From positions 248,001 to 312,000 of the forward strand of contig NZ_LMCF01000012.1 in the NCBI RefSeq assembly GCF_001623075.1: a stretch of DNA of 64,000 nucleotides, in the 5' to 3' direction. Of this stretch, positions 1 to 64,000 are shown piece by piece (the stretch's first letter is position 1; each line of letters begins with the position of its first letter). Made by a program: the position numbers and the translations under genes. The notes below the pieces were generated by a model. The model had not been told where the DNA came from, did not search any database, and worked only from the letters and a program-made list of their open reading frames with translations. The DNA is from Pseudovibrio sp. Ad37. GTDB lineage: Bacteria; Pseudomonadota; Alphaproteobacteria; Rhizobiales; Stappiaceae.

Positions 1-800
1 CAAGCGGATCAGAAGCAATCCGTTTCTTTGAAGGCCTGAGAGACCGCAACCGTGCTGCAATCGTCTGTGACCTGATGTTAGGCCTGCCCTATCAAACCGA
101 AGAGGTTTGGCGTGATGATTTACGAACTGTTGTGGATCTGGGCTTGGATGGTGTCGATCTATACACACTCGCAGTTTTTCCCAGCAGTCCTCTTTCAAAA
201 GCAATTGAGAAGGGGGCTTGCGACCCTGCAGCATCCTTGCCGCAGCAGGGAGCCATGTACGGCGAGGGTTTAGAGTACATGCATCACCACGGTTGGAAAC
301 AGATTTCTTCCAGTCATTGGGGCCGACAGACCCGAGAGCGCAATCTTTACAACACATTGATCAAGTCCGGCGCAGACTGCCTAGCCTTCGGTTCCGGGGC
401 AGGTGGCAACATCAACGGATATTCCTACGGCATCCATGGAGGAATCGTGGACTACATGCGGTGTCTGGAGGAGGGGGAGAAGCCATTGTCGCGTTTGCAC
501 AGAACCGATCCTTTGTCTTCTCCCCTCAATTTCCTAGCTGCTGGAATTGAAGAAATGCGCCTCGACCTCGGGCATCTGGAGCGCACAGAAGTCAGCGCCC
601 GTGGTTTTCGCAAATCCATAGACCCATTGTTGAGTAACTGGCAGTGCTCTGGCCTGATCGCGGGTGAGGAGATTATCTCCCTCACCACTGCAGGGCGCTT
701 CTGGCATCAAACCCTTCTCACCTATCTCAAGGCTGCCTTTAAGTTGCACTCCGCAAGCTTGCAGCCAGAAACCAAAACCTATCAGGAAGAGGCAGCATGA
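1..800 (+). CDS. hutW: HutW/ChuW-type radical SAM heme-utilisation protein, 3' part only
   Basis: The reading frame is open from base 3 to the stop at 798-800, so the gene starts before the window and its radical SAM CxxxCxxC segment is missing. What remains is the HemN-like C-terminal half: DLMLGLPYQT near the start, the barrel strand around DGVDLYTLAVFP, and SGADCLAFGSGAGG followed by GYS, which is typical of the HutW/ChuW branch rather than of coproporphyrinogen oxidase. Characterised ChuW opens heme anaerobically by a radical methyl transfer and releases iron in the cytoplasm. The stop overlaps the hutX start (ATGA), so the two are coupled. HemN itself is the main alternative, but the hutX partner argues for heme catabolism. 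Confidence 0.85.
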   Translation, partial: SGSEAIRFFEGLRDRNRAAIVCDLMLGLPYQTEEVWRDDLRTVVDLGLDGVDLYTLAVFPSSPLSKAIEKGACDPAASLPQQGAMYGEGLEYMHHHGWKQISSSHWGRQTRERNLYNTLIKSGADCLAFGSGAGGNINGYSYGIHGGIVDYMRCLEEGEKPLSRLHRTDPLSSPLNFLAAGIEEMRLDLGHLERTEVSARGFRKSIDPLLSNWQCSGLIAGEEIISLTTAGRFWHQTLLTYLKAAFKLHSASLQPETKTYQEEAA

Positions 801-1291
801 ACGCACAAATCACAGAGTTGAAAGAGAAACTTGCAGAAAACCCCGCAGGCATTCTGGAGAGCATTGCCAAGGAGCACGGCCTCTCAATGGCTGACACAAT
901 CCGCTGCTTGCCAGAAGAAATGTGGCGTGAACATTCAGGCGAACGATTTGACGAAGTGATCAAAGCCATCCCTGCTTGGGGCAATGTTACGAGCATTGCA
1001 AATACCGGAGATATGATCTTTGAAGTGAAAGGCCCGTTTCCGGAAGGTAGCTATGCACGCGGCTTCTATAACCTCAAGCAGACAGAAGGCGGCTTCTCCG
1101 GCCACATCAAGGCAGATGCGTGCCATTCCATCATCTTCTTGAAGCGCCCATTTTTCTCCAAGTTGGCTGTGTCCATCAATTTCCTGAATGCAGATGGCAA
1201 CAGCTACCTGAAAATCTTCCTTGGCCGTGATGAGGAAGGCCAGATCAAGCAAGATCAGCTTGAAAAATTTGATGAACTCGCGAGCTGGTGA
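797..1291 (+). CDS. hutX: HutX/HugX-type intracellular heme carrier
   Basis: 164 aa, the usual size of HutX/HuvX proteins. These are cytosolic heme-binding proteins that receive imported or released heme and pass it to degrading enzymes. The N-terminal helices (ILESIAKEHGLSMADTIRCLPEE) match the family opening, and the C-terminal half has the beta-rich heme-binding fold with GPFPEGSYARGFYNL and HSIIFLKRPFF. The ATG overlaps the hutW stop by 4 nt, so one transcript and translational coupling are likely. The classic third partner hutZ is not downstream; transcription appears to end at the double hairpin that follows. Confidence 0.88.
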   Translation: MNAQITELKEKLAENPAGILESIAKEHGLSMADTIRCLPEEMWREHSGERFDEVIKAIPAWGNVTSIANTGDMIFEVKGPFPEGSYARGFYNLKQTEGGFSGHIKADACHSIIFLKRPFFSKLAVSINFLNADGNSYLKIFLGRDEEGQIKQDQLEKFDELASW

Positions 1292-1310
1292 GGCTGTGAG
1301 ACATCAAAAG

Positions 1311-1380
1311 TCACAGGCCACCGTTTTCGCTCGCGGTGACCTGTGAAAAGCAGAAGTCGGGGCACTGCCCCGGCTTTTCT
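1311..1380 (+). terminator. Double-hairpin terminator after hutX
   Basis: Two stem-loops in series. The first pairs 1311-1323 with 1334-1346 (13 bp, one G-T wobble). The second pairs about 1355-1364 with 1366-1375 around a GC-rich stem (GGGGCA/TGCCCC) and is followed by a short T-run. It lies between the convergent hutX and MAPEG genes and may serve both. Confidence 0.7.
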
Positions 1381-1396
1381 GTTTGTACGACGAGGA

Positions 1397-1963
1397 TCAA
1401 GCAAACATTGCAATAACAAGGTAGCTGGCCATCCCGTAAAGACTGAGCAAGCTCAGGCTCATAAACAGGCCTCGTAGGCCGGTTTGGGCTGACAGATAAC
1501 TGTAAGTGTAACCAAGCCGGGCAACGGCAAACCCAACCACCCAAACTTGCACCATAAGAGCCACGGGTGAAACGACAGCCACAACAGTTCCTAACAGCAC
1601 AAAGTAGATCATGTTCTCGGTGGTGTTGCGGTGAGCATTGTGACGACGTTCCAACGCATCACGTGCATCCTGAGCAATGGAAGACGGACGCCCACCTTTC
1701 TGCTCCCACTCTTCCGGTGTTGTCGCTAAGTCATACTTAGAGCGCGTCAGCTCTGTGACAGTCATCAGCCAGGTGTGATTGCCAAGAAGTAGAACCGCAG
1801 CAATGATCAAGGCGTCGATTGCTTCTGGAGAGGGAAGGGCGATGACGAGTGGTTTAATGCCGAAGGCGAACAGATTAATGAGCAGGCTGATAGCAATCAG
1901 TACGAATGGGTAGGCCTTCACCATCAAAGCAGCTCGTGAATTATCTACCTCAGCAATATCCAT
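1397..1963 (-). CDS. MAPEG family membrane protein
   Basis: 188 aa with four predicted membrane helices: about 15-35, 48-68, 118-140 and 163-186. The loop sequence ALERRHNAHRNTTENMIYF matches the MAPEG (microsomal glutathione S-transferase/FLAP) signature of basic residues followed by N-x-x-EN before a membrane segment. Family members conjugate glutathione to lipophilic or peroxidised substrates in the membrane; the substrate here cannot be told. The ATG at 1963 has a GAGGAG ribosome site about 8 nt upstream, supporting the start. It is a single-gene unit, convergent with hutX. Confidence 0.8.
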   Translation of the reverse strand: MDIAEVDNSRAALMVKAYPFVLIAISLLINLFAFGIKPLVIALPSPEAIDALIIAAVLLLGNHTWLMTVTELTRSKYDLATTPEEWEQKGGRPSSIAQDARDALERRHNAHRNTTENMIYFVLLGTVVAVVSPVALMVQVWVVGFAVARLGYTYSYLSAQTGLRGLFMSLSLLSLYGMASYLVIAMFA

Positions 1964-2316
1964 TCCTTTTACTCCTCATTGAAGCAAGCCTCTCCAAAGG
2001 CAAACGCTACGATTTCTTAAGGGGAAGGTAAACCTGTCATTCCCGACATGGCAGCAGAGGAAGGAAGCTGAATGATCCAACAGACTATAAGCTCAAAGCT
2101 GCACTGTTGAAATTCCTGCGGGATTATCACCTACGCTTGTCTTAGGGCCTGAGAATACCGTTGCGATCCGGGAGAATTAATTGAGTATCATTAAGTTAAC
2201 TTGAAACCTTCGCCGCTAACCGCCATATTCCAGAGGAAAGACCGAGGGCGAGATGCCCTCACACCGGATGCCTAATGAGGGTCTGGAGCTGGGTCGCTTG
2301 AAGAAGGACTTGGATT
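1964..2316. other. Intergenic region with divergent MAPEG and hsp20 promoters
   Basis: 353 bases without a gene. It holds the start region of the MAPEG gene (minus strand) and, at 2200-2228, a heat-shock promoter reading toward hsp20. Downstream of that promoter there is an approximately 80-nt leader. The leader has a small hairpin (GAGGGC/GCCCTC near 2247-2263) and a TCGCTT element (2294-2299) just before the AAGAAGGA ribosome site. No small ORF with a good ribosome site was seen. Confidence 0.55.
2200..2228 (+). promoter_or_regulatory. Sigma-32 (RpoH) heat-shock promoter of hsp20
   Basis: CTTGAA at 2200-2205 and CGCCATAT at 2221-2228 are separated by 15 bp. They match the RpoH consensus CTTGAA / CCCCATnT with one mismatch in the -10 core. 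The site lies about 90 bp before a small heat-shock protein gene, which makes the assignment functionally coherent. Confidence 0.75.
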
Positions 2317-2745
2317 ATGACGCGAGTATCTGCGTTTTCGAGCCCATTTATGTTGGGGTTCGATGATATTGAGCGCGTATTGGATAGGGTGAGCAAGGCA
2401 GCCAATGATGGCTACCCGCCCTACAATATTGAACGCCTCGCTGCCACCGAAGAAAAAGGTGAAGTCATCCGCATCACGCTTGCGGTTGCTGGCTTCACAC
2501 GCGATCAACTAGATGTTTCTGTTGAGGAAAGCCAACTGGTAATCCGTGGTCGCCAACAAGAAGACAAAACTCGCCAATACCTACACAGGGGTATAGCTGC
2601 ACGACAGTTCCAACGCGCATTTGTGTTGGCCGAAGGCATTGAGATTTTAGGGGCAGACCTGCGAGATGGTCTGTTGTCTATTGATCTTGCTCGTCCTGAG
2701 CCAGAGCGTATCGTTCGCCGGATTGAAATCTCGGCGGGGGACTGA
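2317..2745 (+). CDS. ibpA: Hsp20/IbpA-type small heat-shock protein
   Basis: 142 aa, an ATP-independent holdase that binds unfolding proteins in the cytoplasm. The alpha-crystallin domain spans about residues 35-130, with the conserved GEVIRITLAVAGF and GLLSIDLARPEPE segments. The opening FSSPFMLGFDDIERVLDR is the standard start of the alphaproteobacterial IbpA group. The AAGAAGGA ribosome site lies 8 nt before the ATG. It is preceded by an RpoH promoter and followed about 160 bp later by a DUF1150 gene, a pairing that recurs in alphaproteobacteria. Confidence 0.93.
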   Translation: MTRVSAFSSPFMLGFDDIERVLDRVSKAANDGYPPYNIERLAATEEKGEVIRITLAVAGFTRDQLDVSVEESQLVIRGRQQEDKTRQYLHRGIAARQFQRAFVLAEGIEILGADLRDGLLSIDLARPEPERIVRRIEISAGD

Positions 2746-2787
2746 ATTTAAGGAGCAATCCTTTCTTCGCGCTGATCTGAATATTGA

Positions 2788-2834
2788 AGCGTATCTCCGG
2801 AAAACGGAAACCCGGTTTTCGGGAAAGGATGCGC
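2788..2834. repeat. Interspersed imperfect palindromic repeat, copy 1 of 3
   Basis: About 47 bp, bounded by AGCG.. and ..ATGCGC, with inner arms TCCGGAAAAC and GTTTTCGGGA. Related copies occur at 21248-21293 and 29827-29872, each between genes. The layout recalls short palindromic elements known from Rhizobiales intergenic regions. Confidence 0.55.
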
Positions 2835-2906
2835 CCGACAATAAAGACTTAGAGTTTGAAGCGTGAACATACGCGGCCTGCTCTAACAACTCTCAAGGAG
2901 AAGGCG

Positions 2907-3167
2907 ATGACACGCGCCCCTTCTGTGCTGGCCGACGACCCGTACGAAAATTTTGAAGAACTCGGAGCTGGTGAAGTCGCCTATGTTAGGCGCGTTTCTC
3001 CAAATGATCTGAAGAAGATGTTCCCTGATGCAGAGCTGCAGGATGCAGACCTCCCTGCATGGGCTCTTTTGGCGGCTGACGGAACTCCGCTGGTTCTGAC
3101 GGACACACGCAACGCAGCAATTGCAAACGCAATTGAGAACGATCTGGAAGCTCTGAGCGTCCATTAA
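2907..3167 (+). CDS. DUF1150 family protein
   Basis: 86 aa. The start at 2907 is chosen because an AAGGAGAAGG ribosome site precedes that ATG; the frame is open further upstream but without such a site. The sequence ELGAGEVAYVRRVSPNDLKKMFPD followed by WALLAADGTPLVLTD is characteristic of DUF1150, a small cytosolic alphaproteobacterial family of unknown function often found beside Hsp20 genes. There is no signal peptide or membrane helix. It probably shares the hsp20 transcript and ends at the strong terminator that follows, but a separate promoter in the 160-bp gap is possible. Confidence 0.85.
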   Translation: MTRAPSVLADDPYENFEELGAGEVAYVRRVSPNDLKKMFPDAELQDADLPAWALLAADGTPLVLTDTRNAAIANAIENDLEALSVH

Positions 3168-3262
3168 ACCAATTCATGGGAACTCCAAGAGCGAGTGAAA
3201 GAGAAGATTAACATTTCAAAGCACAGAAATGTTCTTCGAACCCAGTGAATTAGGCAAAGAAA

Positions 3263-3299
3263 AGCCTGGATTGGAATGCGTCCGATCCAGGCTTTTTTA
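3263..3299 (+). terminator. Rho-independent terminator after DUF1150 gene
   Basis: A 13-bp stem (AGCCTGGATTGGA with TCCGATCCAGGCT, one wobble), 5-nt loop, then six T. It closes the hsp20-DUF1150 unit and sits between convergent genes. Confidence 0.9.
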
Positions 3300-3317
3300 T
3301 TTTTGAGCTGACGTGCC

Positions 3318-3785
3318 TCAGGCCGCGTTAGGCGAAGCCTGTGGGTGGGTCAGAATAGAATAGATTGCAGCAGCGTCTGTTGTTGCGCGCAGCTTGCTAG
3401 CAACATCAGAATCCCTCAAAAGTCGAGCAACACGTGCCAGAGCTTTCAAGTGGTCCGCTCCAGCGCCTTCTGGCGCGAGTAAAACAAAGATCAGATCAAC
3501 AGGCTGGTCATCCAAGCTGTCGAACTCGATCGGTTTGTCCAGTCGCGCAAACAGGCCGTGTAACCCGTCAAGGTCCACGATTTTTCCATGCGGAATTGCA
3601 ATGCCGTTTCCGACACCTGTAGAGCCGAGACGTTCGCGTTGCAGCAGCGTATCAAAGATATCGCGCTCAGTTTCTCCGCAAATCTCAGAGGCCCGTTCTG
3701 CAAGTTCCTGCAGGGCTTGTTTCTTGCTGTTTGCCTTGAGGTTGGCAATGACAGCCTCAGGACGAAGAAGTTCGTTCAGATCCAT
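3318..3785 (-). CDS. ptsN: Nitrogen-PTS EIIA protein PtsN
   Basis: 155 aa from the chosen start. EIIA-Ntr is the last phosphoacceptor of the nitrogen PTS (PtsP-NPr-PtsN) and a cytosolic regulator of potassium, nitrogen and cell-envelope functions. The phosphorylated histidine is in GNGIAIPHGK (His66 with this start), and the fold is a single PTS EIIA type 2 domain. An in-frame ATG at 3803 would add six residues (MDTDQG), but MDLNELLRPEAVIANLKANSKKQ matches the usual family start. It is the last gene of the rpoN-hpf-ptsN set, separated from hpf by a perfect hairpin. Confidence 0.93.
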   Translation of the reverse strand: MDLNELLRPEAVIANLKANSKKQALQELAERASEICGETERDIFDTLLQRERLGSTGVGNGIAIPHGKIVDLDGLHGLFARLDKPIEFDSLDDQPVDLIFVLLAPEGAGADHLKALARVARLLRDSDVASKLRATTDAAAIYSILTHPQASPNAA

Positions 3786-3809
3786 TCCTTGATCCGTGTC
3801 CATGCAAAA

Positions 3810-3837
3810 TACAAAGCCGGTAAAAACCGGCTTTGTA
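3810..3837 (-). terminator. Perfect hairpin between hpf and ptsN
   Basis: A 12-bp perfect stem (3810-3821 with 3826-3837) and a 4-nt A/T loop. On the minus strand it is followed by TTTTGC and then an ATG. It could terminate or attenuate readthrough from hpf into ptsN, or act as a processing or stability element in a joint transcript. Confidence 0.55.
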
Positions 3838-3860
3838 CAGGGTCGCGATGACCATGATTA

Positions 3861-4451
3861 TCAGTTAGGAGCAGCCCCGTTAGCGAGATTTGGATCAATC
3901 CAGCCAACGTTTCCATCGTGACGACGGAATACGACATTTACCTCACCATTACCAGCGTTGCGGAACACTACAACGGGAGCTTCACTTAAATCTAGCTCCA
4001 TAACTGCCATTCCGACAGTCAGTGTTTTCACTTTCGCTTCAGTTTCTGCAACCACAAGTGGGCTGTAGTCGGCGGGTACCTCTTCTTCCTGCTCAGGATC
4101 AGCAAGAACATACGATGTTGCGCCGTATGTTTCCCACTCTGCAGGGAGGCCATTTGTGTGGTGGTCGTTTAACTTTCTGTTGTAGCGCCTTAGCCTTTTC
4201 TCAATGCGTTCGGCTGCTTTGTCGAAACTTTGTCGCGGATCCTGACTATCACCCGAAACCTGAAGCACAACTCCCGTGCTGAGGTGGACTGTGCAGTCGG
4301 ATCGGAAGCCTGAGCCTTCGCGAGCGATTGTCACATGACCCGTGTATGCTCCTGGGAAATATTTATCCAGTGCATCGGAAATCCGGTCTTCAACGTGTGT
4401 CCTGGTTGCGTCACCAATGTCCACGTTCCTCCCCGAAATTCTAATTGTCAT
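3861..4451 (-). CDS. hpf: Long-form ribosome hibernation-promoting factor
   Basis: 196 aa: an N-terminal S30AE/RaiA domain (residues 1-105, MTIRISGRNVDIGDATRTHVEDRI at the start) and a C-terminal S30AE dimerisation domain (about 135-190, GEVNVVFRRHDGNVGWIDPN). The two domains mark the long form, which joins two 70S ribosomes into inactive 100S particles in stationary phase. It lies downstream of rpoN with 218 bp between them, enough for its own promoter, and upstream of ptsN. The rpoN-hpf-ptsN order is conserved in proteobacteria. Confidence 0.95.
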   Translation of the reverse strand: MTIRISGRNVDIGDATRTHVEDRISDALDKYFPGAYTGHVTIAREGSGFRSDCTVHLSTGVVLQVSGDSQDPRQSFDKAAERIEKRLRRYNRKLNDHHTNGLPAEWETYGATSYVLADPEQEEEVPADYSPLVVAETEAKVKTLTVGMAVMELDLSEAPVVVFRNAGNGEVNVVFRRHDGNVGWIDPNLANGAAPN

Positions 4452-4669
4452 GGGAACCTCTTATGTTGTGTCGACTTATTCGCTGACAGGTTCTTCAGCC
4501 AAAGAGCAAAGAACCCTTCAACACATGTAGTTTGGACCAGCTAAGTTTAAAGTGCTACTGTTTTCGAGTTCTTAGAAAAATCTATGAGAACAGAAAAACA
4601 TCCTATAGAGGTTATTAACTGATCGGGACCCTATTATGTCTCTTTGAAACCATGAGAAATATCAGTGGG

Positions 4670-6199
4670 TTAGGTCAGGCTTTTCTTTTCTCTCCGACGC
4701 TGAACTGAGCTCGGAATCTTTAATGCTTCCCGATACTTAGCTACGGTTCGTCGCGCTATATCCACACCGTCGTCTTTTAAAATTTTCACAAGAGCGTCAT
4801 CTGAAAGAATCTTCTTCGGATCTTCGGCATCAATAAGTTGCTTAACTCGATAGCGTACTGATTCCGCTGAGTGCGATTCACCGCCCTCAGAAGAGGCAAT
4901 TGCGGCAGAAAAAAAGTATTTCAGCTCGAAAATACCACGTGGCGTAGCGATGTATTTGTTGGATGTGACGCGGCTGACGGTGGATTCATGCATGCCAATG
5001 GCGTCTGCCACAACGCGCAGATTCATTGGCCGAAGGTGCTGTACACCATAAGTAAGAAAACCGTCTTGTTGACGAACAATCTCAGAGGACACCTTCAGAA
5101 TTGTCCGCGCCCGCTGATCAAGGCTTTTGAGCAGCCAGTTTGCGGTCTGCAGGCTATCGGTGAAGTACGCCAGTTCCTTATCGTTTCTAGAGCCCTGAGA
5201 GATCTCGGAGTAGTAACTCTGGCTCACCAGAACCTTAGGCAGGCTCTCTGTGTTGAGCTCAACGGTCCAGCCTCCATCTGAAGCAGGCCGAACAAACGCA
5301 TCTGGCACAATCGGTTGGGTAATTTCGGTATTGAAAGCAGCGCCAGGCTTCGGATTGAGCTCTTTGATCTCAAGGATCATGTCCTTGAGGTCTTCATCAT
5401 CCACTTTGCAAATACGTTTGAGCTTTACGAGGTCATGCAAAGCCAGTAACTCAATGTTTTCGACCAGTGCCTGCATGGCAGGGTCGTAGCGGTCTTTCTC
5501 TTTGAGTTGCAGTTTTAAGCACTCAGACAAATCACGCGCAAACACACCAACCGGATCAAGCGCCTGCAAAGCAAGAATAACCCGCTCCAGATCTCGCTCT
5601 GAAACCCCGAGGCGCTCAGACATCTCAGCACCGTCAATGCGCAGATATCCATTTTCATCAATGCAATCGATGAGTTGATGAGCGACCAGAACATCGGCAG
5701 GGTTTGTTAGCACAAAGCCGAGCTGTTCCTGAAGATGCTCACTTAGGGAGATTTCTGCGGCAACAAACGCTTCAAGATTATAGTCAGAGGCTCCTGAGGA
5801 AGTGCTGTGGCTCGGTGCCTGCCAGTTATCCGCCTTCTGCTGAACCGGATCAACGGCCTGGTGCTCGCCATTGTCATCAGGGAAGACGTTAGAGAGTTCA
5901 GAATCCAAATTGCTCGATATTGCTTCCGGAGTTGTTTCCAGCTCGTTATTGAGCCAATCCCCCTCCTGCATCTCTGCAGGGCTACTGTCAGCTTCTGGAG
6001 TACTTTCTGAATTGGAGGACTCTCCAGCGCCATCCGGGCTGTCATCTTGCTCTAGAAAGGGATTACTTTCCAACTCACTATTAACGTGCGCAATCAGGTC
6101 CACATTCGACAGCTGCAACAGCTTGATCGCCTGCATCAGTTGCGGCGTCATGACAAGCTGTTGGCTTTGTCTGAATTCTAATTTTGGACCGATTGCCAT
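4670..6199 (-). CDS. rpoN: RNA polymerase sigma-54 factor
   Basis: 509 aa. Region I (MAIGPKLEFRQSQQLVMTPQ, the glutamine-rich activator-interaction segment) is at the N-terminus. An acidic linker rich in Asp/Glu/Ser spans residues 50-140. The core-binding domain follows, and the C-terminal DNA-binding part ends with the RpoN box ARRTVAKYREALKIPS near 485-500, which reads the -24 promoter element. It directs transcription of genes that need an AAA+ activator. It is 74 bp downstream of lptB and followed by hpf and ptsN, the standard cluster. Confidence 0.97.
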   Translation of the reverse strand: MAIGPKLEFRQSQQLVMTPQLMQAIKLLQLSNVDLIAHVNSELESNPFLEQDDSPDGAGESSNSESTPEADSSPAEMQEGDWLNNELETTPEAISSNLDSELSNVFPDDNGEHQAVDPVQQKADNWQAPSHSTSSGASDYNLEAFVAAEISLSEHLQEQLGFVLTNPADVLVAHQLIDCIDENGYLRIDGAEMSERLGVSERDLERVILALQALDPVGVFARDLSECLKLQLKEKDRYDPAMQALVENIELLALHDLVKLKRICKVDDEDLKDMILEIKELNPKPGAAFNTEITQPIVPDAFVRPASDGGWTVELNTESLPKVLVSQSYYSEISQGSRNDKELAYFTDSLQTANWLLKSLDQRARTILKVSSEIVRQQDGFLTYGVQHLRPMNLRVVADAIGMHESTVSRVTSNKYIATPRGIFELKYFFSAAIASSEGGESHSAESVRYRVKQLIDAEDPKKILSDDALVKILKDDGVDIARRTVAKYREALKIPSSVQRRREKKSLT

Positions 6200-6273
6200 A
6201 GAGTTGTTTCGTCCTCCAAGTGCTGCAAGCTAGCCTGCAACACTCTTCTACGCAATTCGGCATAGGTTGGAAA

Positions 6274-7068
6274 TCAAAGAGTGAACTGTTCCCCGAGATA
6301 CAAACGTCTTACATCCGGATCTGCAACGATCTGATGCGGCTTGCCTTCTGTCAGAACTTCACCTGCCGCGATAATATATGCGCGGTCAATCAGCCCAAGC
6401 GTTTCACGAACGTTGTGGTCTGTAATCAGCACGCCGATGCCACGTTGGGTCAGGTGGCGTACGAGTTGCTGAATGTCGCCCACCGCGATCGGGTCAATAC
6501 CTGCAAACGGCTCATCAAGCAGCATAAAGGACGGGCGAGTTGCCAAAGCCCGCGCAATCTCCACACGGCGGCGCTCACCGCCACTGAGTGCGATACTTGG
6601 CGATTTACGCAGGTGCGTGACACCAAATTCGGTCAGAAGCGAGTCGAGATCTTCTTCACGGCGCTTCTTATTTGGCTCCACCACTTCCAAAACAGCACGA
6701 ATGTTGTCTTCAACAGAAAGACCGCGGAAAATCGAGGCTTCCTGAGGCAGATAACCAACTCCCAGACGCGCACGGCGATACATTGGCAATTGTGTCATGT
6801 CGAAGTTATCGAGGCGAATTGAACCATGATCCGGACGAATAAGACCGGTGATCATATAAAAGCAGGTTGTCTTACCAGCTCCGTTTGGACCCAGCAGTCC
6901 CACAGCTTCGCCACGGCGTACATTCAAGCTGACATGTTTGACAACCTGACGACGTCCGTAACTCTTGCCGATGCCATCAACTTCGAGCACCGCCTCCGAA
7001 GGGGCGGCGTACTTGATGCCTTCTGGCTGGTGCGTTGGGGTCTGAGGATCAATTGGGTGTGCACTCAA
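6274..7068 (-). CDS. lptB: LPS export ABC transporter ATPase LptB
   Basis: 264 aa cytoplasmic ATPase that with LptF/LptG extracts lipopolysaccharide from the inner membrane. Walker A GPNGAGKTT (about 60), the LptB-type signature SGGERRR, Walker B FMLLDEPFAGIDP and the switch histidine in LITDHNVRETL are all intact. An N-terminal extension of about 25 residues (MSAHPIDPQTPTHQPEG) precedes the canonical domain. It is separated from lptA by 19 bp, so lptC-lptA-lptB form an operon that may read on into rpoN. Confidence 0.96.
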   Translation of the reverse strand: MSAHPIDPQTPTHQPEGIKYAAPSEAVLEVDGIGKSYGRRQVVKHVSLNVRRGEAVGLLGPNGAGKTTCFYMITGLIRPDHGSIRLDNFDMTQLPMYRRARLGVGYLPQEASIFRGLSVEDNIRAVLEVVEPNKKRREEDLDSLLTEFGVTHLRKSPSIALSGGERRRVEIARALATRPSFMLLDEPFAGIDPIAVGDIQQLVRHLTQRGIGVLITDHNVRETLGLIDRAYIIAAGEVLTEGKPHQIVADPDVRRLYLGEQFTL

Positions 7069-7087
7069 GAGCGTGGCCTATTTTGCT

Positions 7088-7657
7088 TTAGTTCTTATTT
7101 TCAAGGCTATTCGGCTGCAAAAGCATCCGAACACGACCAGTGTTACCGCCAGTTTCGCTGGAATCCAGATTTGCTTTGCCTGTTTCCAGATTGATCACTA
7201 GGCGCTTGCCAACAATTACGTTTGGTCCCTGGCTGAGAACAACGCGCTTGCCGGTCATCACTACAACCTGTTTGTCCATGTCAAAGCTGGCATCGTCACC
7301 AGTTGCGACCTGATCCTTAGAGGAAATCAGAACTTTCCCCTTTGCTTCAAGACGGGAAATGGACTGCTGGACGGCCTGGCCATCCGCTGTGCCATTGGCC
7401 ATGGAGCCAGCATAAAACACGATCAAGCGCTGGGTTTCCAGCTTGGTTTCACCTTGGGTAACAACAACATTTCCACTGAAGATAGCGCTTTTGTCTTTGT
7501 CACGAACCTGAAGGTTAGTCGCTTCAATCTCAATAGGTTCTTTATTGTTAGAACCAAATCCGGCAAATGAATCGGAGAACGTTTGTGCGTGGGCCATTCC
7601 AGCCAGCCCGAATGTCATAAGACAAGATAGAGAGAATATTCTCATCCGGTTAATCAT
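7088..7657 (-). CDS. lptA: Periplasmic LPS transport protein LptA
   Basis: 189 aa with a cleavable signal peptide (MRIFSLSCLMTFGLAGMAHAQ, cleavage near 25) and an OstA/LptA-like beta-jellyroll domain (PIEIEATNLQVRDKDKSAIF onward). It forms the periplasmic bridge that carries LPS from LptC to the outer membrane LptD. The ATG overlaps the lptC stop in ATGA, so translation is coupled. Length and order fit the family. Confidence 0.93.
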   Translation of the reverse strand: MINRMRIFSLSCLMTFGLAGMAHAQTFSDSFAGFGSNNKEPIEIEATNLQVRDKDKSAIFSGNVVVTQGETKLETQRLIVFYAGSMANGTADGQAVQQSISRLEAKGKVLISSKDQVATGDDASFDMDKQVVVMTGKRVVLSQGPNVIVGKRLVINLETGKANLDSSETGGNTGRVRMLLQPNSLENKN

Positions 7658-8316
7658 TGACCGTTCTCCAGTGCCCAGGGCAGAAGCTTCATCTTGACAC
7701 CCCGGCGAAAATTCAAAACATTGTTTTTCTGATCAAATTCCATAGATCCAGCATCGATATAGCCACCATCAGACGTGACATCAACTGTATCGTTGGTCTG
7801 GATTGTACCTGTCTTCATATCGATATCGAGATACTCAAATTCTGCGGAATAACCTTTGCTGTACGCAACCGTAGTCCCATTAGTGAGATTCAGGGTTTCC
7901 ATCTCTGTATCGAACGTCCCGTTTCGAGAGGTGATACTAACAGTTTCCCCGGGAGCTATTGTGATTTCGGCCACAATATTCTCCAAATCAATCACTTGCG
8001 GGTTTGTGATGCGCTGAATAGCCCGATCCGCCTGAACGTTGTATGAACGGTCACCATCATTTCCCGATAGATGTGGGTTGGACATGACCAGTCCTTCAGT
8101 TGTCAGGCTGATATCTCCGATGCTCAGGCCAGCAAGAATGTTCTGGAAAACGATCATGCCAATCACACCAGCGGCAATCAGTAATCCGCCAGCAGGAAGA
8201 GCAAATCGTAGAATGCGAACGAGAATGGAATGTCGACGCGCAGATTTGCGCGCTTTTTCAAGCCGTGTTTGCGCTTCACTCGCAAACTCTTTGGGCATGT
8301 TTTCCATTGTTGTCAT
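7654..8316 (-). CDS. lptC: LPS export protein LptC
   Basis: 220 aa with one N-terminal membrane anchor (about residues 28-52, ILVRILRFALPAGGLLIAAGVIGMI split across the helix) and a periplasmic LptC domain (residues 60-215). It docks LPS from LptB2FG to LptA. It has the typical low-complexity cytosolic N-terminus of alphaproteobacterial homologues. It is the first gene of lptC-lptA-lptB, preceded by 252 bp after rnd that may hold its promoter. Confidence 0.92.
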   Translation of the reverse strand: MTTMENMPKEFASEAQTRLEKARKSARRHSILVRILRFALPAGGLLIAAGVIGMIVFQNILAGLSIGDISLTTEGLVMSNPHLSGNDGDRSYNVQADRAIQRITNPQVIDLENIVAEITIAPGETVSITSRNGTFDTEMETLNLTNGTTVAYSKGYSAEFEYLDIDMKTGTIQTNDTVDVTSDGGYIDAGSMEFDQKNNVLNFRRGVKMKLLPWALENGQ

Positions 8317-8568
8317 TCATAGTCCTGGAACATTCTGGACGCGATACAGACGGGGATCGCTGTCCGGTTGCCATTTTCCGGTCTCTCGTACAGTGAGTAA
8401 CCAGTATCTTACAGGCACAAGCCGCTTCCGTTGATACGCAAATTTTCGGGTAAAAACCCAAAAGGAAGCAGTAAGTACACACTAGCTGCCTAAATGGTGG
8501 GGCTTCAACAAATTACAAATGCTGAAGCCCATTAAACCGCAAATACTGGTAGAAAACTCGAGTTTCGC

Positions 8569-9189
8569 TTAAGAATGTGCGAAAATATCGTTCTCAGGCC
8601 ATCCTGCAAGGTCAAGCTGCGCGCGTGTTGGCAGAAACTCGAAGCACTTCTGTGCAATTTCGGTACGCTCTTCACGTTCCAGCATAAATTCAAGGCGTTC
8701 TTTAAGCTTATGAAGGTGCAGAACATCTGATGCAGCGTAGGCCAGCTGTGCATCTGTCAGTTTTTCAGCTGCCCAATCAGAGCTCTGCTGCTGTTTGGAA
8801 AGGTCAACACCAATCAACTCGCGGCAGAGATCTTTCAGCCCGTGGCGGTCCGTGTAGGTACGCACGAGCTTGGAAGCGATTTTTGTGCACCAAACCGGAG
8901 AAACGGAAATGTCCAGATACTCTTTCAATATGGCAATATCAAAGCGGGCAAAGTGAAAAATCTTTGGCTTGCTCTCATCTTCAAACAGCGCTTGTAAATT
9001 AGGAGCAACCAGCTGGCCGCGCTCAATCTGCACCACGTCAGCAGAGCCGTCGCCAGAAGAAAGCTGCACAACGCACAACCGATCCCGGTGTGGGTTCAGA
9101 CCTAGTGTCTCGGAGTCTACTGCAACAGCGTCAGCTGAAGCATAGTTGGAAAGGTCTGGAAGATCGTTCTTGTGATATCTGATTGTCAT
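8569..9189 (-). CDS. rnd: Ribonuclease D family 3'-5' exonuclease
   Basis: 206 aa DEDDy exonuclease, the short form without the HRDC domains of E. coli RNase D that is common in alphaproteobacteria. The motifs are AVDSETLGL (Asp and Glu of Exo I), HFARFDIAIL (Exo II) and YAASDVLHLHKL (Tyr and Asp of Exo III), all intact. The start used is the ATG at 9189 (MTIRYHKNDLP); a TTG 12 nt upstream would add four residues but has no better ribosome site. The family trims tRNA 3' ends. It stands alone between tRNA-Leu and the lpt operon. Confidence 0.93.
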   Translation of the reverse strand: MTIRYHKNDLPDLSNYASADAVAVDSETLGLNPHRDRLCVVQLSSGDGSADVVQIERGQLVAPNLQALFEDESKPKIFHFARFDIAILKEYLDISVSPVWCTKIASKLVRTYTDRHGLKDLCRELIGVDLSKQQQSSDWAAEKLTDAQLAYAASDVLHLHKLKERLEFMLEREERTEIAQKCFEFLPTRAQLDLAGWPENDIFAHS

Positions 9190-9301
9190 TTTTGCTCTCA
9201 AAGAATAAGCGCGATTTGGTACATGAGACGTGTTTTGTCTCTTCTACACCAAACGGTCAAGTTACTCTGTAATTTTTAGGGAGAGCTTTATGAAGAAAAG
9301 A

Positions 9302-9389
9302 TGGTGCCCAGAAGAGGACTCGAACCTCCACGCCCTTGCGGGCACTAGCACCTGAAGCTAGCGCGTCTACCAATTCCGCCATCTGGGCA
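9302..9389 (-). tRNA. tRNA-Leu (anticodon CAG)
   Basis: 88 nt including an encoded CCA. The acceptor stem TGCCCAG/CTGGGCA, the long class II variable arm (GTGCCCGCAAGGGCGT region), the GTTCGAGTC T-loop and a 7-nt anticodon loop TTCAGGT are present. The loop gives CAG, reading CUG leucine codons. A sigma-70-type promoter lies about 57 bp upstream. Confidence 0.97.
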
Positions 9390-9445
9390 TATCATCTTTT
9401 TCTTTCAGAGGGTTGCTGCTTGGCAGCGCCGCTCTGTGAGGCTGG

Positions 9446-9474
9446 GTTCTAGTGATCTGGGTTAAGATTGTCAA
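9446..9474 (-). promoter_or_regulatory. Sigma-70 promoter of tRNA-Leu
   Basis: On the minus strand TTGACA (9474-9469) and TAGAAC (9451-9446) are separated by 17 bp, an exact -35 and good -10 for the housekeeping sigma factor. The spacing to the tRNA 5' end allows a short leader. Confidence 0.7.
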
Positions 9475-9618
9475 TCACACATTTGCAAAGAGTTTTAAAT
9501 TCTCCACAGTGTGCCTTCACATCCCAAAACCTTGAGCGTATTAACATACCATGAATTATAGCTTTTTTGAGGGTTATGCGCGCTAATACGCGTACCTGCA
9601 AAATTTTGGCAAAGGTGG

Positions 9619-10605
9619 ATGAAAATGGCGCAAGCGCTTAACGGGAAACTTATAACCGTTTTTGGCGGGTCAGGATTTATTGGTCGTCACGTCATCAGGA
9701 TATTAGCAGAGCGTGGATACAGCGTCCGCGCCGCTGTGCGTCATCCTGATCTTGCAGAGCATTTGCAGCCGCTGGGGGCTGTGGGGCAGATCATGCCTGT
9801 TGCTGCGAGTGTGCGAAACAAAAAATCTGTCGAGCGCGCTGTAGAAGGTGCCTGCGCAGTCATCAACCTTGTGGGCATTCTCTATGAGAGCGGTGCTCAG
9901 AAGTTTGACAGTGTTCAGGCAAAAGGCCCGGCAACGGTGGCTGAGGTCTGTAAAGAGCAAGGCATTGAGAAGCTGGTGCACGTTTCTGCAATTGGAGCAG
10001 ATGAAAACAGCCCGGCTGTTTATGCAAGAACAAAAGCTGCAGGCGAAAAGGCTGTTCTCGATGCAATGCCAGATGCTGTTATCTTCCGTCCGTCCATCGT
10101 ATTCGGTCCAGAAGATGATTTCTTCAACCGCTTCGGCAGCATGGCGCAGCTCTTCCCGGTATTGCCTCTGATCGGCGGCGGTCATACTAAGTTCCAGCCT
10201 GTTTACGTGGGTGATGTCGCGCTCGCTATTGCAAATGCCATCGAAAGCAAGGCTGAAGCTGGCAAGATTTACGAGCTGGGCGGACCTCAGGTTGCGACCT
10301 TCAAAGAATGCTTGCAGCTGCTGATGCAGGTCATACATCGCAAACGCATGCTGGTTACTTTGCCGTTCCTGATCGCCCGTATTCAGGCAAAATTCATGCA
10401 GATGCTGCCAAAGCCAATGTTGACAGTTGATCAGGTTAATCTGCTGAAGAGCGATAATGTGGTGAGCAAGGAAGCACAGTCGGAAAAGCGCACGTTTGAG
10501 GGACTCGGCATCGAGCCGCATTCCATGGAAGCAATTCTGCCGACGTATCTTGATAAGTTCCGCCCGCATGGACAGTACGACGCGAAAAGACCCTCGAAGT
10601 CATAG
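9619..10605 (+). CDS. NDUFA9-like NAD(P)-binding protein (complex I-associated SDR)
   Basis: 328 aa, atypical extended short-chain dehydrogenase. The Rossmann motif GGSGFIGRHV lies at residues 16-25, and YARTKAAGEKAV supplies the Y-x-x-x-K pair. The C-terminal half (HRKRMLVTLPFLIARIQAKFMQ) resembles the bacterial homologues of the mitochondrial complex I subunit NDUFA9. The function is probably a quinone- or membrane-linked reductase or an assembly role; bacterial homologues are poorly studied. A second ATG at 9625 has better spacing from AAGG and may be the true start (326 aa). It is monocistronic, closed by a terminator at 10633. Confidence 0.85.
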   Translation: MKMAQALNGKLITVFGGSGFIGRHVIRILAERGYSVRAAVRHPDLAEHLQPLGAVGQIMPVAASVRNKKSVERAVEGACAVINLVGILYESGAQKFDSVQAKGPATVAEVCKEQGIEKLVHVSAIGADENSPAVYARTKAAGEKAVLDAMPDAVIFRPSIVFGPEDDFFNRFGSMAQLFPVLPLIGGGHTKFQPVYVGDVALAIANAIESKAEAGKIYELGGPQVATFKECLQLLMQVIHRKRMLVTLPFLIARIQAKFMQMLPKPMLTVDQVNLLKSDNVVSKEAQSEKRTFEGLGIEPHSMEAILPTYLDKFRPHGQYDAKRPSKS

Positions 10606-10632
10606 TAATCAAGTATATGCCAAGACACAAAG

Positions 10633-10655
10633 CCCCGCTTCCAGCGGGGTTTTTT
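10633..10655 (+). terminator. Rho-independent terminator
   Basis: A 7-bp GC stem CCCCGCT/AGCGGGG with a 3-nt loop, followed by six T, 27 bp after the stop of the NDUFA9-like gene. Confidence 0.9.
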
Positions 10656-10856
10656 AATGCCTGAGACGACTGTGAAGTGCTCAGTAGAAACCTCAATGGA
10701 GTGGCTTATTCAATTTTAATCTAAGCTCACGGATGCTGCATAAGCATATGTTCACCACCAGTTCTAAAAGCCATCCCACCTTCATCAGACTAGCGCATAT
10801 TGTTCGATAATACGTAGTTTCCTTAGCAGTAGAGCCTTCAAAACTGGAATGAAACC

Positions 10857-12044
10857 ATGCCGCTGACCGACTTGACCCCAGAAGAGCATCAATGGACAGA
10901 GGATATGTTTAAACTCCTGCGTATCGATGCAGGTGGTGCAGAAGGCGCAGAGGCAGGCGAAGCATCAGCTGAAGCTGCCTTGCCTGCAGACTTTTCTCAG
11001 CTAGAGCATTCTATTTCTGAACTGAACGCCAAAAGTGATATTCTGAGAAATTACAAGGCATTGAGCTCATCTTTCAAAAAATGTGATAAAGCAACTCAAT
11101 CGGCTCTCAAAGCGGCTCTGGCTGCGATTCATGACAAGAATGAGAAAGCTGTTATCTCTTCCATCTCTTTCTTGCAAAAGTGCGTTTCGGAGCACTCAGA
11201 ACTGATCAATGTTGCAGAAAGAACGCTCTCTGAACTATCAGATGAAGTTGGCGGTCTGCGAGAAGAATACAATGAGCATGCAAACCGTAAGGCCGAGTTT
11301 GTGAAGCGTGCTTATTTCAGTAAGGCCAATGCCAAAAAGCTTAGCAAGTTCACATCAGCTTGTGAGGATGTAAACAAGGAGCTCTCCCGCGCAGAAACAT
11401 GCGTTCAGGCCCGCAACATTGATGATGTCAACAAGGCGTTGAAGTCAGGCAACAAAGCCCTTCAAAAGCTCCGTAAAGAGATGGACTGGCTGGATTCAGC
11501 GGAAGCAAGCAAGCCTGAAAGCAAACGTATGGGTGATGAAAAGCTTCAGGGTAGCATCACTGCTGACTATGACAAAAAGAAAGAAAGCTGGCGCCCGCAG
11601 GTTTGCTACAACGCGGCAATGAAAGTTGGTGTCATAGAGGGCAACCTACCAGAGTTTTTGCGATCGAGTCTGATGGGGGAAAACAAGGTAAATGGCTACC
11701 CGGAGGGTTATTCTGAGTTGATGGGGGTATCCACCGAGACAGTCGAAAAAGAGTTCGACCACACCAAGGTGAAAGAGTCCGGTGTTCTCAATTTTGTTGA
11801 TGATAAAACGGGCCACATCTCTCATACCGCCTATCTTCAAAAGACAGACAAAGGATCCGTCGAGCTTTATCACACCAACTGTCAAACACTGGACATGGCC
11901 CTGCTGCGTAAAGATCAGGACATTCCAAAATCTGGACTGGTTACTCATTACGAGCTCAGCGATCCCGACACCCAGAACAGGTTTCAGGAATGGTTGAACA
12001 ATGGGTACAGCTTCAAACATACCCCGGCTTCTGACCTGAAATAA
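10857..12044 (+). CDS. Unrecognised protein: coiled-coil N-half, possible Cys-His hydrolase C-half
   Basis: 395 aa, not recognised. Residues 45-215 are lysine/glutamate-rich with heptad-like leucines and should form long helices or coiled coil. A short Ala/Gly/Glu-rich linker lies at 24-42. The C-terminal 160 residues look globular, with one cysteine (Cys250 in QVCYNAAMKVGV) followed by histidines at about 320, 323 (GHISHTAYLQ) and 339 (ELYHTN, Asn341). That order suits a papain/NlpC-type cysteine peptidase or amidase, but this is only a motif-level guess. There is no signal peptide and no membrane helix, so it is cytosolic or secreted by a dedicated system. Base use is like the neighbours. 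It is flanked by terminators on both sides. Confidence 0.75.
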   Translation: MPLTDLTPEEHQWTEDMFKLLRIDAGGAEGAEAGEASAEAALPADFSQLEHSISELNAKSDILRNYKALSSSFKKCDKATQSALKAALAAIHDKNEKAVISSISFLQKCVSEHSELINVAERTLSELSDEVGGLREEYNEHANRKAEFVKRAYFSKANAKKLSKFTSACEDVNKELSRAETCVQARNIDDVNKALKSGNKALQKLRKEMDWLDSAEASKPESKRMGDEKLQGSITADYDKKKESWRPQVCYNAAMKVGVIEGNLPEFLRSSLMGENKVNGYPEGYSELMGVSTETVEKEFDHTKVKESGVLNFVDDKTGHISHTAYLQKTDKGSVELYHTNCQTLDMALLRKDQDIPKSGLVTHYELSDPDTQNRFQEWLNNGYSFKHTPASDLK

Positions 12045-12071
12045 AAAAGCGCCGCATGTTTGCGACGCTTT
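12043..12071 (-). terminator. Terminator for uppP, shared with the convergent gene
   Basis: The stem AAAGCGCCGCA/TGCGACGCTTT (one wobble) has a T-run on the minus-strand side, right after the uppP stop. On the plus strand it follows the 395-aa gene but with a poorer T-run. Confidence 0.75.
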
Positions 12072-12092
12072 GAAGATGATTTGTAGATGCGG

Positions 12093-12902
12093 TTAGCTCT
12101 GAGTGAGGATGAGCCCCAACAGTCCAAGCCCGCCTACAATGATGCGCCACCAGCCGAACAGCGCGAAGCCGTGCCTGGAGACATAATCCAGCAAGCTGCG
12201 CACAACGAAGAAACCGGCAATGAAGGAAGAGACGAGCCCGATGATAATCAGGGTCCAGTCATCCTGCCCCAAGGCGTCCTTGTTCTTCAGAAAATCGAAA
12301 ACAAACGCACCAACCATGGTCGGCATAGCGAGGAAGAATGAGAATTCCGCCGCAGACCGCTTGTCCGTGCCCATCAGCAAGGATGCGACAATCGTTGCGC
12401 CACTACGAGATACACCGGGGATCATTGCCATACACTGTGCAAAGCCAATTTTGATGTAAAGCGAAAGCGGATAGTCTTCCACGTTGGTATAGCGTGCTTG
12501 CAAAGGCATTTTATCAACCAGCAGCATGATGATGCCACCGAAAATCAGCGTCACACAGACCAGAGCGGGAGTTTCAAACAAAACCGCTTTGATGAAATCG
12601 TAGGCCAGTGCGCCAATCGCTGCAGCAGGCAGAAAAGCAAGCAGAACGCCTAGTGTGAAATGCCGAGCTTTTGCACTTGTTGGCAGTGCAACTGCAATTC
12701 TTGTGAGCCGTGTGAAATAGACGGTCAGGATAGCTGTAATAGCTCCAAGCTGGATCATCACCTCAAAGGCGCGACCTTCACTTTTAAACCCGATAAAATG
12801 CCCGATCAGCAGCAGATGCCCTGTGGAGGAAACTGGGATGAATTCAGTCAGGCCTTCAATGATGCCGAGCAGCAATGCGCCGACGATACTTTCAGTTGTC
12901 AT
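12093..12902 (-). CDS. uppP: Undecaprenyl-diphosphatase UppP/BacA
   Basis: 269 aa integral membrane phosphatase that recycles the C55 lipid carrier for peptidoglycan and LPS O-antigen synthesis; overproduction gives bacitracin resistance. Both signature segments are present: [17 protein letters not shown] (residues 15-31) and [10 protein letters not shown] (about 165-175), with seven to eight hydrophobic helices. The length matches the family. It is a single gene with its own terminator. Confidence 0.96.
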
Positions 12903-13051
12903 TAAACGATGGTCTCCACGAATTTTCCCCAGATGTCATTGGTGAGGTTGTCCCCGTGTTTTCGTATGGTTTACCGTCTCAAGACTCTTTTGAGACAAAT
13001 TACGTTTCTATAGCAACCTTTTGGTTACAGGTTTGCTCATAAATCAGAACA

Positions 13052-13744
13052 ATGCTCAAGCTCTATCATCATCCTTTCTCTCCTGAATCGCGCTTCGCAC
13101 GCTTAGCGCTCGGAGAATATGGAATTCCGTTTGAATGTCAGACGGAGTACCCTTGGGCACGTCGTCACGACTTCCTCATGATGAACCCAGCAGGAATGCT
13201 TCCCGTTCTGAAGGAAAATGATGGCCCTGCTGTGTGCGGACCCATGGTTATCATGGAATACTTGGACGAAACTCGCGGCTATGCGATTCCTAACAGCCGC
13301 CTGTTGCCGGATCACCCTGAAGCACGTGCAGAAACGCGTCGTCTCGTCTCTTGGTTTTTGCAAAAATTCCTCGGTGAGGTTATTGGCTACATCGTGCAAG
13401 AACGCATTTACAAACAGGAGATGCCGGATAGCCAGGGTGGCGGACAGCCAGACTCAAGCATTCTTCGGATTGCACGGGTCAATATGCTGAACCACTTGCG
13501 CTACATCGGATACCTTGCTGCGACACGTAAGTGGCTGGCTGGTGATCGGCTCACATTTGCTGATCTGGCCGCAGCAAGTCTTCTCTCCTGTGCAGACTAT
13601 CTTGGTGAAGTTCCATGGTCCGAGGACGAAAATGTGAAGAGCTGGTACGCGCGGATGAAATCTCGCCCGAGCTTCCGCCCAATTTTGGCGGACAAAATGC
13701 TCGGCATGCCAGCGGCAAAGACCTACGCGGATCTGGACTTTTAA
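13052..13744 (+). CDS. Glutathione S-transferase family protein
   Basis: 230 aa. The thioredoxin-like N-terminal domain (LYHHPFSPESRFARLALGEY; MNPAGMLPVL with the glutathione-contacting cis-proline; then VIMEYLDE) is followed by an all-helical C-terminal domain with LTFADLAAASLL, the conserved N-capping box. A catalytic serine is probable within HHPFSPESR. The substrate is unknown. It lies 20 bp before queG on the same strand and is probably co-transcribed with it. Confidence 0.88.
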   Translation: MLKLYHHPFSPESRFARLALGEYGIPFECQTEYPWARRHDFLMMNPAGMLPVLKENDGPAVCGPMVIMEYLDETRGYAIPNSRLLPDHPEARAETRRLVSWFLQKFLGEVIGYIVQERIYKQEMPDSQGGGQPDSSILRIARVNMLNHLRYIGYLAATRKWLAGDRLTFADLAAASLLSCADYLGEVPWSEDENVKSWYARMKSRPSFRPILADKMLGMPAAKTYADLDF

Positions 13745-13764
13745 AGCCTCATTCAGACACTCAG

Positions 13765-14901
13765 TTGACGGAGAAACAAGCTGCACGCGTCAAGGCGGAC
13801 CTGATCAAACGCGCACGTGCAGTCGGGTTCGATGACATCCGTATCACCACAGCGGATGCAATCCCACTTGCGCCAGAGCGTCTGCATCACTTCATCGAGC
13901 AGGGTTATCACGCCACAATGGAATGGATGCCGGAAACCGAAGTCCGGCGTTCAAGCCCGTTAGAGCTATGGCCGGAAGCCCGCTCTGTTGTCATGCTAGC
14001 GATGAATTATGGGCCAGACATCGACCCGATGGAAATGCGCGACAAGCCAGATAAAGCGCACATTTCGGTCTATGCCCGCAATCGCGATTATCACGACATC
14101 GTCAAAGGCAAAATGAAAGAGCTGGCCAGCCTGTTGGTTTCCAAAGGTGGTGGGGATGTAAAGGTGTTTGTGGACACGGCCCCGGTAATGGAAAAACCTC
14201 TGGCTCATTCCGCTGGGCTCGGCTGGCAAGGCAAGCACTCAAACCTCGTGTCCAGAGAGCTTGGCTCCTGGTTCTTCCTCGGGGCGATTTTCTCAACATT
14301 GGACTTGCCACTGGATGAACCGGAAGTCGACCATTGTGGCAACTGCAAACGTTGCCTCACAGTTTGCCCGACGAAGGCTTTCCCAGCGCCGTATCAAGTA
14401 GATGCTAACCGCTGCATTTCCTACCTGACCATCGAGCACCACGGCCCAATTCCGCTGGAATTCCGCAAACCAATTGGCAACCGCATCTATGGTTGTGATG
14501 ACTGTCTTTCCGTTTGCCCATGGAACAAGTTTGCGCAGTCCGCCAGCGAAGCCAAATTACAAGCCCGCGAAGACCTTATGGAACCGGCTCTTGCAGAGCT
14601 GCTGCAAATGGACGATCCAACCTTCCGCAAGTTCTTCTCTGGTTCTCCGGTCAAGCGCATTGGCCGCAACCGTTTCATCCGCAACTGCCTCATCGCAGCA
14701 GGCAACAGCGCAGAAGAGAAGCTCATCCCCAATGTACTGAACCACCTGCGAGACGAAGACGAAACCGTCCGCGCCTCCGCAGTCTGGGCCCTAGCCCAAC
14801 TTGTCTCCACCACCGATTTCGAGAAGCACAAGCGGGCATTGTTGGTAGGTGAAACAAGCGGCGTAGTCAAAGCTGAATGGGAACAGGGCACCTCTTCTTG
14901 A
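13765..14901 (+). CDS. queG: Epoxyqueuosine reductase QueG
   Basis: 378 aa, the cobalamin-dependent iron-sulfur enzyme that reduces epoxyqueuosine to queuosine at the tRNA wobble position. Two ferredoxin-type clusters are seen: CGNCKRCLTVCPTKAF and CDDCLSVCPWNKF, with a PBS-lyase/HEAT-like repeat at the C-terminus (LNHLRDEDETVRASAVWAL). The start is the TTG at 13765, the only start codon between the upstream GST stop and the first conserved residues (ADLIKRARAVGFDDIRI); the frame is also open back into the GST gene. Start confidence is moderate, product confidence high. Confidence 0.93.
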   Translation: MTEKQAARVKADLIKRARAVGFDDIRITTADAIPLAPERLHHFIEQGYHATMEWMPETEVRRSSPLELWPEARSVVMLAMNYGPDIDPMEMRDKPDKAHISVYARNRDYHDIVKGKMKELASLLVSKGGGDVKVFVDTAPVMEKPLAHSAGLGWQGKHSNLVSRELGSWFFLGAIFSTLDLPLDEPEVDHCGNCKRCLTVCPTKAFPAPYQVDANRCISYLTIEHHGPIPLEFRKPIGNRIYGCDDCLSVCPWNKFAQSASEAKLQAREDLMEPALAELLQMDDPTFRKFFSGSPVKRIGRNRFIRNCLIAAGNSAEEKLIPNVLNHLRDEDETVRASAVWALAQLVSTTDFEKHKRALLVGETSGVVKAEWEQGTSS

Positions 14902-14914
14902 GGCGCCTTATCAA

Positions 14915-15806
14915 TCAGGCAGCGTTGTCTGCCTTCACATACTCAAACCCAGTTAATTTCTCAGAGAGTGCCCAGAGTTTCTCCTGAAGCTCTGCATCCA
15001 TCGCTGGGCTGGAAAGTTTCACAGGACTCGGGTTACCCCATAGCCCGAAGCGTGGTCCCAGAAAGGCGCATTCCGCAATATCTGGAGCCGTTGCCGAGAC
15101 TAATTGTGGGCGACATCCAAACTCAACAGGCCGTGCCATAAACCGAGACAGCCACCCTCCCATCCCGATGGACTGCTGACGTTCTGTTGCTGTCAGGCCA
15201 GGGTGCGCAGATACTGATTTGGCTGAGGAGCCTGCCGCTTCAAAACGCCGTTGCAAAGCAAACATGAAGAGCAGGTTTGCAAGCTTACTATTGCCGTAGA
15301 ATCCCAAGCGAGAATAAGGCCGCTTTTCTGAGTGCAAATCTTCAAGATCCAGTTTTGCTGCTCTGTAACCACCGCTGGAAACGGTTACGACGCGAGCATT
15401 AGGCGTCGCAACAAGTGTTTTAAACAGTAATCCGGTCAGTAAAAAGTGACCCAGATGATTGGTTGCCATATGGATTTCCCAACCTTCTTCGGTGTGCATT
15501 CGTTGCTCCAGGTTTACGACACCTGCGTTGTTCAGCAGAATATCCAACTGCTGATGCTTTGTAGTGAAAGCCTTTGCAAACCGGTGAATGCTCTTCCGGT
15601 CTGTCAGGTCAAGAGGGAGCACCTCCAGAGAAGCTGAGCTGACCTTCTGGCGGACACGTGCGATTGCAGTCTCACCCTTTTCGATGGACCTACAAGCAAT
15701 CACTACATGCGCACCGCGCCTTGCCAGTTCCAATGTTGCCGCCCGTAACCACAGCCGTTTTGCCTGCGAGGTCTTGACTGTTTTTATTATTTGGCTGTTG
15801 TTGCAA
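14915..15806 (-). pseudogene. Frameshifted short-chain dehydrogenase/reductase
   Basis: The gene appears to start at a TTG (15806) with a perfect AGGAGAG site, reading DLAGKTAVVTGGNIGTGK. It then leaves frame within 15730-15741, while the next frame continues as ATLELARRGAHVVIACR through the active site (LLNNAGVV, YGNSKLAN) to a normal C-terminus at 14915. An intact SDR of this type would have about eight more residues across the glycine-rich loop. Both frames read through the same GGCAACATTGG (as GGNIG in one, AATLE in the other), so a deletion of about 23 nt between two copies of that string would explain the break. It is either a real pseudogene or an assembly error; the homologues are retinol-dehydrogenase-like SDRs. 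Confidence 0.8.
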
Positions 15807-15875
15807 AGTATCTCTCCTGAGATTGTCAAAATAACAGAACATCGGTAGTTTATTTGGAGAGTTTGCGGGAGTCAA

Positions 15876-15896
15876 TAAACGACCGTTGGTCGTTTA
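15876..15896. promoter_or_regulatory. Operator dyad between SDR and TetR genes
   Basis: A perfect inverted repeat TAAACGACC-gtt-GGTCGTTTA (9-bp arms, 3-bp spacer) in the divergent promoter region. Its size and place are those expected of a TetR-family operator, so the adjacent regulator probably represses itself and the SDR. Confidence 0.7.
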
Positions 15897-15924
15897 TGTG
15901 CTGTACGGAAGAGTAATTAAGAAT

Positions 15925-16614
15925 ATGACAGAAAAATCAAAAGCTTATCAGCGTGCACGTACAGCAGAACATTTTGCTGAACGAGAGAAGATGATCCTGA
16001 CGTCAACGCGTATTCTGATGGATAGAGAAGGTATTGAAAACACGAGCCTTTCCGCGGTGGCGCGAGAGGTTGGTCTCGCAAAGTCCAGCCTCTATCGATA
16101 CTATGAAAGCCGGGAGCAAATTCTTGTCGCACTGCTTCAGGAAGAGGCGGATCGCATGATTGCTGACTTCGAAAAGTCCCTGAGTGAACCTAAAAGCCAA
16201 CGAGATCTCACAGGTATTGCAAAGCTCTGGGCCAAGGTGTGCTTCGCGCATCCGCGCTTGTGTTTGTTGGCCAGCCAGCTTTCGCCAATTCTGGAGCACA
16301 ATCTCTCAACACAGCGCATTGTAGAAGCGAAGCTGCAGTTCCTGCATCGCCACCGAAAGATGGCAGAGATACTGACCGCTGCCCTTCCACACATGAGTGA
16401 GGCAGGAGCTCTTGCAGCAGTCCAGTACGTTTTCACAATTGTTGCAGGGCTTTGGCCGATGAAAGCAGACCGCAAAAATTCACTGGCAGCGCTGGAACAT
16501 CCTGAACTGGCTCATTTGAAGATGAACTTTGAGGATACGCTGGCCAGCGCTATCGAGCTGTGCTTGCTCGGCATTCTGGCAAAAGAGCAGAACTGGGAGC
16601 CGGTGTTGGAATAA
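15925..16614 (+). CDS. TetR/AcrR family regulator
   Basis: 229 aa from the ATG at 15925 (MTEKSKAYQRARTAEHF); the frame is open 13 codons further up, but that would overlap the operator. The HTH spans about residues 20-70, with NTSLSAVAREVGLAKSSLYRYYESREQIL, the canonical TetR recognition helix region. The C-terminal ligand/dimer domain matches the TetR_C-type AcrR group. It is divergent from the broken SDR gene with the dyad between them, suggesting a local autoregulated pair whose enzymatic partner is now interrupted. Confidence 0.9.
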   Translation: MTEKSKAYQRARTAEHFAEREKMILTSTRILMDREGIENTSLSAVAREVGLAKSSLYRYYESREQILVALLQEEADRMIADFEKSLSEPKSQRDLTGIAKLWAKVCFAHPRLCLLASQLSPILEHNLSTQRIVEAKLQFLHRHRKMAEILTAALPHMSEAGALAAVQYVFTIVAGLWPMKADRKNSLAALEHPELAHLKMNFEDTLASAIELCLLGILAKEQNWEPVLE

Positions 16615-16620
16615 CAGCGG

Positions 16621-17103
16621 CTACTGCCGCTGCCTCAACCGTTTCTTTATCTGACGCTTTTCCCAATCGCCACCAAAGGGATTGATGACCTCGAACACAC
16701 TCAAACCATGAGCAACAAGGCCGATGCCAAACCCAAAAGCAACCCACAGGAACCAGAGGTAACCCGGTGATGTGAGCAGGTTCAGCACCGCCAGAGCTGT
16801 AATCACAACGGCGTACTGGATCAGGTTCATGTAAAAGCTTCGTATGTCCCGCACATACTCCATAGCTTCTTGTTCCCTACCGGAAAGCTCGGGCAAAATT
16901 CCATTGGATGCTGAGGGCATGTCTTGTTCCTTCCTGAGATCACCAAAATCCGTGTCTAGAGCAGAAGCAATGCATTTCAGGGTTTCGGGGCTTGCATTCG
17001 CACCGCGCTCGATACGCTGCAGTGTCCGCGTGCTGATACCTGCCATGTGTGCGAGCTGCTCCTGAGAGAGCCCTTTTTCAATGCGTAATTTTCTGACAAT
17101 CAC
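16621..17103 (-). CDS. XRE-type HTH protein with C-terminal 2TM domain
   Basis: 160 aa from a GTG at 17103, chosen for its AGGA 8 nt upstream; a TTG at 17124 would add seven residues with no ribosome site. The N-terminal HTH_XRE domain (LRIEKGLSQEQLAHMAGIS then RTLQRIERG) is at residues 3-60. The C-terminus has two membrane helices (about 90-112 and 116-138) followed by the basic tail EKRQIKKRLRQRQ, which is the 2TM domain. It is thus a membrane-tethered DNA-binding protein; its targets are unknown. It ends 6 bp from the convergent tetR stop. Confidence 0.8.
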   Translation of the reverse strand: MIVRKLRIEKGLSQEQLAHMAGISTRTLQRIERGANASPETLKCIASALDTDFGDLRKEQDMPSASNGILPELSGREQEAMEYVRDIRSFYMNLIQYAVVITALAVLNLLTSPGYLWFLWVAFGFGIGLVAHGLSVFEVINPFGGDWEKRQIKKRLRQRQ

Positions 17104-17224
17104 GGAAAAATTCCTGTTCTTCAACTAGGAGCAAACTGGAAGCTTCTTAAATAAAACACCACGACAAACAACCGACATGACCACGATATTTAAATCTAAC
17201 ACTCTGTAAAATAACAAAATATAT

Positions 17225-18280
17225 TCAGAGCATCGTCCGAAGCACTTTCACCAGTGTGGTACATTCTTCAGAGGTTCCGATAGAAATACGCAGCCAGTCG
17301 TTGATCTGCTCTTTCTTGAAGTACCGGACCAGAATGCCGTGCTCTCGCAAATCTGCATGTATCCGTTCCGCCGGTACATGCGCATGTGAGGCGAAAATGA
17401 AATTCGTTGAAGATGGCAACACCGTAAAGCCGAGTGTCTGGAGGTTCTCGGTAAGCTTCTCTCTATCAGCAACAATCTGGTCGCGGCTCTTCTCAAACCA
17501 TTCCGTGTCTTCCCAGGCAGCAAGCGCGCCTGCAAGTGAAAGCCTGTCGAGTGGATAGGAGTTGAAGCTGTTCTTGACCCTGTGCAATCCCTCAATCAAA
17601 TGCGGTTGCCCCACGGCAAACCCAACACGCATTCCTGCAAGGCTGCGGGATTTTGAGAAAGTTTGCACCACAAGCAGGTTGTCATAATCTGGCACAAGTT
17701 GAACCGCGCTTTGCCCACCAAAATCGATGTAAGCCTCATCGACAAGAACCAACACATCCGGGTTTGCCTTGAGGATTGCCTCGATAGCCTCCAATGGCAT
17801 GGCAAGACCGGTTGGCGCATTCGGGTTTGCGATGACGACACCACCACAAGTCCCGGCAAAGTCGCTGGGGTTGATACGGAAGTCATCGCCGAGAGGCATC
17901 AGCCGATGTTCAATCGAGTAAAGCTTACAATAGGTTGGATAGAACGCGTAGGTGATCTCCGGAAAGAGAATTGGCTCTTTCCCGCTGAAGAAGGCATGAA
18001 ACGCATGCGCCAACACCTCGTCACTGCCATTGCCCGCAAAGATATGGTCAGAGGTCAGCTGAAGAGCGGATGCAATACCCGCTCTCAGGTCAGAGGCTGA
18101 TGGGTCGGGATACAACCGTAACGCATCGCTTGTGGCAGCAGCAATCGCTTCCAATGCACGCGGAGAGGGACCCCATGGGTTCTCATTGGTATTCAGTTTG
18201 ATAAAGGTCTGATGCTTCGGCTGTTCACCCGGTGTATAGGGCTCCAGTTTTTTGACAATCGGGCTCCAGAACCTGCTCAT
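17225..18280 (-). CDS. hisC: Histidinol-phosphate aminotransferase
   Basis: 351 aa PLP-dependent class I/II aminotransferase that converts imidazole-acetol phosphate to histidinol phosphate in histidine synthesis. The pattern is LNTNENPWGPSP near residues 28-39, NPNAPTGLAM, and the PLP lysine in TFSKSRSLAGMRVGFA (about 215). A related class member acting on phenylalanine/tyrosine precursors cannot be excluded. It is followed upstream by a MarR gene 57 bp away on the same strand, perhaps transcribed together. Confidence 0.9.
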   Translation of the reverse strand: MSRFWSPIVKKLEPYTPGEQPKHQTFIKLNTNENPWGPSPRALEAIAAATSDALRLYPDPSASDLRAGIASALQLTSDHIFAGNGSDEVLAHAFHAFFSGKEPILFPEITYAFYPTYCKLYSIEHRLMPLGDDFRINPSDFAGTCGGVVIANPNAPTGLAMPLEAIEAILKANPDVLVLVDEAYIDFGGQSAVQLVPDYDNLLVVQTFSKSRSLAGMRVGFAVGQPHLIEGLHRVKNSFNSYPLDRLSLAGALAAWEDTEWFEKSRDQIVADREKLTENLQTLGFTVLPSSTNFIFASHAHVPAERIHADLREHGILVRYFKKEQINDWLRISIGTSEECTTLVKVLRTML

Positions 18281-18337
18281 ATCTCAATCCAATCTCAGCA
18301 AACCGCAATCAATCGCGCATCTTTAAACTGGTAGACC

Positions 18338-18790
18338 CTAAGAGCGCTTGGACAACGCGTCATTCAAAACGCACTGCATGCGATAATAGGTTTCCACCTC
18401 TTCCTCGGAAAATACCTTCGCGAACTCTTCTATCCGTTTCATCTCGGCCTTGCGAACTTTTTTAATCAGCGCTTTGCCTGATGGTGTCAAACAATAGAAC
18501 ACGGACCGCTTGTGCCGCGGATTGCTCACTTGTGCCACTTGCTCCTTGTCCAGCAATTCTTTGAGGACCTTGGCTACAAATTGGCGCTTCAGCTGCAGAA
18601 AATCAGTGAGTTGCGGTGCTGTTGCCTGCTCCAAAGCAAGCGTAGCTTCCAGCACAGCACGCTGACCGACAGTAAGATCGGTTCCTTCAAGATCCGCCTC
18701 AACCCGATTGCTGATGGTACGGAGCAATGGTCGGGTCATCTGAATACCAGCATAAAGCATTTCAGGTTTGGATTCTGGTTTTTTAAGCAT
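18338..18790 (-). CDS. MarR family transcriptional regulator
   Basis: 150 aa winged-helix regulator. The core is LTVGQRAVLEATLALEQATAPQLTDFLQ, then RQFVAKVLKELLDKEQV and the wing segment NPRHKRSVFYCLTPSGKAL, all classic MarR. It may sense aromatic or oxidative signals; the ligand is unknown. The ATG at 18790 lies next to a perfect dyad at 18818-18836, consistent with autorepression and possible control of the divergent DUF1992 gene. The ribosome site is weak. Confidence 0.9.
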   Translation of the reverse strand: MLKKPESKPEMLYAGIQMTRPLLRTISNRVEADLEGTDLTVGQRAVLEATLALEQATAPQLTDFLQLKRQFVAKVLKELLDKEQVAQVSNPRHKRSVFYCLTPSGKALIKKVRKAEMKRIEEFAKVFSEEEVETYYRMQCVLNDALSKRS

Positions 18791-18817
18791 TTGATTTACT
18801 TGTTTTAATTAGTTTTA

Positions 18818-18836
18818 TTGTCAATAAAATTGACAA
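18818..18836. promoter_or_regulatory. MarR-type operator dyad
   Basis: The inverted repeat TTGTCAAT-aaa-ATTGACAA (8-bp perfect arms, 19 bp overall) lies 28 bp upstream of the marR-family ATG, in the divergent promoter region toward the DUF1992 gene. Size and AT-rich arms fit MarR-family operators. Confidence 0.7.
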
Positions 18837-18905
18837 ATATCGTGTTCTGACTTACATCTACCCTACAGATTTTCAGGTGATCTCAAAGGAAAATGAGTAC
18901 AGATC

Positions 18906-19223
18906 ATGGGTTTTAAAAATCTTGCAGAGCGGCAAATCCTAAAAGCACAAGCAGAAGGGCAGCTGAATAATCTTGAGGGAGAGGGTAAGCCGCTGCCAGC
19001 ACGTGGACCTGGTTCTCTTGATACAGCTGCAGGCATGAGGATCATGGCTGATGCCGGGGCTGTACCTCGCGAGATTGAATTGAAGAAAGAGATAGATGCT
19101 CAGCGGCTTGTTGTTCAAAAAGCTGAAGGCACGCCAGACTGGAAATCCGAAATGGCAAAACTGGCAGACCTACAACTCCGTCATGCGATCGAACAGGAAG
19201 CCCGAAAAAAGTTCTTCACATGA
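18906..19223 (+). CDS. DUF1992 (DnaJC28-type conserved domain) protein
   Basis: 105 aa consisting of a single DUF1992 domain. The hallmark AERQILKAQAEGQLNNLEGEGKPLP is near the N-terminus and is followed by a charged helical region. It is found alone in bacteria and attached to J-domains in eukaryotes; its function is unknown. It is divergent from the MarR regulator with that regulator's likely operator between them, so it may belong to its regulon. Confidence 0.85.
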   Translation: MGFKNLAERQILKAQAEGQLNNLEGEGKPLPARGPGSLDTAAGMRIMADAGAVPREIELKKEIDAQRLVVQKAEGTPDWKSEMAKLADLQLRHAIEQEARKKFFT

Positions 19224-19331
19224 GTTGCTCAGCGCACTTCAAGTGTATGCGCTAAGCAAAACCTGATGGTTGCCGATATTCTACGTATTAGAAAACCACA
19301 GGGGCGAGATGGTACACATCTCAAAGCCGTA

Positions 19332-19832
19332 TCAGCTTGTGAACTCAGAGAACGCTTCAACCACATCCAGATAGACTTGGTGCTTGAACGGGATCACAAG
19401 GCCGGCAAGGTTCTCGGCTTTTTCCCAGCGCCACTCACAAAACTCCTGCGCATGCCCGTCAGGTGGAGTCAGGATGTTGATTTCGCTGTCATCACCATCA
19501 AAGCGGAATGCAAACCAGCGTTGTGTTTGGCCGCGATACTTAGCTTTGCGCACTTGGCGTTGAATCTCCTCAGGGAAATCGTAGGAGAACCAGTCAGGTG
19601 CTTCTGCCAGTAATGTGATGGACTTCACAGAGGTCTCTTCATAAAGCTCACGCTTCGCAGCTTCCAGCGGGTCTTCCCCTTTGTCCAGACCACCCTGTGG
19701 CATCTGCCAGGCAAACTCTTCAGGAATAGGCTGTTTGTCACCATAGCGTTTGCCGGCCCAGACAAGCCCATCCCTATTGATAAGCATGATGCCAACACAA
19801 GGGCGAAAAGGAAGAGCGCTGTAATCGGTCAT
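19332..19832 (-). CDS. rppH: RNA pyrophosphohydrolase RppH
   Basis: 166 aa Nudix hydrolase that removes pyrophosphate from the 5' end of mRNA, starting RNase E-dependent decay. The Nudix box is GGLDKGEDPLEAAKRELYEE followed by TSV, preceded by WQMPQ, and RGQTQRWFAFRF matches the RppH (rather than MutT) branch. It is downstream of the polysaccharide deacetylase and ctpA, the usual alphaproteobacterial order. Confidence 0.95.
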   Translation of the reverse strand: MTDYSALPFRPCVGIMLINRDGLVWAGKRYGDKQPIPEEFAWQMPQGGLDKGEDPLEAAKRELYEETSVKSITLLAEAPDWFSYDFPEEIQRQVRKAKYRGQTQRWFAFRFDGDDSEINILTPPDGHAQEFCEWRWEKAENLAGLVIPFKHQVYLDVVEAFSEFTS

Positions 19833-19950
19833 GTTTGGTCCAATAAAGAGAGTTGAGTACGTAGTCCCGGCAACCGGAGCTATCTTTCGGGACTACGCAC
19901 AGAAGAAAGATTGCGGCATGATGCGTGAGTTCATATGAACGCAACAGGCT

Positions 19951-21174
19951 CTAGCGTGTGGAATTGATAGCAGAGCTGATTGGAACGAGAGAAAGACCAC
20001 GCTCCTCCAGTCGCTGCGACCACGCCTCCAACGCATTCAACGTAACAGGGAAAGCAGTCGCAGTTGCGACGGCAATGCCGCGTTGACGAGCAATTGTTTC
20101 CAGTTCCAGCAACTGTGTACCAATGGCTTCGGCGCTCAGGTTCTGGTCCAGAACCAGATCGGCCTGCACAAATGGCACTTTCTGCGTCCCGGCAACCTCG
20201 CTTGCTCTGGAGCGGGGAGACGAACCGTCATCAACATACATCAGGCCACGATCACGAACCTTGCTGAGGAACTCACCCATACGGGTCTCGTTAGAGGTGA
20301 AACGGTCGCCCATGAAGTTGACAAGCCCAACATAATTGCTGGTCTGCCCAAGAACCCAGGAGAGGCGCTCCTCGTTCTGCTTCCTGTCCAGATTGGTCAA
20401 CAGGCTTTGTGGGCCAGCGTCATTATCAGGATAATCAAATGGCTCCATTGGAGCTTGAAGAAGCACTTCGTGCCCGGAAAGGCGGGCAGATTTCATCCAG
20501 CTGTTGATGTCATCACCATATGGAGAAAGCCCCAAAGAGATGTCAGCAGGGAGATCCTCAATGGCCTTGAGCGTCATGTCGGAGTTAAGCCCGATACCAT
20601 TGATTAAAATAGCAATCCGCGCCTGTGTCAGCGCTGCAGGGTTTGGCCGCCGTGCATAGGCATCAAGCGGGCGAATACCCTCAGCAGAGATCTTTGGAAG
20701 GGAGCCGAACTTGTTGGGCTCGAGCAGCTGATCAATTGGGTCGGTAGAAAGCGACTCGCTTGAGAAGCCACCATCCAGCCCCTCATAATCAACACGCCGG
20801 GCCAGATCGACGAGTGATGTCGGTCCACTGGCCTGATCTTGCGCGTTTGCGCCTGCCGGGCGAGAGGGGCGATAGCTGCCATCCTGTCCAAAGCCATTGG
20901 CATCAAACTGGTCAGTCCCAATCTGGGCCAGTTGAGAACCATCCGGTAGGTCAACAATCTCGATATCACTGGGAGCAACACCATCAAGAGCGCTGGAAAG
21001 CTCGATAGTCGCCATCGGCTCGCCACCGTTGGGGTCATCAACAATGCCGATCCAGATAAAACCGGTGGTGAAAATAACAGTCATGATGGCGACACCAATC
21101 AGGCCGAGCGGCAATCGCCCGATGCTCCGACGCTTGTTCATTCCAAGCGGAGCTGTCAAATCGCTCCTAACCAT
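19951..21174 (-). CDS. Divergent polysaccharide deacetylase family protein
   Basis: 407 aa from the ATG at 21174, preceded by a G-rich ribosome site; a GTG at 21186 adds four residues. One N-terminal membrane anchor (about 25-45) is followed by a low-complexity periplasmic linker to about 180 and a NodB-like barrel (ARIAILINGIGLNSDMTLKAIEDLP, then EVLLQAPMEPFDYP and GLVNFMGDRFTS). This is the YibQ-type family whose catalytic role is unproven, usually next to envC and ctpA and so linked to peptidoglycan maintenance. It lies between ctpA and rppH. Confidence 0.88.
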   Translation of the reverse strand: MVRSDLTAPLGMNKRRSIGRLPLGLIGVAIMTVIFTTGFIWIGIVDDPNGGEPMATIELSSALDGVAPSDIEIVDLPDGSQLAQIGTDQFDANGFGQDGSYRPSRPAGANAQDQASGPTSLVDLARRVDYEGLDGGFSSESLSTDPIDQLLEPNKFGSLPKISAEGIRPLDAYARRPNPAALTQARIAILINGIGLNSDMTLKAIEDLPADISLGLSPYGDDINSWMKSARLSGHEVLLQAPMEPFDYPDNDAGPQSLLTNLDRKQNEERLSWVLGQTSNYVGLVNFMGDRFTSNETRMGEFLSKVRDRGLMYVDDGSSPRSRASEVAGTQKVPFVQADLVLDQNLSAEAIGTQLLELETIARQRGIAVATATAFPVTLNALEAWSQRLEERGLSLVPISSAINSTR

Positions 21175-21247
21175 TGGTGCCCCCACCCTGTCATAAAATT
21201 CCGCCGCGCCAAACGAAGGTTCAGCGCGGCGTCCTTAATCACTTTAT

Positions 21248-21293
21248 AGCATATCCCCGAAATGTGGCTACCGGTTTTCGGAGAGGTATATGC
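21248..21293. repeat. Interspersed palindromic repeat, copy 2 of 3
   Basis: About 46 bp, reading AGCATATCCCCGAAA at one end and CCGGTTTTCGG then ATATGC at the other. It shares its core with copies at 2788 and 29827, and sits between ctpA and the deacetylase gene. Confidence 0.55.
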
Positions 21294-21314
21294 CTGAAAA
21301 CAAATAGATAGAAA

Positions 21315-21340
21315 TCGAGCGCTCCAGATGAAGCGCTCGA
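21315..21340 (-). terminator. Hairpin downstream of ctpA
   Basis: A perfect 9-bp stem TCGAGCGCT/AGCGCTCGA with an 8-nt loop, followed on the minus strand by TTTCTAT. It could end part of the envC-ctpA transcript. Confidence 0.55.
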
Positions 21341-21349
21341 TACTCTGAA

Positions 21350-22684
21350 TTATTTGGATTCGTTTGCTGCACTGTCTGCACTTGGTGGGAAGGCTGCATC
21401 AGTCTTCTCGCCGCGGAGCAGGGATTTTGCCAGGTTCAGCTGCACATCTTTGTCTTTGTCCTGTGGCACGTAAGCCTGACTGCCAGAACCTTCATCGCCT
21501 TCTTCAGCCTGAAGGTGACCACGCAGACCTGCTTCGCCTTTGGTTTCAGCACGGCCTTTCAGCTCATCAGGCAGTTCCTGCAAGGAAATGATGTCAGGGC
21601 GGATACCCTTAGCCTGAATGGAGTTGCCAGACGGTGTGTAATAACGAGCAGTTGTCAGTCGGATCGCACCATTTGCACCAAGTGGAATGATGGTCTGTAC
21701 AGAGCCTTTACCGAAGGAACGTGTACCCAGAATAGTTGCGCGGCGATGATCCTGCAGAGCACCGGCTACAATCTCAGAAGCTGACGCAGAACCACCATTC
21801 ACCAGAACGATCACAGGCGCACCCTCAGTCAGGTCACCATTGCGAGCATTATAGCGCTGGGTCTCTTCAGCATTACGGCCACGGGTAGAAACAATTTCAC
21901 CACGGTTCAGGAACGCATCAGAAACGGCAATCGCCTGATCCAGCAAACCACCTGGGTTGTTGCGCAGATCCAGCACAAAGCCCTTCAGGTTATCTTCGCC
22001 GATTTCAGCAGTCAGCTCATCAACAGCGTTTTCCAGACCATCAAAGGTCTGTTCGTTAAACTGCGTGATGCGGATGTAACCGATGTCGTCTTCTTTGTTC
22101 CAGCGAACAGAGCGAATGCGGATCACATCACGGGTGATGGTGATATCGGTTGGTTCGTTGATACCTTCACGACGCACCGTAATGACGATGTCTGTGTTCA
22201 CCAGACCGCGCATTTTCTCGACAGCCTCATTCAAGGTAAGGCCCATAACCTGTTCCCCATCAAGATGGGTAATCAGGTCGCCTGCCTGTACGCCTGCTTT
22301 GTAAGCCGGAGTGTCGTCGATCGGGGCAACAACCTTCACCAGGCCGTCTTCCATGGTCACTTCAATACCAAGACCACCAAACTCGCCGCGGGTCTGCACC
22401 TGCATATCGCGGAAGCTCTTTGGAGGCAGATAACTAGAGTGCGGATCAAGGCTGGTGAGCATGCCGTTAATAGCGGTCTCGATCAGCTTGGAGTCAGCTG
22501 GCTCCTCTACATAATCAGAGCGCACACGTTCAAACACGTCGCCAAACAGATTGAGCTGATAGTAGGTATCAGGAGACGCAGCAGAAGCTGGTTCAGCAAA
22601 TCTGAATGGTGCCTGAGAATATGTTACGACCGCCGTAGCCCCCATGACTACGCCAACCAACAAAAGCGATGCTTTCCGTATCAT
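21350..22684 (-). CDS. ctpA: Carboxyl-terminal processing protease CtpA (S41)
   Basis: 444 aa. The start at 22684 is chosen because its ATG overlaps the envC stop (ATGA) and has AAAAGG 7 nt upstream; a start at 22720 would overlap envC more deeply. An N-terminal signal/anchor (residues 3-22) is followed by a PDZ domain (about 90-170) and an S41 peptidase domain with the Ser-Lys dyad in GGSASASEIVAGAL and GTRSFGKGSVQ. These periplasmic proteases cut C-termini and degrade cell-wall hydrolases or lipoproteins. Coupling with an EnvC-like activator suggests control of peptidoglycan hydrolysis. Confidence 0.95.
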   Translation of the reverse strand: MIRKASLLLVGVVMGATAVVTYSQAPFRFAEPASAASPDTYYQLNLFGDVFERVRSDYVEEPADSKLIETAINGMLTSLDPHSSYLPPKSFRDMQVQTRGEFGGLGIEVTMEDGLVKVVAPIDDTPAYKAGVQAGDLITHLDGEQVMGLTLNEAVEKMRGLVNTDIVITVRREGINEPTDITITRDVIRIRSVRWNKEDDIGYIRITQFNEQTFDGLENAVDELTAEIGEDNLKGFVLDLRNNPGGLLDQAIAVSDAFLNRGEIVSTRGRNAEETQRYNARNGDLTEGAPVIVLVNGGSASASEIVAGALQDHRRATILGTRSFGKGSVQTIIPLGANGAIRLTTARYYTPSGNSIQAKGIRPDIISLQELPDELKGRAETKGEAGLRGHLQAEEGDEGSGSQAYVPQDKDKDVQLNLAKSLLRGEKTDAAFPPSADSAANESK

Positions 22685-24057
22685 CCGCGAACCTTTTCGT
22701 TTTCGGCGCGTGACCACCATGGGTTGGGGTCGATTGCAGTGCCGTCTTTCCTGAATTCTACATATAAAACCGGCTGGTCCAAACTAAAATTAAGGTTATT
22801 AGCGCTTGCGAGGCGCGTTTCTCCCATTTTAGCGATTGGCTCTCCAGCTAGAATAAACTGCCCTAACTCCACCATGACATCGTCCAGACCGGACATAAGG
22901 ACATGGTATCCGCCGCCTGCATTAACAATTACCATCTGCCCGTAAGAGCGGAAATCCCCTGCATACACCACCCAACCATCAGTGGGGGAGGTGACCTGGG
23001 CATTCGGGCGTGTCGCAATGGATTGGCCAGTAGTTACGTTGCCAAATCCATCTGTAACCCCAAAGTCTTGCAAGAGTGTCCCGGACACCGGATCAGGCAA
23101 AAGCCCAAGGGTCTCCGAAAAAGCAACAACCGGTTTCAATCGGCTCGGATCAGCAAACGGATCACCGGAGGCGATCCGGTTTTGCCGCTCAATGTCCGCA
23201 AGTCGCGCTGCTTCCGCTGCACGACGGCTGCTTTCCACTTCTCGCTCAAGGGTAGCAAGCAACTCTTTCAAAGAGGTTGCCTTTTCGGCAAGTTCCTTGG
23301 CGCGAGCCTTCTCGGCTTCCAGCGCTGCAAGGCTTTCCTGCCGTGCTGCCTTCTTCTTTTCCAAAAGCAATTCAACACGATGACGCTCTTCCGCCATCTG
23401 TATTGCACCACTTCGAACCCGGTTACGCTCTGCTTCAATTTTTGCTCGAAGCCGAGACAATTCAGCAAGATCACTCGCCAGCGCTTCCGCTTCAATCCGC
23501 ACTTCCGGCATGATTGAGTTGAGCAGGATCGCACTGCGTACCGCACCAAGAGCATCCTGAGGACGCACGACCATAGCTGGCGGCGGGCGATGACCGATCC
23601 GTTGCAAAGCACTTAAAACTTCAGCTAAAACATCTTTACGTTCATTCAATGACGCCCGGACAGATTGCTCATTTTTTCTGTGTCGGCCCAAACGTGCTTC
23701 AGTGGCTTCCAACTGGTTTTCCAGTTTCTTCATGCGCTCACCGGTACGGATCAACTCTCCACTCAGGCTCTCGCCATCACGCTCCAGCGCGCGAATGGAT
23801 CGCTGAATTTCTTCACGTTTCTCTTTGGAGAGGGAGATATTCTCATTCAGGCTGCGAAGCTCTTTTTCCCGTTCCTTTTTTTGGAGCAGGGCAATTGCCG
23901 CCGGATCTTCTGGATCAATCTTGCCATCTTCAATTTTAAAGGAAACGTTCGTCAGTTTTTGCGCAGTACTTTGCAGCGGCAGAACAAGCGCTACCGCAAA
24001 AAACAAGGCAAAGCTTGTCACCAATCGGAGGATCAGGTTTCCCCTAAGACGCAACAA
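22681..24057 (-). CDS. envC: EnvC-like murein hydrolase activator (degenerate M23 domain)
   Basis: About 458-462 aa. A signal peptide (LVTSFALFFAVALVLPLQSTAQ) is followed by long coiled coil (residues about 50-270, Lys/Glu/Arg-rich) and a LytM domain at the C-terminus (TSPTDGWVVYAGDFRSYGQM). The usual zinc-binding HxH is replaced by YHVLMSG, so it should be non-catalytic and act by activating an amidase at the division site, as in EnvC. There is no ATG at the start: TTG codons at 24057 (GGGAG before it) or 24069 are the best choices. Confidence 0.88.
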   Translation of the reverse strand: MLRLRGNLILRLVTSFALFFAVALVLPLQSTAQKLTNVSFKIEDGKIDPEDPAAIALLQKKEREKELRSLNENISLSKEKREEIQRSIRALERDGESLSGELIRTGERMKKLENQLEATEARLGRHRKNEQSVRASLNERKDVLAEVLSALQRIGHRPPPAMVVRPQDALGAVRSAILLNSIMPEVRIEAEALASDLAELSRLRAKIEAERNRVRSGAIQMAEERHRVELLLEKKKAARQESLAALEAEKARAKELAEKATSLKELLATLEREVESSRRAAEAARLADIERQNRIASGDPFADPSRLKPVVAFSETLGLLPDPVSGTLLQDFGVTDGFGNVTTGQSIATRPNAQVTSPTDGWVVYAGDFRSYGQMVIVNAGGGYHVLMSGLDDVMVELGQFILAGEPIAKMGETRLASANNLNFSLDQPVLYVEFRKDGTAIDPNPWWSRAENEKVRG

Positions 24058-24339
24058 TTGAACTCCCAAAGTGCAGCGCAGAGCAAAACGCTGACCTTAA
24101 TACTAAAATATCGACGTAGACCAACCCTGCAAAACAACAGGCACGCAGCCCCAAAGTTAACGCCGAGGATAATGCTCCAGACAGCGTTAAGGAAGTGTCA
24201 ACCACGTTGAAGGCTTAGCGACTTCCAGTAAAAACATCAATATCTACAGTAGCCATTCGGGCAGGTGAAACCGGAATGGGCAAATACAAAACAGTCTTAG
24301 TGGAAGGTTTTGGAATAAGAGCGGCAACCTCCGCACCAT

Positions 24340-24822
24340 TCACGCCCGATGATACGGATGCCCTGTCAGTATGGTGATTGCGCGGTAGATTTGCTCGCCG
24401 CACAGGATGCGGACGAGTTGGTGAGGCCATGTCATGGAGCCCAGAGCGAGCTTCAGGTCTGCGCGCTGCAGCAGCGCCTGGCCGTGGCCGTCGGCACCGC
24501 CAATGGCGAGCACCATATCCGAAATACCCTGATCGGCCCAACCGCCAACTTTTTTGGCAAAGGCTTCGCTGGAAAGTGCCTTGCCGTGCTCATCCAGTGC
24601 AATCAGGATCGCACCGGAAGGAAGCGCATTGAGCAGCAGTTGCGCTTCTTCGTCTTTTCGATCACTCGTACGGGCAGCCCGACTCTCTGAAAATTCCACC
24701 ACGGACACAGACGTAATGCCAACGGAACGGCCAGCTTTGCGGGCTCGGTCCAGATAGCGTTCAAGCATGTCCTTTTCCGCGCCAGCTTTCATTTTGCCGA
24801 CGCAGGCAATCGTGACTTTCAT
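24340..24822 (-). CDS. rlmH: 23S rRNA pseudouridine-1915 N3-methyltransferase RlmH
   Basis: 160 aa SPOUT-family methyltransferase acting on the mature 70S ribosome. The start at 24822 (MKVTIACVGKMKAG) has GGGAG upstream; an earlier GTG/ATG-type start at 24867 is unlikely. The hallmarks are LIALDEHGKALSSEAFA, VLAIGGADGH and the C-terminal HQLVRILCGEQIYRA with HPYHR. It is downstream of nadD-rsfS on the same strand. Confidence 0.96.
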   Translation of the reverse strand: MKVTIACVGKMKAGAEKDMLERYLDRARKAGRSVGITSVSVVEFSESRAARTSDRKDEEAQLLLNALPSGAILIALDEHGKALSSEAFAKKVGGWADQGISDMVLAIGGADGHGQALLQRADLKLALGSMTWPHQLVRILCGEQIYRAITILTGHPYHRA

Positions 24823-24952
24823 AAAGTCTCCGGGATTAGATCGTAGTGACCCGCAAAAAGATCTCATGCAGATGGAGCAGCACCTGCATCAGCGGCATTT
24901 GCCCAGACTCCCTCATTCCCCCAAAGGGGCAGAGAAGTGACTGGTGGAATAG

Positions 24953-24975
24953 TCAGTGCTTCAAAGAAGCACTGA
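24953..24975 (-). terminator. Hairpin between rsfS and rlmH
   Basis: A perfect 10-bp stem TCAGTGCTTC/GAAGCACTGA with a 3-nt loop, placed 2 bp after the rsfS stop. The following T-run is poor, so it may be an attenuator or 3'-end stabiliser rather than a full terminator. Confidence 0.4.
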
Positions 24976-24977
24976 TA

Positions 24978-25385
24978 CTATCCGATGAACTGCGTCGGTG
25001 CAGAGCTATCCGCAGACCACATTTTTTCTACATTGTAGAAACTGCGGACTTCTGGGCGGAAAATGTGAATGATTGCATCACCGATATCGATGAGTACCCA
25101 GTCACAATGCGGCATGCCCTCAACGCGAGCGTTACCGTAGCCAGCATCTTTCAGATCACGGAGCAGGTAGTCTGCAACAGCACCCACATGGCGATGAGAG
25201 CGGCCAGAAGCCACAACCATGTGATCAGCCAGAGCAGATTTGCCTGTAAGATCTAGAGATACGATATCCTCAGCCTTGGAATTTTCCAGGCTGTTGAGGA
25301 TCAGTGCAAGCACGTCCCCCTCATTAGTGGGATCATGCGGTTGAAGAGGAGCGATGGTGTCCGTCCCTTCATGTTGAGTTGTCAT
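24978..25385 (-). CDS. rsfS: Ribosome silencing factor RsfS
   Basis: 135 aa from the ATG at 25385 (MTTQHEGTDTI); upstream in-frame starts exist (25409 and earlier), but the family begins close to this point. The core IVSLDLTGKSALADHMVVASGRSHRHV and HCDWVLIDIGDAIIHIF is the RsfS/Iojap signature. It binds ribosomal protein L14 and blocks subunit joining when nutrients are short. It follows nadD, the standard partner. Confidence 0.93.
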   Translation of the reverse strand: MTTQHEGTDTIAPLQPHDPTNEGDVLALILNSLENSKAEDIVSLDLTGKSALADHMVVASGRSHRHVGAVADYLLRDLKDAGYGNARVEGMPHCDWVLIDIGDAIIHIFRPEVRSFYNVEKMWSADSSAPTQFIG

Positions 25386-25534
25386 GGTCAGCTTAAGAGC
25401 CCTCGCCATGGTTAGAGAAAGCAGTACTCTGCCGGTCGAAAAGCCTGAAATGCACAAACTCAAGCCTTCCGTCAAGAAGAATACTCAGGTCCCTATGGCA
25501 TTTTCAAGACACTACTTGCCGTAAAAGCGTAAAG

Positions 25535-26200
25535 TTACCCTGGGGTGTGTCCTCTATTCCTCAGGAGGGTGGAAGAGGTTTCATCCAGCGGACCACGTAA
25601 AATGGTCCAGCACGGGGCTTTGCACTCAGGCAGTTGGTCTGCACTTTTTTCTTTTAATTGAGCAAAGGCATACCTTTGGCAAACTTGAGCGGAAAGAGAC
25701 GAAAGGGTCGCTTTAGGCCGGTCAACAATTGCCACAGGCACCCCTTCTATAATGCTCTGCCAGTTTTGCCAATGGTGAAAATTGGAGAGATTGTCTGCAC
25801 CCATAACCCAGACAAAATTCAGATGCGGTCTGCGCAGCTTTAATTGCTCCACCGTACTTGCCGTGTAAGAGGTGCCAAGCACCTTCTCATAGGCCGTCAC
25901 CTTCATGCGTGGATGTCGTGCCAAAGCCTGCGCGGCGGCAACACGTTCTTCCAAGGGTGCGAGGTTTCGGTGAGACTTCAGCGGGTTTCCGGGCGTGACC
26001 AGCCACCAGATTTGATGCAGGTTCAAGCGCCGCAACGCCGTCTCCGCCACCATAAGATGGCCGGGATGTGGGGGATTAAACGACCCGCCAAACAAACCAA
26101 TGCGATTGCCCGGTGCAGCATAGGGAAGGCGCATCCAGTCTGGTTGCACAATCCCAAGCTTGCCGTGGCTATCGCCCATTGTGGGGTCGGGGTTCGTCAT
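25535..26200 (-). CDS. nadD: Nicotinate-nucleotide adenylyltransferase NadD
   Basis: 221 aa. It makes deamido-NAD from nicotinate mononucleotide and ATP. Nucleotidyltransferase motif [19 protein letters not shown] is at residues 35-53, and the ISSTxxR-type motif is present as [10 protein letters not shown] near the end. The ATG overlaps the proA stop (ATGA). A 30-residue N-terminal extension precedes the catalytic motif, as is common in alphaproteobacteria. Confidence 0.94.
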
Positions 26201-27492
26201 GGACGCGTTTGGCCGTTCCCGCGAACCACGTATTTGAAGCTGGTCAGCTGTTCCACACCAACTGGTCCGCGTGCATGCATACGGCCAGTTGCGATGCCAA
26301 TTTCGGCGCCCATGCCAAACTCACCACCATCCGCAAACTGTGTGGATGCATTGTGAAGAACGATAGCCGAGTCCACTTCTGCAAGGAATTTGCGGGCCGC
26401 AATCTGGTCTTCTGTGATGATGCAGTCCGTGTGATTGGAACCGTAGATCCCGATATGCTCAATCGCATCTTCCAGACCGCCAACAATCTTTACAGAGATG
26501 ATCGCATCCAGATATTCAGTCGACCAGTCGTCATCAGTCGTCTCAGAAGCGGTTGGGCAAAGCGTCATGACGTCTTCATCACCGCGTATCTGGCAGCCCT
26601 TTTGTTGAAGAGCAGCAAGAATTGGCGGCAAAATGGTTGCTGCCACAGCTTCATCAACCAGCAGCGTCTCGGCAGCACCACAAATGCCTGTCCGGCGCAT
26701 CTTGGAATTGACGGTGATTTCAATCGCCTTATCCAGATCGGCCTTCTTATCGATGAAGATATGAACCAGACCTTCCAGATGCGCAAACACGGGCACACGG
26801 GCCTCATCCTGAACACGAGCAACAAGGCTCTTGCCACCACGCGGAATGATCACATCAAGATTACCATCCAGACCCTTCAGCATTTCGCCAACAGCAGCGC
26901 GGTCTTTCACCGGTACAATCTGAATGGCATCTACTGGCAGTCCGGCGTCTGCAAGGCCAGCCTGCAAAGCTTTATAGATAGCAAGGTTGGAGTTGATGGT
27001 GTCTGAACCGCCGCGCAGCACAACAGCATTACCAGCCTTCAGGCACAATGCTCCGGCATCCGCAGTCACGTTCGGGCGGCTCTCGTAGATTACGCCAATT
27101 ACACCAAGAGGCGTGCGGACGCGCGAGATGTCCAAACCGTTCGGACGTTTCCAATCTGCAATCGTAGAACCGACAGGGTCGTCCAGCTTGGCAATGTCTT
27201 CCAGTGCGCAGGCAATGGCTTCAATGCGCTCTTCGTTCAATGTGCCGCGATCAATAAAGGATGCCAGCTGACCATTGGCCTGCATGCTCTCCAGATCAAT
27301 CGCATTCGCTTTGAGGATCTCAGGGGTTGCAGCGCGAACAGCAGCTGCCATCGCTTGCAGACCTTTGTTCTTCTGGCTTGTGGGGGCAATGGCAAGAGTA
27401 CGTGCAGCAGCGCGTGCTTGTCTGCCAAGAGTTGCCATCAGGTCGCGAACATCGGTGTTGTCCGCATTTGCCACTTCAGAAGTATTCAGCAT
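26197..27492 (-). CDS. proA: Gamma-glutamyl phosphate reductase ProA
   Basis: 431 aa from the ATG at 27492. It is the second enzyme of proline synthesis, an aldehyde dehydrogenase-fold protein that reduces gamma-glutamyl phosphate. The active-site cysteine is in [16 protein letters not shown], and [18 protein letters not shown] plus [10 protein letters not shown] form the cofactor side. proB is 52 bp upstream and nadD overlaps downstream, in one cluster. Confidence 0.96.
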
Positions 27493-27544
27493 CTGCAAAA
27501 CCCTTAAGTCATCACTGGTTGAACTTGGTCAACCTAAACAGTTT

Positions 27545-28674
27545 CTATGAATTGTCCAAATCAGATGTAGAGAGCACAAGGTCGTCCGTATGGACCATTT
27601 CTGCCCGTCCCGGATAGCCGACAATGGCTTCAATTTCTTTGCTGTTGCGCCCGATGATGAGAGAGGCCTCACCGTAATCATAGGCCACAAGACCGCGACC
27701 CACATCATGACCGTCCGCATCTATAATACGCACAGCATCACCACGTGTGAATGTGCCATCCACTTTGGTCACCCCTGCTGGCAGCAGGCTCTTGCCCGCC
27801 TTCACAGCTTTTAGCGCACCTGCATCCAGCTGAATGGTGCCATGCGGCTTCAGGTGACCGCTGATCCACGTTTTGCGGGCACGGGCGGGTGAGGATGGAG
27901 CAGGGAACCATGTTGCCCGTGCACCATTTTCAATTGCGTTAAGCGGGTTCATGGTCTTGCCACTGGCAATGATCATGGATGTACCTGCGCTCTGCGCAAT
28001 CTTGGCTGCATCAATCTTGGTCTTCATGCCACCGGAGGAGAAGGCCGTTCCCGGCGCTCCGGCCATGGCCTCAATCTCCTGTGTCACCTGAGGAACCTCA
28101 GGTAGGAAGATGGCATCAGGATCTGTCTGCGGAGCGGCGGTGTAAAGCCCGTCCACATCAGACAGCAGCACAAGAAGATCCGCACTCGCCATGGTCGCCA
28201 CACGGGCGCCCAGACGGTCGTTATCACCATAGCGGATCTCGGAGGTCGCAACGCTGTCATTCTCGTTGATGATCGGCACAGCGCCCATCTTCAGCAATGT
28301 GCCAATCGTCTCGCGCGCATTGAGGTAACGACGGCGCTCTTCCGTGTCGCCGAGCGTCAGCAGAATCTGGCCAGCCGTTAACCCGCGCGCGCCGAGAATT
28401 TCAGAATATGCCTGAGCAAGTGCAATCTGGCCCACAGAAGCCGCGGCTTGCGCCTGCTCCAGTTTGAGCGGACCAGCTGGCAGACCAAGCACACCACGAC
28501 CAAGAGCAATGGAACCGGAAGAGACCACCAGTACTTCTTTCCCAGCTTCGGAAAGAGCCTGAAGGTCATCTGCCAGCGATTCCAGCCACTCACGCTTCAA
28601 TCGGCCCTTTTCTACCAGAAGGGCAGAGCCGATTTTTACGGTGATGCGCTTATAGTCGCTCAGACTTCGAGCCA

Positions 28675-28675
<1 letters not shown>
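27545..28675 (-). CDS. proB: Glutamate 5-kinase ProB with PUA domain
   Basis: 376 aa, first enzyme of proline synthesis. The amino acid kinase domain ([50 protein letters not shown]) covers residues 8-260 and a C-terminal PUA domain 280-365. The start at 28675 overlaps the obgE stop in TAATG, giving translational coupling, and is preferred over a GTG 12 nt upstream. Confidence 0.96.
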
Positions 28676-29772
<1,097 letters not shown>

Positions 29773-29826
29773 CTATTGCGCTCTCGCCAAGGGCGGAACG
29801 GCAAATCTGGCTAATTTTATTGCTTA

Positions 29827-29872
29827 AGCGTGTTCCCGAAAAGTGTCTAGCGCTTTCCGGAAAAGAATAAGC
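29827..29872. repeat. Interspersed palindromic repeat, copy 3 of 3
   Basis: About 46 bp with AGCGTGTTCCCGAAAAG at one end and CTTTCCGGAAAAG then ATAAGC at the other, between obgE and the first GNAT gene. It has the same frame of conserved positions as copies 1 and 2. Confidence 0.55.
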
Positions 29873-29997
29873 AACCTGATTTATGGTTTGCTGCCCTGAA
29901 CAGCCAAAAGGCTCACGAACATCAATTCGCAAGCCTTTTAAAATTCAGATGCGCAAGAACAAATCCCTAAAGACAAGTTGCTTTAGAGACTGGAACG

Positions 29998-30543
29998 TCA
30001 GGCCGCAATCGCCTGCATCGATGTCCATCTGTCCCGGGTCAGCGTAACTGTAGTGTAATCCATTTCGAGATCACCACGTGCGCGGTTCTTCTCTTTAGTC
30101 TCGCCAGTTATCTCAAACCCGTTCTTCTGAAGCACATTCAGAGACTTCGGATTAATGGTGAACAGGCCAGTGTTCATCGCAGCCGCATTCAGCCGGTTGA
30201 ACACGTAGTCGCATATCAGGTTGGTCGCTTCACTGGCATAACCTTTACCCCATTGGGATTTAGCCAGCCAGTAACCGAGGTGCGGTGTTGTCGAGACATT
30301 GCGGATGCCGATGACGCCGACAAGGCCTTCGCCATTATCGATCACCCAGTTGATCTCTTCGCTGTGAGATGTCGTGCGGCAATGATCAAACCACCAGTCA
30401 CCATCATCCTTTGTATAAGGATGCGGAACGACAGTCAGCATCTTGCTCACATCGAAATCATTCAAAGACGCATTATGAATATCAAAATCACTCTCGCGAA
30501 AATCGCGTAGGATCAAGCGCTCGGATTGTAACTCCGGGAACAT
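29998..30543 (-). CDS. GNAT acetyltransferase, RimJ/RimL type (array member 1)
   Basis: 181 aa acetyl-CoA-dependent N-acetyltransferase. Acetyl-CoA motif A is WGKGYASEATNLICDYVF and motif B is NPKSLNVLQKNGFE. The opening FPELQSERLILRDF is shared with other array members, and VSKMLTVVPHPYTKDDG is nearly the same as in member 2, marking them as close paralogues. The substrate is unknown; the family includes ribosomal-protein N-terminal acetyltransferases and drug-modifying enzymes. It is separated from the rest of the array by the plus-strand cspA/TetR/OsmC/CPBP block. Confidence 0.9.
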   Translation of the reverse strand: MFPELQSERLILRDFRESDFDIHNASLNDFDVSKMLTVVPHPYTKDDGDWWFDHCRTTSHSEEINWVIDNGEGLVGVIGIRNVSTTPHLGYWLAKSQWGKGYASEATNLICDYVFNRLNAAAMNTGLFTINPKSLNVLQKNGFEITGETKEKNRARGDLEMDYTTVTLTRDRWTSMQAIAA

Positions 30544-31397
30544 GACAATCTCTTCTTATTCTTCTTGGAGCGCTTGGCTTGTTGTCGCTGGCGCTCTTTC
30601 TCTTAAGTACACGAAGATAGCGTCAAACCCGTCGAGCCATGTGCTCGCAACGCGCCGGTGCTATCCAACCCTTGCTTTTGGTTCCTGAGATCTCAAGTGA
30701 ACCCCTGCCACGAGTGCTGGGTACGATCACAAAGGGACGAGGGAGCAAAAGGCTGTTGCCGCAACCTTGCTCAAAGACCCTATCCTGCCATCTGCTGAAA
30801 GTCGCGGAACGCATAAACAGACGCGCCAGCCAGATCAGAGGAGCAGGACCCATCTTCAATTGCCCGATAAACACACACAGATCGGAGAATCAAAGGTGAT
30901 CGACGCCTGCATCTTTATTCACAGGGGAACAAAGTAAGCAGACAACAGCATCTTGGAGGTTTCAAAATCCGAGAGGAACTTCAAAGCTTGGGGGCGGTCA
31001 CTATCTCGGACCACTCCCTATTGCAAGCAGTTAGAGCATATTTCTGGAATATTTTTCACATGCTGAGGAATATTCGCTCAAATATCGACAAATCCGGCAA
31101 TGCAACCGCCAGGAGTCTCCAATATCGAGTTTCCCTCAATTTTATGCGTTTTGTGAAAAGATCAGGGAATAAGTTAGGATTTGACTCAGTAAAAACACAG
31201 GGAATTTAAAAAAAATGGCTCTACACGCCTCAAATGGAAAGCTGGATCTTTACTTATCAGTCAATATGTGGAATGCCGTCTCTACGTTAAGACTATCGAC
31301 CCTGTCTCCTTTTTAGGCGTCAGTGCACTCGATTTCGCCCTGACGCAACCAAAGCTATCTGCATGTCGCAGCGGCACACTAACTAGGAGATATCACG
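30544..31397. other. Long intergenic region with hairpins and the cspA leader
   Basis: 854 bases without a convincing gene. The part 30640-30900 is GC-richer than the rest. It holds a near-palindrome (30680-30703, GGTTC and GAACC arms around TGAGATCTCA) and a stem-loop GAGCAAAAGG/CCTTGCTC (30743-30772), so it may encode a structured RNA. A weak 83-codon frame on the minus strand lacks a ribosome site and family features. From 30900 to 31300 the sequence is AT-rich. The last 90 bases contain a stem GCGTCAG/CTGACGC (31317-31346), probably in the cold-shock gene leader. Confidence 0.4.
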
Positions 31398-31604
31398 ATG
31401 GCTAAAGGCACCGTGAAATGGTTCAACAGCACTAAAGGTTTCGGTTTTATTGCACCTGAAGATGGAAGCAAAGACGTATTTGTTCACATCTCTGCAGTAG
31501 AGCGCTCCGGTCTGTCTACTCTGGCTGATGGCCAGGACGTAACTTACGAATTGGAAGCTGGTCGTGATGGCCGTCAGAGCGCTGTAAACCTCGAAACCGT
31601 ATAA
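31398..31604 (+). CDS. cspA: Cold-shock protein CspA family
   Basis: 68 aa single cold-shock domain. RNP1 KGFGFI and RNP2 VFVHIS are intact. It is a nucleic-acid chaperone that melts RNA structure and antiterminates. AGGAG lies 8 nt before the ATG, a hairpin-bearing leader precedes it and a strong terminator follows. It is a stand-alone gene between GNAT member 1 and the TetR regulator. Confidence 0.96.
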
Positions 31605-31622
31605 TTCGAGCTGTTCAGTGAA

Positions 31623-31652
31623 AAAGAGCGCAGCAATGCGCTCTTTTTTTTG
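31623..31652 (+). terminator. Rho-independent terminator after cspA
   Basis: The 10-bp stem AAAGAGCGCA/TGCGCTCTTT with a GCAA tetraloop is followed by a run of T. Confidence 0.93.
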
Positions 31653-31851
31653 TCTGGAATTTGGCCCAGACATCAATAAACCTACAATGAGATAGCCATC
31701 AGGCTTCCATTCAGCCAAAATGCTCCTCTACAGAATACCATCCTCCCCAAATCCGGCTCCCAACATCATGCTTCGCCGTGATGCCAGCTGATGCCTCCAC
31801 ATTCCATTCCCTTGCAATCTTGTTTCTCCTCACCAAACTCACTAGAGCTTA

Positions 31852-31872
31852 GTGTAAGATACGGTATCGTAC
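31852..31872. promoter_or_regulatory. Likely TetR operator, site 1 (own promoter)
   Basis: A 21-bp site, 24 bp before the TetR ATG, contains the dyad GATAC-G-GTATC. Aligned without gaps it agrees at 17 of 21 positions (counted by eye) with site 2 before the OsmC gene; both begin GTGTA and end TCGTAC. Confidence 0.65.
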
Positions 31873-31896
31873 CCACGTGAGAGACGGAAAACCTGC

Positions 31897-32529
31897 ATGG
31901 AATCAGAGAAAAAGGTATCGCGCGGCGAAAAGCGGAAAAATGAGCTTTTAGAAATTGCAGCTGATGCGATCATCGAACTTGGCTATGCCAACACCTCGAT
32001 GGATGAGATCGTCAGACGAGCCCGCGCCTCCAAGACCACAGTCTACAGACACTTCAAAAACAAAGAAGCAATGTTGGCAGAGATTGTCAGCAACCTGTCT
32101 GAAGGGCCTGTCCTCTCCATAAAACCTCTCGACTCAAACGAAGATGGTGGCTCCCGTCAGGAGCTTGAAGAGATTCTTTTTGTCTTTGGTAAGGCTGTCT
32201 TGACCCTCATCTATGATGACAGAACTCTGGGCCTTTGGCGTATGTTGATAGGTGAGGGCAGTCGCGCTCCTCATATTACCAAATCATTTTTCCAGCTTGG
32301 CCCCAAACGAGCAACCTCCAGCATTGCCCAACAGCTTCAGCTTGCGAGCGACCTTGGCATCGTTGCCATTGAACATCCTGAAAACGCAGCGGCCATATTC
32401 ATGGGCATGTTGAGAGAGGACACTCATCTCGCTCTTCTGCTAGGTGTTCAATCCGCGCCGGACGAGCAGGAAATTTCAGGCCATGTTCGCCAATGCGTGC
32501 GTGATTTTATGAAGGCTTATGGGGTCTGA
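31897..32529 (+). CDS. TetR/AcrR family regulator next to OsmC gene
   Basis: 210 aa. The HTH is at residues 15-62 (NTSMDEIVRRARASKTTVYRHFKNKEAM), with an AcrR-type C-terminal domain (AAIFMGMLREDTHLALLLG). Near-identical 21-bp sites lie just before its own ATG and before the OsmC-like gene downstream, so it probably represses both. The inducer is unknown; OsmC targets suggest organic peroxide or a reactive electrophile. Confidence 0.92.
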   Translation: MESEKKVSRGEKRKNELLEIAADAIIELGYANTSMDEIVRRARASKTTVYRHFKNKEAMLAEIVSNLSEGPVLSIKPLDSNEDGGSRQELEEILFVFGKAVLTLIYDDRTLGLWRMLIGEGSRAPHITKSFFQLGPKRATSSIAQQLQLASDLGIVAIEHPENAAAIFMGMLREDTHLALLLGVQSAPDEQEISGHVRQCVRDFMKAYGV

Positions 32530-32589
32530 CACCAACCAGCGTGGAACCGTAGAAAACAGCCATGCTTGACGAAAGTGATTTTTGTCTGC

Positions 32590-32618
32590 TAAGTGTACGG
32601 TACAGTGTCGTACACTTA
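32590..32618. promoter_or_regulatory. Likely TetR operator, site 2 (OsmC promoter)
   Basis: Perfect 10-bp arms TAAGTGTACG and CGTACACTTA with a 9-bp spacer, ending 12 bp before the OsmC ATG. The inner 21 bp matches site 1 at 31852-31872. Confidence 0.72.
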
Positions 32619-32629
32619 CGGAGGTAGAG

Positions 32630-33217
32630 ATGCTTAACAATAACACTGTGACACATCCCATCGTGACCCGGGCAGCAGCCATGCCAACACCCCAGCACAT
32701 CAGCCTAAACAAAATCAAGAAGTCAAAGGAAGGCATGGAGCTTGAGGTTGATTTCATCGCAGAGTTGACAGGCGATGGCTTGGTTAAGACCGGCGTGGTC
32801 CAACCCAACGTTCCCGGTTTTGGTGCGTTCGAAGTTCTCTGCGACGAGGGCTCATCCATTGGCGGCACGGATACAGCTCCCGCACCATTGTCTTACCTGG
32901 CCGCGGGTATCGGCTTCTGCCTGCTCACGCATGTGCATGGGTTGGCTCAGTCCCGGAAGCTGAACATCTCCTCCATCAAGCTGGAGCAGAAAATGAAGTT
33001 CCAGTCCAGAATTCCGGGAATGACCGCTGAAGAAGGCTCGGACATGCTTGGTGTTTCAAAAGGCGTCGAGACAGTCATCATCATCGAATCGCAAGAAGAC
33101 CCATCTCTGATTGCCTCTTTGGTGGAGGCGAGTGAGAAAGCCTGCATGGCGCTTCAAACCGTCGTAAATGCAGTCCCGGCATCGACCACCATCATCAACA
33201 ACGGCCAGAAACTCTGA
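32630..33217 (+). CDS. OsmC-like hydroperoxide-handling protein
   Basis: 195 aa from the ATG at 32630, which has GGAGGT directly upstream. It is an OsmC/Ohr-fold protein; the two cysteines expected to form the redox pair are Cys97 (GIGFCLLTHVHG) and Cys172 (EKACMALQTV). The family reduces organic hydroperoxides using dithiol cofactors. The N-terminal 25 residues are extra relative to the minimal domain. It is probably controlled by the upstream TetR regulator through the site at 32590-32618. Confidence 0.88.
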   Translation: MLNNNTVTHPIVTRAAAMPTPQHISLNKIKKSKEGMELEVDFIAELTGDGLVKTGVVQPNVPGFGAFEVLCDEGSSIGGTDTAPAPLSYLAAGIGFCLLTHVHGLAQSRKLNISSIKLEQKMKFQSRIPGMTAEEGSDMLGVSKGVETVIIIESQEDPSLIASLVEASEKACMALQTVVNAVPASTTIINNGQKL

Positions 33218-33326
33218 GCCAGAATTGATGCGTAGGGCAGCCTCTCAAGCAAAATCGTTTGAGATGTTGCCCTCCTCTCCATTTCTCCTTCTCAACAATG
33301 TCTCCGAGAAGGACGGAGGAAATACA

Positions 33327-34052
33327 ATGACATCTTCTTCCCAACACAACTACTTCCCCACCACCTTTCGCAACCAGCTCATGGCAACAATCGTCTGGGC
33401 TCAGGTCTTTGTTCTCTATTGCATTGGCCTATTGGTTTTCACCGAACAGAACACAAGTCAGATTTTCTGGGCAGATCCGTTCATCAAGATCGTGCCGATT
33501 TACGTCTCTACCTGGCTCATCATTTTCACCTCACTGCTCTTGGGCTGGTTTTGCTTTAACAAACTCGGCTGGGCAGGCTTGATAAAGCATACGCCCGGTT
33601 TGCAGATCGTGAGCGGTGTAAGCACAGCAATCATCATCACATGCATTATCTGGGCGTTTTTCGGGAGTGAACTGCCTGACTTTGTCCCGGCAGAAGAAAG
33701 CTCACGTCCAGGCTATCTCTTCGGCATGGTGGCTGGTTACGGCGAAGAACTCGTCTTCCGCATGTTATTGAGTGGGCTGGTCTTCTTCGGAATGTTCAAA
33801 CTGCTGTCAGGCGTTGAGTACAGGTATCGCGTGTTCTGGTCTGCTGGCACTGCAATCCTCATCGCAGCACTAGCTTTTGTCTTCCTTCATGAGCTTGGAG
33901 AACTGGATAGCATCTTATTGTGGAACTTGATCGCCACACGCATTCTCGTTCCCGGCATCATAATGGGGAGCCTGTTTTTTCTGGTCGGTCCGGGCTTTCT
34001 CATCTTCATGCACAGCACCATGCACATCATGATACCGCTGCTATTCGACTGA
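33327..34052 (+). CDS. CPBP/Abi-like intramembrane protease family protein
   Basis: 241 aa from the ATG at 33327 with GGAGGA upstream; six to seven membrane helices. The segment GYGEELVFRMLLSG carries the EE-x-x-x-R-type motif of CPBP (type II CAAX-prenyl-endopeptidase-like) proteins, and HELGE and FMHSTMHIMIP supply the downstream histidines. In bacteria these often give bacteriocin self-immunity or process membrane peptides; no bacteriocin-like peptide was seen nearby. It is about 110 bp after the OsmC gene and probably co-transcribed. Confidence 0.7.
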   Translation: MTSSSQHNYFPTTFRNQLMATIVWAQVFVLYCIGLLVFTEQNTSQIFWADPFIKIVPIYVSTWLIIFTSLLLGWFCFNKLGWAGLIKHTPGLQIVSGVSTAIIITCIIWAFFGSELPDFVPAEESSRPGYLFGMVAGYGEELVFRMLLSGLVFFGMFKLLSGVEYRYRVFWSAGTAILIAALAFVFLHELGELDSILLWNLIATRILVPGIIMGSLFFLVGPGFLIFMHSTMHIMIPLLFD

Positions 34053-34102
34053 TCCCAAAACTTGTCGCGCGCACCCATCGGCACGCGACAAGCAATTCAT
34101 CT

Positions 34103-34654
34103 TCAAACCGTCACCGCCCGCATGGCTTCCCATAAATGGCGGGTGAGCTCCACGTTGATAAGAGTGACTTCTTCTTCTCCGCGAGCGCGACTTTTTTCTG
34201 GCTCCGAGCCGATCGTCTGGAAACCGTTCTTCGCCAGCACATTCAGGGACCCGTCATTTTCTTCAAAGGCGCCGGAAGTCACTTTGCTCACACCCAGTTC
34301 CTCAAAGCAGTAATTGACCACGGCCTCAGTTGCCTCGCTCATATAGCCTTTGCCCCAGAACGGTTGACCCAGCCAATAACCAATGCGCGGGAAGCCATCT
34401 TCTGGGATGCGTATTCCAATGACGCCTGAGAACCCATGTTCGGATTCAATAACCCAGTTCGTCTCTTTGCTTAGCGGTGTCTCCTTGATGTGGTTCAACC
34501 ACCACTCCCCATCCGCTTTTGTGTATGGGTGGGGCACCACAGTCAGCATCTTGCTGACTTCAAAATTGCTGATGTACTCGCAGATTGGCTCCAGATCACC
34601 CTGCTGAAACTGGCGGAGTGTCAGGCGGTTTGTTTTGAGTTCAGGAAACATCAT
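34103..34654 (-). CDS. GNAT acetyltransferase, RimJ/RimL type (array member 2)
   Basis: 183 aa. Motif A is WGKGYMSEATEAVVNYCF and motif B NDGSLNVLAKNGFQ. The block VSKMLTVVPHPYTKADGEWW is almost shared with member 1, so the two are sister paralogues now 3.5 kb apart. Two adjacent ATGs are possible starts (MMFPEL). It is the last gene of the eight-gene run and lies 70 bp after member 3. The substrate is unknown. Confidence 0.9.
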   Translation of the reverse strand: MMFPELKTNRLTLRQFQQGDLEPICEYISNFEVSKMLTVVPHPYTKADGEWWLNHIKETPLSKETNWVIESEHGFSGVIGIRIPEDGFPRIGYWLGQPFWGKGYMSEATEAVVNYCFEELGVSKVTSGAFEENDGSLNVLAKNGFQTIGSEPEKSRARGEEEVTLINVELTRHLWEAMRAVTV

Positions 34655-34724
34655 TAATCCAACTTGTTGCGTTTGGAGTGCTTAGTCGGTGTGCCGCAAA
34701 CACTCTGTAATTCCATAATGGTCG

Positions 34725-35270
34725 TTAGGCAGGGGCATGCCGTGCTGCCCACTGTTCCCGCGTTAAACTGAGAGAAATATTCGGCAGCGTCTCTTCTGGC
34801 CGGGAGCGCGGAGTTGAAAAGCCTCTTCCAACCTCCTGAAAACCCAGTTTGGTCAGAACGCGCAGGCTTCCGGGGTTCTCTTCAAGCGCAGAGGTATAAA
34901 TCGTGGGCAGGCCAAGTGTCTCAAAACCATATGCAGTAACGGCCTGAGCAGCCTCACTCATATAGCCTTTGCCCCACAGATGCTCAGCAAGCCAATACCC
35001 AAGAATTGGCTTGCCGCTTTGAAGCTTCATCAGAGTGATCGCGCCGGAAAAGCCAGCAGGCCCCTCAATCACCCAGGCGATTTTCTCTGAGAGTGGAGTG
35101 GTCAGGCAGTAGTTGATCCACCATTCTCCGTCTGCCTTGGAATAAGGGTAAGGCACTTCAGAGAGTGTTTTACTAACTGCGAAATTGTCGGTGAACTTGC
35201 AAAGTGGCTCCAGATCAGAATGCCTGAACTGGCGCAGTATCAGCCTGTCTGTTTTTAGGTCAGGAAACAT
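34725..35270 (-). CDS. GNAT acetyltransferase, RimJ/RimL type (array member 3)
   Basis: 181 aa. It opens FPDLKTDRLILRQF. Motif A is WGKGYMSEAAQAVTAYGF and motif B NPGSLRVLTKLGFQ. The substrate-side loop VSKTLSEVPYPYSKADGEWW links it to members 1 and 2. The gap to member 4 is 9 bp, so it should be on the same transcript. Confidence 0.9.
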   Translation of the reverse strand: MFPDLKTDRLILRQFRHSDLEPLCKFTDNFAVSKTLSEVPYPYSKADGEWWINYCLTTPLSEKIAWVIEGPAGFSGAITLMKLQSGKPILGYWLAEHLWGKGYMSEAAQAVTAYGFETLGLPTIYTSALEENPGSLRVLTKLGFQEVGRGFSTPRSRPEETLPNISLSLTREQWAARHAPA

Positions 35271-35279
35271 CTTGAATAC

Positions 35280-35846
35280 TCACGAATTCATGTCTGAATT
35301 AGTCAGTCGAAGAAAGTCATTTCGGGTTATCTGAAGCTGGGTCTCATCAAATTCCACATTGTCCCGCGCACGGCAGGCGTGTTTAGCCTCACCAGTAATC
35401 TTGAAACCCATCTTGGTCAGCACCCGCATGGAGGCCGGGTTCTCCTTGAACACGCCGGTCCGCACCACATGCAGCGCCCGCGCTTCAAACAGATAATCAA
35501 GAACAACACGCAAAGCCTCACTCATCAGCCCTTTGCCCCAATGCTCGCGCCCAAGCCAGTAGCCAACGCTCGCAGCTCCATGCAACTCCTTCGCTTTAAA
35601 ACCACCACAAAACTGCCCATCAAGCTCAATTGCCCAGGTCACATTCTCAGCTGTATTGTTGGCAAGCGCCTGCTCAATATAATCCCGCCCATCCGCTTCC
35701 AAAAACGGATGCGGTTGACTGCTCAGCGACTTGGAGACCTCAAAATCCCCCAAGTACGCACAAAGCCTCTCCAAGTCCTCAGATCGCATCTCGCGCAATA
35801 CTAGTCGCTCGCTGCGTAGAACAGGAAAGGTGCTTTGGGTTGTCAT
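35280..35846 (-). CDS. GNAT acetyltransferase, RimJ/RimL type (array member 4)
   Basis: 188 aa from the ATG at 35846, with AAGG 9 nt upstream; a TTG at 35855 that overlaps the member 5 stop is an alternative. Motif A is WGKGLMSEALRVVLDYLF and motif B NPASMRVLTKMGFK. It keeps the HPFLEADGRDYIEQA loop seen in varied form through the array. Confidence 0.9.
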   Translation of the reverse strand: MTTQSTFPVLRSERLVLREMRSEDLERLCAYLGDFEVSKSLSSQPHPFLEADGRDYIEQALANNTAENVTWAIELDGQFCGGFKAKELHGAASVGYWLGREHWGKGLMSEALRVVLDYLFEARALHVVRTGVFKENPASMRVLTKMGFKITGEAKHACRARDNVEFDETQLQITRNDFLRLTNSDMNS

Positions 35847-35851
35847 GGCGC

Positions 35852-36400
35852 TCAACCTTCCGCTTCTGCTAAGTCCACAAAATCGGCTTTGGGCAATGCA
35901 AGCCGGAGATGTGGAACCATGATATCACCGCGTCCTTTAGAGGGGATAGTTTCTTCGCCAACTTTGCTGAAGCCCATCTTATCCAACAAATGAGAGGAGG
36001 CAGGATTGTCGGCAAACACACCGGCCCCAAAGTTCGTAACAAAGTGCTGCTCAAATCCGAAACGCAGAACTGTACGCAGAGCTTCGCTCATGTAGCCACG
36101 CCCCCAATAAGGCTCACCCATCCAATAACCGGTCCAGCCAGTACCATCCTCAAACTTTGCCCAGATGCAACCGACAAGGCCAGTCCCATCGTCAATGGCC
36201 CATAACACAACACTGGCAGGATCACTGGTCTTGCTGCTATGTATGTAGAACCTGCCAGTCTCTTCTGTAAACGGATGCGGCATGCCCGAAAGCATGCTCG
36301 CAATCGCGTAAGAGTTCGCCAGCTGGACAAGGCGATCCAGATCGCCGTCTTCAAGCATGCGCAATCGAAGACGGTCTGTTTTCAGCTCTGGAAAAGCCAT
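35852..36400 (-). CDS. GNAT acetyltransferase, RimJ/RimL type (array member 5)
   Basis: 182 aa. Motif A is WGRGYMSEALRTVLRFGF and motif B NPASSHLLDKMGFS. It opens FPELKTDRLRLRML. The gap to member 6 is 1 bp, giving close coupling. An unusual pair of serines replaces the R/V positions of motif B, but the core Asn and Gly-Phe remain. Confidence 0.9.
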   Translation of the reverse strand: MAFPELKTDRLRLRMLEDGDLDRLVQLANSYAIASMLSGMPHPFTEETGRFYIHSSKTSDPASVVLWAIDDGTGLVGCIWAKFEDGTGWTGYWMGEPYWGRGYMSEALRTVLRFGFEQHFVTNFGAGVFADNPASSHLLDKMGFSKVGEETIPSKGRGDIMVPHLRLALPKADFVDLAEAEG

Positions 36401-36401
36401 C

Positions 36402-36962
36402 CTATCTTATCCCCGCCACGGCAAGGTGTGGTTGCTCTGCGGACTGTGCCAGCTTGAGTTCGAAATTTTGGGTCTCAATTTCGTCAGCCTCTCTGGAAGC
36501 GCAGGAATGCGTGCAGACAGAGGTTGGAACGAAGCCGTTCTTCATAAGAACGCGGAATGACGCAGGATTCTCCAAAAAAACGCACGCATCAACGTTCTCA
36601 ACGCAACGCTCATTTTGTAGATAGTTTACAACGGCTTGCACGGCTTCACTCATATAACCCCGCCGCCAGTAGTACTTTCCAAGCGCATAGCCCAAAGAAG
36701 CAGATTTGCCGATCCGGTGTGCACCAATGGACCCGATGAAGCCCGTACCATTATCAATCGCCCAAACCACATCCGAATTCAGATCATTAGAATGACTACA
36801 AGTGATAAACTCATGCGCCCACTCATTAGTGATCGGATGCGGAAAGCTGGCAGTCATCCGCGCCACATCAAAATCAGAAAACAGGAACCGCAGCCGAGGA
36901 TAATCATCCGGCTGAAGTGCTCTTAAAATCAAACGGTTGGTTTGTAATTCCGGAAAGATCAT
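36402..36962 (-). CDS. GNAT acetyltransferase, RimJ/RimL type (array member 6)
   Basis: 186 aa. It opens IFPELQTNRLILRALQ. Motif A reads YYWRRGYMSEAVQAVVNYLQ, so the first glycine of the usual GKG is replaced by arginine. Motif B NPASFRVLMKNGFV is normal. The ATG overlaps the member 7 stop (ATGA). Several cysteines in the C-terminal third (CVENVDACVF, VCTHSCAS) are unusual for the array. Confidence 0.88.
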   Translation of the reverse strand: MIFPELQTNRLILRALQPDDYPRLRFLFSDFDVARMTASFPHPITNEWAHEFITCSHSNDLNSDVVWAIDNGTGFIGSIGAHRIGKSASLGYALGKYYWRRGYMSEAVQAVVNYLQNERCVENVDACVFLENPASFRVLMKNGFVPTSVCTHSCASREADEIETQNFELKLAQSAEQPHLAVAGIR

Positions 36963-37525
36963 TGCGCTGCCTCCTGCGCTCTGGCTTGTTGTGCACTGAT
37001 GAAATCAAGCGGGGATATGAGGAACTCTTCTGTCGGATAATTGCCCGCGAGGCGTGCACGACTTCGTCCCTCATTCTGTCCGGTATGAACAAACCCAAGT
37101 TTTCGGATCAGTGCCTGAGATCCCGCATTGTCGCTAAAGGCATCGGCAAAGATGGAAGGCAACTCACGTTCCAGCAGCAAGTAACGGAGAACCTCACTAA
37201 CTGCCTCATACATAATGCCTTTTTTCCAATGCTCTTCTGCAAGCCAAAAGGCGAGTTCAGGTTTTCTGGAAAGTTGGCCAGCACCAACGCCACCAACCAC
37301 TTCCCCCTGCAGCTCAACGGCCCAGTTCACTCCATGGCCAAGGTCTCTGGGCATAAACCTTTGCAGAAAGACCTCAGCATCCGCTTTGGTATAAGGATAC
37401 GGAGCACTCGCCAGCATTCGCGTAACATTCTGATTTTGCAGCAGTTTAAGAATGCGAGGCGCATCCGTCTCTCTCCACTCCCGAAGTGTCAGACTGGCTG
37501 TTCTCAAACGAGGAAAAGTGGTCAT
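36959..37525 (-). CDS. GNAT acetyltransferase (array member 7, recent duplicate of member 8)
   Basis: 188 aa, aligning without gaps to member 8 with about three quarters identical residues (by-eye count, 48 differences). Motif A is altered to EHWKKGIMYEAVSEVLRYLL, losing the first glycine of GKG and the Y-x-S-E spacing; motif B is DNAGSQALIRKLGF. The divergence is concentrated in residues 39-66 and 84-92, the likely substrate side. ATGA overlaps at both ends. Confidence 0.88.
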   Translation of the reverse strand: MTTFPRLRTASLTLREWRETDAPRILKLLQNQNVTRMLASAPYPYTKADAEVFLQRFMPRDLGHGVNWAVELQGEVVGGVGAGQLSRKPELAFWLAEEHWKKGIMYEAVSEVLRYLLLERELPSIFADAFSDNAGSQALIRKLGFVHTGQNEGRSRARLAGNYPTEEFLISPLDFISAQQARAQEAAQ

Positions 37526-38088
37526 TGTGCTGCCTCCTGCACTCTGAGCTGTTGTGCTGCGATGAAATCAAGCGGGGATATGGCGAACTCTTCTGTAGGA
37601 TAATCCCCGGCAAGGCGGGCCATGCTGCTCCCCATTCCTTGCCCGGTATGAACAAAGCCAAGCTTACGCATCAGGGCTTGAGACCCTTTGTTATCGCTGA
37701 ATGCATCTACAACGATTTTGGGGTACTCGCGTTCAAGAAGAAGGTAGCGCAAAGCTTCGCTAGCGGCCTCAAACATAATGCCTTTTTGCCAATGTTCTTC
37801 AGCAAGCCACCAACCCATGTCTGGTGTTTTATCAAGCGGTCCGGCTCCAATACCACCAACCACTTCTCCTTTAAGCTCGACTGCCCAATTCAAAACTTCA
37901 TTCAAATTGTGAGGCATAGCCTTATGCAAAAAGGCCTGGGCATCTGCCTTTGTAAAGGGATGTGGCTTGGAGGTTAGCATGCGTGTAATATTCTGATTTT
38001 GAAAGAGTTTTAGCGCGCGGGGTGCATCCGTTTCTCGCCATTCCCGCAGTGTCAGGCTGGTCGTTCTCAAACGAGGAAAGGTGGTCAT
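37522..38088 (-). CDS. GNAT acetyltransferase (array member 8, recent duplicate of member 7)
   Basis: 188 aa, the sister copy of member 7. Identical stretches include TLREWRETDAPR, RKLGFVHTGQ and ISPLDFI. Motif A is EHWQKGIMFEAASEALRYLL. Its start overlaps the member 9 stop and its stop overlaps the member 7 start by 4 nt, so the duplication kept the coupled layout. Confidence 0.88.
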   Translation of the reverse strand: MTTFPRLRTTSLTLREWRETDAPRALKLFQNQNITRMLTSKPHPFTKADAQAFLHKAMPHNLNEVLNWAVELKGEVVGGIGAGPLDKTPDMGWWLAEEHWQKGIMFEAASEALRYLLLEREYPKIVVDAFSDNKGSQALMRKLGFVHTGQGMGSSMARLAGDYPTEEFAISPLDFIAAQQLRVQEAAQ

Positions 38089-38675
38089 AGCGCTGCTCCC
38101 ATCATCACATGCGCATCACCATGCAACGCCTCAAACCGATCCCGCGGCAGATGCATGATGATATTCTCAACGTCTTGTTGCAAAGGTTTAGAGTACCGAA
38201 GGCAAACACCAGCAGGCTCAAAGCCTAGCTTTTTCAATACCTTCTGAGAGGAATAGTTCGTCGCAAACACACGAGCGGCGAAGGTGTCACATGCAGCGCG
38301 CGCAAAGCCCCAATGCAGCGCAGCAACACATGCTTCAGTGATATACCCTTGGCCATGTGCGGCTTCGGAAAGCCAATAGCCAATGGTTGGCAGTTCCGGG
38401 AACTCTTTGAGATCACCGGGTTTTTGGACTTCAACGCCGCCTATAAGCTGTCCGTTACAGTCGATGGCAAACGGAAATGAGTCCGTTTTGGCATTTGCAA
38501 GGCACGCCTGTTCTATAAAGGCTTCGGCTTCCATCATGGTTGGAGGCCACGTTAACCCGGTGAGCCAGCGTGCTATTTCATAGTTAGAAGGTCCGATCTC
38601 CCAAAAGCGAGGGAGATCGTCAGATTGGAATGGGCGCAGTTGCAGCCTTTGGGTATCTATAGTTGTGGTGAGCAT
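38085..38675 (-). CDS. GNAT acetyltransferase, RimJ/RimL type (array member 9)
   Basis: 196 aa, a more divergent member. It opens TIDTQRLQLRPFQSDDLPRF. Motif A is AAHGQGYITEACVAALHWGF, with the classic G-Q-G-Y, and motif B is NYSSQKVLKKLGFE. An insertion near residues 80-90 (QKPGDLKEFPELP) is not seen in the others. It is the first gene of the coupled run; a 234-bp gap before it may hold the run's promoter. Confidence 0.9.
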   Translation of the reverse strand: MLTTTIDTQRLQLRPFQSDDLPRFWEIGPSNYEIARWLTGLTWPPTMMEAEAFIEQACLANAKTDSFPFAIDCNGQLIGGVEVQKPGDLKEFPELPTIGYWLSEAAHGQGYITEACVAALHWGFARAACDTFAARVFATNYSSQKVLKKLGFEPAGVCLRYSKPLQQDVENIIMHLPRDRFEALHGDAHVMMGAAL

Positions 38676-38869
38676 TGTAAAAGGCCTTGTAAATCAAACT
38701 CATGTTTCTCTAATCGTTCGTTGGAGTAGGTAAGTGAGGGTAAAACGCAGCATGGCCTCGATGACCTGGATTGCAGACAGAGCGACTGCATCAGGATCAG
38801 GTAAAAGCCTGCTGGTTTTGTGTGGTTGAGGGTAAGCCGTCACAGCCAAACAACAATCACGCTGCCGAA

Positions 38870-38896
38870 AGCAGGTTGCTGTCATTGCAACCTGCT
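38870..38896 (-). terminator. Hairpin after array member 10
   Basis: A perfect 10-bp stem AGCAGGTTGC/GCAACCTGCT with a 7-nt loop, 13 bp after the stop of member 10 and followed by TTTC on the minus strand. It probably ends that transcript ahead of member 9. Confidence 0.55.
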
Positions 38897-38909
38897 GATC
38901 TGGCATCAC

Positions 38910-39515
38910 TTAACCAGCAGAGCCCCATCGCGTATTCGCGATCCATTGGCTGCGGGTCAGTGTAAAGCGTGTGGCATCCACCACGGCCATAGCGCCGAGA
39001 GAATGCAGCTTTGTCGTTCCGTCCTGCTTAAAGCCGCACTTGGTCAGCACGCGGTGCGAGGCAGGATTGCTCACGCGACAAGAAGCGGAGAGCTCCTTAA
39101 CACCATTAGCAAACGCGAATTCGATAACAGACTGAACAGCTTCTGTCGCATATCCCTGGTTCCAGAATGGCTCGCCCACCCAATAACCCAGGTGCACAGC
39201 ACCAAAGTCTTCGGCAAGCGGGTTGAAACCGATAGCGCCAATAATACGGCCAGTGTTCTTCATGCGGATCGCGAACGTCGCCTGAGATGGCAACTGCACA
39301 TCACACCGTTTCACGAGCGCTTTAGCGTCTTCATACGTGAAGGGATGAGGCATGTTCGTCAGTTTCTCAGCGATCCGACGGTTGTTGGCTAAAAACAGGA
39401 TGTCAGCCAAATCATCCTTGCGCGCTCGGTCGATGACAAGACGCGCGGTGTCCTGCGGCGACCCGGCCGCAATGCAACTGCTTTCTTCTGGGATTTCTTC
39501 GTATTCAACTACCAT
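38910..39515 (-). CDS. GNAT acetyltransferase, RimJ/RimL type (array member 10)
   Basis: 201 aa with a 25-residue N-terminal extension before ARLVIDRARKDDLADI. Motif A is WNQGYATEAVQSVIEFAF and motif B NPASHRVLTKCGFK. It is the member nearest rpmA and separate from the coupled run, with its own hairpin downstream. It may represent the ancestral single GNAT gene that sits beside rpmA in related genomes; this is inference. Confidence 0.9.
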   Translation of the reverse strand: MVVEYEEIPEESSCIAAGSPQDTARLVIDRARKDDLADILFLANNRRIAEKLTNMPHPFTYEDAKALVKRCDVQLPSQATFAIRMKNTGRIIGAIGFNPLAEDFGAVHLGYWVGEPFWNQGYATEAVQSVIEFAFANGVKELSASCRVSNPASHRVLTKCGFKQDGTTKLHSLGAMAVVDATRFTLTRSQWIANTRWGSAG

Positions 39516-39553
39516 GGTTTTAACTCCGGTCTACTGCCCATCCCACTGGACAA

Positions 39554-39591
39554 AGAAAAAGGAAAGATGGCGTCCCATCTCCCCTTTTTCT
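39554..39591 (-). terminator. Terminator of the rplU-rpmA transcript
   Basis: A 17-bp stem (39554-39570 with 39575-39591, two wobbles) and a 4-nt loop, with T-rich flanks on both strands. On the minus strand it ends rplU-rpmA before the GNAT genes. Confidence 0.8.
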
Positions 39592-39671
39592 GATCTTTCG
39601 ATCTGAACCGGATTTTTCCAAATCCGTCGGGGTCTGATGAGACGCCGACGATTTGGATTATCACGTCAGCG

Positions 39672-39941
39672 TTACTCGGCGGCGAGTGCCACCGGCATCA
39701 CATTAATAAATGTTCGGCCATTGCGTTTTTCTTCGAATGCAACTTTGCCTTCGACGGTCGCAAAAATGGTATGGTCTTTACCAATGCCAACACCTGCGCC
39801 TGGGTGCCACTTAGTGCCACGCTGACGTGCAATGATGTTGCCAGGAATCACGGCTTCGCCGCCGAACTTCTTGATACCAAGGCGACGACCAGCTGAGTCG
39901 CGACCGTTGCGGGATGAACCGCCAGCTTTTTTATGAGCCAT
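39672..39941 (-). CDS. rpmA: 50S ribosomal protein L27
   Basis: 89 aa, bL27. The N-terminus [18 protein letters not shown] reaches the peptidyl transferase centre, and there is no cleaved prepeptide as in Firmicutes. [17 protein letters not shown] is the conserved core. It is 46 bp downstream of rplU on the same transcript. Confidence 0.98.
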
Positions 39942-39987
39942 AACGAAGTACTCCTCGTTTAATCTCTAGGACAGAAACTTGCGCGAA

Positions 39988-40563
39988 TTACTTCGCTGCG
40001 AGTTCCTTAGCCTGTGCAACCCAGTTATCACGTTCGAAGCGGCCTTTAGTGCCAGTTTCTTCTTCAACGCGGGCGATGTCTTCAGCAGAAAGAACTGCGA
40101 TTTGTGCGTAGGTAGAGATACCTGCAGCATTCAGCTTTTTCTCAATTGCTGGGCCAAGACCCTGCAATTTTTTCAGATCGTCGGAACCTTCAGCAGCTGG
40201 TGCAGCGGCAGCTTTCTTAGGAGCGGCGGCTTTTTTAGCTGGCTTAGCGCCACTGGTCAGGATGTCGGTGATTTTCACAGTAGTGAAAGCCTGACGATGA
40301 CCATTACGACGACGGGAGTTCTGACGACGACGTTTTTTGAAGATGATGATCTTACGATCACGACCCTGCTCAACAACCTCAGCTACAACAGAAGCGCCTT
40401 CAACGGTTGGTGCACCAATAGTGGTTTCAGCATCTGAACCAACCATGAGAACTTCGTCAAAAGTTACTGTTTCACCAGCTTCGGCAGAAACTTTTTCGAT
40501 CTTCAGAAGATCGTCAGCAGCAACAGTGTACTGTTTACCGCCTGTTTTGATGACTGCGAACAT
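39988..40563 (-). CDS. rplU: 50S ribosomal protein L21 with C-terminal helix-hairpin-helix tail
   Basis: 191 aa from the ATG at 40563 ([14 protein letters not shown]). Residues 1-103 are standard bL21, which binds 23S rRNA. There follows an Ala/Lys/Pro-rich linker (about 108-130) and a helix-hairpin-helix domain ([20 protein letters not shown] then [18 protein letters not shown]). The extended form recurs in alphaproteobacteria; the role of the tail is unknown. A strong promoter lies about 200 bp upstream, leaving a structured leader. Confidence 0.95.
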
Positions 40564-40763
40564 GCGCATGTCCTTCTTATCTAAGCGCACCCTTTGGCGT
40601 CGCAGCAAACTGCGAACTTTGTCGACCGTTTCCTTTATGCTCTAGGAACGTCCCCTTTCGGGGAGATCGACCGCAAACTCTGGAAAAAACCAGAAGGCGG
40701 TTTCGATGTCTTGCCTCGGACAGCGCGAAAACACGGGTTTCCCCGCAATTTATGAGCTGCTGG

Positions 40764-40791
40764 AATATACGCAGGCATTCTGGAATGTCAA
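40764..40791 (-). promoter_or_regulatory. Sigma-70 promoter of rplU-rpmA
   Basis: On the minus strand TTGACA (40791-40786), a 16-bp spacer and TATATT (40769-40764): a perfect -35 and a one-mismatch -10. Confidence 0.75.
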
Positions 40792-41092
40792 CTCAGAATC
40801 TCAGCATTTTATTTGAACTTTGCGGAGAACGATCGCTCGTCAACAAAGGCGCAGTTAGCCCCCTTCTTTAGTCTGGCGGCTGATATAGCTAAAGCTCCTC
40901 AGAATAGGGAAAGTCAGGCCTAGTATGGGCAAGATTGCAAGGACTCTGTGAGCTGGCAATAGGTTTGAGGAAAGAAAACGCGGCTCCAGCAGAAATGAGC
41001 GAAACATCAATCTTTTGCTGAATAATTCAGACAACTATTCTATTTAAAGGGGATATGTAGCTGAAAGAAAAACAAAACCGCCATATTGAAGT

Positions 41093-41123
41093 TGAGCCGT
41101 CCAGCAGTGTTCCGGACGGCTCA
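41093..41123 (-). terminator. Hairpin after SH3-domain gene
   Basis: A perfect 10-bp stem TGAGCCGTCC/GGACGGCTCA with an 11-nt loop, 41 bp downstream of the SH3-gene stop. The T-run follows only further on, so it is a moderate terminator. Confidence 0.5.
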
Positions 41124-41164
41124 TATATGTTGGTTTTCGAATCCTTCTCAGCAGATTCCATAGG

Positions 41165-41512
41165 CTAGTTCGTGATGTAACTGACAGGAACCAAGTTATA
41201 GTGTTGGCCTGTACTAAGGTGAACGCCGTCTTTGTGGATGTAGCGCGCATTCACATAGCCGTCGACACCGTTGTAGGAGACGGCGCACCAGCGCCAGTCG
41301 CTTTGACAGGATTTGACCATCACGGTTGAGCCAGGCCTCAAGACTCTCACTACATTGTAACTGGTAGAGGGTCCCTGGCGCAGGTTAAGCCAGTAGTCAC
41401 TCGTCGTGTTTGCTGACGTCAAAGTCTTGACAAGAGCTTGAGAGGTGACTGGCAAGGCAACAAATGACCCTGCGAGGATTAAGGCACACATCAGGTTGGT
41501 TAACTTAGGCAT
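41165..41512 (-). CDS. Exported SH3b-domain protein
   Basis: 115 aa from the ATG at 41512, with AAGGG 7 nt upstream. The signal peptide MPKLTNLMCALILAGSFVAL..SQA is cleaved near residue 27. One bacterial SH3 domain follows (YWLNLRQGPSTSYNVVRVL, VDGYVNARYI), which binds cell-wall peptides in other proteins. There is a pair of cysteines (SCQSDWRWCAV) within the domain. The specific function is unknown. It is divergent from the chemoreceptor, sharing an upstream region with an FNR-type box. Confidence 0.8.
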   Translation of the reverse strand: MPKLTNLMCALILAGSFVALPVTSQALVKTLTSANTTSDYWLNLRQGPSTSYNVVRVLRPGSTVMVKSCQSDWRWCAVSYNGVDGYVNARYIHKDGVHLSTGQHYNLVPVSYITN

Positions 41513-42146
41513 ATCAATTCCCTTCATGGCCGTTTTGAGTTTTGTTGGCCGCAAAAAGCGAGTGATGCTGCATCTGAAAAATAACCTAACTTAATTTGAT
41601 AATGTAAACAATCGTGTTTTTAGTTCACTATTTGCAATCGGCATACTATATATTTCTTCTTCGAGAATAATGACTGTAAATATGTAGTATTGTTTTTGTT
41701 TTTATTATGGCTAACTGGTGAGGGCATCTGTATGCAAACTGGTTAAGGCGCATTCAATAGATGCAAAGCCCCTTTCAGAATCACTAGCGATACCCCGACA
41801 AATGCGCTCAGGGAATGTGACAGAAAAACACTTTTTGATTGATATAGATCAAAGTCAGTTGAGTGCGTATCTTTGAATACTGAGGATGTTTTCGTTTTAA
41901 TTATAATCTTTAGTATAGGCGTGGCAATAAAATACTACGTCAGAATACCTACAACACTAGGTTTCAATCTTTATTTGATATCAAGTTTAAGGATCGATAA
42001 ACCTTCGCACTCCAACATCTGGTTAAAGTGATTTGTACATGTTCTGAGCAGGTGCTTTAGGAACTTCAGGCACCTACGGGGCATGTAACAAACACGCGAT
42101 TGTTGATATCAAGTTATTTAAACCGCATACGAGCGGGGAGCATAAA
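41513..42146. other. AT-rich divergent regulatory region
   Basis: 634 bases between the SH3 gene and the chemoreceptor, clearly AT-richer than the surroundings. It contains a perfect FNR-type box at 41839-41852. No ORF with start and ribosome site was seen. The last bases hold the GGGGAG ribosome site of the chemoreceptor. Confidence 0.5.
41839..41852. promoter_or_regulatory. FNR/Dnr-type box TTGAT-N4-ATCAA
   Basis: An exact match to the consensus for CRP/FNR-family anaerobic regulators, TTGAT-ATAG-ATCAA. It lies about 295 bp before the chemoreceptor ATG and about 327 bp before the SH3 gene ATG on the other strand, so it could serve either, by activation or repression. Confidence 0.65.
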
Positions 42147-44141
42147 ATGCGCATTCCAAAGTTCGCCTGGATATACTCCGTCGTAACTAGAGTTACAGCT
42201 CTTGGGTTGTTGCCGATACTTGTGCTGGGTGGGGCCCTGATTTCCCTCTCCCAAATGAACAGCCAGAATGCTGAGTTTCAAAAAAATACGCAGACCTATA
42301 ACCAGCTGATGCAAAATGCTCAGGCGATTAGTGCTGCAGTGGATCGTATGCGCGCAATTGGTGGTGAGTTTTTGCTTCATCCAAAAGCAGAGGCATCTGA
42401 CATTGCAGCAGGTGCCCGTGAGCGTGTTGTTGTATTGGTAGAAGAAACACGTGAACTGAATGTCTCAGGCATTGAGGACGAACTCTACGATAACCTGGAA
42501 GGCTATGCCTACGGGTTTTCAGAGACGTTTGGCGCAGTGGTTGAAGCAACACTAGAACGTGGCACCAGCTCAGATGGAGGTCTCATTTCAGTCCTTCAGG
42601 GGGCTAGTTCCACAATGCAGCTCGAAATTAATAAGGCACGCCGGAAACTGAACGTCAGCAAAGACACACATCGTGTCGCTGGTTTGCTAAAAGATCTTCA
42701 GGCCATGGAATGGACCATTGGCGTTGACGGGTATGAAATTGAAAAGAGTACCTTCAAAAGCCGCATCGAGCAGTTTGGCATGGTCATTCAAACAGCGAAA
42801 ATGCCAGAAGAAACATCTCAGGTAGTGAGCGAGCTCTGGGCAACCTACACAGAGACACTGGAGCAGATTGAAACTCTGAATGCTGACATTCAGGAGGAAA
42901 TGGTCTTCGCTCTGGAACAACTGGACGAGATGATCCCAGCTGCACAACAGCTCAATGATTTTGGTGCGGCAGGTGAATCCGAAGCAACTGCGCTTCATAA
43001 TGAGGCATCAGCTGCAAGCATGCAGCGCTTCTTGTTGCAAGCTGGCGCTATGGGCATTATCGGCCTGATGATTGCGGGCTACATTGCATGGCGCATCTCT
43101 CGCCCGTTGGCGAACCTGCATACGGCCATGGGCGTTCTGGCAAAAGGGGATGTCTCAATCAATATCGAAGGCACCAAAGGCCGGGATGAGTTCGCGAAAA
43201 TGGCGAAGATTCTGGAAGTTTTCCGTGCCAACGCCATTGAGCGAAATCAGCTGAACGGTGAGCGCGATGAAGACAACAAGCGTCGTCAGGAACGTGAGCA
43301 GAAAGTTGCTCTTCTGGTGCGAGAGTTTGAAAAAGCAGCAACGGCTGCAGGCGATGGTTTTAATTCCGCGATCCAGTCTTTGCATGAAGCCTCCTTCGCT
43401 TTGAATGTCACTGTCGAAAGTGTCTCTGATAAAGCTGGTAAAGCAGGTGATGCGGTCAGCCACGCATCTACATCAGTGGCAACAGTGGCATCTGCCAGCG
43501 AGGAAATGTCTCTTTCCATTAAGGAAGTCGCGTCTGAAGCGGTGAACTCCAAAGACGTTGCCGATGAAGTCGGTGGGCTTGTCATCAACACGTCCAAGAC
43601 AATTCAGGAGCTGGCTGAAACTGCATCCCGTATTGGAAAAGTTGTTAGCTTGATCAAGGATATCGCAGACCAGACCAACCTTCTTGCTCTCAACGCCACC
43701 ATCGAGGCGGCGCGTGCTGGCGAGATGGGCAAAGGCTTTGCAGTTGTGGCCTCTGAGGTGAAGCATCTGGCAAACCAGACCACCACGGCTACGGAAGAAA
43801 TCTCGCAGCAGATCCATGCGATCCAGCAGGTGTCTACTGATGCCGTTGGCTCCATTGAAAAAGTGACGAGCATGATGGAGAAGCTATCCACCAGCTCTTC
43901 AGCAGTGGCAGCGGCTGTAGAACAGCAGTCTGTAACTGTTGGTGAAATCGCGCGTTCTGTGACCGATGCTTCTGATCAGTCTCGTATTGGTGAGTCCGAA
44001 ATGGGGGAAGTTGCCAGCACTATCGAAAACTCCACCAAAACGGCAGAAGACATCAACAATCAGGCAGACAGCATCTCTGAAGAAGCTGATCAGTTTAACC
44101 GCTCGATCAAAGCCTTCCTTGAAAACGTTCAAGCCGCATAA
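42147..44141 (+). CDS. Methyl-accepting chemotaxis protein
   Basis: 664 aa chemoreceptor. TM1 spans about residues 15-36, an approximately 255-residue mostly helical periplasmic sensor 37-290, TM2 292-313 (LQAGAMGIIGLMIAGYIAW), HAMP 313-365, and the signalling domain follows with hairpin tip DQTNLLALNATIEAARAGE near 510. The periplasmic part has no PAS/Cache hallmark and looks like a helical-bundle sensor. The ligand is unknown. It is monocistronic, with a terminator after it and an FNR-type box upstream, which hints at oxygen- or nitrate-linked expression. Confidence 0.95.
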   Translation: MRIPKFAWIYSVVTRVTALGLLPILVLGGALISLSQMNSQNAEFQKNTQTYNQLMQNAQAISAAVDRMRAIGGEFLLHPKAEASDIAAGARERVVVLVEETRELNVSGIEDELYDNLEGYAYGFSETFGAVVEATLERGTSSDGGLISVLQGASSTMQLEINKARRKLNVSKDTHRVAGLLKDLQAMEWTIGVDGYEIEKSTFKSRIEQFGMVIQTAKMPEETSQVVSELWATYTETLEQIETLNADIQEEMVFALEQLDEMIPAAQQLNDFGAAGESEATALHNEASAASMQRFLLQAGAMGIIGLMIAGYIAWRISRPLANLHTAMGVLAKGDVSINIEGTKGRDEFAKMAKILEVFRANAIERNQLNGERDEDNKRRQEREQKVALLVREFEKAATAAGDGFNSAIQSLHEASFALNVTVESVSDKAGKAGDAVSHASTSVATVASASEEMSLSIKEVASEAVNSKDVADEVGGLVINTSKTIQELAETASRIGKVVSLIKDIADQTNLLALNATIEAARAGEMGKGFAVVASEVKHLANQTTTATEEISQQIHAIQQVSTDAVGSIEKVTSMMEKLSTSSSAVAAAVEQQSVTVGEIARSVTDASDQSRIGESEMGEVASTIENSTKTAEDINNQADSISEEADQFNRSIKAFLENVQAA

Positions 44142-44166
44142 CCCTCCAGAAATGGACAGTCATTTC

Positions 44167-44196
44167 AACGCAGTGGGTTCGCTCACTGCGTTTTTT
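44167..44196 (+). terminator. Terminator after chemoreceptor gene
   Basis: The 9-bp stem AACGCAGTG/CACTGCGTT followed by T-rich sequence. Confidence 0.88.
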
Positions 44197-44250
44197 ATTG
44201 GGAGGTGACGCGTGAGCTGTGAGTTATCTGCGGTATAGCGGTCGCAGGGC

Positions 44251-44279
44251 TTGCCGAAGGGAAAGCTTCTTTATATGGT
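44251..44279 (+). promoter_or_regulatory. Probable promoter of tRNA-Ser
   Basis: TTGCCG and TATGGT with a 17-bp spacer, ending 30 bp before the tRNA. Moderate match. Confidence 0.4.
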
Positions 44280-44308
44280 CCCGCAATCCTCACCACGAGG
44301 ATCAATTA

Positions 44309-44398
44309 GGAGAGTTGCCGGAGTGGTCGAACGGGGCGGTCTCGAAAACCGTTGAGCACGCAAGTGTTCCGAGGGTTCGAATCCCTCACTCTCCGCCA
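44309..44398 (+). tRNA. tRNA-Ser (anticodon CGA)
   Basis: 90 nt with encoded CCA. The acceptor stem GGAGAGT/ACTCTCC, the long variable arm (TTGAGCACGCAAGTGTTCCGA region), the T-loop GGTTCGAATCC and the anticodon loop CTCGAAA give CGA, reading UCG. Confidence 0.97.
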
Positions 44399-44406
44399 TT
44401 TGCTCT

Positions 44407-45012
44407 TTAGCCCACCTTCTCAATAATCATCGTGAGCCACTTTTCGTCAGGGCTATAGGGTTTGTTGCTCAGCGTAGTTCGGGCATCTCGAAGCTGTAGG
44501 TTCGGGAGCTGCTGCAGGATGTTGCTGAAGCGGGCTTCGGTCATCATGGAAAAGCGACGCCCGTCATCGCGGATCACTTCTCCTTCTCCCTGTTTGAAAG
44601 AAGCAAACAAGGTGCCACCATTCTTGAGGGCATTGCAGAGATTGGTGAGTGTGAGAGGAAGTTCAGAATAAGGAACGTGAAGCAAAGAGGCGTATGCCCA
44701 AATAGCATCGTAAACCTGCTCGCTGATAAATTCCTGAAATGTGTTTTGCTGGACATCTATACCGATCAGTTTACTAGCCGATTTTACCATTTCAGCAGAT
44801 GCATCGAAGGCGTTTACTTCAAAGCCAAGCTGCTTGAAAGCATAGGCATCACGCCCGGACCCGCATCCCGCATCGAGAACTCGCCCACCTGGCGGCACTC
44901 TCTTGAGGAACCGTTGGTAGTGCTCCTCCATGTCCAGATGCAGTGTGCGCTCGATAAAGCTCTCTGCATTCTTCTCGTAATAGGCTCGGGTGGTCTCTGA
45001 TGAGTTCGGCAT
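44407..45012 (-). CDS. Class I SAM-dependent methyltransferase
   Basis: 201 aa. Motif I VLDAGCGSGRDAYAF is at residues 46-60, motif II NAFDASAEMV, and motif IV DAIWAYASLLHVP, a tellurite-resistance/TehB-like arrangement. The substrate is not determinable. It ends 8 bp after the tRNA-Ser on the opposite strand, and is divergent from the Gfo/Idh/MocA gene. Confidence 0.88.
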   Translation of the reverse strand: MPNSSETTRAYYEKNAESFIERTLHLDMEEHYQRFLKRVPPGGRVLDAGCGSGRDAYAFKQLGFEVNAFDASAEMVKSASKLIGIDVQQNTFQEFISEQVYDAIWAYASLLHVPYSELPLTLTNLCNALKNGGTLFASFKQGEGEVIRDDGRRFSMMTEARFSNILQQLPNLQLRDARTTLSNKPYSPDEKWLTMIIEKVG

Positions 45013-45200
45013 AAGACCTTCAACTCTCCCTTAAGTCAGCAACAAATCAGCCTGGATTTTGAAACAGTTTCTCTGAAATGACCAACACTTTTGCAAAAGA
45101 GCATTTGCAATTACCGATCTCAGACTTAATGATCCTACAGGTTCAGGTGGTGCTGTTGCGCTAACCGATATCTGCGCCTGAGAAATATGGAGAATGCATA

Positions 45201-46397
45201 ATGACCGTCGAATCTGCTGGGCCACAACAAGTGTTGGATATTCCGAAAAAACTGGGGCGTAGACTGCGTCTGGGAATGATCGGCGGCGGTCAGGGTGCAT
45301 TCATCGGCGCAGTTCACCGCATCGCATCGCGTTTGGATGATCGCTATGAACTTGTTGCTGGTGCCCTTTCTTCCGATCCAACGCGGGCAAAAGCGTCAGC
45401 TGAAGAACTCTATATCTCATCTGATCGTGCCTATACCTCCTTCGAAGAAATGGCAGAAAAAGAACCGCTTCGGGATGATCCGGTTGATGTAGTTGCCATT
45501 GTGACGCCTAACCATATGCACTATCCGGCAGCTCGCGCGATGCTCGAGGCTGGTATCCATGTCATCTGCGATAAGCCGATGACAACGACGAGTGAAGAAA
45601 GCGAAAAGCTTGTTCAACTGGTTGAGGAAACTGGCAGGCTGTTCCTGTTGACGCATAATTACACCGGCTACCCAATGGTCCGGCAGGCGAAAGCGATGAT
45701 TGAGGCAGGTGAACTCGGGAAAGTTCGTCTGATTCAAGTGGAGTACCCGCAAGATTGGCTGACTGAGCCGATTGAGCAATCAAGCCAAAAGCAAGCCAGC
45801 TGGCGTACTGATCCAAAACGATCCGGAGCAGGCGGCTGTATCGGAGATATCGGAACGCACGCCTACAATCTTGCCTCCTTCTTATCCGGCATGAAAGCAA
45901 CGGAAGTTTTGGCGGAGTTGACCAGCTTCGTAGAGGGCAGAGCGCTGGATGATGATGTGCAGATGCTGCTGCGCTACGAAAATGGTGCCAAGGGAATGCT
46001 GTGGGCGTCTCAGGTTGCTCCAGGTAACGAAAATGGGCTGAGACTGCGTGTTTATGGAGACAAAGGCGGTGTTGAGTGGGTGCAGGCTGACCCGAACCAT
46101 CTGGTTTACTCACCCTATGGAAAGTCAAGCTATCGCATCACACGCGGTGGCCCCGATGCAATAGAGGCCGCAAATGCAGTCTCACGCATTCCAGGTGGTC
46201 ATCCGGAAGGGTATCTGGAAGCCTTCGCAACAATTTATAACGAGTTTGCTGATGTTTTAGTTGCGCGCATTTTAGGCCAGTCAGAACCCGAGTGCAGCAA
46301 ACTGCTTCCGACTGTATCTGATGGGTTGGATGGACTGAACTTCATTGAAACAGCCGTGAAAAGCTCTCAGAACGGCGGTTCATGGCAGAAACTATAA
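45201..46397 (+). CDS. Gfo/Idh/MocA family oxidoreductase
   Basis: 398 aa NAD(P)-dependent sugar or cyclitol oxidoreductase. The Rossmann start RLGMIGGGQGAFIGAVHRI is at residues 22-40, the CDKPMTT loop supplies the catalytic lysine, and GGCIGDIGTHAYNLASFL carries the D-x-x-x-H pair. A 20-residue N-terminal extension precedes the fold. The substrate is unknown. It is single, with a terminator at 46404. Confidence 0.9.
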   Translation: MTVESAGPQQVLDIPKKLGRRLRLGMIGGGQGAFIGAVHRIASRLDDRYELVAGALSSDPTRAKASAEELYISSDRAYTSFEEMAEKEPLRDDPVDVVAIVTPNHMHYPAARAMLEAGIHVICDKPMTTTSEESEKLVQLVEETGRLFLLTHNYTGYPMVRQAKAMIEAGELGKVRLIQVEYPQDWLTEPIEQSSQKQASWRTDPKRSGAGGCIGDIGTHAYNLASFLSGMKATEVLAELTSFVEGRALDDDVQMLLRYENGAKGMLWASQVAPGNENGLRLRVYGDKGGVEWVQADPNHLVYSPYGKSSYRITRGGPDAIEAANAVSRIPGGHPEGYLEAFATIYNEFADVLVARILGQSEPECSKLLPTVSDGLDGLNFIETAVKSSQNGGSWQKL

Positions 46398-46403
46398 GAG
46401 ATG

Positions 46404-46440
46404 CTCCCCTCGCCATAGCAAAACAGCGAGGGGAGTTTCT
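46404..46440 (+). terminator. Rho-independent terminator
   Basis: A perfect 10-bp stem CTCCCCTCGC/GCGAGGGGAG with a 12-nt loop, followed by TTTCTTT, between the convergent oxidoreductase and permease genes. Confidence 0.85.
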
Positions 46441-47886
46441 TTAGGCTTGGGAGCCTGCTGGTTTGAGTGGTGCATCCTCTTGTGAGGCCATGCCGCCTGA
46501 AACTTCTTCCGTTGCTTCGGCAGAAAGCTCTTCTGGCAATACAAGATTGAGCACAATCGCGATCAGAGCTGCAGGAAGTAAGCCACTCGTCATCAAAATG
46601 CGCAGAGTGTCTGGCAGATACTGAACAGCTTTTGGATCCAGCTGCAAGCCAAGGCCGATTGATAACGCAATCGCGAAGATCACCATGTTTCGGCGGTTCC
46701 AGTTGACGTCGGAGAGCATGGAGACGCCAGCGGCAACCACCATTCCAAACATAACGATCACACCTCCGCCGAGCACTTCGATGGGAATTGTGCGAATGAT
46801 CGCTCCAACCTTGGGTATCAGTCCGCACACGATGAGGAATAAAGCACCAATGGTCACCACGTGGCGGCTCATCACGCCTGTCATGGCAATCAACCCCACA
46901 TTCTGGCTGAAGGATGTGTTCGGCAAACCACCAAAAACACCGGCTATGGCTGTGCCAAAACCATCAGCGTAGGTTGCCCCTTGGATCTCCTTGTCGGTCG
47001 CCTCACGTCCTGCACCGCCTTTGGTAATGCCAGAGACATCGCCAACAGTTTCAACAGCACTCACAAACGCCATGAGACAAAAGCCAACCACAGCAGCAAG
47101 GCTGAAATCAAAACCATAGGCGAATGGCATCGGCAGGGCGAAAGATGCAGAGCGGCCAACGCTTGTGGCAATACCGTCCACGGTCACCATGCCGACCATC
47201 ATCGCGTAAAGGTATCCTGCAAGGATGCCAATCACCACAGCAGATACAGCTAGGATTCCGCGGGCATAGAACTTCAAGCCAAGCGTGACGAGAATAACAA
47301 TGAGCGCAGCAGACCAGTTGAGCATACTTCCATACTCAGGCTTGCTAATAGCAGGCACACCACCAGCAGCATACTGAATGCCCACTTTCACCAGCGCCAG
47401 ACCGATCATGGTTACGACAAGACCAGTCACCAGTGGTGGTAAGGCAAAGCGAATGCGGCCAATGAACATCCCTAGAATGGCATGGAACAAACCACCAATG
47501 AGCACGCCTCCAAACAGAGCAGGCAAAGCTTCAACACCTTTACCTGCAACGAGTGGAATCATGATGGGTATGAAAGCAAAGCTGGTACCTTGCACAATCG
47601 GCAAGCGGGCTCCAACTGCTCCCATTCCAATTGTTTGAAAAAGCGTCGCTATTCCGGCAAACAGCATAGACATCTGGATCATGTATGTCATGTCTGGGAA
47701 GCCCTGCGCCCCTGCATCAGAGCCAAACCCAAATCCGGCAGCTCCGGCAATAATGATCGCCGGAGTAACGTTTGAGACGAACATGGCAAGCACATGCTGA
47801 ATGCCAAGTGGTACCGCCTTATGTAAGGCAGGTGTGTAGTTCGGATCACGCAGTTGTTCTGGTGTCCCGATGGAATTGCTGGTCAT
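46441..47886 (-). CDS. NCS2 family purine (xanthine/urate) permease
   Basis: 481 aa with about 12-14 membrane helices. The NCS2 signature GGLPNTSFSQNVGLIAMTGV and the QGTSFAFIP segment mark the nucleobase-ascorbate transporter family, in the branch that carries xanthine or uric acid with protons. Co-orientation with allA and allE points to import of a purine for catabolism through allantoin. It lies 30 bp after the allA stop, on one transcript. The exact substrate, xanthine or urate, is not resolvable by eye. Confidence 0.9.
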   Translation of the reverse strand: MTSNSIGTPEQLRDPNYTPALHKAVPLGIQHVLAMFVSNVTPAIIIAGAAGFGFGSDAGAQGFPDMTYMIQMSMLFAGIATLFQTIGMGAVGARLPIVQGTSFAFIPIMIPLVAGKGVEALPALFGGVLIGGLFHAILGMFIGRIRFALPPLVTGLVVTMIGLALVKVGIQYAAGGVPAISKPEYGSMLNWSAALIVILVTLGLKFYARGILAVSAVVIGILAGYLYAMMVGMVTVDGIATSVGRSASFALPMPFAYGFDFSLAAVVGFCLMAFVSAVETVGDVSGITKGGAGREATDKEIQGATYADGFGTAIAGVFGGLPNTSFSQNVGLIAMTGVMSRHVVTIGALFLIVCGLIPKVGAIIRTIPIEVLGGGVIVMFGMVVAAGVSMLSDVNWNRRNMVIFAIALSIGLGLQLDPKAVQYLPDTLRILMTSGLLPAALIAIVLNLVLPEELSAEATEEVSGGMASQEDAPLKPAGSQA

Positions 47887-47916
47887 TTAGTCCCCTCCTA
47901 CTAATGACGCACAGTG

Positions 47917-48420
47917 TTATTCCGTTATTAAGTAGGCCTCCTTCAGCCAATGTTCTTCTAGGTTATTTCCGTCCCCAATCCGGTCGACAACAGCGAACAG
48001 TCCTGACCCGTTGATGGGAGTCAGAACGCCGTGCCATGTGTTCCGTTTGATATTGATGGACTGGGTTGAACTCGCCATAAACGCACGAGGTGATGAAGGC
48101 CATCCACCTTCATCTTCGGCGACTATGACAAGATATTCTGATTGGTTCATCGGAATGAAGCATTGCGAGCCCAATGGATGGCGCTCCAACATCGTCAGCG
48201 TGTGCGGCAGGCTGCGAAGCTCTGCCTGAAACAGGCTGATACCAGCGCGGCCACCAATGAACTCAACATCAGCGAGATCAGAAAAACGCTCACATCGGCC
48301 TTCGTTGATTAAGATAGGTGATGTCTCGCCAGTCTCAATCAGTTCACCAAACGGCATAAATACCGCAGAGGTGAGCTTTTCAATCCGTATGGTGCGCTCT
48401 GTTGTGACCTGATTACCCAT
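47917..48420 (-). CDS. allA: Ureidoglycolate lyase AllA
   Basis: 167 aa cupin-fold lyase splitting ureidoglycolate into glyoxylate and urea, the last step of allantoin degradation. The pattern MPFGELIE, HTLTMLERHPLGSQCFIPM and NTWHGVLTPI matches AllA. It is 6 bp after allE, so both are translated from one mRNA with the permease. Confidence 0.94.
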   Translation of the reverse strand: MGNQVTTERTIRIEKLTSAVFMPFGELIETGETSPILINEGRCERFSDLADVEFIGGRAGISLFQAELRSLPHTLTMLERHPLGSQCFIPMNQSEYLVIVAEDEGGWPSSPRAFMASSTQSINIKRNTWHGVLTPINGSGLFAVVDRIGDGNNLEEHWLKEAYLITE

Positions 48421-48426
48421 ATCTGA

Positions 48427-49311
48427 TCACCTTTGAAACGAGCCGAGTTGGGCATGTCGATTGACGTCTTTGTAAAGCAAGTACCGGAAACGGCCTGGAC
48501 CGCCAGCGTAGCAAGCTTGCGGACAAAAAGCGCGCAGCCACATAAAGTCGCCAGCTTCCACTTCAACCCAATCATTATTCAGCCGGTAGACTGCTTTCCC
48601 TTCCAAAACATACAAGCCATGTTCCATCACGTGGGTCTCAGCAAACGGAATGCAGCCACCGGGCTCAAAGTTCACGATGTTGACGTGCATGTCGTGGCGC
48701 ATATCACTGGGGTCCACAAAGCGCGTCGTTGTCCAGGCCCTATTGGTGTCTGGCATGGGAGCAACAACAGCATTCTTTTCATGAGTGAACAACGCGTCCG
48801 GTCTCGCAATGCCTTCGACAGCCTCATAGCGCTTTCGAACCCAATGGAAGGTGGCAGCTAGAGAGCTATTGTTGCGCACTTCATATTGGGCTCCAGTAGG
48901 CAGATAGGCGTAGCCACCTTCGGCAAGTGTGAAAGCCTCATTGCCCATTGTGATAGTAATCTCACCTTGAACAACGAACATCACGCCCTGCGCTTCAGGG
49001 TCTGGCTCAGGTTTAAGAGAGCCTCCATCTGGCTGAACTTCCATGATGTACTGCGAAAACGTCTCAGCAAATCCAGAGAGTGGCCGGGCAATAATCCAGG
49101 CACGCGTCTTTTCCCAGAAAGGCAGATTTGAGGTCACGATGTCCCGCATCACGCCTTTGGGAATAACGGCATATGCATTAGTAAACACTGCCCGGTCTGT
49201 CATAACTTGCGTTTGCGGAGGCAAGCCTCCCGAAGGTGCGTAGAAAGAAGAAGGCGACATGCCCTCAGAAGGGGCATCAAAGGTGCGGGGTAGCAGTGTT
49301 TGGGTACTCAT
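48427..49311 (-). CDS. allE: (S)-ureidoglycine aminohydrolase (bicupin)
   Basis: 294 aa from the ATG at 49311; a GTG at 49338 would add nine residues. Two cupin domains: residues about 60-150 (MFVVQGEITITMGNE) and 190-270 (ETHVMEHGLYVLEGKAVYRL, with the metal-binding E-x-H-x-x-x-H set). It converts ureidoglycine to ureidoglycolate and ammonia in the allantoate pathway. Its leader holds a perfect 12-bp stem-loop 91 bp upstream of the start. Confidence 0.93.
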   Translation of the reverse strand: MSTQTLLPRTFDAPSEGMSPSSFYAPSGGLPPQTQVMTDRAVFTNAYAVIPKGVMRDIVTSNLPFWEKTRAWIIARPLSGFAETFSQYIMEVQPDGGSLKPEPDPEAQGVMFVVQGEITITMGNEAFTLAEGGYAYLPTGAQYEVRNNSSLAATFHWVRKRYEAVEGIARPDALFTHEKNAVVAPMPDTNRAWTTTRFVDPSDMRHDMHVNIVNFEPGGCIPFAETHVMEHGLYVLEGKAVYRLNNDWVEVEAGDFMWLRAFCPQACYAGGPGRFRYLLYKDVNRHAQLGSFQR

Positions 49312-49401
49312 ATGTAAGTTTACTTTCTTGTACGACACTCACGCAATTGCAGTCTGCGTAAGTGCACCAACCCGAATTAAGTTGAATTCCTTGCCGAGGA
49401 G

Positions 49402-49433
49402 GTGCCTCGTCGAATTAGGGATCGACGAGGCAC
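49402..49433 (-). promoter_or_regulatory. Perfect 12-bp inverted repeat in allE leader
   Basis: GTGCCTCGTCGA at 49402-49413 pairs with TCGACGAGGCAC at 49422-49433 over an 8-nt loop. No T-run follows on either strand, so it is not a simple terminator. It may be an operator or a structured RNA element upstream of the allE-allA-permease operon. Confidence 0.55.
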
Positions 49434-49624
49434 TGTTCGAAACACTGGGCAAATGTGCTGGTATCAAACGTGTCCTTAAAGCTCGTCAGCAGGCAAGGCC
49501 ACCAAACTCCTCCCATTTATCAGTTTAGCCTAATAATTGAGTTGTATTATCAAAATTATTTTGAAAGTATTTCGCGAATAACTGGAAAAAGAAACAGTTA
49601 CATAAACGACTTTTCAGTCGGGAA

Positions 49625-50566
49625 TTACTTGTTCTGAAGGTGATTAGAGTATTGAGAACTCTTGTCTTTTAGATACGCCTTCAATCGCTCGCTGATGAAA
49701 TTTAGAAAAAGTCGGATCTTAGGATCTTGATAGCGTTTGTGCGGAAAAAGACATGCCAAATGCACATCAGCGGGAGGGGTAGCAGTGCAGACGGCGATAA
49801 GGTTTCCGCTGAGCAAATGGTCGACAACATCAAACAAGGGTGCATTGATGAGGCCGTGATGGCCGAGTGCCCAGTTCACCAACACATCGCCGTCATCAGA
49901 GGTGAAAGGTCCACCAACTGTGAAGCTCTGTAAGCCCTCAGAAGTTTGAAGCGTCCATCGGCTTTCAGAGGAACCGGGAAACTGAAGCAGAAGGCAATCA
50001 TGCTTCCCATGTTGGAGGTCTGCCCCTTGCTGTGGCTCACCACGATGTTCCAAGTAGGTAGGGGATGCACACAGTACCCGAGGGCAGTCCAACAGGTTTT
50101 TCAGCCGCATTTCAGAGTTTGGTAACTGTCCCAGAATGAATGCCAGGTCCAAACCTTCTCCAGTAATGTTAAGAGGACGGTCCGAGAGCCTGAGGCGAAC
50201 ATGAATTTCAGGATAAGCATCGTGGAATTCAGGAATAAGCGGTGCGATCAAACGCCGCCCTATCCCGAGTGGAGCAGAAACAAAGATTGAGCCGCGTGGA
50301 GTGTGTGTCACCTCCTGAACAGCCGCCTCAGCCTCTTCCATAGCTTCCAGCATCTTACGGGCACCGGGGTAAAAAATGCTACCTTGCTCAGTGGGTTGGA
50401 TGGTGCGAGTGGTGCGGTTAAACAAGCGAATGCCCAGGTGCTTCTCAAGCTCTCCAATACGGGAGGAAGCAACCGCAGGAGAAACATGCATGTCTCTTGC
50501 CGCGGCAGACATGCTGCCAAGCTCAAACACGCGCACAAACATCCTGACATTGTTGATGTAAGACAT
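49625..50566 (-). CDS. LysR family transcriptional regulator
   Basis: 313 aa. The N-terminal winged HTH (MFVRVFELGSMSAAARDMHVSPAVASSRIGELEKHLG) belongs to the CrgA/DsdC-like LysR subgroup, and residues 95-295 form the substrate-binding domain. It lies upstream of the allE operon on the same strand and divergent from narK1, so it could control either. A T-N11-A-type dyad at 50659-50673 is in the divergent region. The ligand is unknown. Confidence 0.92.
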   Translation of the reverse strand: MSYINNVRMFVRVFELGSMSAAARDMHVSPAVASSRIGELEKHLGIRLFNRTTRTIQPTEQGSIFYPGARKMLEAMEEAEAAVQEVTHTPRGSIFVSAPLGIGRRLIAPLIPEFHDAYPEIHVRLRLSDRPLNITGEGLDLAFILGQLPNSEMRLKNLLDCPRVLCASPTYLEHRGEPQQGADLQHGKHDCLLLQFPGSSESRWTLQTSEGLQSFTVGGPFTSDDGDVLVNWALGHHGLINAPLFDVVDHLLSGNLIAVCTATPPADVHLACLFPHKRYQDPKIRLFLNFISERLKAYLKDKSSQYSNHLQNK

Positions 50567-50658
50567 TGCTTTAACTCTGAAATCCCCGCCTCTACACGAA
50601 ACATACCAGCATCAAAGTAGTCTGGATAGGTGTTTTTCATCGCGTCGTGAGTTGGAAA

Positions 50659-50673
50659 TAAAACATAGTTTTA
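50659..50673. promoter_or_regulatory. LysR-type dyad between lysR and narK1
   Basis: The perfect inverted repeat TAAAAC-ata-GTTTTA satisfies the T-N11-A rule for LysR operators and is placed 93 bp before the lysR start. It suggests autoregulation and perhaps control of narK1. Confidence 0.55.
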
Positions 50674-50801
50674 CTCCAAGTTGTATTTCAATTTTACTCG
50701 TTTAATCCTGTTCTTTCTATGAGTTGCTCTACTTTTGGGTGCTAAAGCTCCTGAGATTCTATGTGGATTGTCTTACCTGCTAGAATTCAGGATCAAATAC
50801 T

Positions 50802-52148
50802 ATGCATTCACTTGAGGGTGTTACTCGCTCCGATCAATATAGGGCATTGGGTCTTAGTACCTTTGCTTTTACTATTTGTTTTGCAGTTTGGACCATTTTT
50901 TCCATCATTGGCGTGCGCATTAAAGGCGAACTGGGGTTGTCCGATACTCAGTTCGGCTTATTGGTTGCCACACCTGTGCTCACCGGTTCTGTGAGCCGTA
51001 TTTTCCTTGGAGTATGGACAGAGCAGTTTGGTGGACGAATTATGTTCCCGCTGCAGATGCTCCTTACAGCAGTCTGTGTCTGGTTGCTCACCTCAGTACA
51101 AACCTATGAAGTGTTTCTGTTAGCTGCCTTGGGCCTTGGATTAGCCGGCGGCTCTTTTATTATCGGCGTAGCCTATGTCTCCCAGTGGTTTGAAAAAGAG
51201 AAACAAGGAACTGCACTTGGCATTTTTGGTGCCGGTAATGTCGGCGCAGCAGTTACCAACTTCGTAGCACCATTTCTGGTAGTTGCAGTTGGCTGGGAAG
51301 GCACAGCCCGCGTTTACGCAATTGTTTTGGCAGTCACAGCCGTTCTGTTTTTTCTGCTCAGTAAAGATGATCCGTCTCAGCAGGAGCGCAAGAAAGAAGG
51401 CAAGCAAGCTGTATCTACAGCAGAGCAGCTCGCTCCGTTGAAGAACCTGCAAGTCTGGCGTTTTGCGACCTACTACTTTTTCGTCTTTGGTGCCTTTGTC
51501 GCGCTTGCGTCATTTCTCCCGCGGTACTACACCGGGGCTTACGGATTGGAGCTGACGACGGCTGGCGTTTTCGCTGGTCTCTATTCATTACCCGGGTCAG
51601 TATTTCGAGCGCTTGGCGGATGGATGTCAGATAAGTGGGGCGCACGTTTTGTCATGTACTTCACCTTCATAGTCTCGCTCCTTTGTCTCTTCCTGCTCAG
51701 TTATCCAGAAACCTCATATGTTGTCAGCGGTATTGACGGCCCAATCGAGTTTAACTTCGGTCTCGGCGTTGGTGCCTTCGTCTCTGTGACCGTCGTCCTC
51801 GGTTTTGTCATGAGCCTTGGTAAAGCAGCGGTCTACAAGCACATCCCGGTTTACTACCCCTATCATGTTGGTGCTGTCGGAGGCCTCGTAGGCATGATCG
51901 GTGGTCTTGGTGGCTTCTTCTTACCAATCGCCTTTGGAGTTCTGCTCGACTGGACTGGCGTTTGGACGGCACCCTTCATGCTTCTCTTCATCATTGTTGC
52001 AGTCTCAACTGTGTGGATGCACGTCGCCATCCGCAGGATGGAGCGCAAGCGTTATCCAGAATTGCAAGACGAAACAGATCTGTCTGATCTCCCGGACGAG
52101 CCGGTTGAAGGCCCGGACGGACCTGCAGGCGTAGAAAAGTATCCGTAA
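50802..52148 (+). CDS. narK1: NarK1-type nitrate transporter (MFS)
   Basis: 448 aa, 12 membrane helices. The nitrate/nitrite porter signature GTALGIFGAGNVGAA is in helix 5 after GGSFIIGVAYVSQWF, and the matching helix 11 motif is present (GAVGGLVGMIGGLGGFFLP). The shorter, more compact sequence with an N-terminal GVTRSDQYRALGLSTF fits the NarK1 (proton-linked nitrate uptake) branch. It starts the nar cluster, 62 bp before narK2. In Paracoccus the two halves are fused; here they are separate genes. Confidence 0.9.
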   Translation: MHSLEGVTRSDQYRALGLSTFAFTICFAVWTIFSIIGVRIKGELGLSDTQFGLLVATPVLTGSVSRIFLGVWTEQFGGRIMFPLQMLLTAVCVWLLTSVQTYEVFLLAALGLGLAGGSFIIGVAYVSQWFEKEKQGTALGIFGAGNVGAAVTNFVAPFLVVAVGWEGTARVYAIVLAVTAVLFFLLSKDDPSQQERKKEGKQAVSTAEQLAPLKNLQVWRFATYYFFVFGAFVALASFLPRYYTGAYGLELTTAGVFAGLYSLPGSVFRALGGWMSDKWGARFVMYFTFIVSLLCLFLLSYPETSYVVSGIDGPIEFNFGLGVGAFVSVTVVLGFVMSLGKAAVYKHIPVYYPYHVGAVGGLVGMIGGLGGFFLPIAFGVLLDWTGVWTAPFMLLFIIVAVSTVWMHVAIRRMERKRYPELQDETDLSDLPDEPVEGPDGPAGVEKYP

Positions 52149-52210
52149 CCAGCGAAACCCTTTCTAGACATTCGGTCTGGGGAGGGCATGTAGCCAAAAG
52201 GAATGAATGT

Positions 52211-53596
52211 ATGTCTGATAACAACACTCAAAAAGGGCACACACTAATTGAATGGCGACCGGATGATCAGGAATTCTGGGAAACCAAGGGAAAGGCGATC
52301 GCCTCTCGGAACCTTTGGATCTCTATTCCGGCACTTTTGCTTGCCTTCTCAGTGTGGCTGGTTTGGAGTGTTGTTGTCGCGAAGCTCCCGGCGATTGGGT
52401 TTGATTATACAACTGATGAGCTATTCCTTCTGGCAGCTTTACCGGGAATATCAGGTGCGACCCTAAGAATTTTTTACACGTTTATGGTGCCGATTTTTGG
52501 AGGGCGATTATGGACGACCCTCACCACAGCTTCGCTACTGCTTCCTGCGGTTGGGATTGGCTATGCTGTGCAAGATTCGGATACGCCTTACGGTATTTTT
52601 TTGTTACTGGCACTTCTTTGTGGCTTAGGAGGCGGGAACTTTGCATCCTCAATGGCCAATATTGCATTTTTCTACCCAAAGAAAGAAATTGGCCGAGCGC
52701 TTGGTCTTAATGCTGGCCTTGGTAACCTGGGCGTATCAGTTATGCAGTTGGTTGTACCTTTTGTTATTACAATCGGTGTTTTTGGTGCATTGGGTGGCCC
52801 TGCTCAGGTTCTTGAAGATGGAACAGAAGTATGGGTCCAGAATGCCGGATTTATTTGGGTCCCTTTCTTAGTTATATGTACTTTGGCTGCATGGTTCGGT
52901 ATGAATGATATTGCTGATGCTCAGGCGAGTTTTAAAGAACAATCTGTTATATTCAAAAGAACCCATAACTGGATTATGTGTATCCTCTACACAGGTACTT
53001 TTGGGAGTTTCATTGGATACTCAGCGGGTTTCCCATTACTCATAAAAACGCAATTCCCTGAAATTGATGCGCTAAGTTTCGCGTTCCTTGGTCCTTTTGT
53101 TGGTGCGTTATCTCGAGCTGCTACGGGCTGGGTCTCTGATAAATACGGTGGTGGACGCGTAACACTCTACACCTTCATTGGCATGATAATCGCAGTTGGT
53201 GGTGTATTATTCTTTCTGGCTATCAAGGCAGAGCCGGGAGCATTTTGGGGGTTCTTCGCGTGCTTTATGGCGCTGTTCTTCCTTACAGGTGTAGGCAATG
53301 CATCTACATTCCAAATGATCCCGAACATCATGGGGCAGGAAGTATCCAGATTGCTGCCTGATCTTGGTGCAAAAGAACATCGTCGTGAAGCAGAAATGGA
53401 AGGTTCGGCAATCATCGCCTTCACTTCTGCAATCGCAGCCTACGGTGCCTTCTTCATCCCCAAAGCCTACGGAACATCCATCGCCTACACAGGTGGTCCG
53501 GATGCCGCGCTTTGGGCCTTTGGCATCTTCTACGTGATCTGTCTGGTGATTACGTGGTTCTTCTACACCCGCAAGGGTGCCTCCGTTCCGTGCTAA
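52211..53596 (+). CDS. narK2: NarK-type nitrate/nitrite antiporter
   Basis: 461 aa, 12 membrane helices. It closely follows E. coli NarK along its length: EWRPDDQEFWETKGKAIASR then NLWISIPALLLAFSVW, GGNFASSMANIAFFYPKKE, GALGLN-type loop as RALGLNAGLGNLGVSVMQL. It exchanges cytoplasmic nitrite for nitrate during respiration. AAGGA lies 8 nt before the ATG. It is followed 25 bp later by narG. Confidence 0.94.
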   Translation: MSDNNTQKGHTLIEWRPDDQEFWETKGKAIASRNLWISIPALLLAFSVWLVWSVVVAKLPAIGFDYTTDELFLLAALPGISGATLRIFYTFMVPIFGGRLWTTLTTASLLLPAVGIGYAVQDSDTPYGIFLLLALLCGLGGGNFASSMANIAFFYPKKEIGRALGLNAGLGNLGVSVMQLVVPFVITIGVFGALGGPAQVLEDGTEVWVQNAGFIWVPFLVICTLAAWFGMNDIADAQASFKEQSVIFKRTHNWIMCILYTGTFGSFIGYSAGFPLLIKTQFPEIDALSFAFLGPFVGALSRAATGWVSDKYGGGRVTLYTFIGMIIAVGGVLFFLAIKAEPGAFWGFFACFMALFFLTGVGNASTFQMIPNIMGQEVSRLLPDLGAKEHRREAEMEGSAIIAFTSAIAAYGAFFIPKAYGTSIAYTGGPDAALWAFGIFYVICLVITWFFYTRKGASVPC

Positions 53597-53621
53597 GCAA
53601 ATAACGTGAAGGACATTTCAG

Positions 53622-56600
53622 ATGTCTCTACTACTCGATAAACTGAACTTCTTCGCAAAACAGGACACTGGTACCTTTGCAAACGGGCACGGTGTTACAA
53701 CCAATGAGAACCGAAACTGGGAAGACAGCTATCGAAAGCGATGGCAGTACGACAAAATCGTACGCTCGACCCATGGTGTGAATTGCACCGGTTCCTGTTC
53801 CTGGAAGATCTACGTCAAAGGCGGGATTGTCACTTGGGAAACCCAGCAAACGGATTATCCGCGTACGCGCCCGGACCTGCCAAACCATGAGCCACGGGGC
53901 TGTTCTCGTGGTGCCAGCTACAGCTGGTATATGTATTCCGCAAACCGGGTAAAACATCCACTCATTCGCTCCCGCCTCCTCAAGTTATGGCGCAACGAGC
54001 GGACAGTGAAATCACCGGTCGCTGCGTGGGCAGCCATTCAGGATGATCCTGCAAAGCGCGCAGATTACCTGAAAGTGCGCGGACACGGCGGTTTTGTGCG
54101 AGCCACTTGGGAAGAAGTCAACGAAATCATCGCAGCAGCCAACGCTTACACCGCGAAGAAATGGGGACCTGACCGTGTCGTTGGCTTCTCACCAATTCCG
54201 GCTATGTCCATGATTTCTTACGCAGCTGGAACCCGCTATCTGTCTTTGCTTGGCGGCACATGCATGTCGTTCTACGACTGGTACTGCGATTTGCCTCCTG
54301 CCTCACCACAAACATGGGGTGAGCAAACGGATGTGCCTGAATCCGCTGATTGGTACAATGCGGGCTTCCTGATGTTGTGGGGCTCCAATGTTCCCCAAAC
54401 GCGCACACCGGATGCGCACTTCTATACCGAGGTCCGCTACAAAGGCACCAAGTCAGTCGTGGTCTGTCCAGATTACTCCGAAGCGGCCAAGTTCTCGGAT
54501 CTCTGGCTCCATCCAAAGCAAGGCACTGATGCTGCTCTGGCGATGGCCATGGGCCATGTCATCCTGCGTGAATACCATTTAAACAGGCAGGCAAAATACT
54601 TCGAGGACTACTGCCGCAAATACTCGGACATGCCGTTGCTGGTTCGCCTCGTTAAAAAAGACGGCAAATACATCCCAGAACGCCTTCTGCGTGCTTCCGA
54701 ATTTGCGGACAAGCTGGGTGAAGAAAACAATCCGGAATGGAAAACTGTCGCTCTGGACCGTAAATCGAAGAAGATCGTGGTTCCACACGGTTCCATCGGG
54801 TTCCGTTGGGGTGAAAAAGGCAAGTGGAATCTGGAAGAGAGGGACGGCAAAGGCAAGGACACCGATCTGGCCATGTCGTTCCTCGATAAGGCCGACCATG
54901 ATGAGATTGCTGAAGTGGCCTTCCCATATTTCGGCAATCGCGAGCATGACCACTTTGCGGGAACCAACCATGAAAGCGTGATGCTACGCAAAGTCCCTGC
55001 GAAGAAAGTGAAACTGGCAGAAGGTGAAGCACTTGTTGCGTCTGTCTTCGACCTCTTCATTGCAAACTACGGTCTGGATCGCGGATTGGATGATCCAAAC
55101 TCTGCCAAGTCTTATGATGAGGAACTGCCTTACACACCAGCATGGGCAGAGAAAATCACAGGTGTTCCCAAGGACCATATCATCACGACAGCCCGTGAGT
55201 TTGCGACCAATGCCGAAAAGACCAACGGACGCTCCATGGTCATCCTAGGTGCTGGTCTGAACCACTGGTACCACATGGATATGAACTACCGCGGCATTAT
55301 CAATCTACTGGTGATGTGCGGCTGCGTTGGTCAATCCGGCGGTGGCTGGAGCCACTATGTTGGGCAGGAAAAACTCCGCCCACAAACCGGATGGACAGCA
55401 CTTGCCTTTGCGTTGGACTGGACGCGCCCACCACGGCATATGAACTCCACTTCGTTCTTCTATGCGCACACCGATCAATGGCGTTACGAAACGCTCAAGG
55501 TAGATGAAATCTTGTCGCCAACCGCCCCGGATGGGGATTGGGATGCATCACTGATCGATTACAACATTCGCGCAGAGCGCATGGGATGGTTGCCATCAGC
55601 ACCGCAACTTGAGACCAACTCGCTTCAAGTTGCCAAAGCGATAGAAGAGAGTGGCAAAGAAGCTAAAGACTACATTGCTGAGGAGTTGAAGTCTGGCGGC
55701 CTCAAACTGTCTTGTGAGGACCCCGACAACGAAGCCAATTGGCCGCGCAACCTGTTCGTCTGGCGCTCCAACCTGCTGGGGTCCTCCGGTAAAGGTCATG
55801 AATACTTCCTCCGCCATCTGCTCGGTACTGAGCATGGTGTACTTGGCAAAGACCTCGGTGAAGAAGGCCGTCAGCGTGCGAAAGAAGCTGTCTGGCATGA
55901 CAACGCACCGGAAGGCAAACTGGACTTGTTGGTCACGCTGGACTTCCGCATGTCAACGACAGCGGTCTATTCAGACATCGTACTGCCAACGGCTACATGG
56001 TACGAGAAAAACGACCTCAACACCTCGGATATGCACCCCTTCATTCATCCCCTCTCCAGTGCTGCTGATCCTGCATGGGAAGCCCGCAGTGACTGGGAGA
56101 TCTTCAAGGGTATTGCCAAGTCCTTCTCTGAGGTCTCACAAGAAGTTCTCGGCAAGGAAAAGGACGTCGTCCTTGTCCCGATCCTGCACGACACCGCTGG
56201 TGAAATCGCCCAGCCATTCGACGTAGCAGATTGGAAGAAGGGGGATATCGAACCGCAACCCGGCAAGACTATGCCAAACGTTGTGGTCGTCGAGCGCGAC
56301 TATCCAAACATCTACAAGCGCTTCACGGCTCTTGGTCCGCTGATGAGTAAACTTGGCAACGGTGGCAAAGGCATAAGCTGGAACACCGAGCACGAGGTAG
56401 ACCTCCTCAAAGGCCTGAATGGAGAGGTGCTTGAAGACGGGCCAACCAAAGGCTTGGCCAAGATCGAAACGGATATCGATGCAAGTGAAGTCGTCCTTTC
56501 TCTGGCCCCGGAAACCAACGGTGAAGTGGCTGTCAAAGCATGGGCTGCTCTTTCTGAGTTCACTGGCAGAGACCACACTCATCTGGCATTGCCGAAGGAA

Positions 56601-57371
56601 GAAGAGAAGATCCGCTTCCGCGATATTGTCGCCCAGCCACGAAAGATCATCTCTTCACCAACGTGGTCCGGTATTGAGTCAGAGCATGTTTGCTACAACG
56701 CAGGCTATACCAACGTGCATGAGCTGATCCCATGGCGCACCATCTCTGGTCGCCAGCAGCTCTATCAAGATCATCTCTGGATGCGAGCATTTGGCGAAGG
56801 CTTCTGCGTGTACAGGCCGCCGATAGACACCAAAGGCGTCAAACCGGTGATCGATGATAAGTCTCTCGGCAGAAAGCAGTTGGTGCTCAACTTTATCACC
56901 CCGCACCAGAAGTGGGGCATCCACTCCACATACACCGACAACCTGTTGATGCTCACGCTCAACCGTGGTGGTCCGGTAGTTTGGATCTCAGAGGTTGATG
57001 CGCAAAAAGCTGACATTGAAGACAATGACTGGGTCGAAGTCTTCAACATCAACGGTGCGCTTGTGGCGCGTGCGGTGGTCTCTCAGCGCATGAAAGAAGG
57101 CACGATCTACATGTATCACGCTCAGGAAAAGATCGTGAATACACCGGGATCAGAGCTCACCGGACAACGCGGCGGTATCCATAACTCGGTGACCAGAACC
57201 GTCACCAAACCAACACACATGATTGGTGGGTACGCGCAGCAATCCTACGGCTTCAATTACTATGGAACGGTTGGCTCCAACCGCGATGAGTTCGTTGTGG
57301 TTCACAAACTGGAAAAAGTGAACTGGATGGAAGAACCGCTGGATGACAGTGGTCAGGAGGCAGCAGAATGA
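53622..57371 (+). CDS. narG: Respiratory nitrate reductase alpha subunit NarG
   Basis: 1249 aa, the cytoplasmic molybdenum (bis-MGD) subunit that reduces nitrate to nitrite. The FS0 iron-sulfur ligands are His51, Cys55 and Cys59 (STHGVNCTGSCSW) and Cys94 (PRGCSRG). The molybdenum-coordinating aspartate is Asp223 in YDWYCDLPPASPQTWGEQT. Full family length with intact C-terminal dinucleotide-binding domain (WGIHSTYTDNLLMLTLNRGG). The stop overlaps the narH ATG. Confidence 0.98.
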   Translation: MSLLLDKLNFFAKQDTGTFANGHGVTTNENRNWEDSYRKRWQYDKIVRSTHGVNCTGSCSWKIYVKGGIVTWETQQTDYPRTRPDLPNHEPRGCSRGASYSWYMYSANRVKHPLIRSRLLKLWRNERTVKSPVAAWAAIQDDPAKRADYLKVRGHGGFVRATWEEVNEIIAAANAYTAKKWGPDRVVGFSPIPAMSMISYAAGTRYLSLLGGTCMSFYDWYCDLPPASPQTWGEQTDVPESADWYNAGFLMLWGSNVPQTRTPDAHFYTEVRYKGTKSVVVCPDYSEAAKFSDLWLHPKQGTDAALAMAMGHVILREYHLNRQAKYFEDYCRKYSDMPLLVRLVKKDGKYIPERLLRASEFADKLGEENNPEWKTVALDRKSKKIVVPHGSIGFRWGEKGKWNLEERDGKGKDTDLAMSFLDKADHDEIAEVAFPYFGNREHDHFAGTNHESVMLRKVPAKKVKLAEGEALVASVFDLFIANYGLDRGLDDPNSAKSYDEELPYTPAWAEKITGVPKDHIITTAREFATNAEKTNGRSMVILGAGLNHWYHMDMNYRGIINLLVMCGCVGQSGGGWSHYVGQEKLRPQTGWTALAFALDWTRPPRHMNSTSFFYAHTDQWRYETLKVDEILSPTAPDGDWDASLIDYNIRAERMGWLPSAPQLETNSLQVAKAIEESGKEAKDYIAEELKSGGLKLSCEDPDNEANWPRNLFVWRSNLLGSSGKGHEYFLRHLLGTEHGVLGKDLGEEGRQRAKEAVWHDNAPEGKLDLLVTLDFRMSTTAVYSDIVLPTATWYEKNDLNTSDMHPFIHPLSSAADPAWEARSDWEIFKGIAKSFSEVSQEVLGKEKDVVLVPILHDTAGEIAQPFDVADWKKGDIEPQPGKTMPNVVVVERDYPNIYKRFTALGPLMSKLGNGGKGISWNTEHEVDLLKGLNGEVLEDGPTKGLAKIETDIDASEVVLSLAPETNGEVAVKAWAALSEFTGRDHTHLALPKEEEKIRFRDIVAQPRKIISSPTWSGIESEHVCYNAGYTNVHELIPWRTISGRQQLYQDHLWMRAFGEGFCVYRPPIDTKGVKPVIDDKSLGRKQLVLNFITPHQKWGIHSTYTDNLLMLTLNRGGPVVWISEVDAQKADIEDNDWVEVFNINGALVARAVVSQRMKEGTIYMYHAQEKIVNTPGSELTGQRGGIHNSVTRTVTKPTHMIGGYAQQSYGFNYYGTVGSNRDEFVVVHKLEKVNWMEEPLDDSGQEAAE

Positions 57372-58909
57372 AAGTCCGCGCACAAGTCGGAATGGTGCTG
57401 AATCTGGATAAATGCATTGGCTGCCACACCTGTTCAGTGACCTGTAAAAACGTTTGGACCAACCGAGAAGGCGTTGAATACGCCTGGTTCAACAACGTGG
57501 AAACCAAACCCGGTATTGGTTATCCCAAAGACTGGGAAAACCAAAAGAAATGGAACGGTGGCTGGGTTCGCAAACGCAATGGCAAGATCATTCCCAAGAT
57601 GGGTGCCAAATGGCGCATTCTGGCGAAGATCTTTGCAAACCCTGACCTGCCAGAAATCGACGACTACTACGAGCCGTTTGATTATGATTACGAGCACCTG
57701 CAGGGTGCTCCTGAAAGTGCTCAGTTCCCAACAGCCCGCCCAAAATCAGCGATCACTGGCGAACGTATCGAAAAAATTGAATGGGGACCAAACTGGGAAG
57801 AAATTCTCGGTGGTGAGTTCTCCAAGCGCTCAAAGGATTACAACTTTGAGGGCATCGAGAAGGAAATCTATGGCGAGTTCGAAAACACTTTCATGATGTA
57901 CCTGCCACGCCTTTGTGAGCATTGCCTCAACCCAACATGTGTTGCTGCCTGTCCATCAGGTGCCATCTACAAGCGTGAAGATGACGGAATCGTCCTGATC
58001 GATCAGGAAAAATGCCGTGGCTGGCGCATGTGCGTTTCTGGCTGTCCTTACAAGAAGATCTACTTCAACTGGTCCTCTGGCAAATCAGAAAAATGCATCT
58101 TCTGCTATCCACGCATCGAGTCAGGGCAGCCTACAGTCTGTTCAGAAACCTGTGTGGGCCGCATCCGATATCTGGGTGTGATCCTGTACGATGCGGATAA
58201 GATCGAAGAAGCAGCCTCAACCAAGGATGAGAAGGACCTCTACGAAGAGCAACTGAAGGTCTTCCTTGATCCGCATGATCCAAAGGTAATCGAACAGGCC
58301 CGTAAAGATGGTGTTCCAGAGGATTGGCTCAAGGCTGCCAAGGCATCGCCGATCTATAAGATGGCGATCAACTGGAAAGTGGCTTTCCCACTTCACCCGG
58401 AATACCGCACACTGCCAATGGTTTGGTACATTCCACCTCTCTCCCCAATCCAGTCAGCCGCAGAGGCTGGTAAGATCGGTTGGGATGGTGACCTGCCGGA
58501 CGTCCGCTCAATGCGCATTCCGGTCCGCTATCTCTCCAACCTCCTCACAGCAGGCAAGGATGAGCCTGTCGTCACAGCGTTGGAGCGGATGCTCGCCATG
58601 CGCTCTTACATGCGCTCCAAGTCAGTTGATGGCGTAGTCAATGAAGCTATTGCTGAACGAGTTGGGCTGACTTCTGAGTTGATTGAAGACATGTACAAGA
58701 TCATGGCGATAGCCAACTACGAGGACCGCTTCGTCATCCCAACCACACACCGTGAAGTTTCCGAGGATGCCTACGATGTTCGTGGCTCCTGCGGTTTTTC
58801 CTTCGGCAATGGTTGTTCTGGCGGCAGTGATGGAACCGACCTGTTCGGTGGTTCCCGCAAGAAAACCGTCGAAACACCAACGGATATATTTAAGGAGATG
58901 CGCGGATGA
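57368..58909 (+). CDS. narH: Respiratory nitrate reductase beta subunit NarH
   Basis: 513 aa electron-transfer subunit with four iron-sulfur clusters. Cluster ligands are seen in CIGCHTCSVTCKNVW (near the N-terminus), CEHCLNPTCVAACPSG, CRGWRMCVSGCPYKK and CIFCYPRIESGQPTVC. The tryptophan in place of one cysteine in CRGW is the mark of the 3Fe-4S cluster of NarH. ATGA overlaps on both sides. Confidence 0.98.
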   Translation: MKVRAQVGMVLNLDKCIGCHTCSVTCKNVWTNREGVEYAWFNNVETKPGIGYPKDWENQKKWNGGWVRKRNGKIIPKMGAKWRILAKIFANPDLPEIDDYYEPFDYDYEHLQGAPESAQFPTARPKSAITGERIEKIEWGPNWEEILGGEFSKRSKDYNFEGIEKEIYGEFENTFMMYLPRLCEHCLNPTCVAACPSGAIYKREDDGIVLIDQEKCRGWRMCVSGCPYKKIYFNWSSGKSEKCIFCYPRIESGQPTVCSETCVGRIRYLGVILYDADKIEEAASTKDEKDLYEEQLKVFLDPHDPKVIEQARKDGVPEDWLKAAKASPIYKMAINWKVAFPLHPEYRTLPMVWYIPPLSPIQSAAEAGKIGWDGDLPDVRSMRIPVRYLSNLLTAGKDEPVVTALERMLAMRSYMRSKSVDGVVNEAIAERVGLTSELIEDMYKIMAIANYEDRFVIPTTHREVSEDAYDVRGSCGFSFGNGCSGGSDGTDLFGGSRKKTVETPTDIFKEMRG

Positions 58910-59628
58910 TCGTCTCCTTAAAAATCCTCTCGCTCTTGCTCAACTACCCGACGCAAGAACTGCTAGATGACCTGCTAGCGCTGAAAAAAGCAATAAACTC
59001 AGATCGCTTGCTCTCTGCAAAAGGCCAGAAAATGATCTGCACTCTTTGCGATGATATGGCTGGTAAAGATCTTTATGAGGTGCAGGAGCGATACGTGTTC
59101 CTGTTTGATCGGACCCGCTCACATTCATTGCACCTGTTTGAGCATGTGCATGGTGAGAGTAGGGATCGCGGACAAGCACTCGTCGATCTGCGTGAGATGT
59201 ACCTGACAAACGGTTTCGCGGTAGAGACCACGGAACTACCAGACTACATCCCATTGTTCCTCGAATATCTGGCGCATCAGCCTTTTACAGAGGCACAGGA
59301 ACTGCTTGGTCAGACAGCTCATATCTTTGAGGCCCTTCGTTTGCGTCTAAAAAAGAAGGGCTCAATCTATGCCAATGCGTTTGGGACCGTTGCTGAAATC
59401 AGCAAAGCGTCACCTTCCAAGGAGCTCCTTTCCAATATTCTTGCAGAGCCCGAAGATGATCCAAATGATCTCGAAGCCATGGACCGCATTTGGCAGGAAG
59501 AGGTCGTCAAGTTCGGTGGCAATGCAGGAGAGGGCAGTTGCGGCCCTGATCGCTTAAGAATGCAAATGAGAGCTGCGGACAGACGCCCGCCTGATGCCAC
59601 GACTCAGAACACTCAAGGGGAGAACTAG
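58906..59628 (+). CDS. narJ: Nitrate reductase assembly chaperone NarJ
   Basis: 240 aa TorD/DmsD-like helical chaperone that holds apo-NarG and helps insert the molybdenum cofactor; not part of the final enzyme. The signature YVFLFDRTRSHSLHLFEHVHGESRDRG is intact and ADYIPLFLEYLA-type segment is present as LPDYIPLFLEYLA. Coupled to narH by ATGA. The C-terminal tail (MQMRAADRRPPDATTQ) is polar. Confidence 0.95.
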   Translation: MIVSLKILSLLLNYPTQELLDDLLALKKAINSDRLLSAKGQKMICTLCDDMAGKDLYEVQERYVFLFDRTRSHSLHLFEHVHGESRDRGQALVDLREMYLTNGFAVETTELPDYIPLFLEYLAHQPFTEAQELLGQTAHIFEALRLRLKKKGSIYANAFGTVAEISKASPSKELLSNILAEPEDDPNDLEAMDRIWQEEVVKFGGNAGEGSCGPDRLRMQMRAADRRPPDATTQNTQGEN

Positions 59629-59630
59629 AA

Positions 59631-60344
59631 ATGTCTGGCTTCTTCAACACGTTGTTCTTCGGAATATATCCGTACATCGCCCTCTCGGTTTTGATTGTAG
59701 GCACAATCATCCGTTATGACCGCGAGCCTTACAGCTGGCGTGCTGGTTCAAGCCAGCTCCTGCGCCGCAAGCAGTTGGTCTGGGGTTCAGTGCTCTTTCA
59801 TGTGGGGGTGCTGATCATCTTCTTTGGCCACTTGGTTGGGTTGCTAACCCCAATAGTCCTGTTCGAACTGGTGGGCATCAGTCACGGTGCTAAGCAGGTT
59901 CTTGCTGTCGTCGTCGGTGGTATTGCTGGTCTGATGGCGATTGTTGGCGCAGGAATGCTCATTCATCGTCGCTTGTATGATGCGCGTGTACGAGCAGTCT
60001 CCAGCACCATGGACACCTTCATTATATGTCTGCTGGGCTTTCAGTTGCTTCTGGGTCTTGGAACTATACCTGTTTCCCTCATGCATTTGGACGGTGAGGA
60101 AATGGTCAAATTCATGAGCTGGGCACAAGGCATCTTTACGTTCCGTGGTGATGCAGCAAGCTATGTCGTTGATGCTTCATGGATCTTCAAGTTGCACCTG
60201 TTCGTGGGGCTGACGATCCTGCTCATCTTCCCGTTTACACGCTTGGTGCATATGCTCAGCGTCCCGGCAAGATACTTGTGGCGTCCCGGTTACCAGATCG
60301 TGCGTGAGCGCAACTCCACTAATTCACGCCATCCTGCTGAGTGA
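59631..60344 (+). CDS. narI: Nitrate reductase gamma subunit NarI
   Basis: 237 aa cytochrome b subunit with five membrane helices that oxidises quinol at the periplasmic side and passes electrons to NarH. Heme-ligand histidines fall in FHVGVLIIFFGHLVGL and in the later helices (FKLHLFVGLTILL; FTRLVHMLS). A good GGGGAG site lies upstream; the ATG is 2 bp after the narJ stop. Confidence 0.97.
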   Translation: MSGFFNTLFFGIYPYIALSVLIVGTIIRYDREPYSWRAGSSQLLRRKQLVWGSVLFHVGVLIIFFGHLVGLLTPIVLFELVGISHGAKQVLAVVVGGIAGLMAIVGAGMLIHRRLYDARVRAVSSTMDTFIICLLGFQLLLGLGTIPVSLMHLDGEEMVKFMSWAQGIFTFRGDAASYVVDASWIFKLHLFVGLTILLIFPFTRLVHMLSVPARYLWRPGYQIVRERNSTNSRHPAE

Positions 60345-60350
60345 GGTGAA

Positions 60351-61238
60351 ATGGCCAATCTCTATACCAATCCAAATCTGAATGAAGGTGCTCAGGCAGA
60401 TGTAGATCTGCCGAGCACCAAAGTGCCGCCCAAGAGCAAACCGATCATCACGGATGTGTCGGTCAACGGGGTCCAAATCTCAGAGCAAGACATTCTGGCA
60501 GAGGCCCAAAACCATCCGGCTGAGAACCCAGGTCAGGCGGTGCAAGCTGCCGCGAGAGCGTTAGTTGTCCGAGAACTGTTGTTGCAGCAAGCCAAGGCCT
60601 TAAACATTGAGGCTGCACCAGAACAGATGGATGACGGAAGTGAGACACCTGAAGATGCAGCGATCAGAGAACTGATTGAGCAGGAGGTCGAGATCCCGTC
60701 AGCCTCAACAGATGAGTGCCAGCGCTACTACGAAAACAACAGGACACGCTTCAGTTCAGAGCCAATCTATGAAGCCAGTCATATCCTGTTTGCAGCTGGG
60801 TCAGATCAACACACTGCCCGCAGCATCGCCAAAGCGCGAGCTCACGATGTAATCAAACTGCTACAGGATAAACCAGAGGCATTTGCCGATCTGGCGCTGG
60901 AGTACTCCGCTTGTCCCTCAAAAGAAACCGGCGGAAATCTGGGACAACTGACAAAGGGAAGTACAGTTACAGAGTTTGAAAAAGCACTCCAATCGATGCA
61001 AGCAGGCCAGATGACAGGTGAACCTGTTGAGACCAAGTTCGGCTACCACATCATTTTCCTGAACAGGAAGATTGAGGGAAATACCCTGCCATTCGAGCAT
61101 GTTGAGGAAACCATCAGAGCATGGTTGGAAGCGGCAAGCTGGTCCAAAGCAGTGTCTCAATACATCACTATCCTGGCAGGGTCTGCTGAGATAAAAGGTA
61201 TTGATTTACTTGGTTCTGACAGCCCGTTGGTTCAGTAA
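60351..61238 (+). CDS. PpiC-type peptidyl-prolyl isomerase (parvulin)
   Basis: 295 aa. The parvulin domain covers about residues 138-245 (EASHILFAAGSDQH, AFADLALEYSACPSKETGGNLGQL, ETKFGYHIIFL), preceded by a helical SurA/NifM-like region. There is no signal peptide, so it should act in the cytoplasm. It starts 6 bp after narI, and parvulins recur at this place in nar operons, where a role in folding NarG or NarH is assumed but not shown here. Confidence 0.9.
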   Translation: MANLYTNPNLNEGAQADVDLPSTKVPPKSKPIITDVSVNGVQISEQDILAEAQNHPAENPGQAVQAAARALVVRELLLQQAKALNIEAAPEQMDDGSETPEDAAIRELIEQEVEIPSASTDECQRYYENNRTRFSSEPIYEASHILFAAGSDQHTARSIAKARAHDVIKLLQDKPEAFADLALEYSACPSKETGGNLGQLTKGSTVTEFEKALQSMQAGQMTGEPVETKFGYHIIFLNRKIEGNTLPFEHVEETIRAWLEAASWSKAVSQYITILAGSAEIKGIDLLGSDSPLVQ

Positions 61239-61401
61239 AATTGTAAGTACTTAGCGACGAGTACCTGCTCTTTTATCGATAAACTTGGATAAGCAGTAAG
61301 CTATTGATCTCCGGTATTTTCTCCTTCCTTAAATGTGATTAGGGTTATTTCTGGAGTTCTTCCCGTGATGTTCTCGGGATCCTGTGTTCTGGAGAAAAAC
61401 A

Positions 61402-62394
61402 ATGTCGAAACTGAACTGGGGCTTTCTCGGAACAAGCTTCATCTCGCTGACAATGGCAGACGCTATACAAGCGGAAGGAGCGACGCGGATACATTCCGTG
61501 GCAGGCCGGTCAGAAGTGCCTCTGAAAGTCTTCGCAGAAAAGTACGATGTTGAGCATACGTTTGATGACTTCAACGAGCTGATTGAAGACGAAGCCGTTG
61601 ATATCATTTACATCGCTCTCCCAAACCACATTCACCATGAGTATGTGATCAAGGCAGCAAATGCGGGGAAAGCAATCCTTTGCGAAAAGTCGCTGTCTAT
61701 CGACATGGAAAAAACCGATCAGGCGCTGAAAGCGGTTGCTGAGAACGGTGTGTTCTTCGTGGAAGGGCTGATGTACCTGAACCACCCGTTTGCAGCTGCT
61801 ATTCGCGATGTGGTTGCCTCTGGTGAGTTGGGTGAGATCCAGTCGATTACAGCTCAGTACTGCGCGTCAATTGCTAGGTTCGTGAACCCACACAGCAAGG
61901 GGGCACTTTATAACCTTGGTTGCTATCCGACCTCGCTGATGCATCTGCTGTTACAGACTGCATTCCCGACCCATATCTTTGATAATTATAACATATCGGC
62001 AATGGGCCGGCGCGGTGCTGATGGGAACATTTGCGAGTCTGCAGCGACGTTGCGGTTGAATAACGGTGTGGTTTGCCAGCTTCACACGGCGGAAGACTAC
62101 GGTCTGCATGCTGGTTTCACAGTGCTTGGCTCCAAGGCAAGTCTGGTGTTGAATTCCAACCCATGGCTACCAGAAGCTGAGGGGAATATCTTCACAGTTA
62201 CCCCCTACGAAAAGCCGGGAGATACGCGCACAGTTACGGCAAACGGCAACGCCTTTATTTATCAGATCAGAGCGATCCGTGAAGCGATCGAAGCTGGCAA
62301 CAAGGCGCTGGAAAGTCCAGCCCCGAGTGTTGAGGACAGCCGTCAGATCATGCAGATCCTGACCGACTGGGAAGCAGCAACCGTGACTGCCTGA
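61402..62394 (+). CDS. Gfo/Idh/MocA family oxidoreductase (second copy)
   Basis: 330 aa from the ATG at 61402, with GGAG 8 nt upstream. The Rossmann start NWGFLGTSFISLTMADAI is at residue 4; the catalytic loop is CEKSLSI, where serine follows the lysine instead of the usual proline. The C-terminal sheet is normal in length. It is closer to the dihydrodiol/sugar dehydrogenase branch than the copy at 45.2 kb; the substrate is unknown. It lies 163 bp after the nar operon and is probably separate from it. Confidence 0.88.
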   Translation: MSKLNWGFLGTSFISLTMADAIQAEGATRIHSVAGRSEVPLKVFAEKYDVEHTFDDFNELIEDEAVDIIYIALPNHIHHEYVIKAANAGKAILCEKSLSIDMEKTDQALKAVAENGVFFVEGLMYLNHPFAAAIRDVVASGELGEIQSITAQYCASIARFVNPHSKGALYNLGCYPTSLMHLLLQTAFPTHIFDNYNISAMGRRGADGNICESAATLRLNNGVVCQLHTAEDYGLHAGFTVLGSKASLVLNSNPWLPEAEGNIFTVTPYEKPGDTRTVTANGNAFIYQIRAIREAIEAGNKALESPAPSVEDSRQIMQILTDWEAATVTA

Positions 62395-63004
62395 GTGACA
62401 TGATATTGCAATATGAGGGGTGCGATTGCACTCCTCTGAGCAGCCTGCGAGGGTCGCTAAAATGATCGCAAATACAACAATTCCCAAATTTTTCTCAGTG
62501 ATTCGTTGAGACCCGCATTGCCTGCTCTATAAGCTGCAAGCGTCAATTCCTGCATGAAATCAGCTTGCTACGTGGATGCAATTTGGGAAATCAGAGCAAT
62601 CATTAAGCGTTGTGTGCTATTTTTCAATCCACGCAAAATATTACAAAATAATATTGATTGAAATTATTTGACCGAAAAGTAAAATTTCATAATGTTGCTT
62701 CGATTCGAGTGTTTTATCGTCACTTGGCTCAATCCACAGCTATATAGTGGTCCAATAATATTTATACAGTCGATAAATAGCTGAATACCATAAGAAAAAT
62801 ACTGTGTGATCTGCATTAATTTACGTGCCGTCACGCAAAAAATACTTCTGGGGCATCTAGTCATTAGCCGCTTTGTTTCGTATACAGCCATTTTTAATGC
62901 CTTCGTCCTGCTCAGGACCTTTTCACTTAAAATGCGAGATAGGGCAGATTGCGGCTGCAGTCTGATCTGCAGCCCTGCACAATTATTGATTTCAGGGGGT
63001 GTGC
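62395..63004. other. Long intergenic region before the BMP gene
   Basis: 610 bases, AT-rich in the middle. A 144-codon frame on the minus strand overlaps the start of the next gene and has no family features. Close to the end is a perfect stem-loop GGCTGCAG/CTGCAGCC (62953-62974, 6-nt loop), 31 bp before the BMP ATG, which may be a leader or operator element. Confidence 0.45.
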
Positions 63005-64000
63005 ATGTTTGCGACACGTTTGAACGGTTTGGTGAGACGCCATATTCTCGCAGCCGTAGCTGCTTTTGCGGCCATAATCGCGGTTTATTCTCCAGCAAAA
63101 GTTCTAGCTGCCGAACCTCTCAAGGTTGCAGCGATTTACACCGTTCCTGTTGAACAGCAATGGGTTGGCCGTATCCATCAAGCGCTCAACGCTGCGGCGG
63201 AGCGTGGTGACATCACCTACGTCTACTCCGAGAACACAGCCAACACCGACTACGAACGGGTGATGCGTGAATACGCCGAAGCGGGTCATCAGCTCATTGT
63301 TGGCGAGGCGTTCGCAGTAGAGCGCGCAGCCCGTAATGTGGCTGCGGAATACCCTGAAACAGCCTTCCTCATGGGCTCTTCTTTCCCGGCAGCAGAGCCT
63401 AACTTCGCGGTGTTCGACAACTTCATTCACGAACCATCCTACCTCTCCGGTATGATCGCAGGTGCTAAGTCCAAGTCTGGCAAAATCGGTATGATCGGCG
63501 GCTTTGCTATTCCGGAAGTAAACCGTCTCATGCACGCATTCATGAATGGTGCTAAGGCAACCAACCCGGATGTGACGTTCACGGTGAACTTCATCAACTC
63601 CTGGTACGATCCGCCAAAAGCGAAAGAAACCGCTTATGCGATGATCGATGCTGGCGCGGATGTGTTGTATGCGGAACGCTTCGGTGTATCTGATGCTGCG
63701 ATGGAAAAAAGCATCTTCGCGATTGGCAATGTGATCGACACCGGTGCCGACTATCCAAACACCATCCTTGCCTCAGCAATCTGGCATATGGAGCCAACGG
63801 TCGACACTGCGATAGCGGCTGTAAAGGCGAATAACTTCAAGGCTGAAGACTACGGCAAGTACTCCTTCATGGGCCATGGTGGTGGTTCGCTGGTCGTTGA
63901 TGAAACGCTGGTGGATGAAGACCTTCTTGGCAAGGTTAAAGCTGTTGAAACGAGCATTCTGGATGGGTCCTTTACCGTTGAGATTAACGACGAAGAGCCA
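63005..64000 (+). CDS. BMP/PnrA-type basic membrane protein (substrate-binding), 5' part
   Basis: 332 codons, open to the window end. The ATG at 63005 has AGGGGGT upstream. The signal peptide (residues 1-37, HILAAVAAFAAIIAVYSPAKVLA) is followed by a BMP domain: LKVAAIYTVPVEQQWVGRIHQ, GHQLIVGEAFAVERAARNV, GKIGMIGGFAIPEVNRLMHAF, FINSWYDPPKAKETAYAMID. BMP proteins are ABC-transporter periplasmic components, several of which bind purine nucleosides. There is no N-terminal lipobox cysteine. The permease and ATPase genes should follow outside the window. Confidence 0.9.
   Translation, partial: MFATRLNGLVRRHILAAVAAFAAIIAVYSPAKVLAAEPLKVAAIYTVPVEQQWVGRIHQALNAAAERGDITYVYSENTANTDYERVMREYAEAGHQLIVGEAFAVERAARNVAAEYPETAFLMGSSFPAAEPNFAVFDNFIHEPSYLSGMIAGAKSKSGKIGMIGGFAIPEVNRLMHAFMNGAKATNPDVTFTVNFINSWYDPPKAKETAYAMIDAGADVLYAERFGVSDAAMEKSIFAIGNVIDTGADYPNTILASAIWHMEPTVDTAIAAVKANNFKAEDYGKYSFMGHGGGSLVVDETLVDEDLLGKVKAVETSILDGSFTVEINDEEP

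Follow-up and report, generated by a model that had tools for sequence, protein, structure and literature searches.

Growth of a RimJ/RimL-type acetyltransferase gene array between obgE and rpmA in Pseudovibrio

Why does Pseudovibrio sp. Ad37 carry ten GNAT acetyltransferase genes between obgE and rpmA–rplU, where did they come from and what might they act on? To our knowledge, most bacterial RimJ/RimL-type GNATs have no established substrate, and an open-access literature search, judged from titles and abstract openings, returned no paper treating the array. A site with 7–11 full-length paralogues, set against relatives with three or one, provides a natural series on acetyltransferase specificity and on what selects for it, and is of interest as gene-family evolution. 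Should its targets prove to be antibiotics or host peptides, the array would also offer a stock of as yet uncharacterised inactivating enzymes. We analysed a stretch of 64,000 nucleotides (the window), in which the obgE to rpmA–rplU interval holds ten uninterrupted GNAT ORFs of 181–201 amino acids, all on the minus strand and here called W1–W10. GNAT genes were assigned by ORF, PF13302 match and tree; obgE, rpmA and rplU score above their NCBIfam cut-offs.

28675..29766, minus: obgE, downstream border
29998..30543, minus: GNAT W1, expanded clade, obgE side
31398..31604, plus: cold-shock protein gene (PF00313)
31897..32529, plus: TetR-type regulator, inserted cassette
32582..33217, plus: OsmC-like protein, inserted cassette
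33168..34052, plus: probable membrane protein (judged by eye), inserted cassette
34103..34654, minus: GNAT W2 (structure modelled)
34725..35270, minus: GNAT W3
35280..35855, minus: GNAT W4
35852..36400, minus: GNAT W5
36402..36962, minus: GNAT W6
36959..37525, minus: GNAT W7
37522..38088, minus: GNAT W8
38085..38675, minus: GNAT W9, the family's middle gene
38910..39515, minus: GNAT W10, the family's rpmA-side gene (structure modelled)
39672..39941, minus: rpmA (L27), upstream border
39988..40608, minus: rplU (L21)

The initial annotation of this DNA had described ten tightly packed minus-strand GNAT genes with recognisable acetyl-CoA motifs, and on these points it was borne out: all ten genes lie where it placed them with intact reading frames, the acetyl-CoA motif is retained in all ten proteins, and six of the seven junctions in W2–W9 are 4-nt overlaps (one of which presupposes a TTG start for W4) or gaps of 1–9 bp, the W3–W2 gap being 70 bp. 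W2–W9 may be co-produced from one message; promoter and terminator prediction gave 7 and 13 sites, no excess over the 8.8 and 14.1 found in shuffled sequence. The cold-shock gene and the opposite-strand cassette of TetR, OsmC and membrane-protein genes (31398–34052) part W1 from W2, so that the block order reads W10 / W9–W2 / insert / W1.

The number of GNAT genes at this site varies with relatedness. Within the genus, ten genomes carry 7–11 full-length copies and six carry 3–6, whereas the 46 loci from other genera of the family hold 1–4, most commonly three (25 loci); another genome of the order (G066) has four. Among distant named alphaproteobacteria, 43 of 65 loci have a single GNAT and none has more than three, as detected with a profile built from the ten proteins (E ≤ 1e-5), which remote members could escape; the 65 are what is left of 80 loci after 15 without rplU in reach. 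The expectation of one or two GNATs in relatives thus describes the far relatives roughly, but not the family, which mostly has three. The lone rpmA–obgE GNAT of Rhizobiales, Rhodobacterales, Caulobacterales and Hyphomonadales occupies the same site and is the same kind of protein, compared with ten genes here, and is probably the counterpart of W10.

The tree, which took in 16 of the 46 other-genus loci and excluded eight fragments with fewer than 140 aligned residues, places W1–W8 and their relatives in a single clade confined to the genus (91 of 165 rows, support 99/94), which implies one ancestral gene. W9 falls in the group of middle genes of the family (27 rows, support 97/86) and W10 in that of rpmA-side genes (32 rows, support 100/100); judged by these placements, both are orthologues of family-wide genes older than the expansion. 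The lineage-specific tandem expansion that had been proposed for all ten genes therefore holds for W1–W8 and fails for W9 and W10. From position, we had initially taken the obgE-side gene as the parent of W1–W8. The best tree instead links W1–W8 to the middle-gene lineage of W9 (118 rows, support 99/94), yet a tree in which W1–W8 are held together with the obgE-side gene of other genera (15 rows) is 5.5 log units worse and is not rejected (p-AU 0.33), so that the parent may be either that gene or the middle one of the relatives. Long branches, mainly of basal genus members, make the placement of those members uncertain.

Pairwise identity is highest for the neighbours W7/W8 (74%), followed by W2/W3 (52%), W1/W2 (49%) and W1/W3 (42%), the remaining pairs lying at 22–38%; tandem duplication is expected to make neighbours most alike in this way. 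The ten closest genomes have most orthogroups in common, which puts a large part of the expansion before the origin of the species. A foreign origin was rejected, as the array has a GC content of 0.50–0.53, similar to that of the flanking DNA, and nests among family genes in the tree. Carriage on plasmids was likewise rejected: W2 matches 190 plasmid records, all below 60% identity, the best of the 12 listed reaching 35%.

Gene content has continued to change among close relatives. G006, whose ObgE is 100% identical to that of the window genome (dS 0.02), carries two additional copies but no W3, G039 has no W8, and broken or fragmentary copies occur at the locus in G056, G048, G054, G023 and G027. 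Extra copy a is 97–99% identical between G006 and G056 across four consecutive 100-column blocks, compared with 86% in the preceding block and 61–79% in the other nine-plus flanking blocks, and its dS from G006 to G056 and G030 is 0.11–0.13, compared with 0.56–0.62 for obgE. Both observations argue for exchange of one member between species. We conclude that the array arose by duplication from a family cluster, through growth of W1–W8 and then maintenance, loss and recombination. Across the family the rpmA–obgE interval holds a few GNAT genes, typically three; within the genus one of them was duplicated repeatedly in tandem to give W1–W8, W9 and W10 being the older members, and the copies were then maintained separately for a long time, with some lost, decayed or recombined.

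Are the copies maintained? Where dS permitted a ratio, dN/dS is 0.02–0.22 for W1–W10, 0.27–0.30 for extra copy a and 0.15 for copy b; saturated dS gave no ratio for two pairs of side-copy orthologues and for two pairs from the window, and these ratios and the region counts leave aside copies that could not be placed clearly as W7 or W8 (G023, G045, G054), a second W9 in G045 and some extra copies. By these estimates the orthologues are under purifying selection, and each copy has apparently been kept working. Paralogues and orthologues diverge in similar proportion throughout the protein: despite 33 positions that are conserved within and differ between orthogroups W1–W8, the paralogue/orthologue divergence ratio is 4.06 on the acceptor side, 4.09 in the core and 3.88 in the C-terminal part, over residue ranges that are our own assignment from model secondary structure. 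The equality of acceptor side and core counts against a simple radiation of specificity, although the single pair W7 and W8 has a dN of 0.28–0.30 over residues 31–90 and 0.15–0.17 over residues 91–150. The panel with different targets suggested by the initial annotation may hold: the paralogues are deeply diverged and each is conserved, but relative to orthologue divergence the acceptor side shows no additional diversification.

All ten proteins match PF13302 (Acetyltransf_3) with 80.7–113.4 bits (gathering cut-off 25.4) and have the GNAT fold; the genome has 19 PF13302 matches at E ≤ 1e-20, compared with 0–10 per genome in 60 others from the order, one of them in the same family, a richness beyond chance. 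Each carries the serine of the N-x-x-S motif of Ser-type GNATs (S136 in W2), matching S141 of RimL and S553 of MccE (PMC4964394, in excerpt) and S148 of PA3944 (PMC8072286, in excerpt). RimL and MccE pair the serine with a glutamate (S141/E160 and S553/E572; PMC4964394, in excerpt). At Ser+19, the position of these glutamates by gapless offset and not by residue superposition, none of the ten has a glutamate; W1 and W2 have one at Ser+17, two residues off the RimL E160 position. PA3944-type enzymes use a serine nucleophile and no general-base glutamate; the serine in the ten sequences may act likewise, W2 and W10 being only 20–21% identical to PA3944, which acetylates polymyxins in vitro. The best PDB sequence match of W10 is the acetyltransferase domain of MccE, which confers microcin C self-immunity (E 2.2e-9), identities to MccE being low (17–19%), and among the solved structures near the W2 and W10 models are RimL and the acetyltransferases for bleomycin, microcin C and polymyxin. 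NCBIfam models of TlmB, BlmB and AAC(6') scored 18.5–26.3 bits, below their cut-offs of 140–625, and five of the ten GNATs and the three cassette proteins had no match at E ≤ 0.01 among PADLOC-DB anti-phage proteins (0 of 8). The array proteins are not a new kind of enzyme; each would be a single-domain N-acyltransferase of the RimJ/RimL/PA3944 type that works with acetyl-CoA and uses the N-x-x-S serine.

These results suggest a growing enzyme set that tags different small molecules or peptides. As a whole we favour, with a probability of roughly 0.4, a tandem-grown, detoxification-like panel of acetyltransferases for environment-facing amines and peptides over modification of ribosomal proteins. 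The copies may differ in which primary amines they acetylate on environment-facing compounds, candidate targets being peptidic or aminoacyl-nucleotide antibiotics and polyamine-like or amino-acid-derived toxins; members would be gained, lost and exchanged as exposure shifts, and W10 would retain an older conserved role.

The strongest alternative, which we consider unlikely, is that the panel modifies proteins by RimJ/RimL-like N-terminal (or lysine) acetylation of ribosomal and translation proteins. The conserved site between rpmA and obgE, with one GNAT in 43 of 65 alphaproteobacterial loci, is consistent with it, as are the good fit of RimL and RimJ structures, weak NCBIfam RimJ and RimL matches and a second array that likewise adjoins core genes (rho, mnmE). 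However, all ten proteins miss the equivalog thresholds by far (best RimL score 35.3 bits for W10 against 184; best RimJ score 33.4 bits for W4 against 190), W2 and W10 are only 17% and 19% identical to RimL (1s7l), the RimL E160 glutamate is absent by gapless offset apart from the shifted residue in W1 and W2, and the presence of ten genes at one site sets the array apart from RimL and RimJ. For a role in ribosome maturation it would also be odd that genomes sharing an identical ObgE differ in gene content and that copies decay. Slightly less likely is a metabolic role, in which the copies would serve endogenous amino acids, polyamines or amino sugars through dosage or mild specialisation: SpeG structures tie with the others and SpeG and PseH are among the weak NCBIfam matches, but paralogue identities of 22–52% (W7/W8 excepted) are too low for dosage, and content changes rapidly. 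Mostly neutral birth and death, in which unequal recombination makes tandem copies that persist unneeded, would account for the broken copies in five genomes, another at the second locus in G000, and the loss of single neighbours (W3 in G006, W8 in G039), but is improbable given dN/dS well below 1 in every orthogroup with a ratio, many at dS > 1, and of 0.15 between W7 and W8.

The detoxification-like panel may extend beyond this locus. An unlinked GNAT locus between rho and mnmE is also enlarged in the same ten genomes (2–8 places), with one GNAT in each of the other six genus genomes and 0–1 in 13 other-genus loci; together the two loci hold 14 full-length GNAT genes in the window genome. 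A rho–mnmE member matches PA3944 (E 5e-40), which acetylates polymyxins in vitro (PMC8072286, in excerpt). That both loci grew in one and the same set of genomes suggests a shared cause. It is conceivable, if doubtful, that the two housekeeping intervals serve in this clade as nests of Ser-type acetyltransferases, which multiply there and swap across species to form a heritable repertoire directed at natural products of habitat or hosts that bear amines or peptides; this would be the chemical-defence analogue of clusters of variable immunity genes. The rho–mnmE array DNA matches 12 plasmid records, of which the 10 listed cover 4–6%, some within rho.

As to the insert, the gene at 33168..34052 has no Pfam match; the label 'CPBP' for its product is a guess from a motif, and its true start probably lies further downstream. 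The cold-shock gene, found in none of the remaining six genus genomes or the 46 family loci, is present in the retrieved stretches of all ten expanded genomes.

The interval from obgE to rpmA-rplU is occupied by ten uninterrupted open reading frames of 181-201 amino acids on the minus strand, numbered W1 to W10 from the obgE side, all of which match PF13302 well above the cut-off. W2-W9 form a tight run in which six of the seven junctions are a 4-nt overlap or a gap of 1-9 bp, while W10 is flanked by gaps of 234 bp (to W9, downstream) and 156 bp (to rpmA, upstream). W1 and W2 are 3.6 kb apart, separated by genes on the opposite strand that were absent from the initial annotation of the array:

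31398-31604, opposite strand to the array, cold-shock gene
within 31398-34052, opposite strand to the array, TetR-type regulator
within 31398-34052, opposite strand to the array, OsmC-like protein
within 31398-34052, opposite strand to the array, probable membrane protein (no Pfam match)

The cold-shock gene of the 31398-34052 region is present in all ten genomes with an enlarged array (the window genome and nine close relatives) and the TetR/OsmC/membrane-protein cassette in seven (missing in G045, G048 and G054); neither was found in the sequence retrieved from the other six genus genomes or from 46 family loci.

To place the array size in context, 80 named alphaproteobacterial records were surveyed around ObgE. 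With rplU upstream within reach in 65, GNATs between rplU and ObgE numbered none in 18 loci, one in 43, two in three and three in one. The 46 genomes from other genera of the family have one (4), two (10), three (25) or four (7). Among 16 genomes of the genus, counting copies with at least 140 aligned residues as full-length, the window genome has 10 and its close relatives 11 (G006, G056, G030), 10 (G045, G023), 9 (G039, G054) and 7 (G048, and G018, where contig ends cut the locus); the remaining six have 6, 6, 4, 4, 4 and 3. G045 contains a second W9-like gene with 60% identity to W9 (stretch L094:9774-10951). Smaller expansions occur elsewhere too: G066, from another family of the order, carries four GNATs at the same obgE-rpmA site (L182:6910-8964), probably an independent expansion, and G111 carries two, these two genomes being a non-random sample because they were picked for neighbouring matches in the PF13302 listing.

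In a phylogeny of 165 proteins, of which 122 come from the genus and 43 from 16 of the 46 other-genus loci, W10 falls with the family's rpmA-side genes (32 rows, 100/100) and W9 with its middle genes (27 rows, 97/86). A single clade of 91 rows, containing no other-genus protein, unites W1-W8 with their relatives (99/94); eight of the ten genes therefore descend from one ancestral gene. In the best tree this clade groups with the middle-gene lineage (99/94); gene position points to the obgE-side gene as parent, an alternative that is not rejected (p-AU 0.33). As genus members outside the ten already have two to five copies of the clade, its growth predates the split of the genus. Only the ten genomes have the W7/W8 pair and copies a and b, two extra members absent in the window; the highest pairwise similarity among array copies is between neighbours.

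Array content also differs between close relatives. G006, whose ObgE is identical to that of the window (dS 0.02), carries both extra copies, a and b, but no W3; W8 is missing in G039 and G018, and five genomes have broken or fragmentary copies at the locus (G056, G048, G054, G023, G027). Copy a of G006 and G056 is 97-99% identical over four successive 100-column blocks (L089:5400-5900), compared with 86% in the preceding block and 61-79% in the others on both sides. The dS of G006 copy a to G056 and G030 is 0.11-0.13; for obgE, comparing the window with those two genomes, it is 0.56-0.62. Recombination between species is the likeliest cause of the near-identity. Recombination inside the array is in line with the uneven dS between the window and G006, which ranges from 0.02 (W9, W10, obgE) to 0.20-0.21 (W8, W4).

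PF13302 matches revealed a further GNAT run in the window's genome, between rho and mnmE:

L150:8040-10946 (contig C7 of the source genome), second tandem GNAT array, not linked to the first, comprising four full-length copies and a broken one

The ten genomes with an enlarged obgE-rpmA array have 2-8 places at this locus, not all of them intact (in G018 a contig end truncates it); each of the other six of the genus has one place, and, among 13 of the 46 other-genus genomes, 11 have one and two none. The largest second array is that of G045, with eight places (L155:6584-11243). One member compared with the PDB matched PA3944 at E 5e-40. ObgE identity (89-100% versus 81-88% for the other six) suggests that the ten genomes make up a single subclade, so that the parallel growth of both arrays may be one historical event.

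The enzymes themselves belong to a known family; what is new is the array size, its single-gene origin, the recombination and the paired second array. Among the open papers searched, nothing on the array was found. One study of sponge resistance genes reports a GNAT gene among those from sponge DNA that confer amikacin resistance (PMC5112248), with nothing to connect it to the window array.

W2 and W10, modelled with AlphaFold (pLDDT 97.6 and 91.4), both have an ordinary GNAT fold, with near-tied structural matches to 3fbu, PA3944, bleomycin NAT, RimL, SpeG and MccE. According to two papers, RimL S141, MccE S553 and PA3944 S148 are equivalent, RimL E160/MccE E572 is the proposed general base, and PA3944 has no counterpart of E572 and an essential S148 (PMC4964394, PMC8072286). 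All ten window proteins have the equivalent serine; none has glutamate at Ser+19, the RimL and MccE spacing, but a glutamate at Ser+17 in W1 and W2 makes this difference provisional. The array enzymes are predicted to acetylate primary amines.

Our preferred, still tentative reading (probability about 0.4) is a detoxification-like repertoire, with compounds met from outside as targets because of the fast content change, the inter-species exchange and the parallel PA3944-like array. Acceptor-side change among paralogues showed no excess in the control, and the case for different substrates is therefore confined to deep divergence and per-copy conservation. Protein modification is a less probable role, the ribosomal neighbourhood of the array pointing to translation, and one in ordinary metabolism is unlikely. 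Near-neutral turnover of the copies is improbable: when the window is compared with as many as nine genomes, Nei-Gojobori dN/dS lies at 0.02-0.22 for orthogroups W1-W10, at 0.27-0.30 for copy a and at 0.15 for copy b, while saturated dS left two window pairs and two side-copy pairs with no ratio. W7 against W8 gives 0.15, and all ten proteins keep N133 and S136 (W2 numbering) as well as the glycine of the acetyl-CoA loop.
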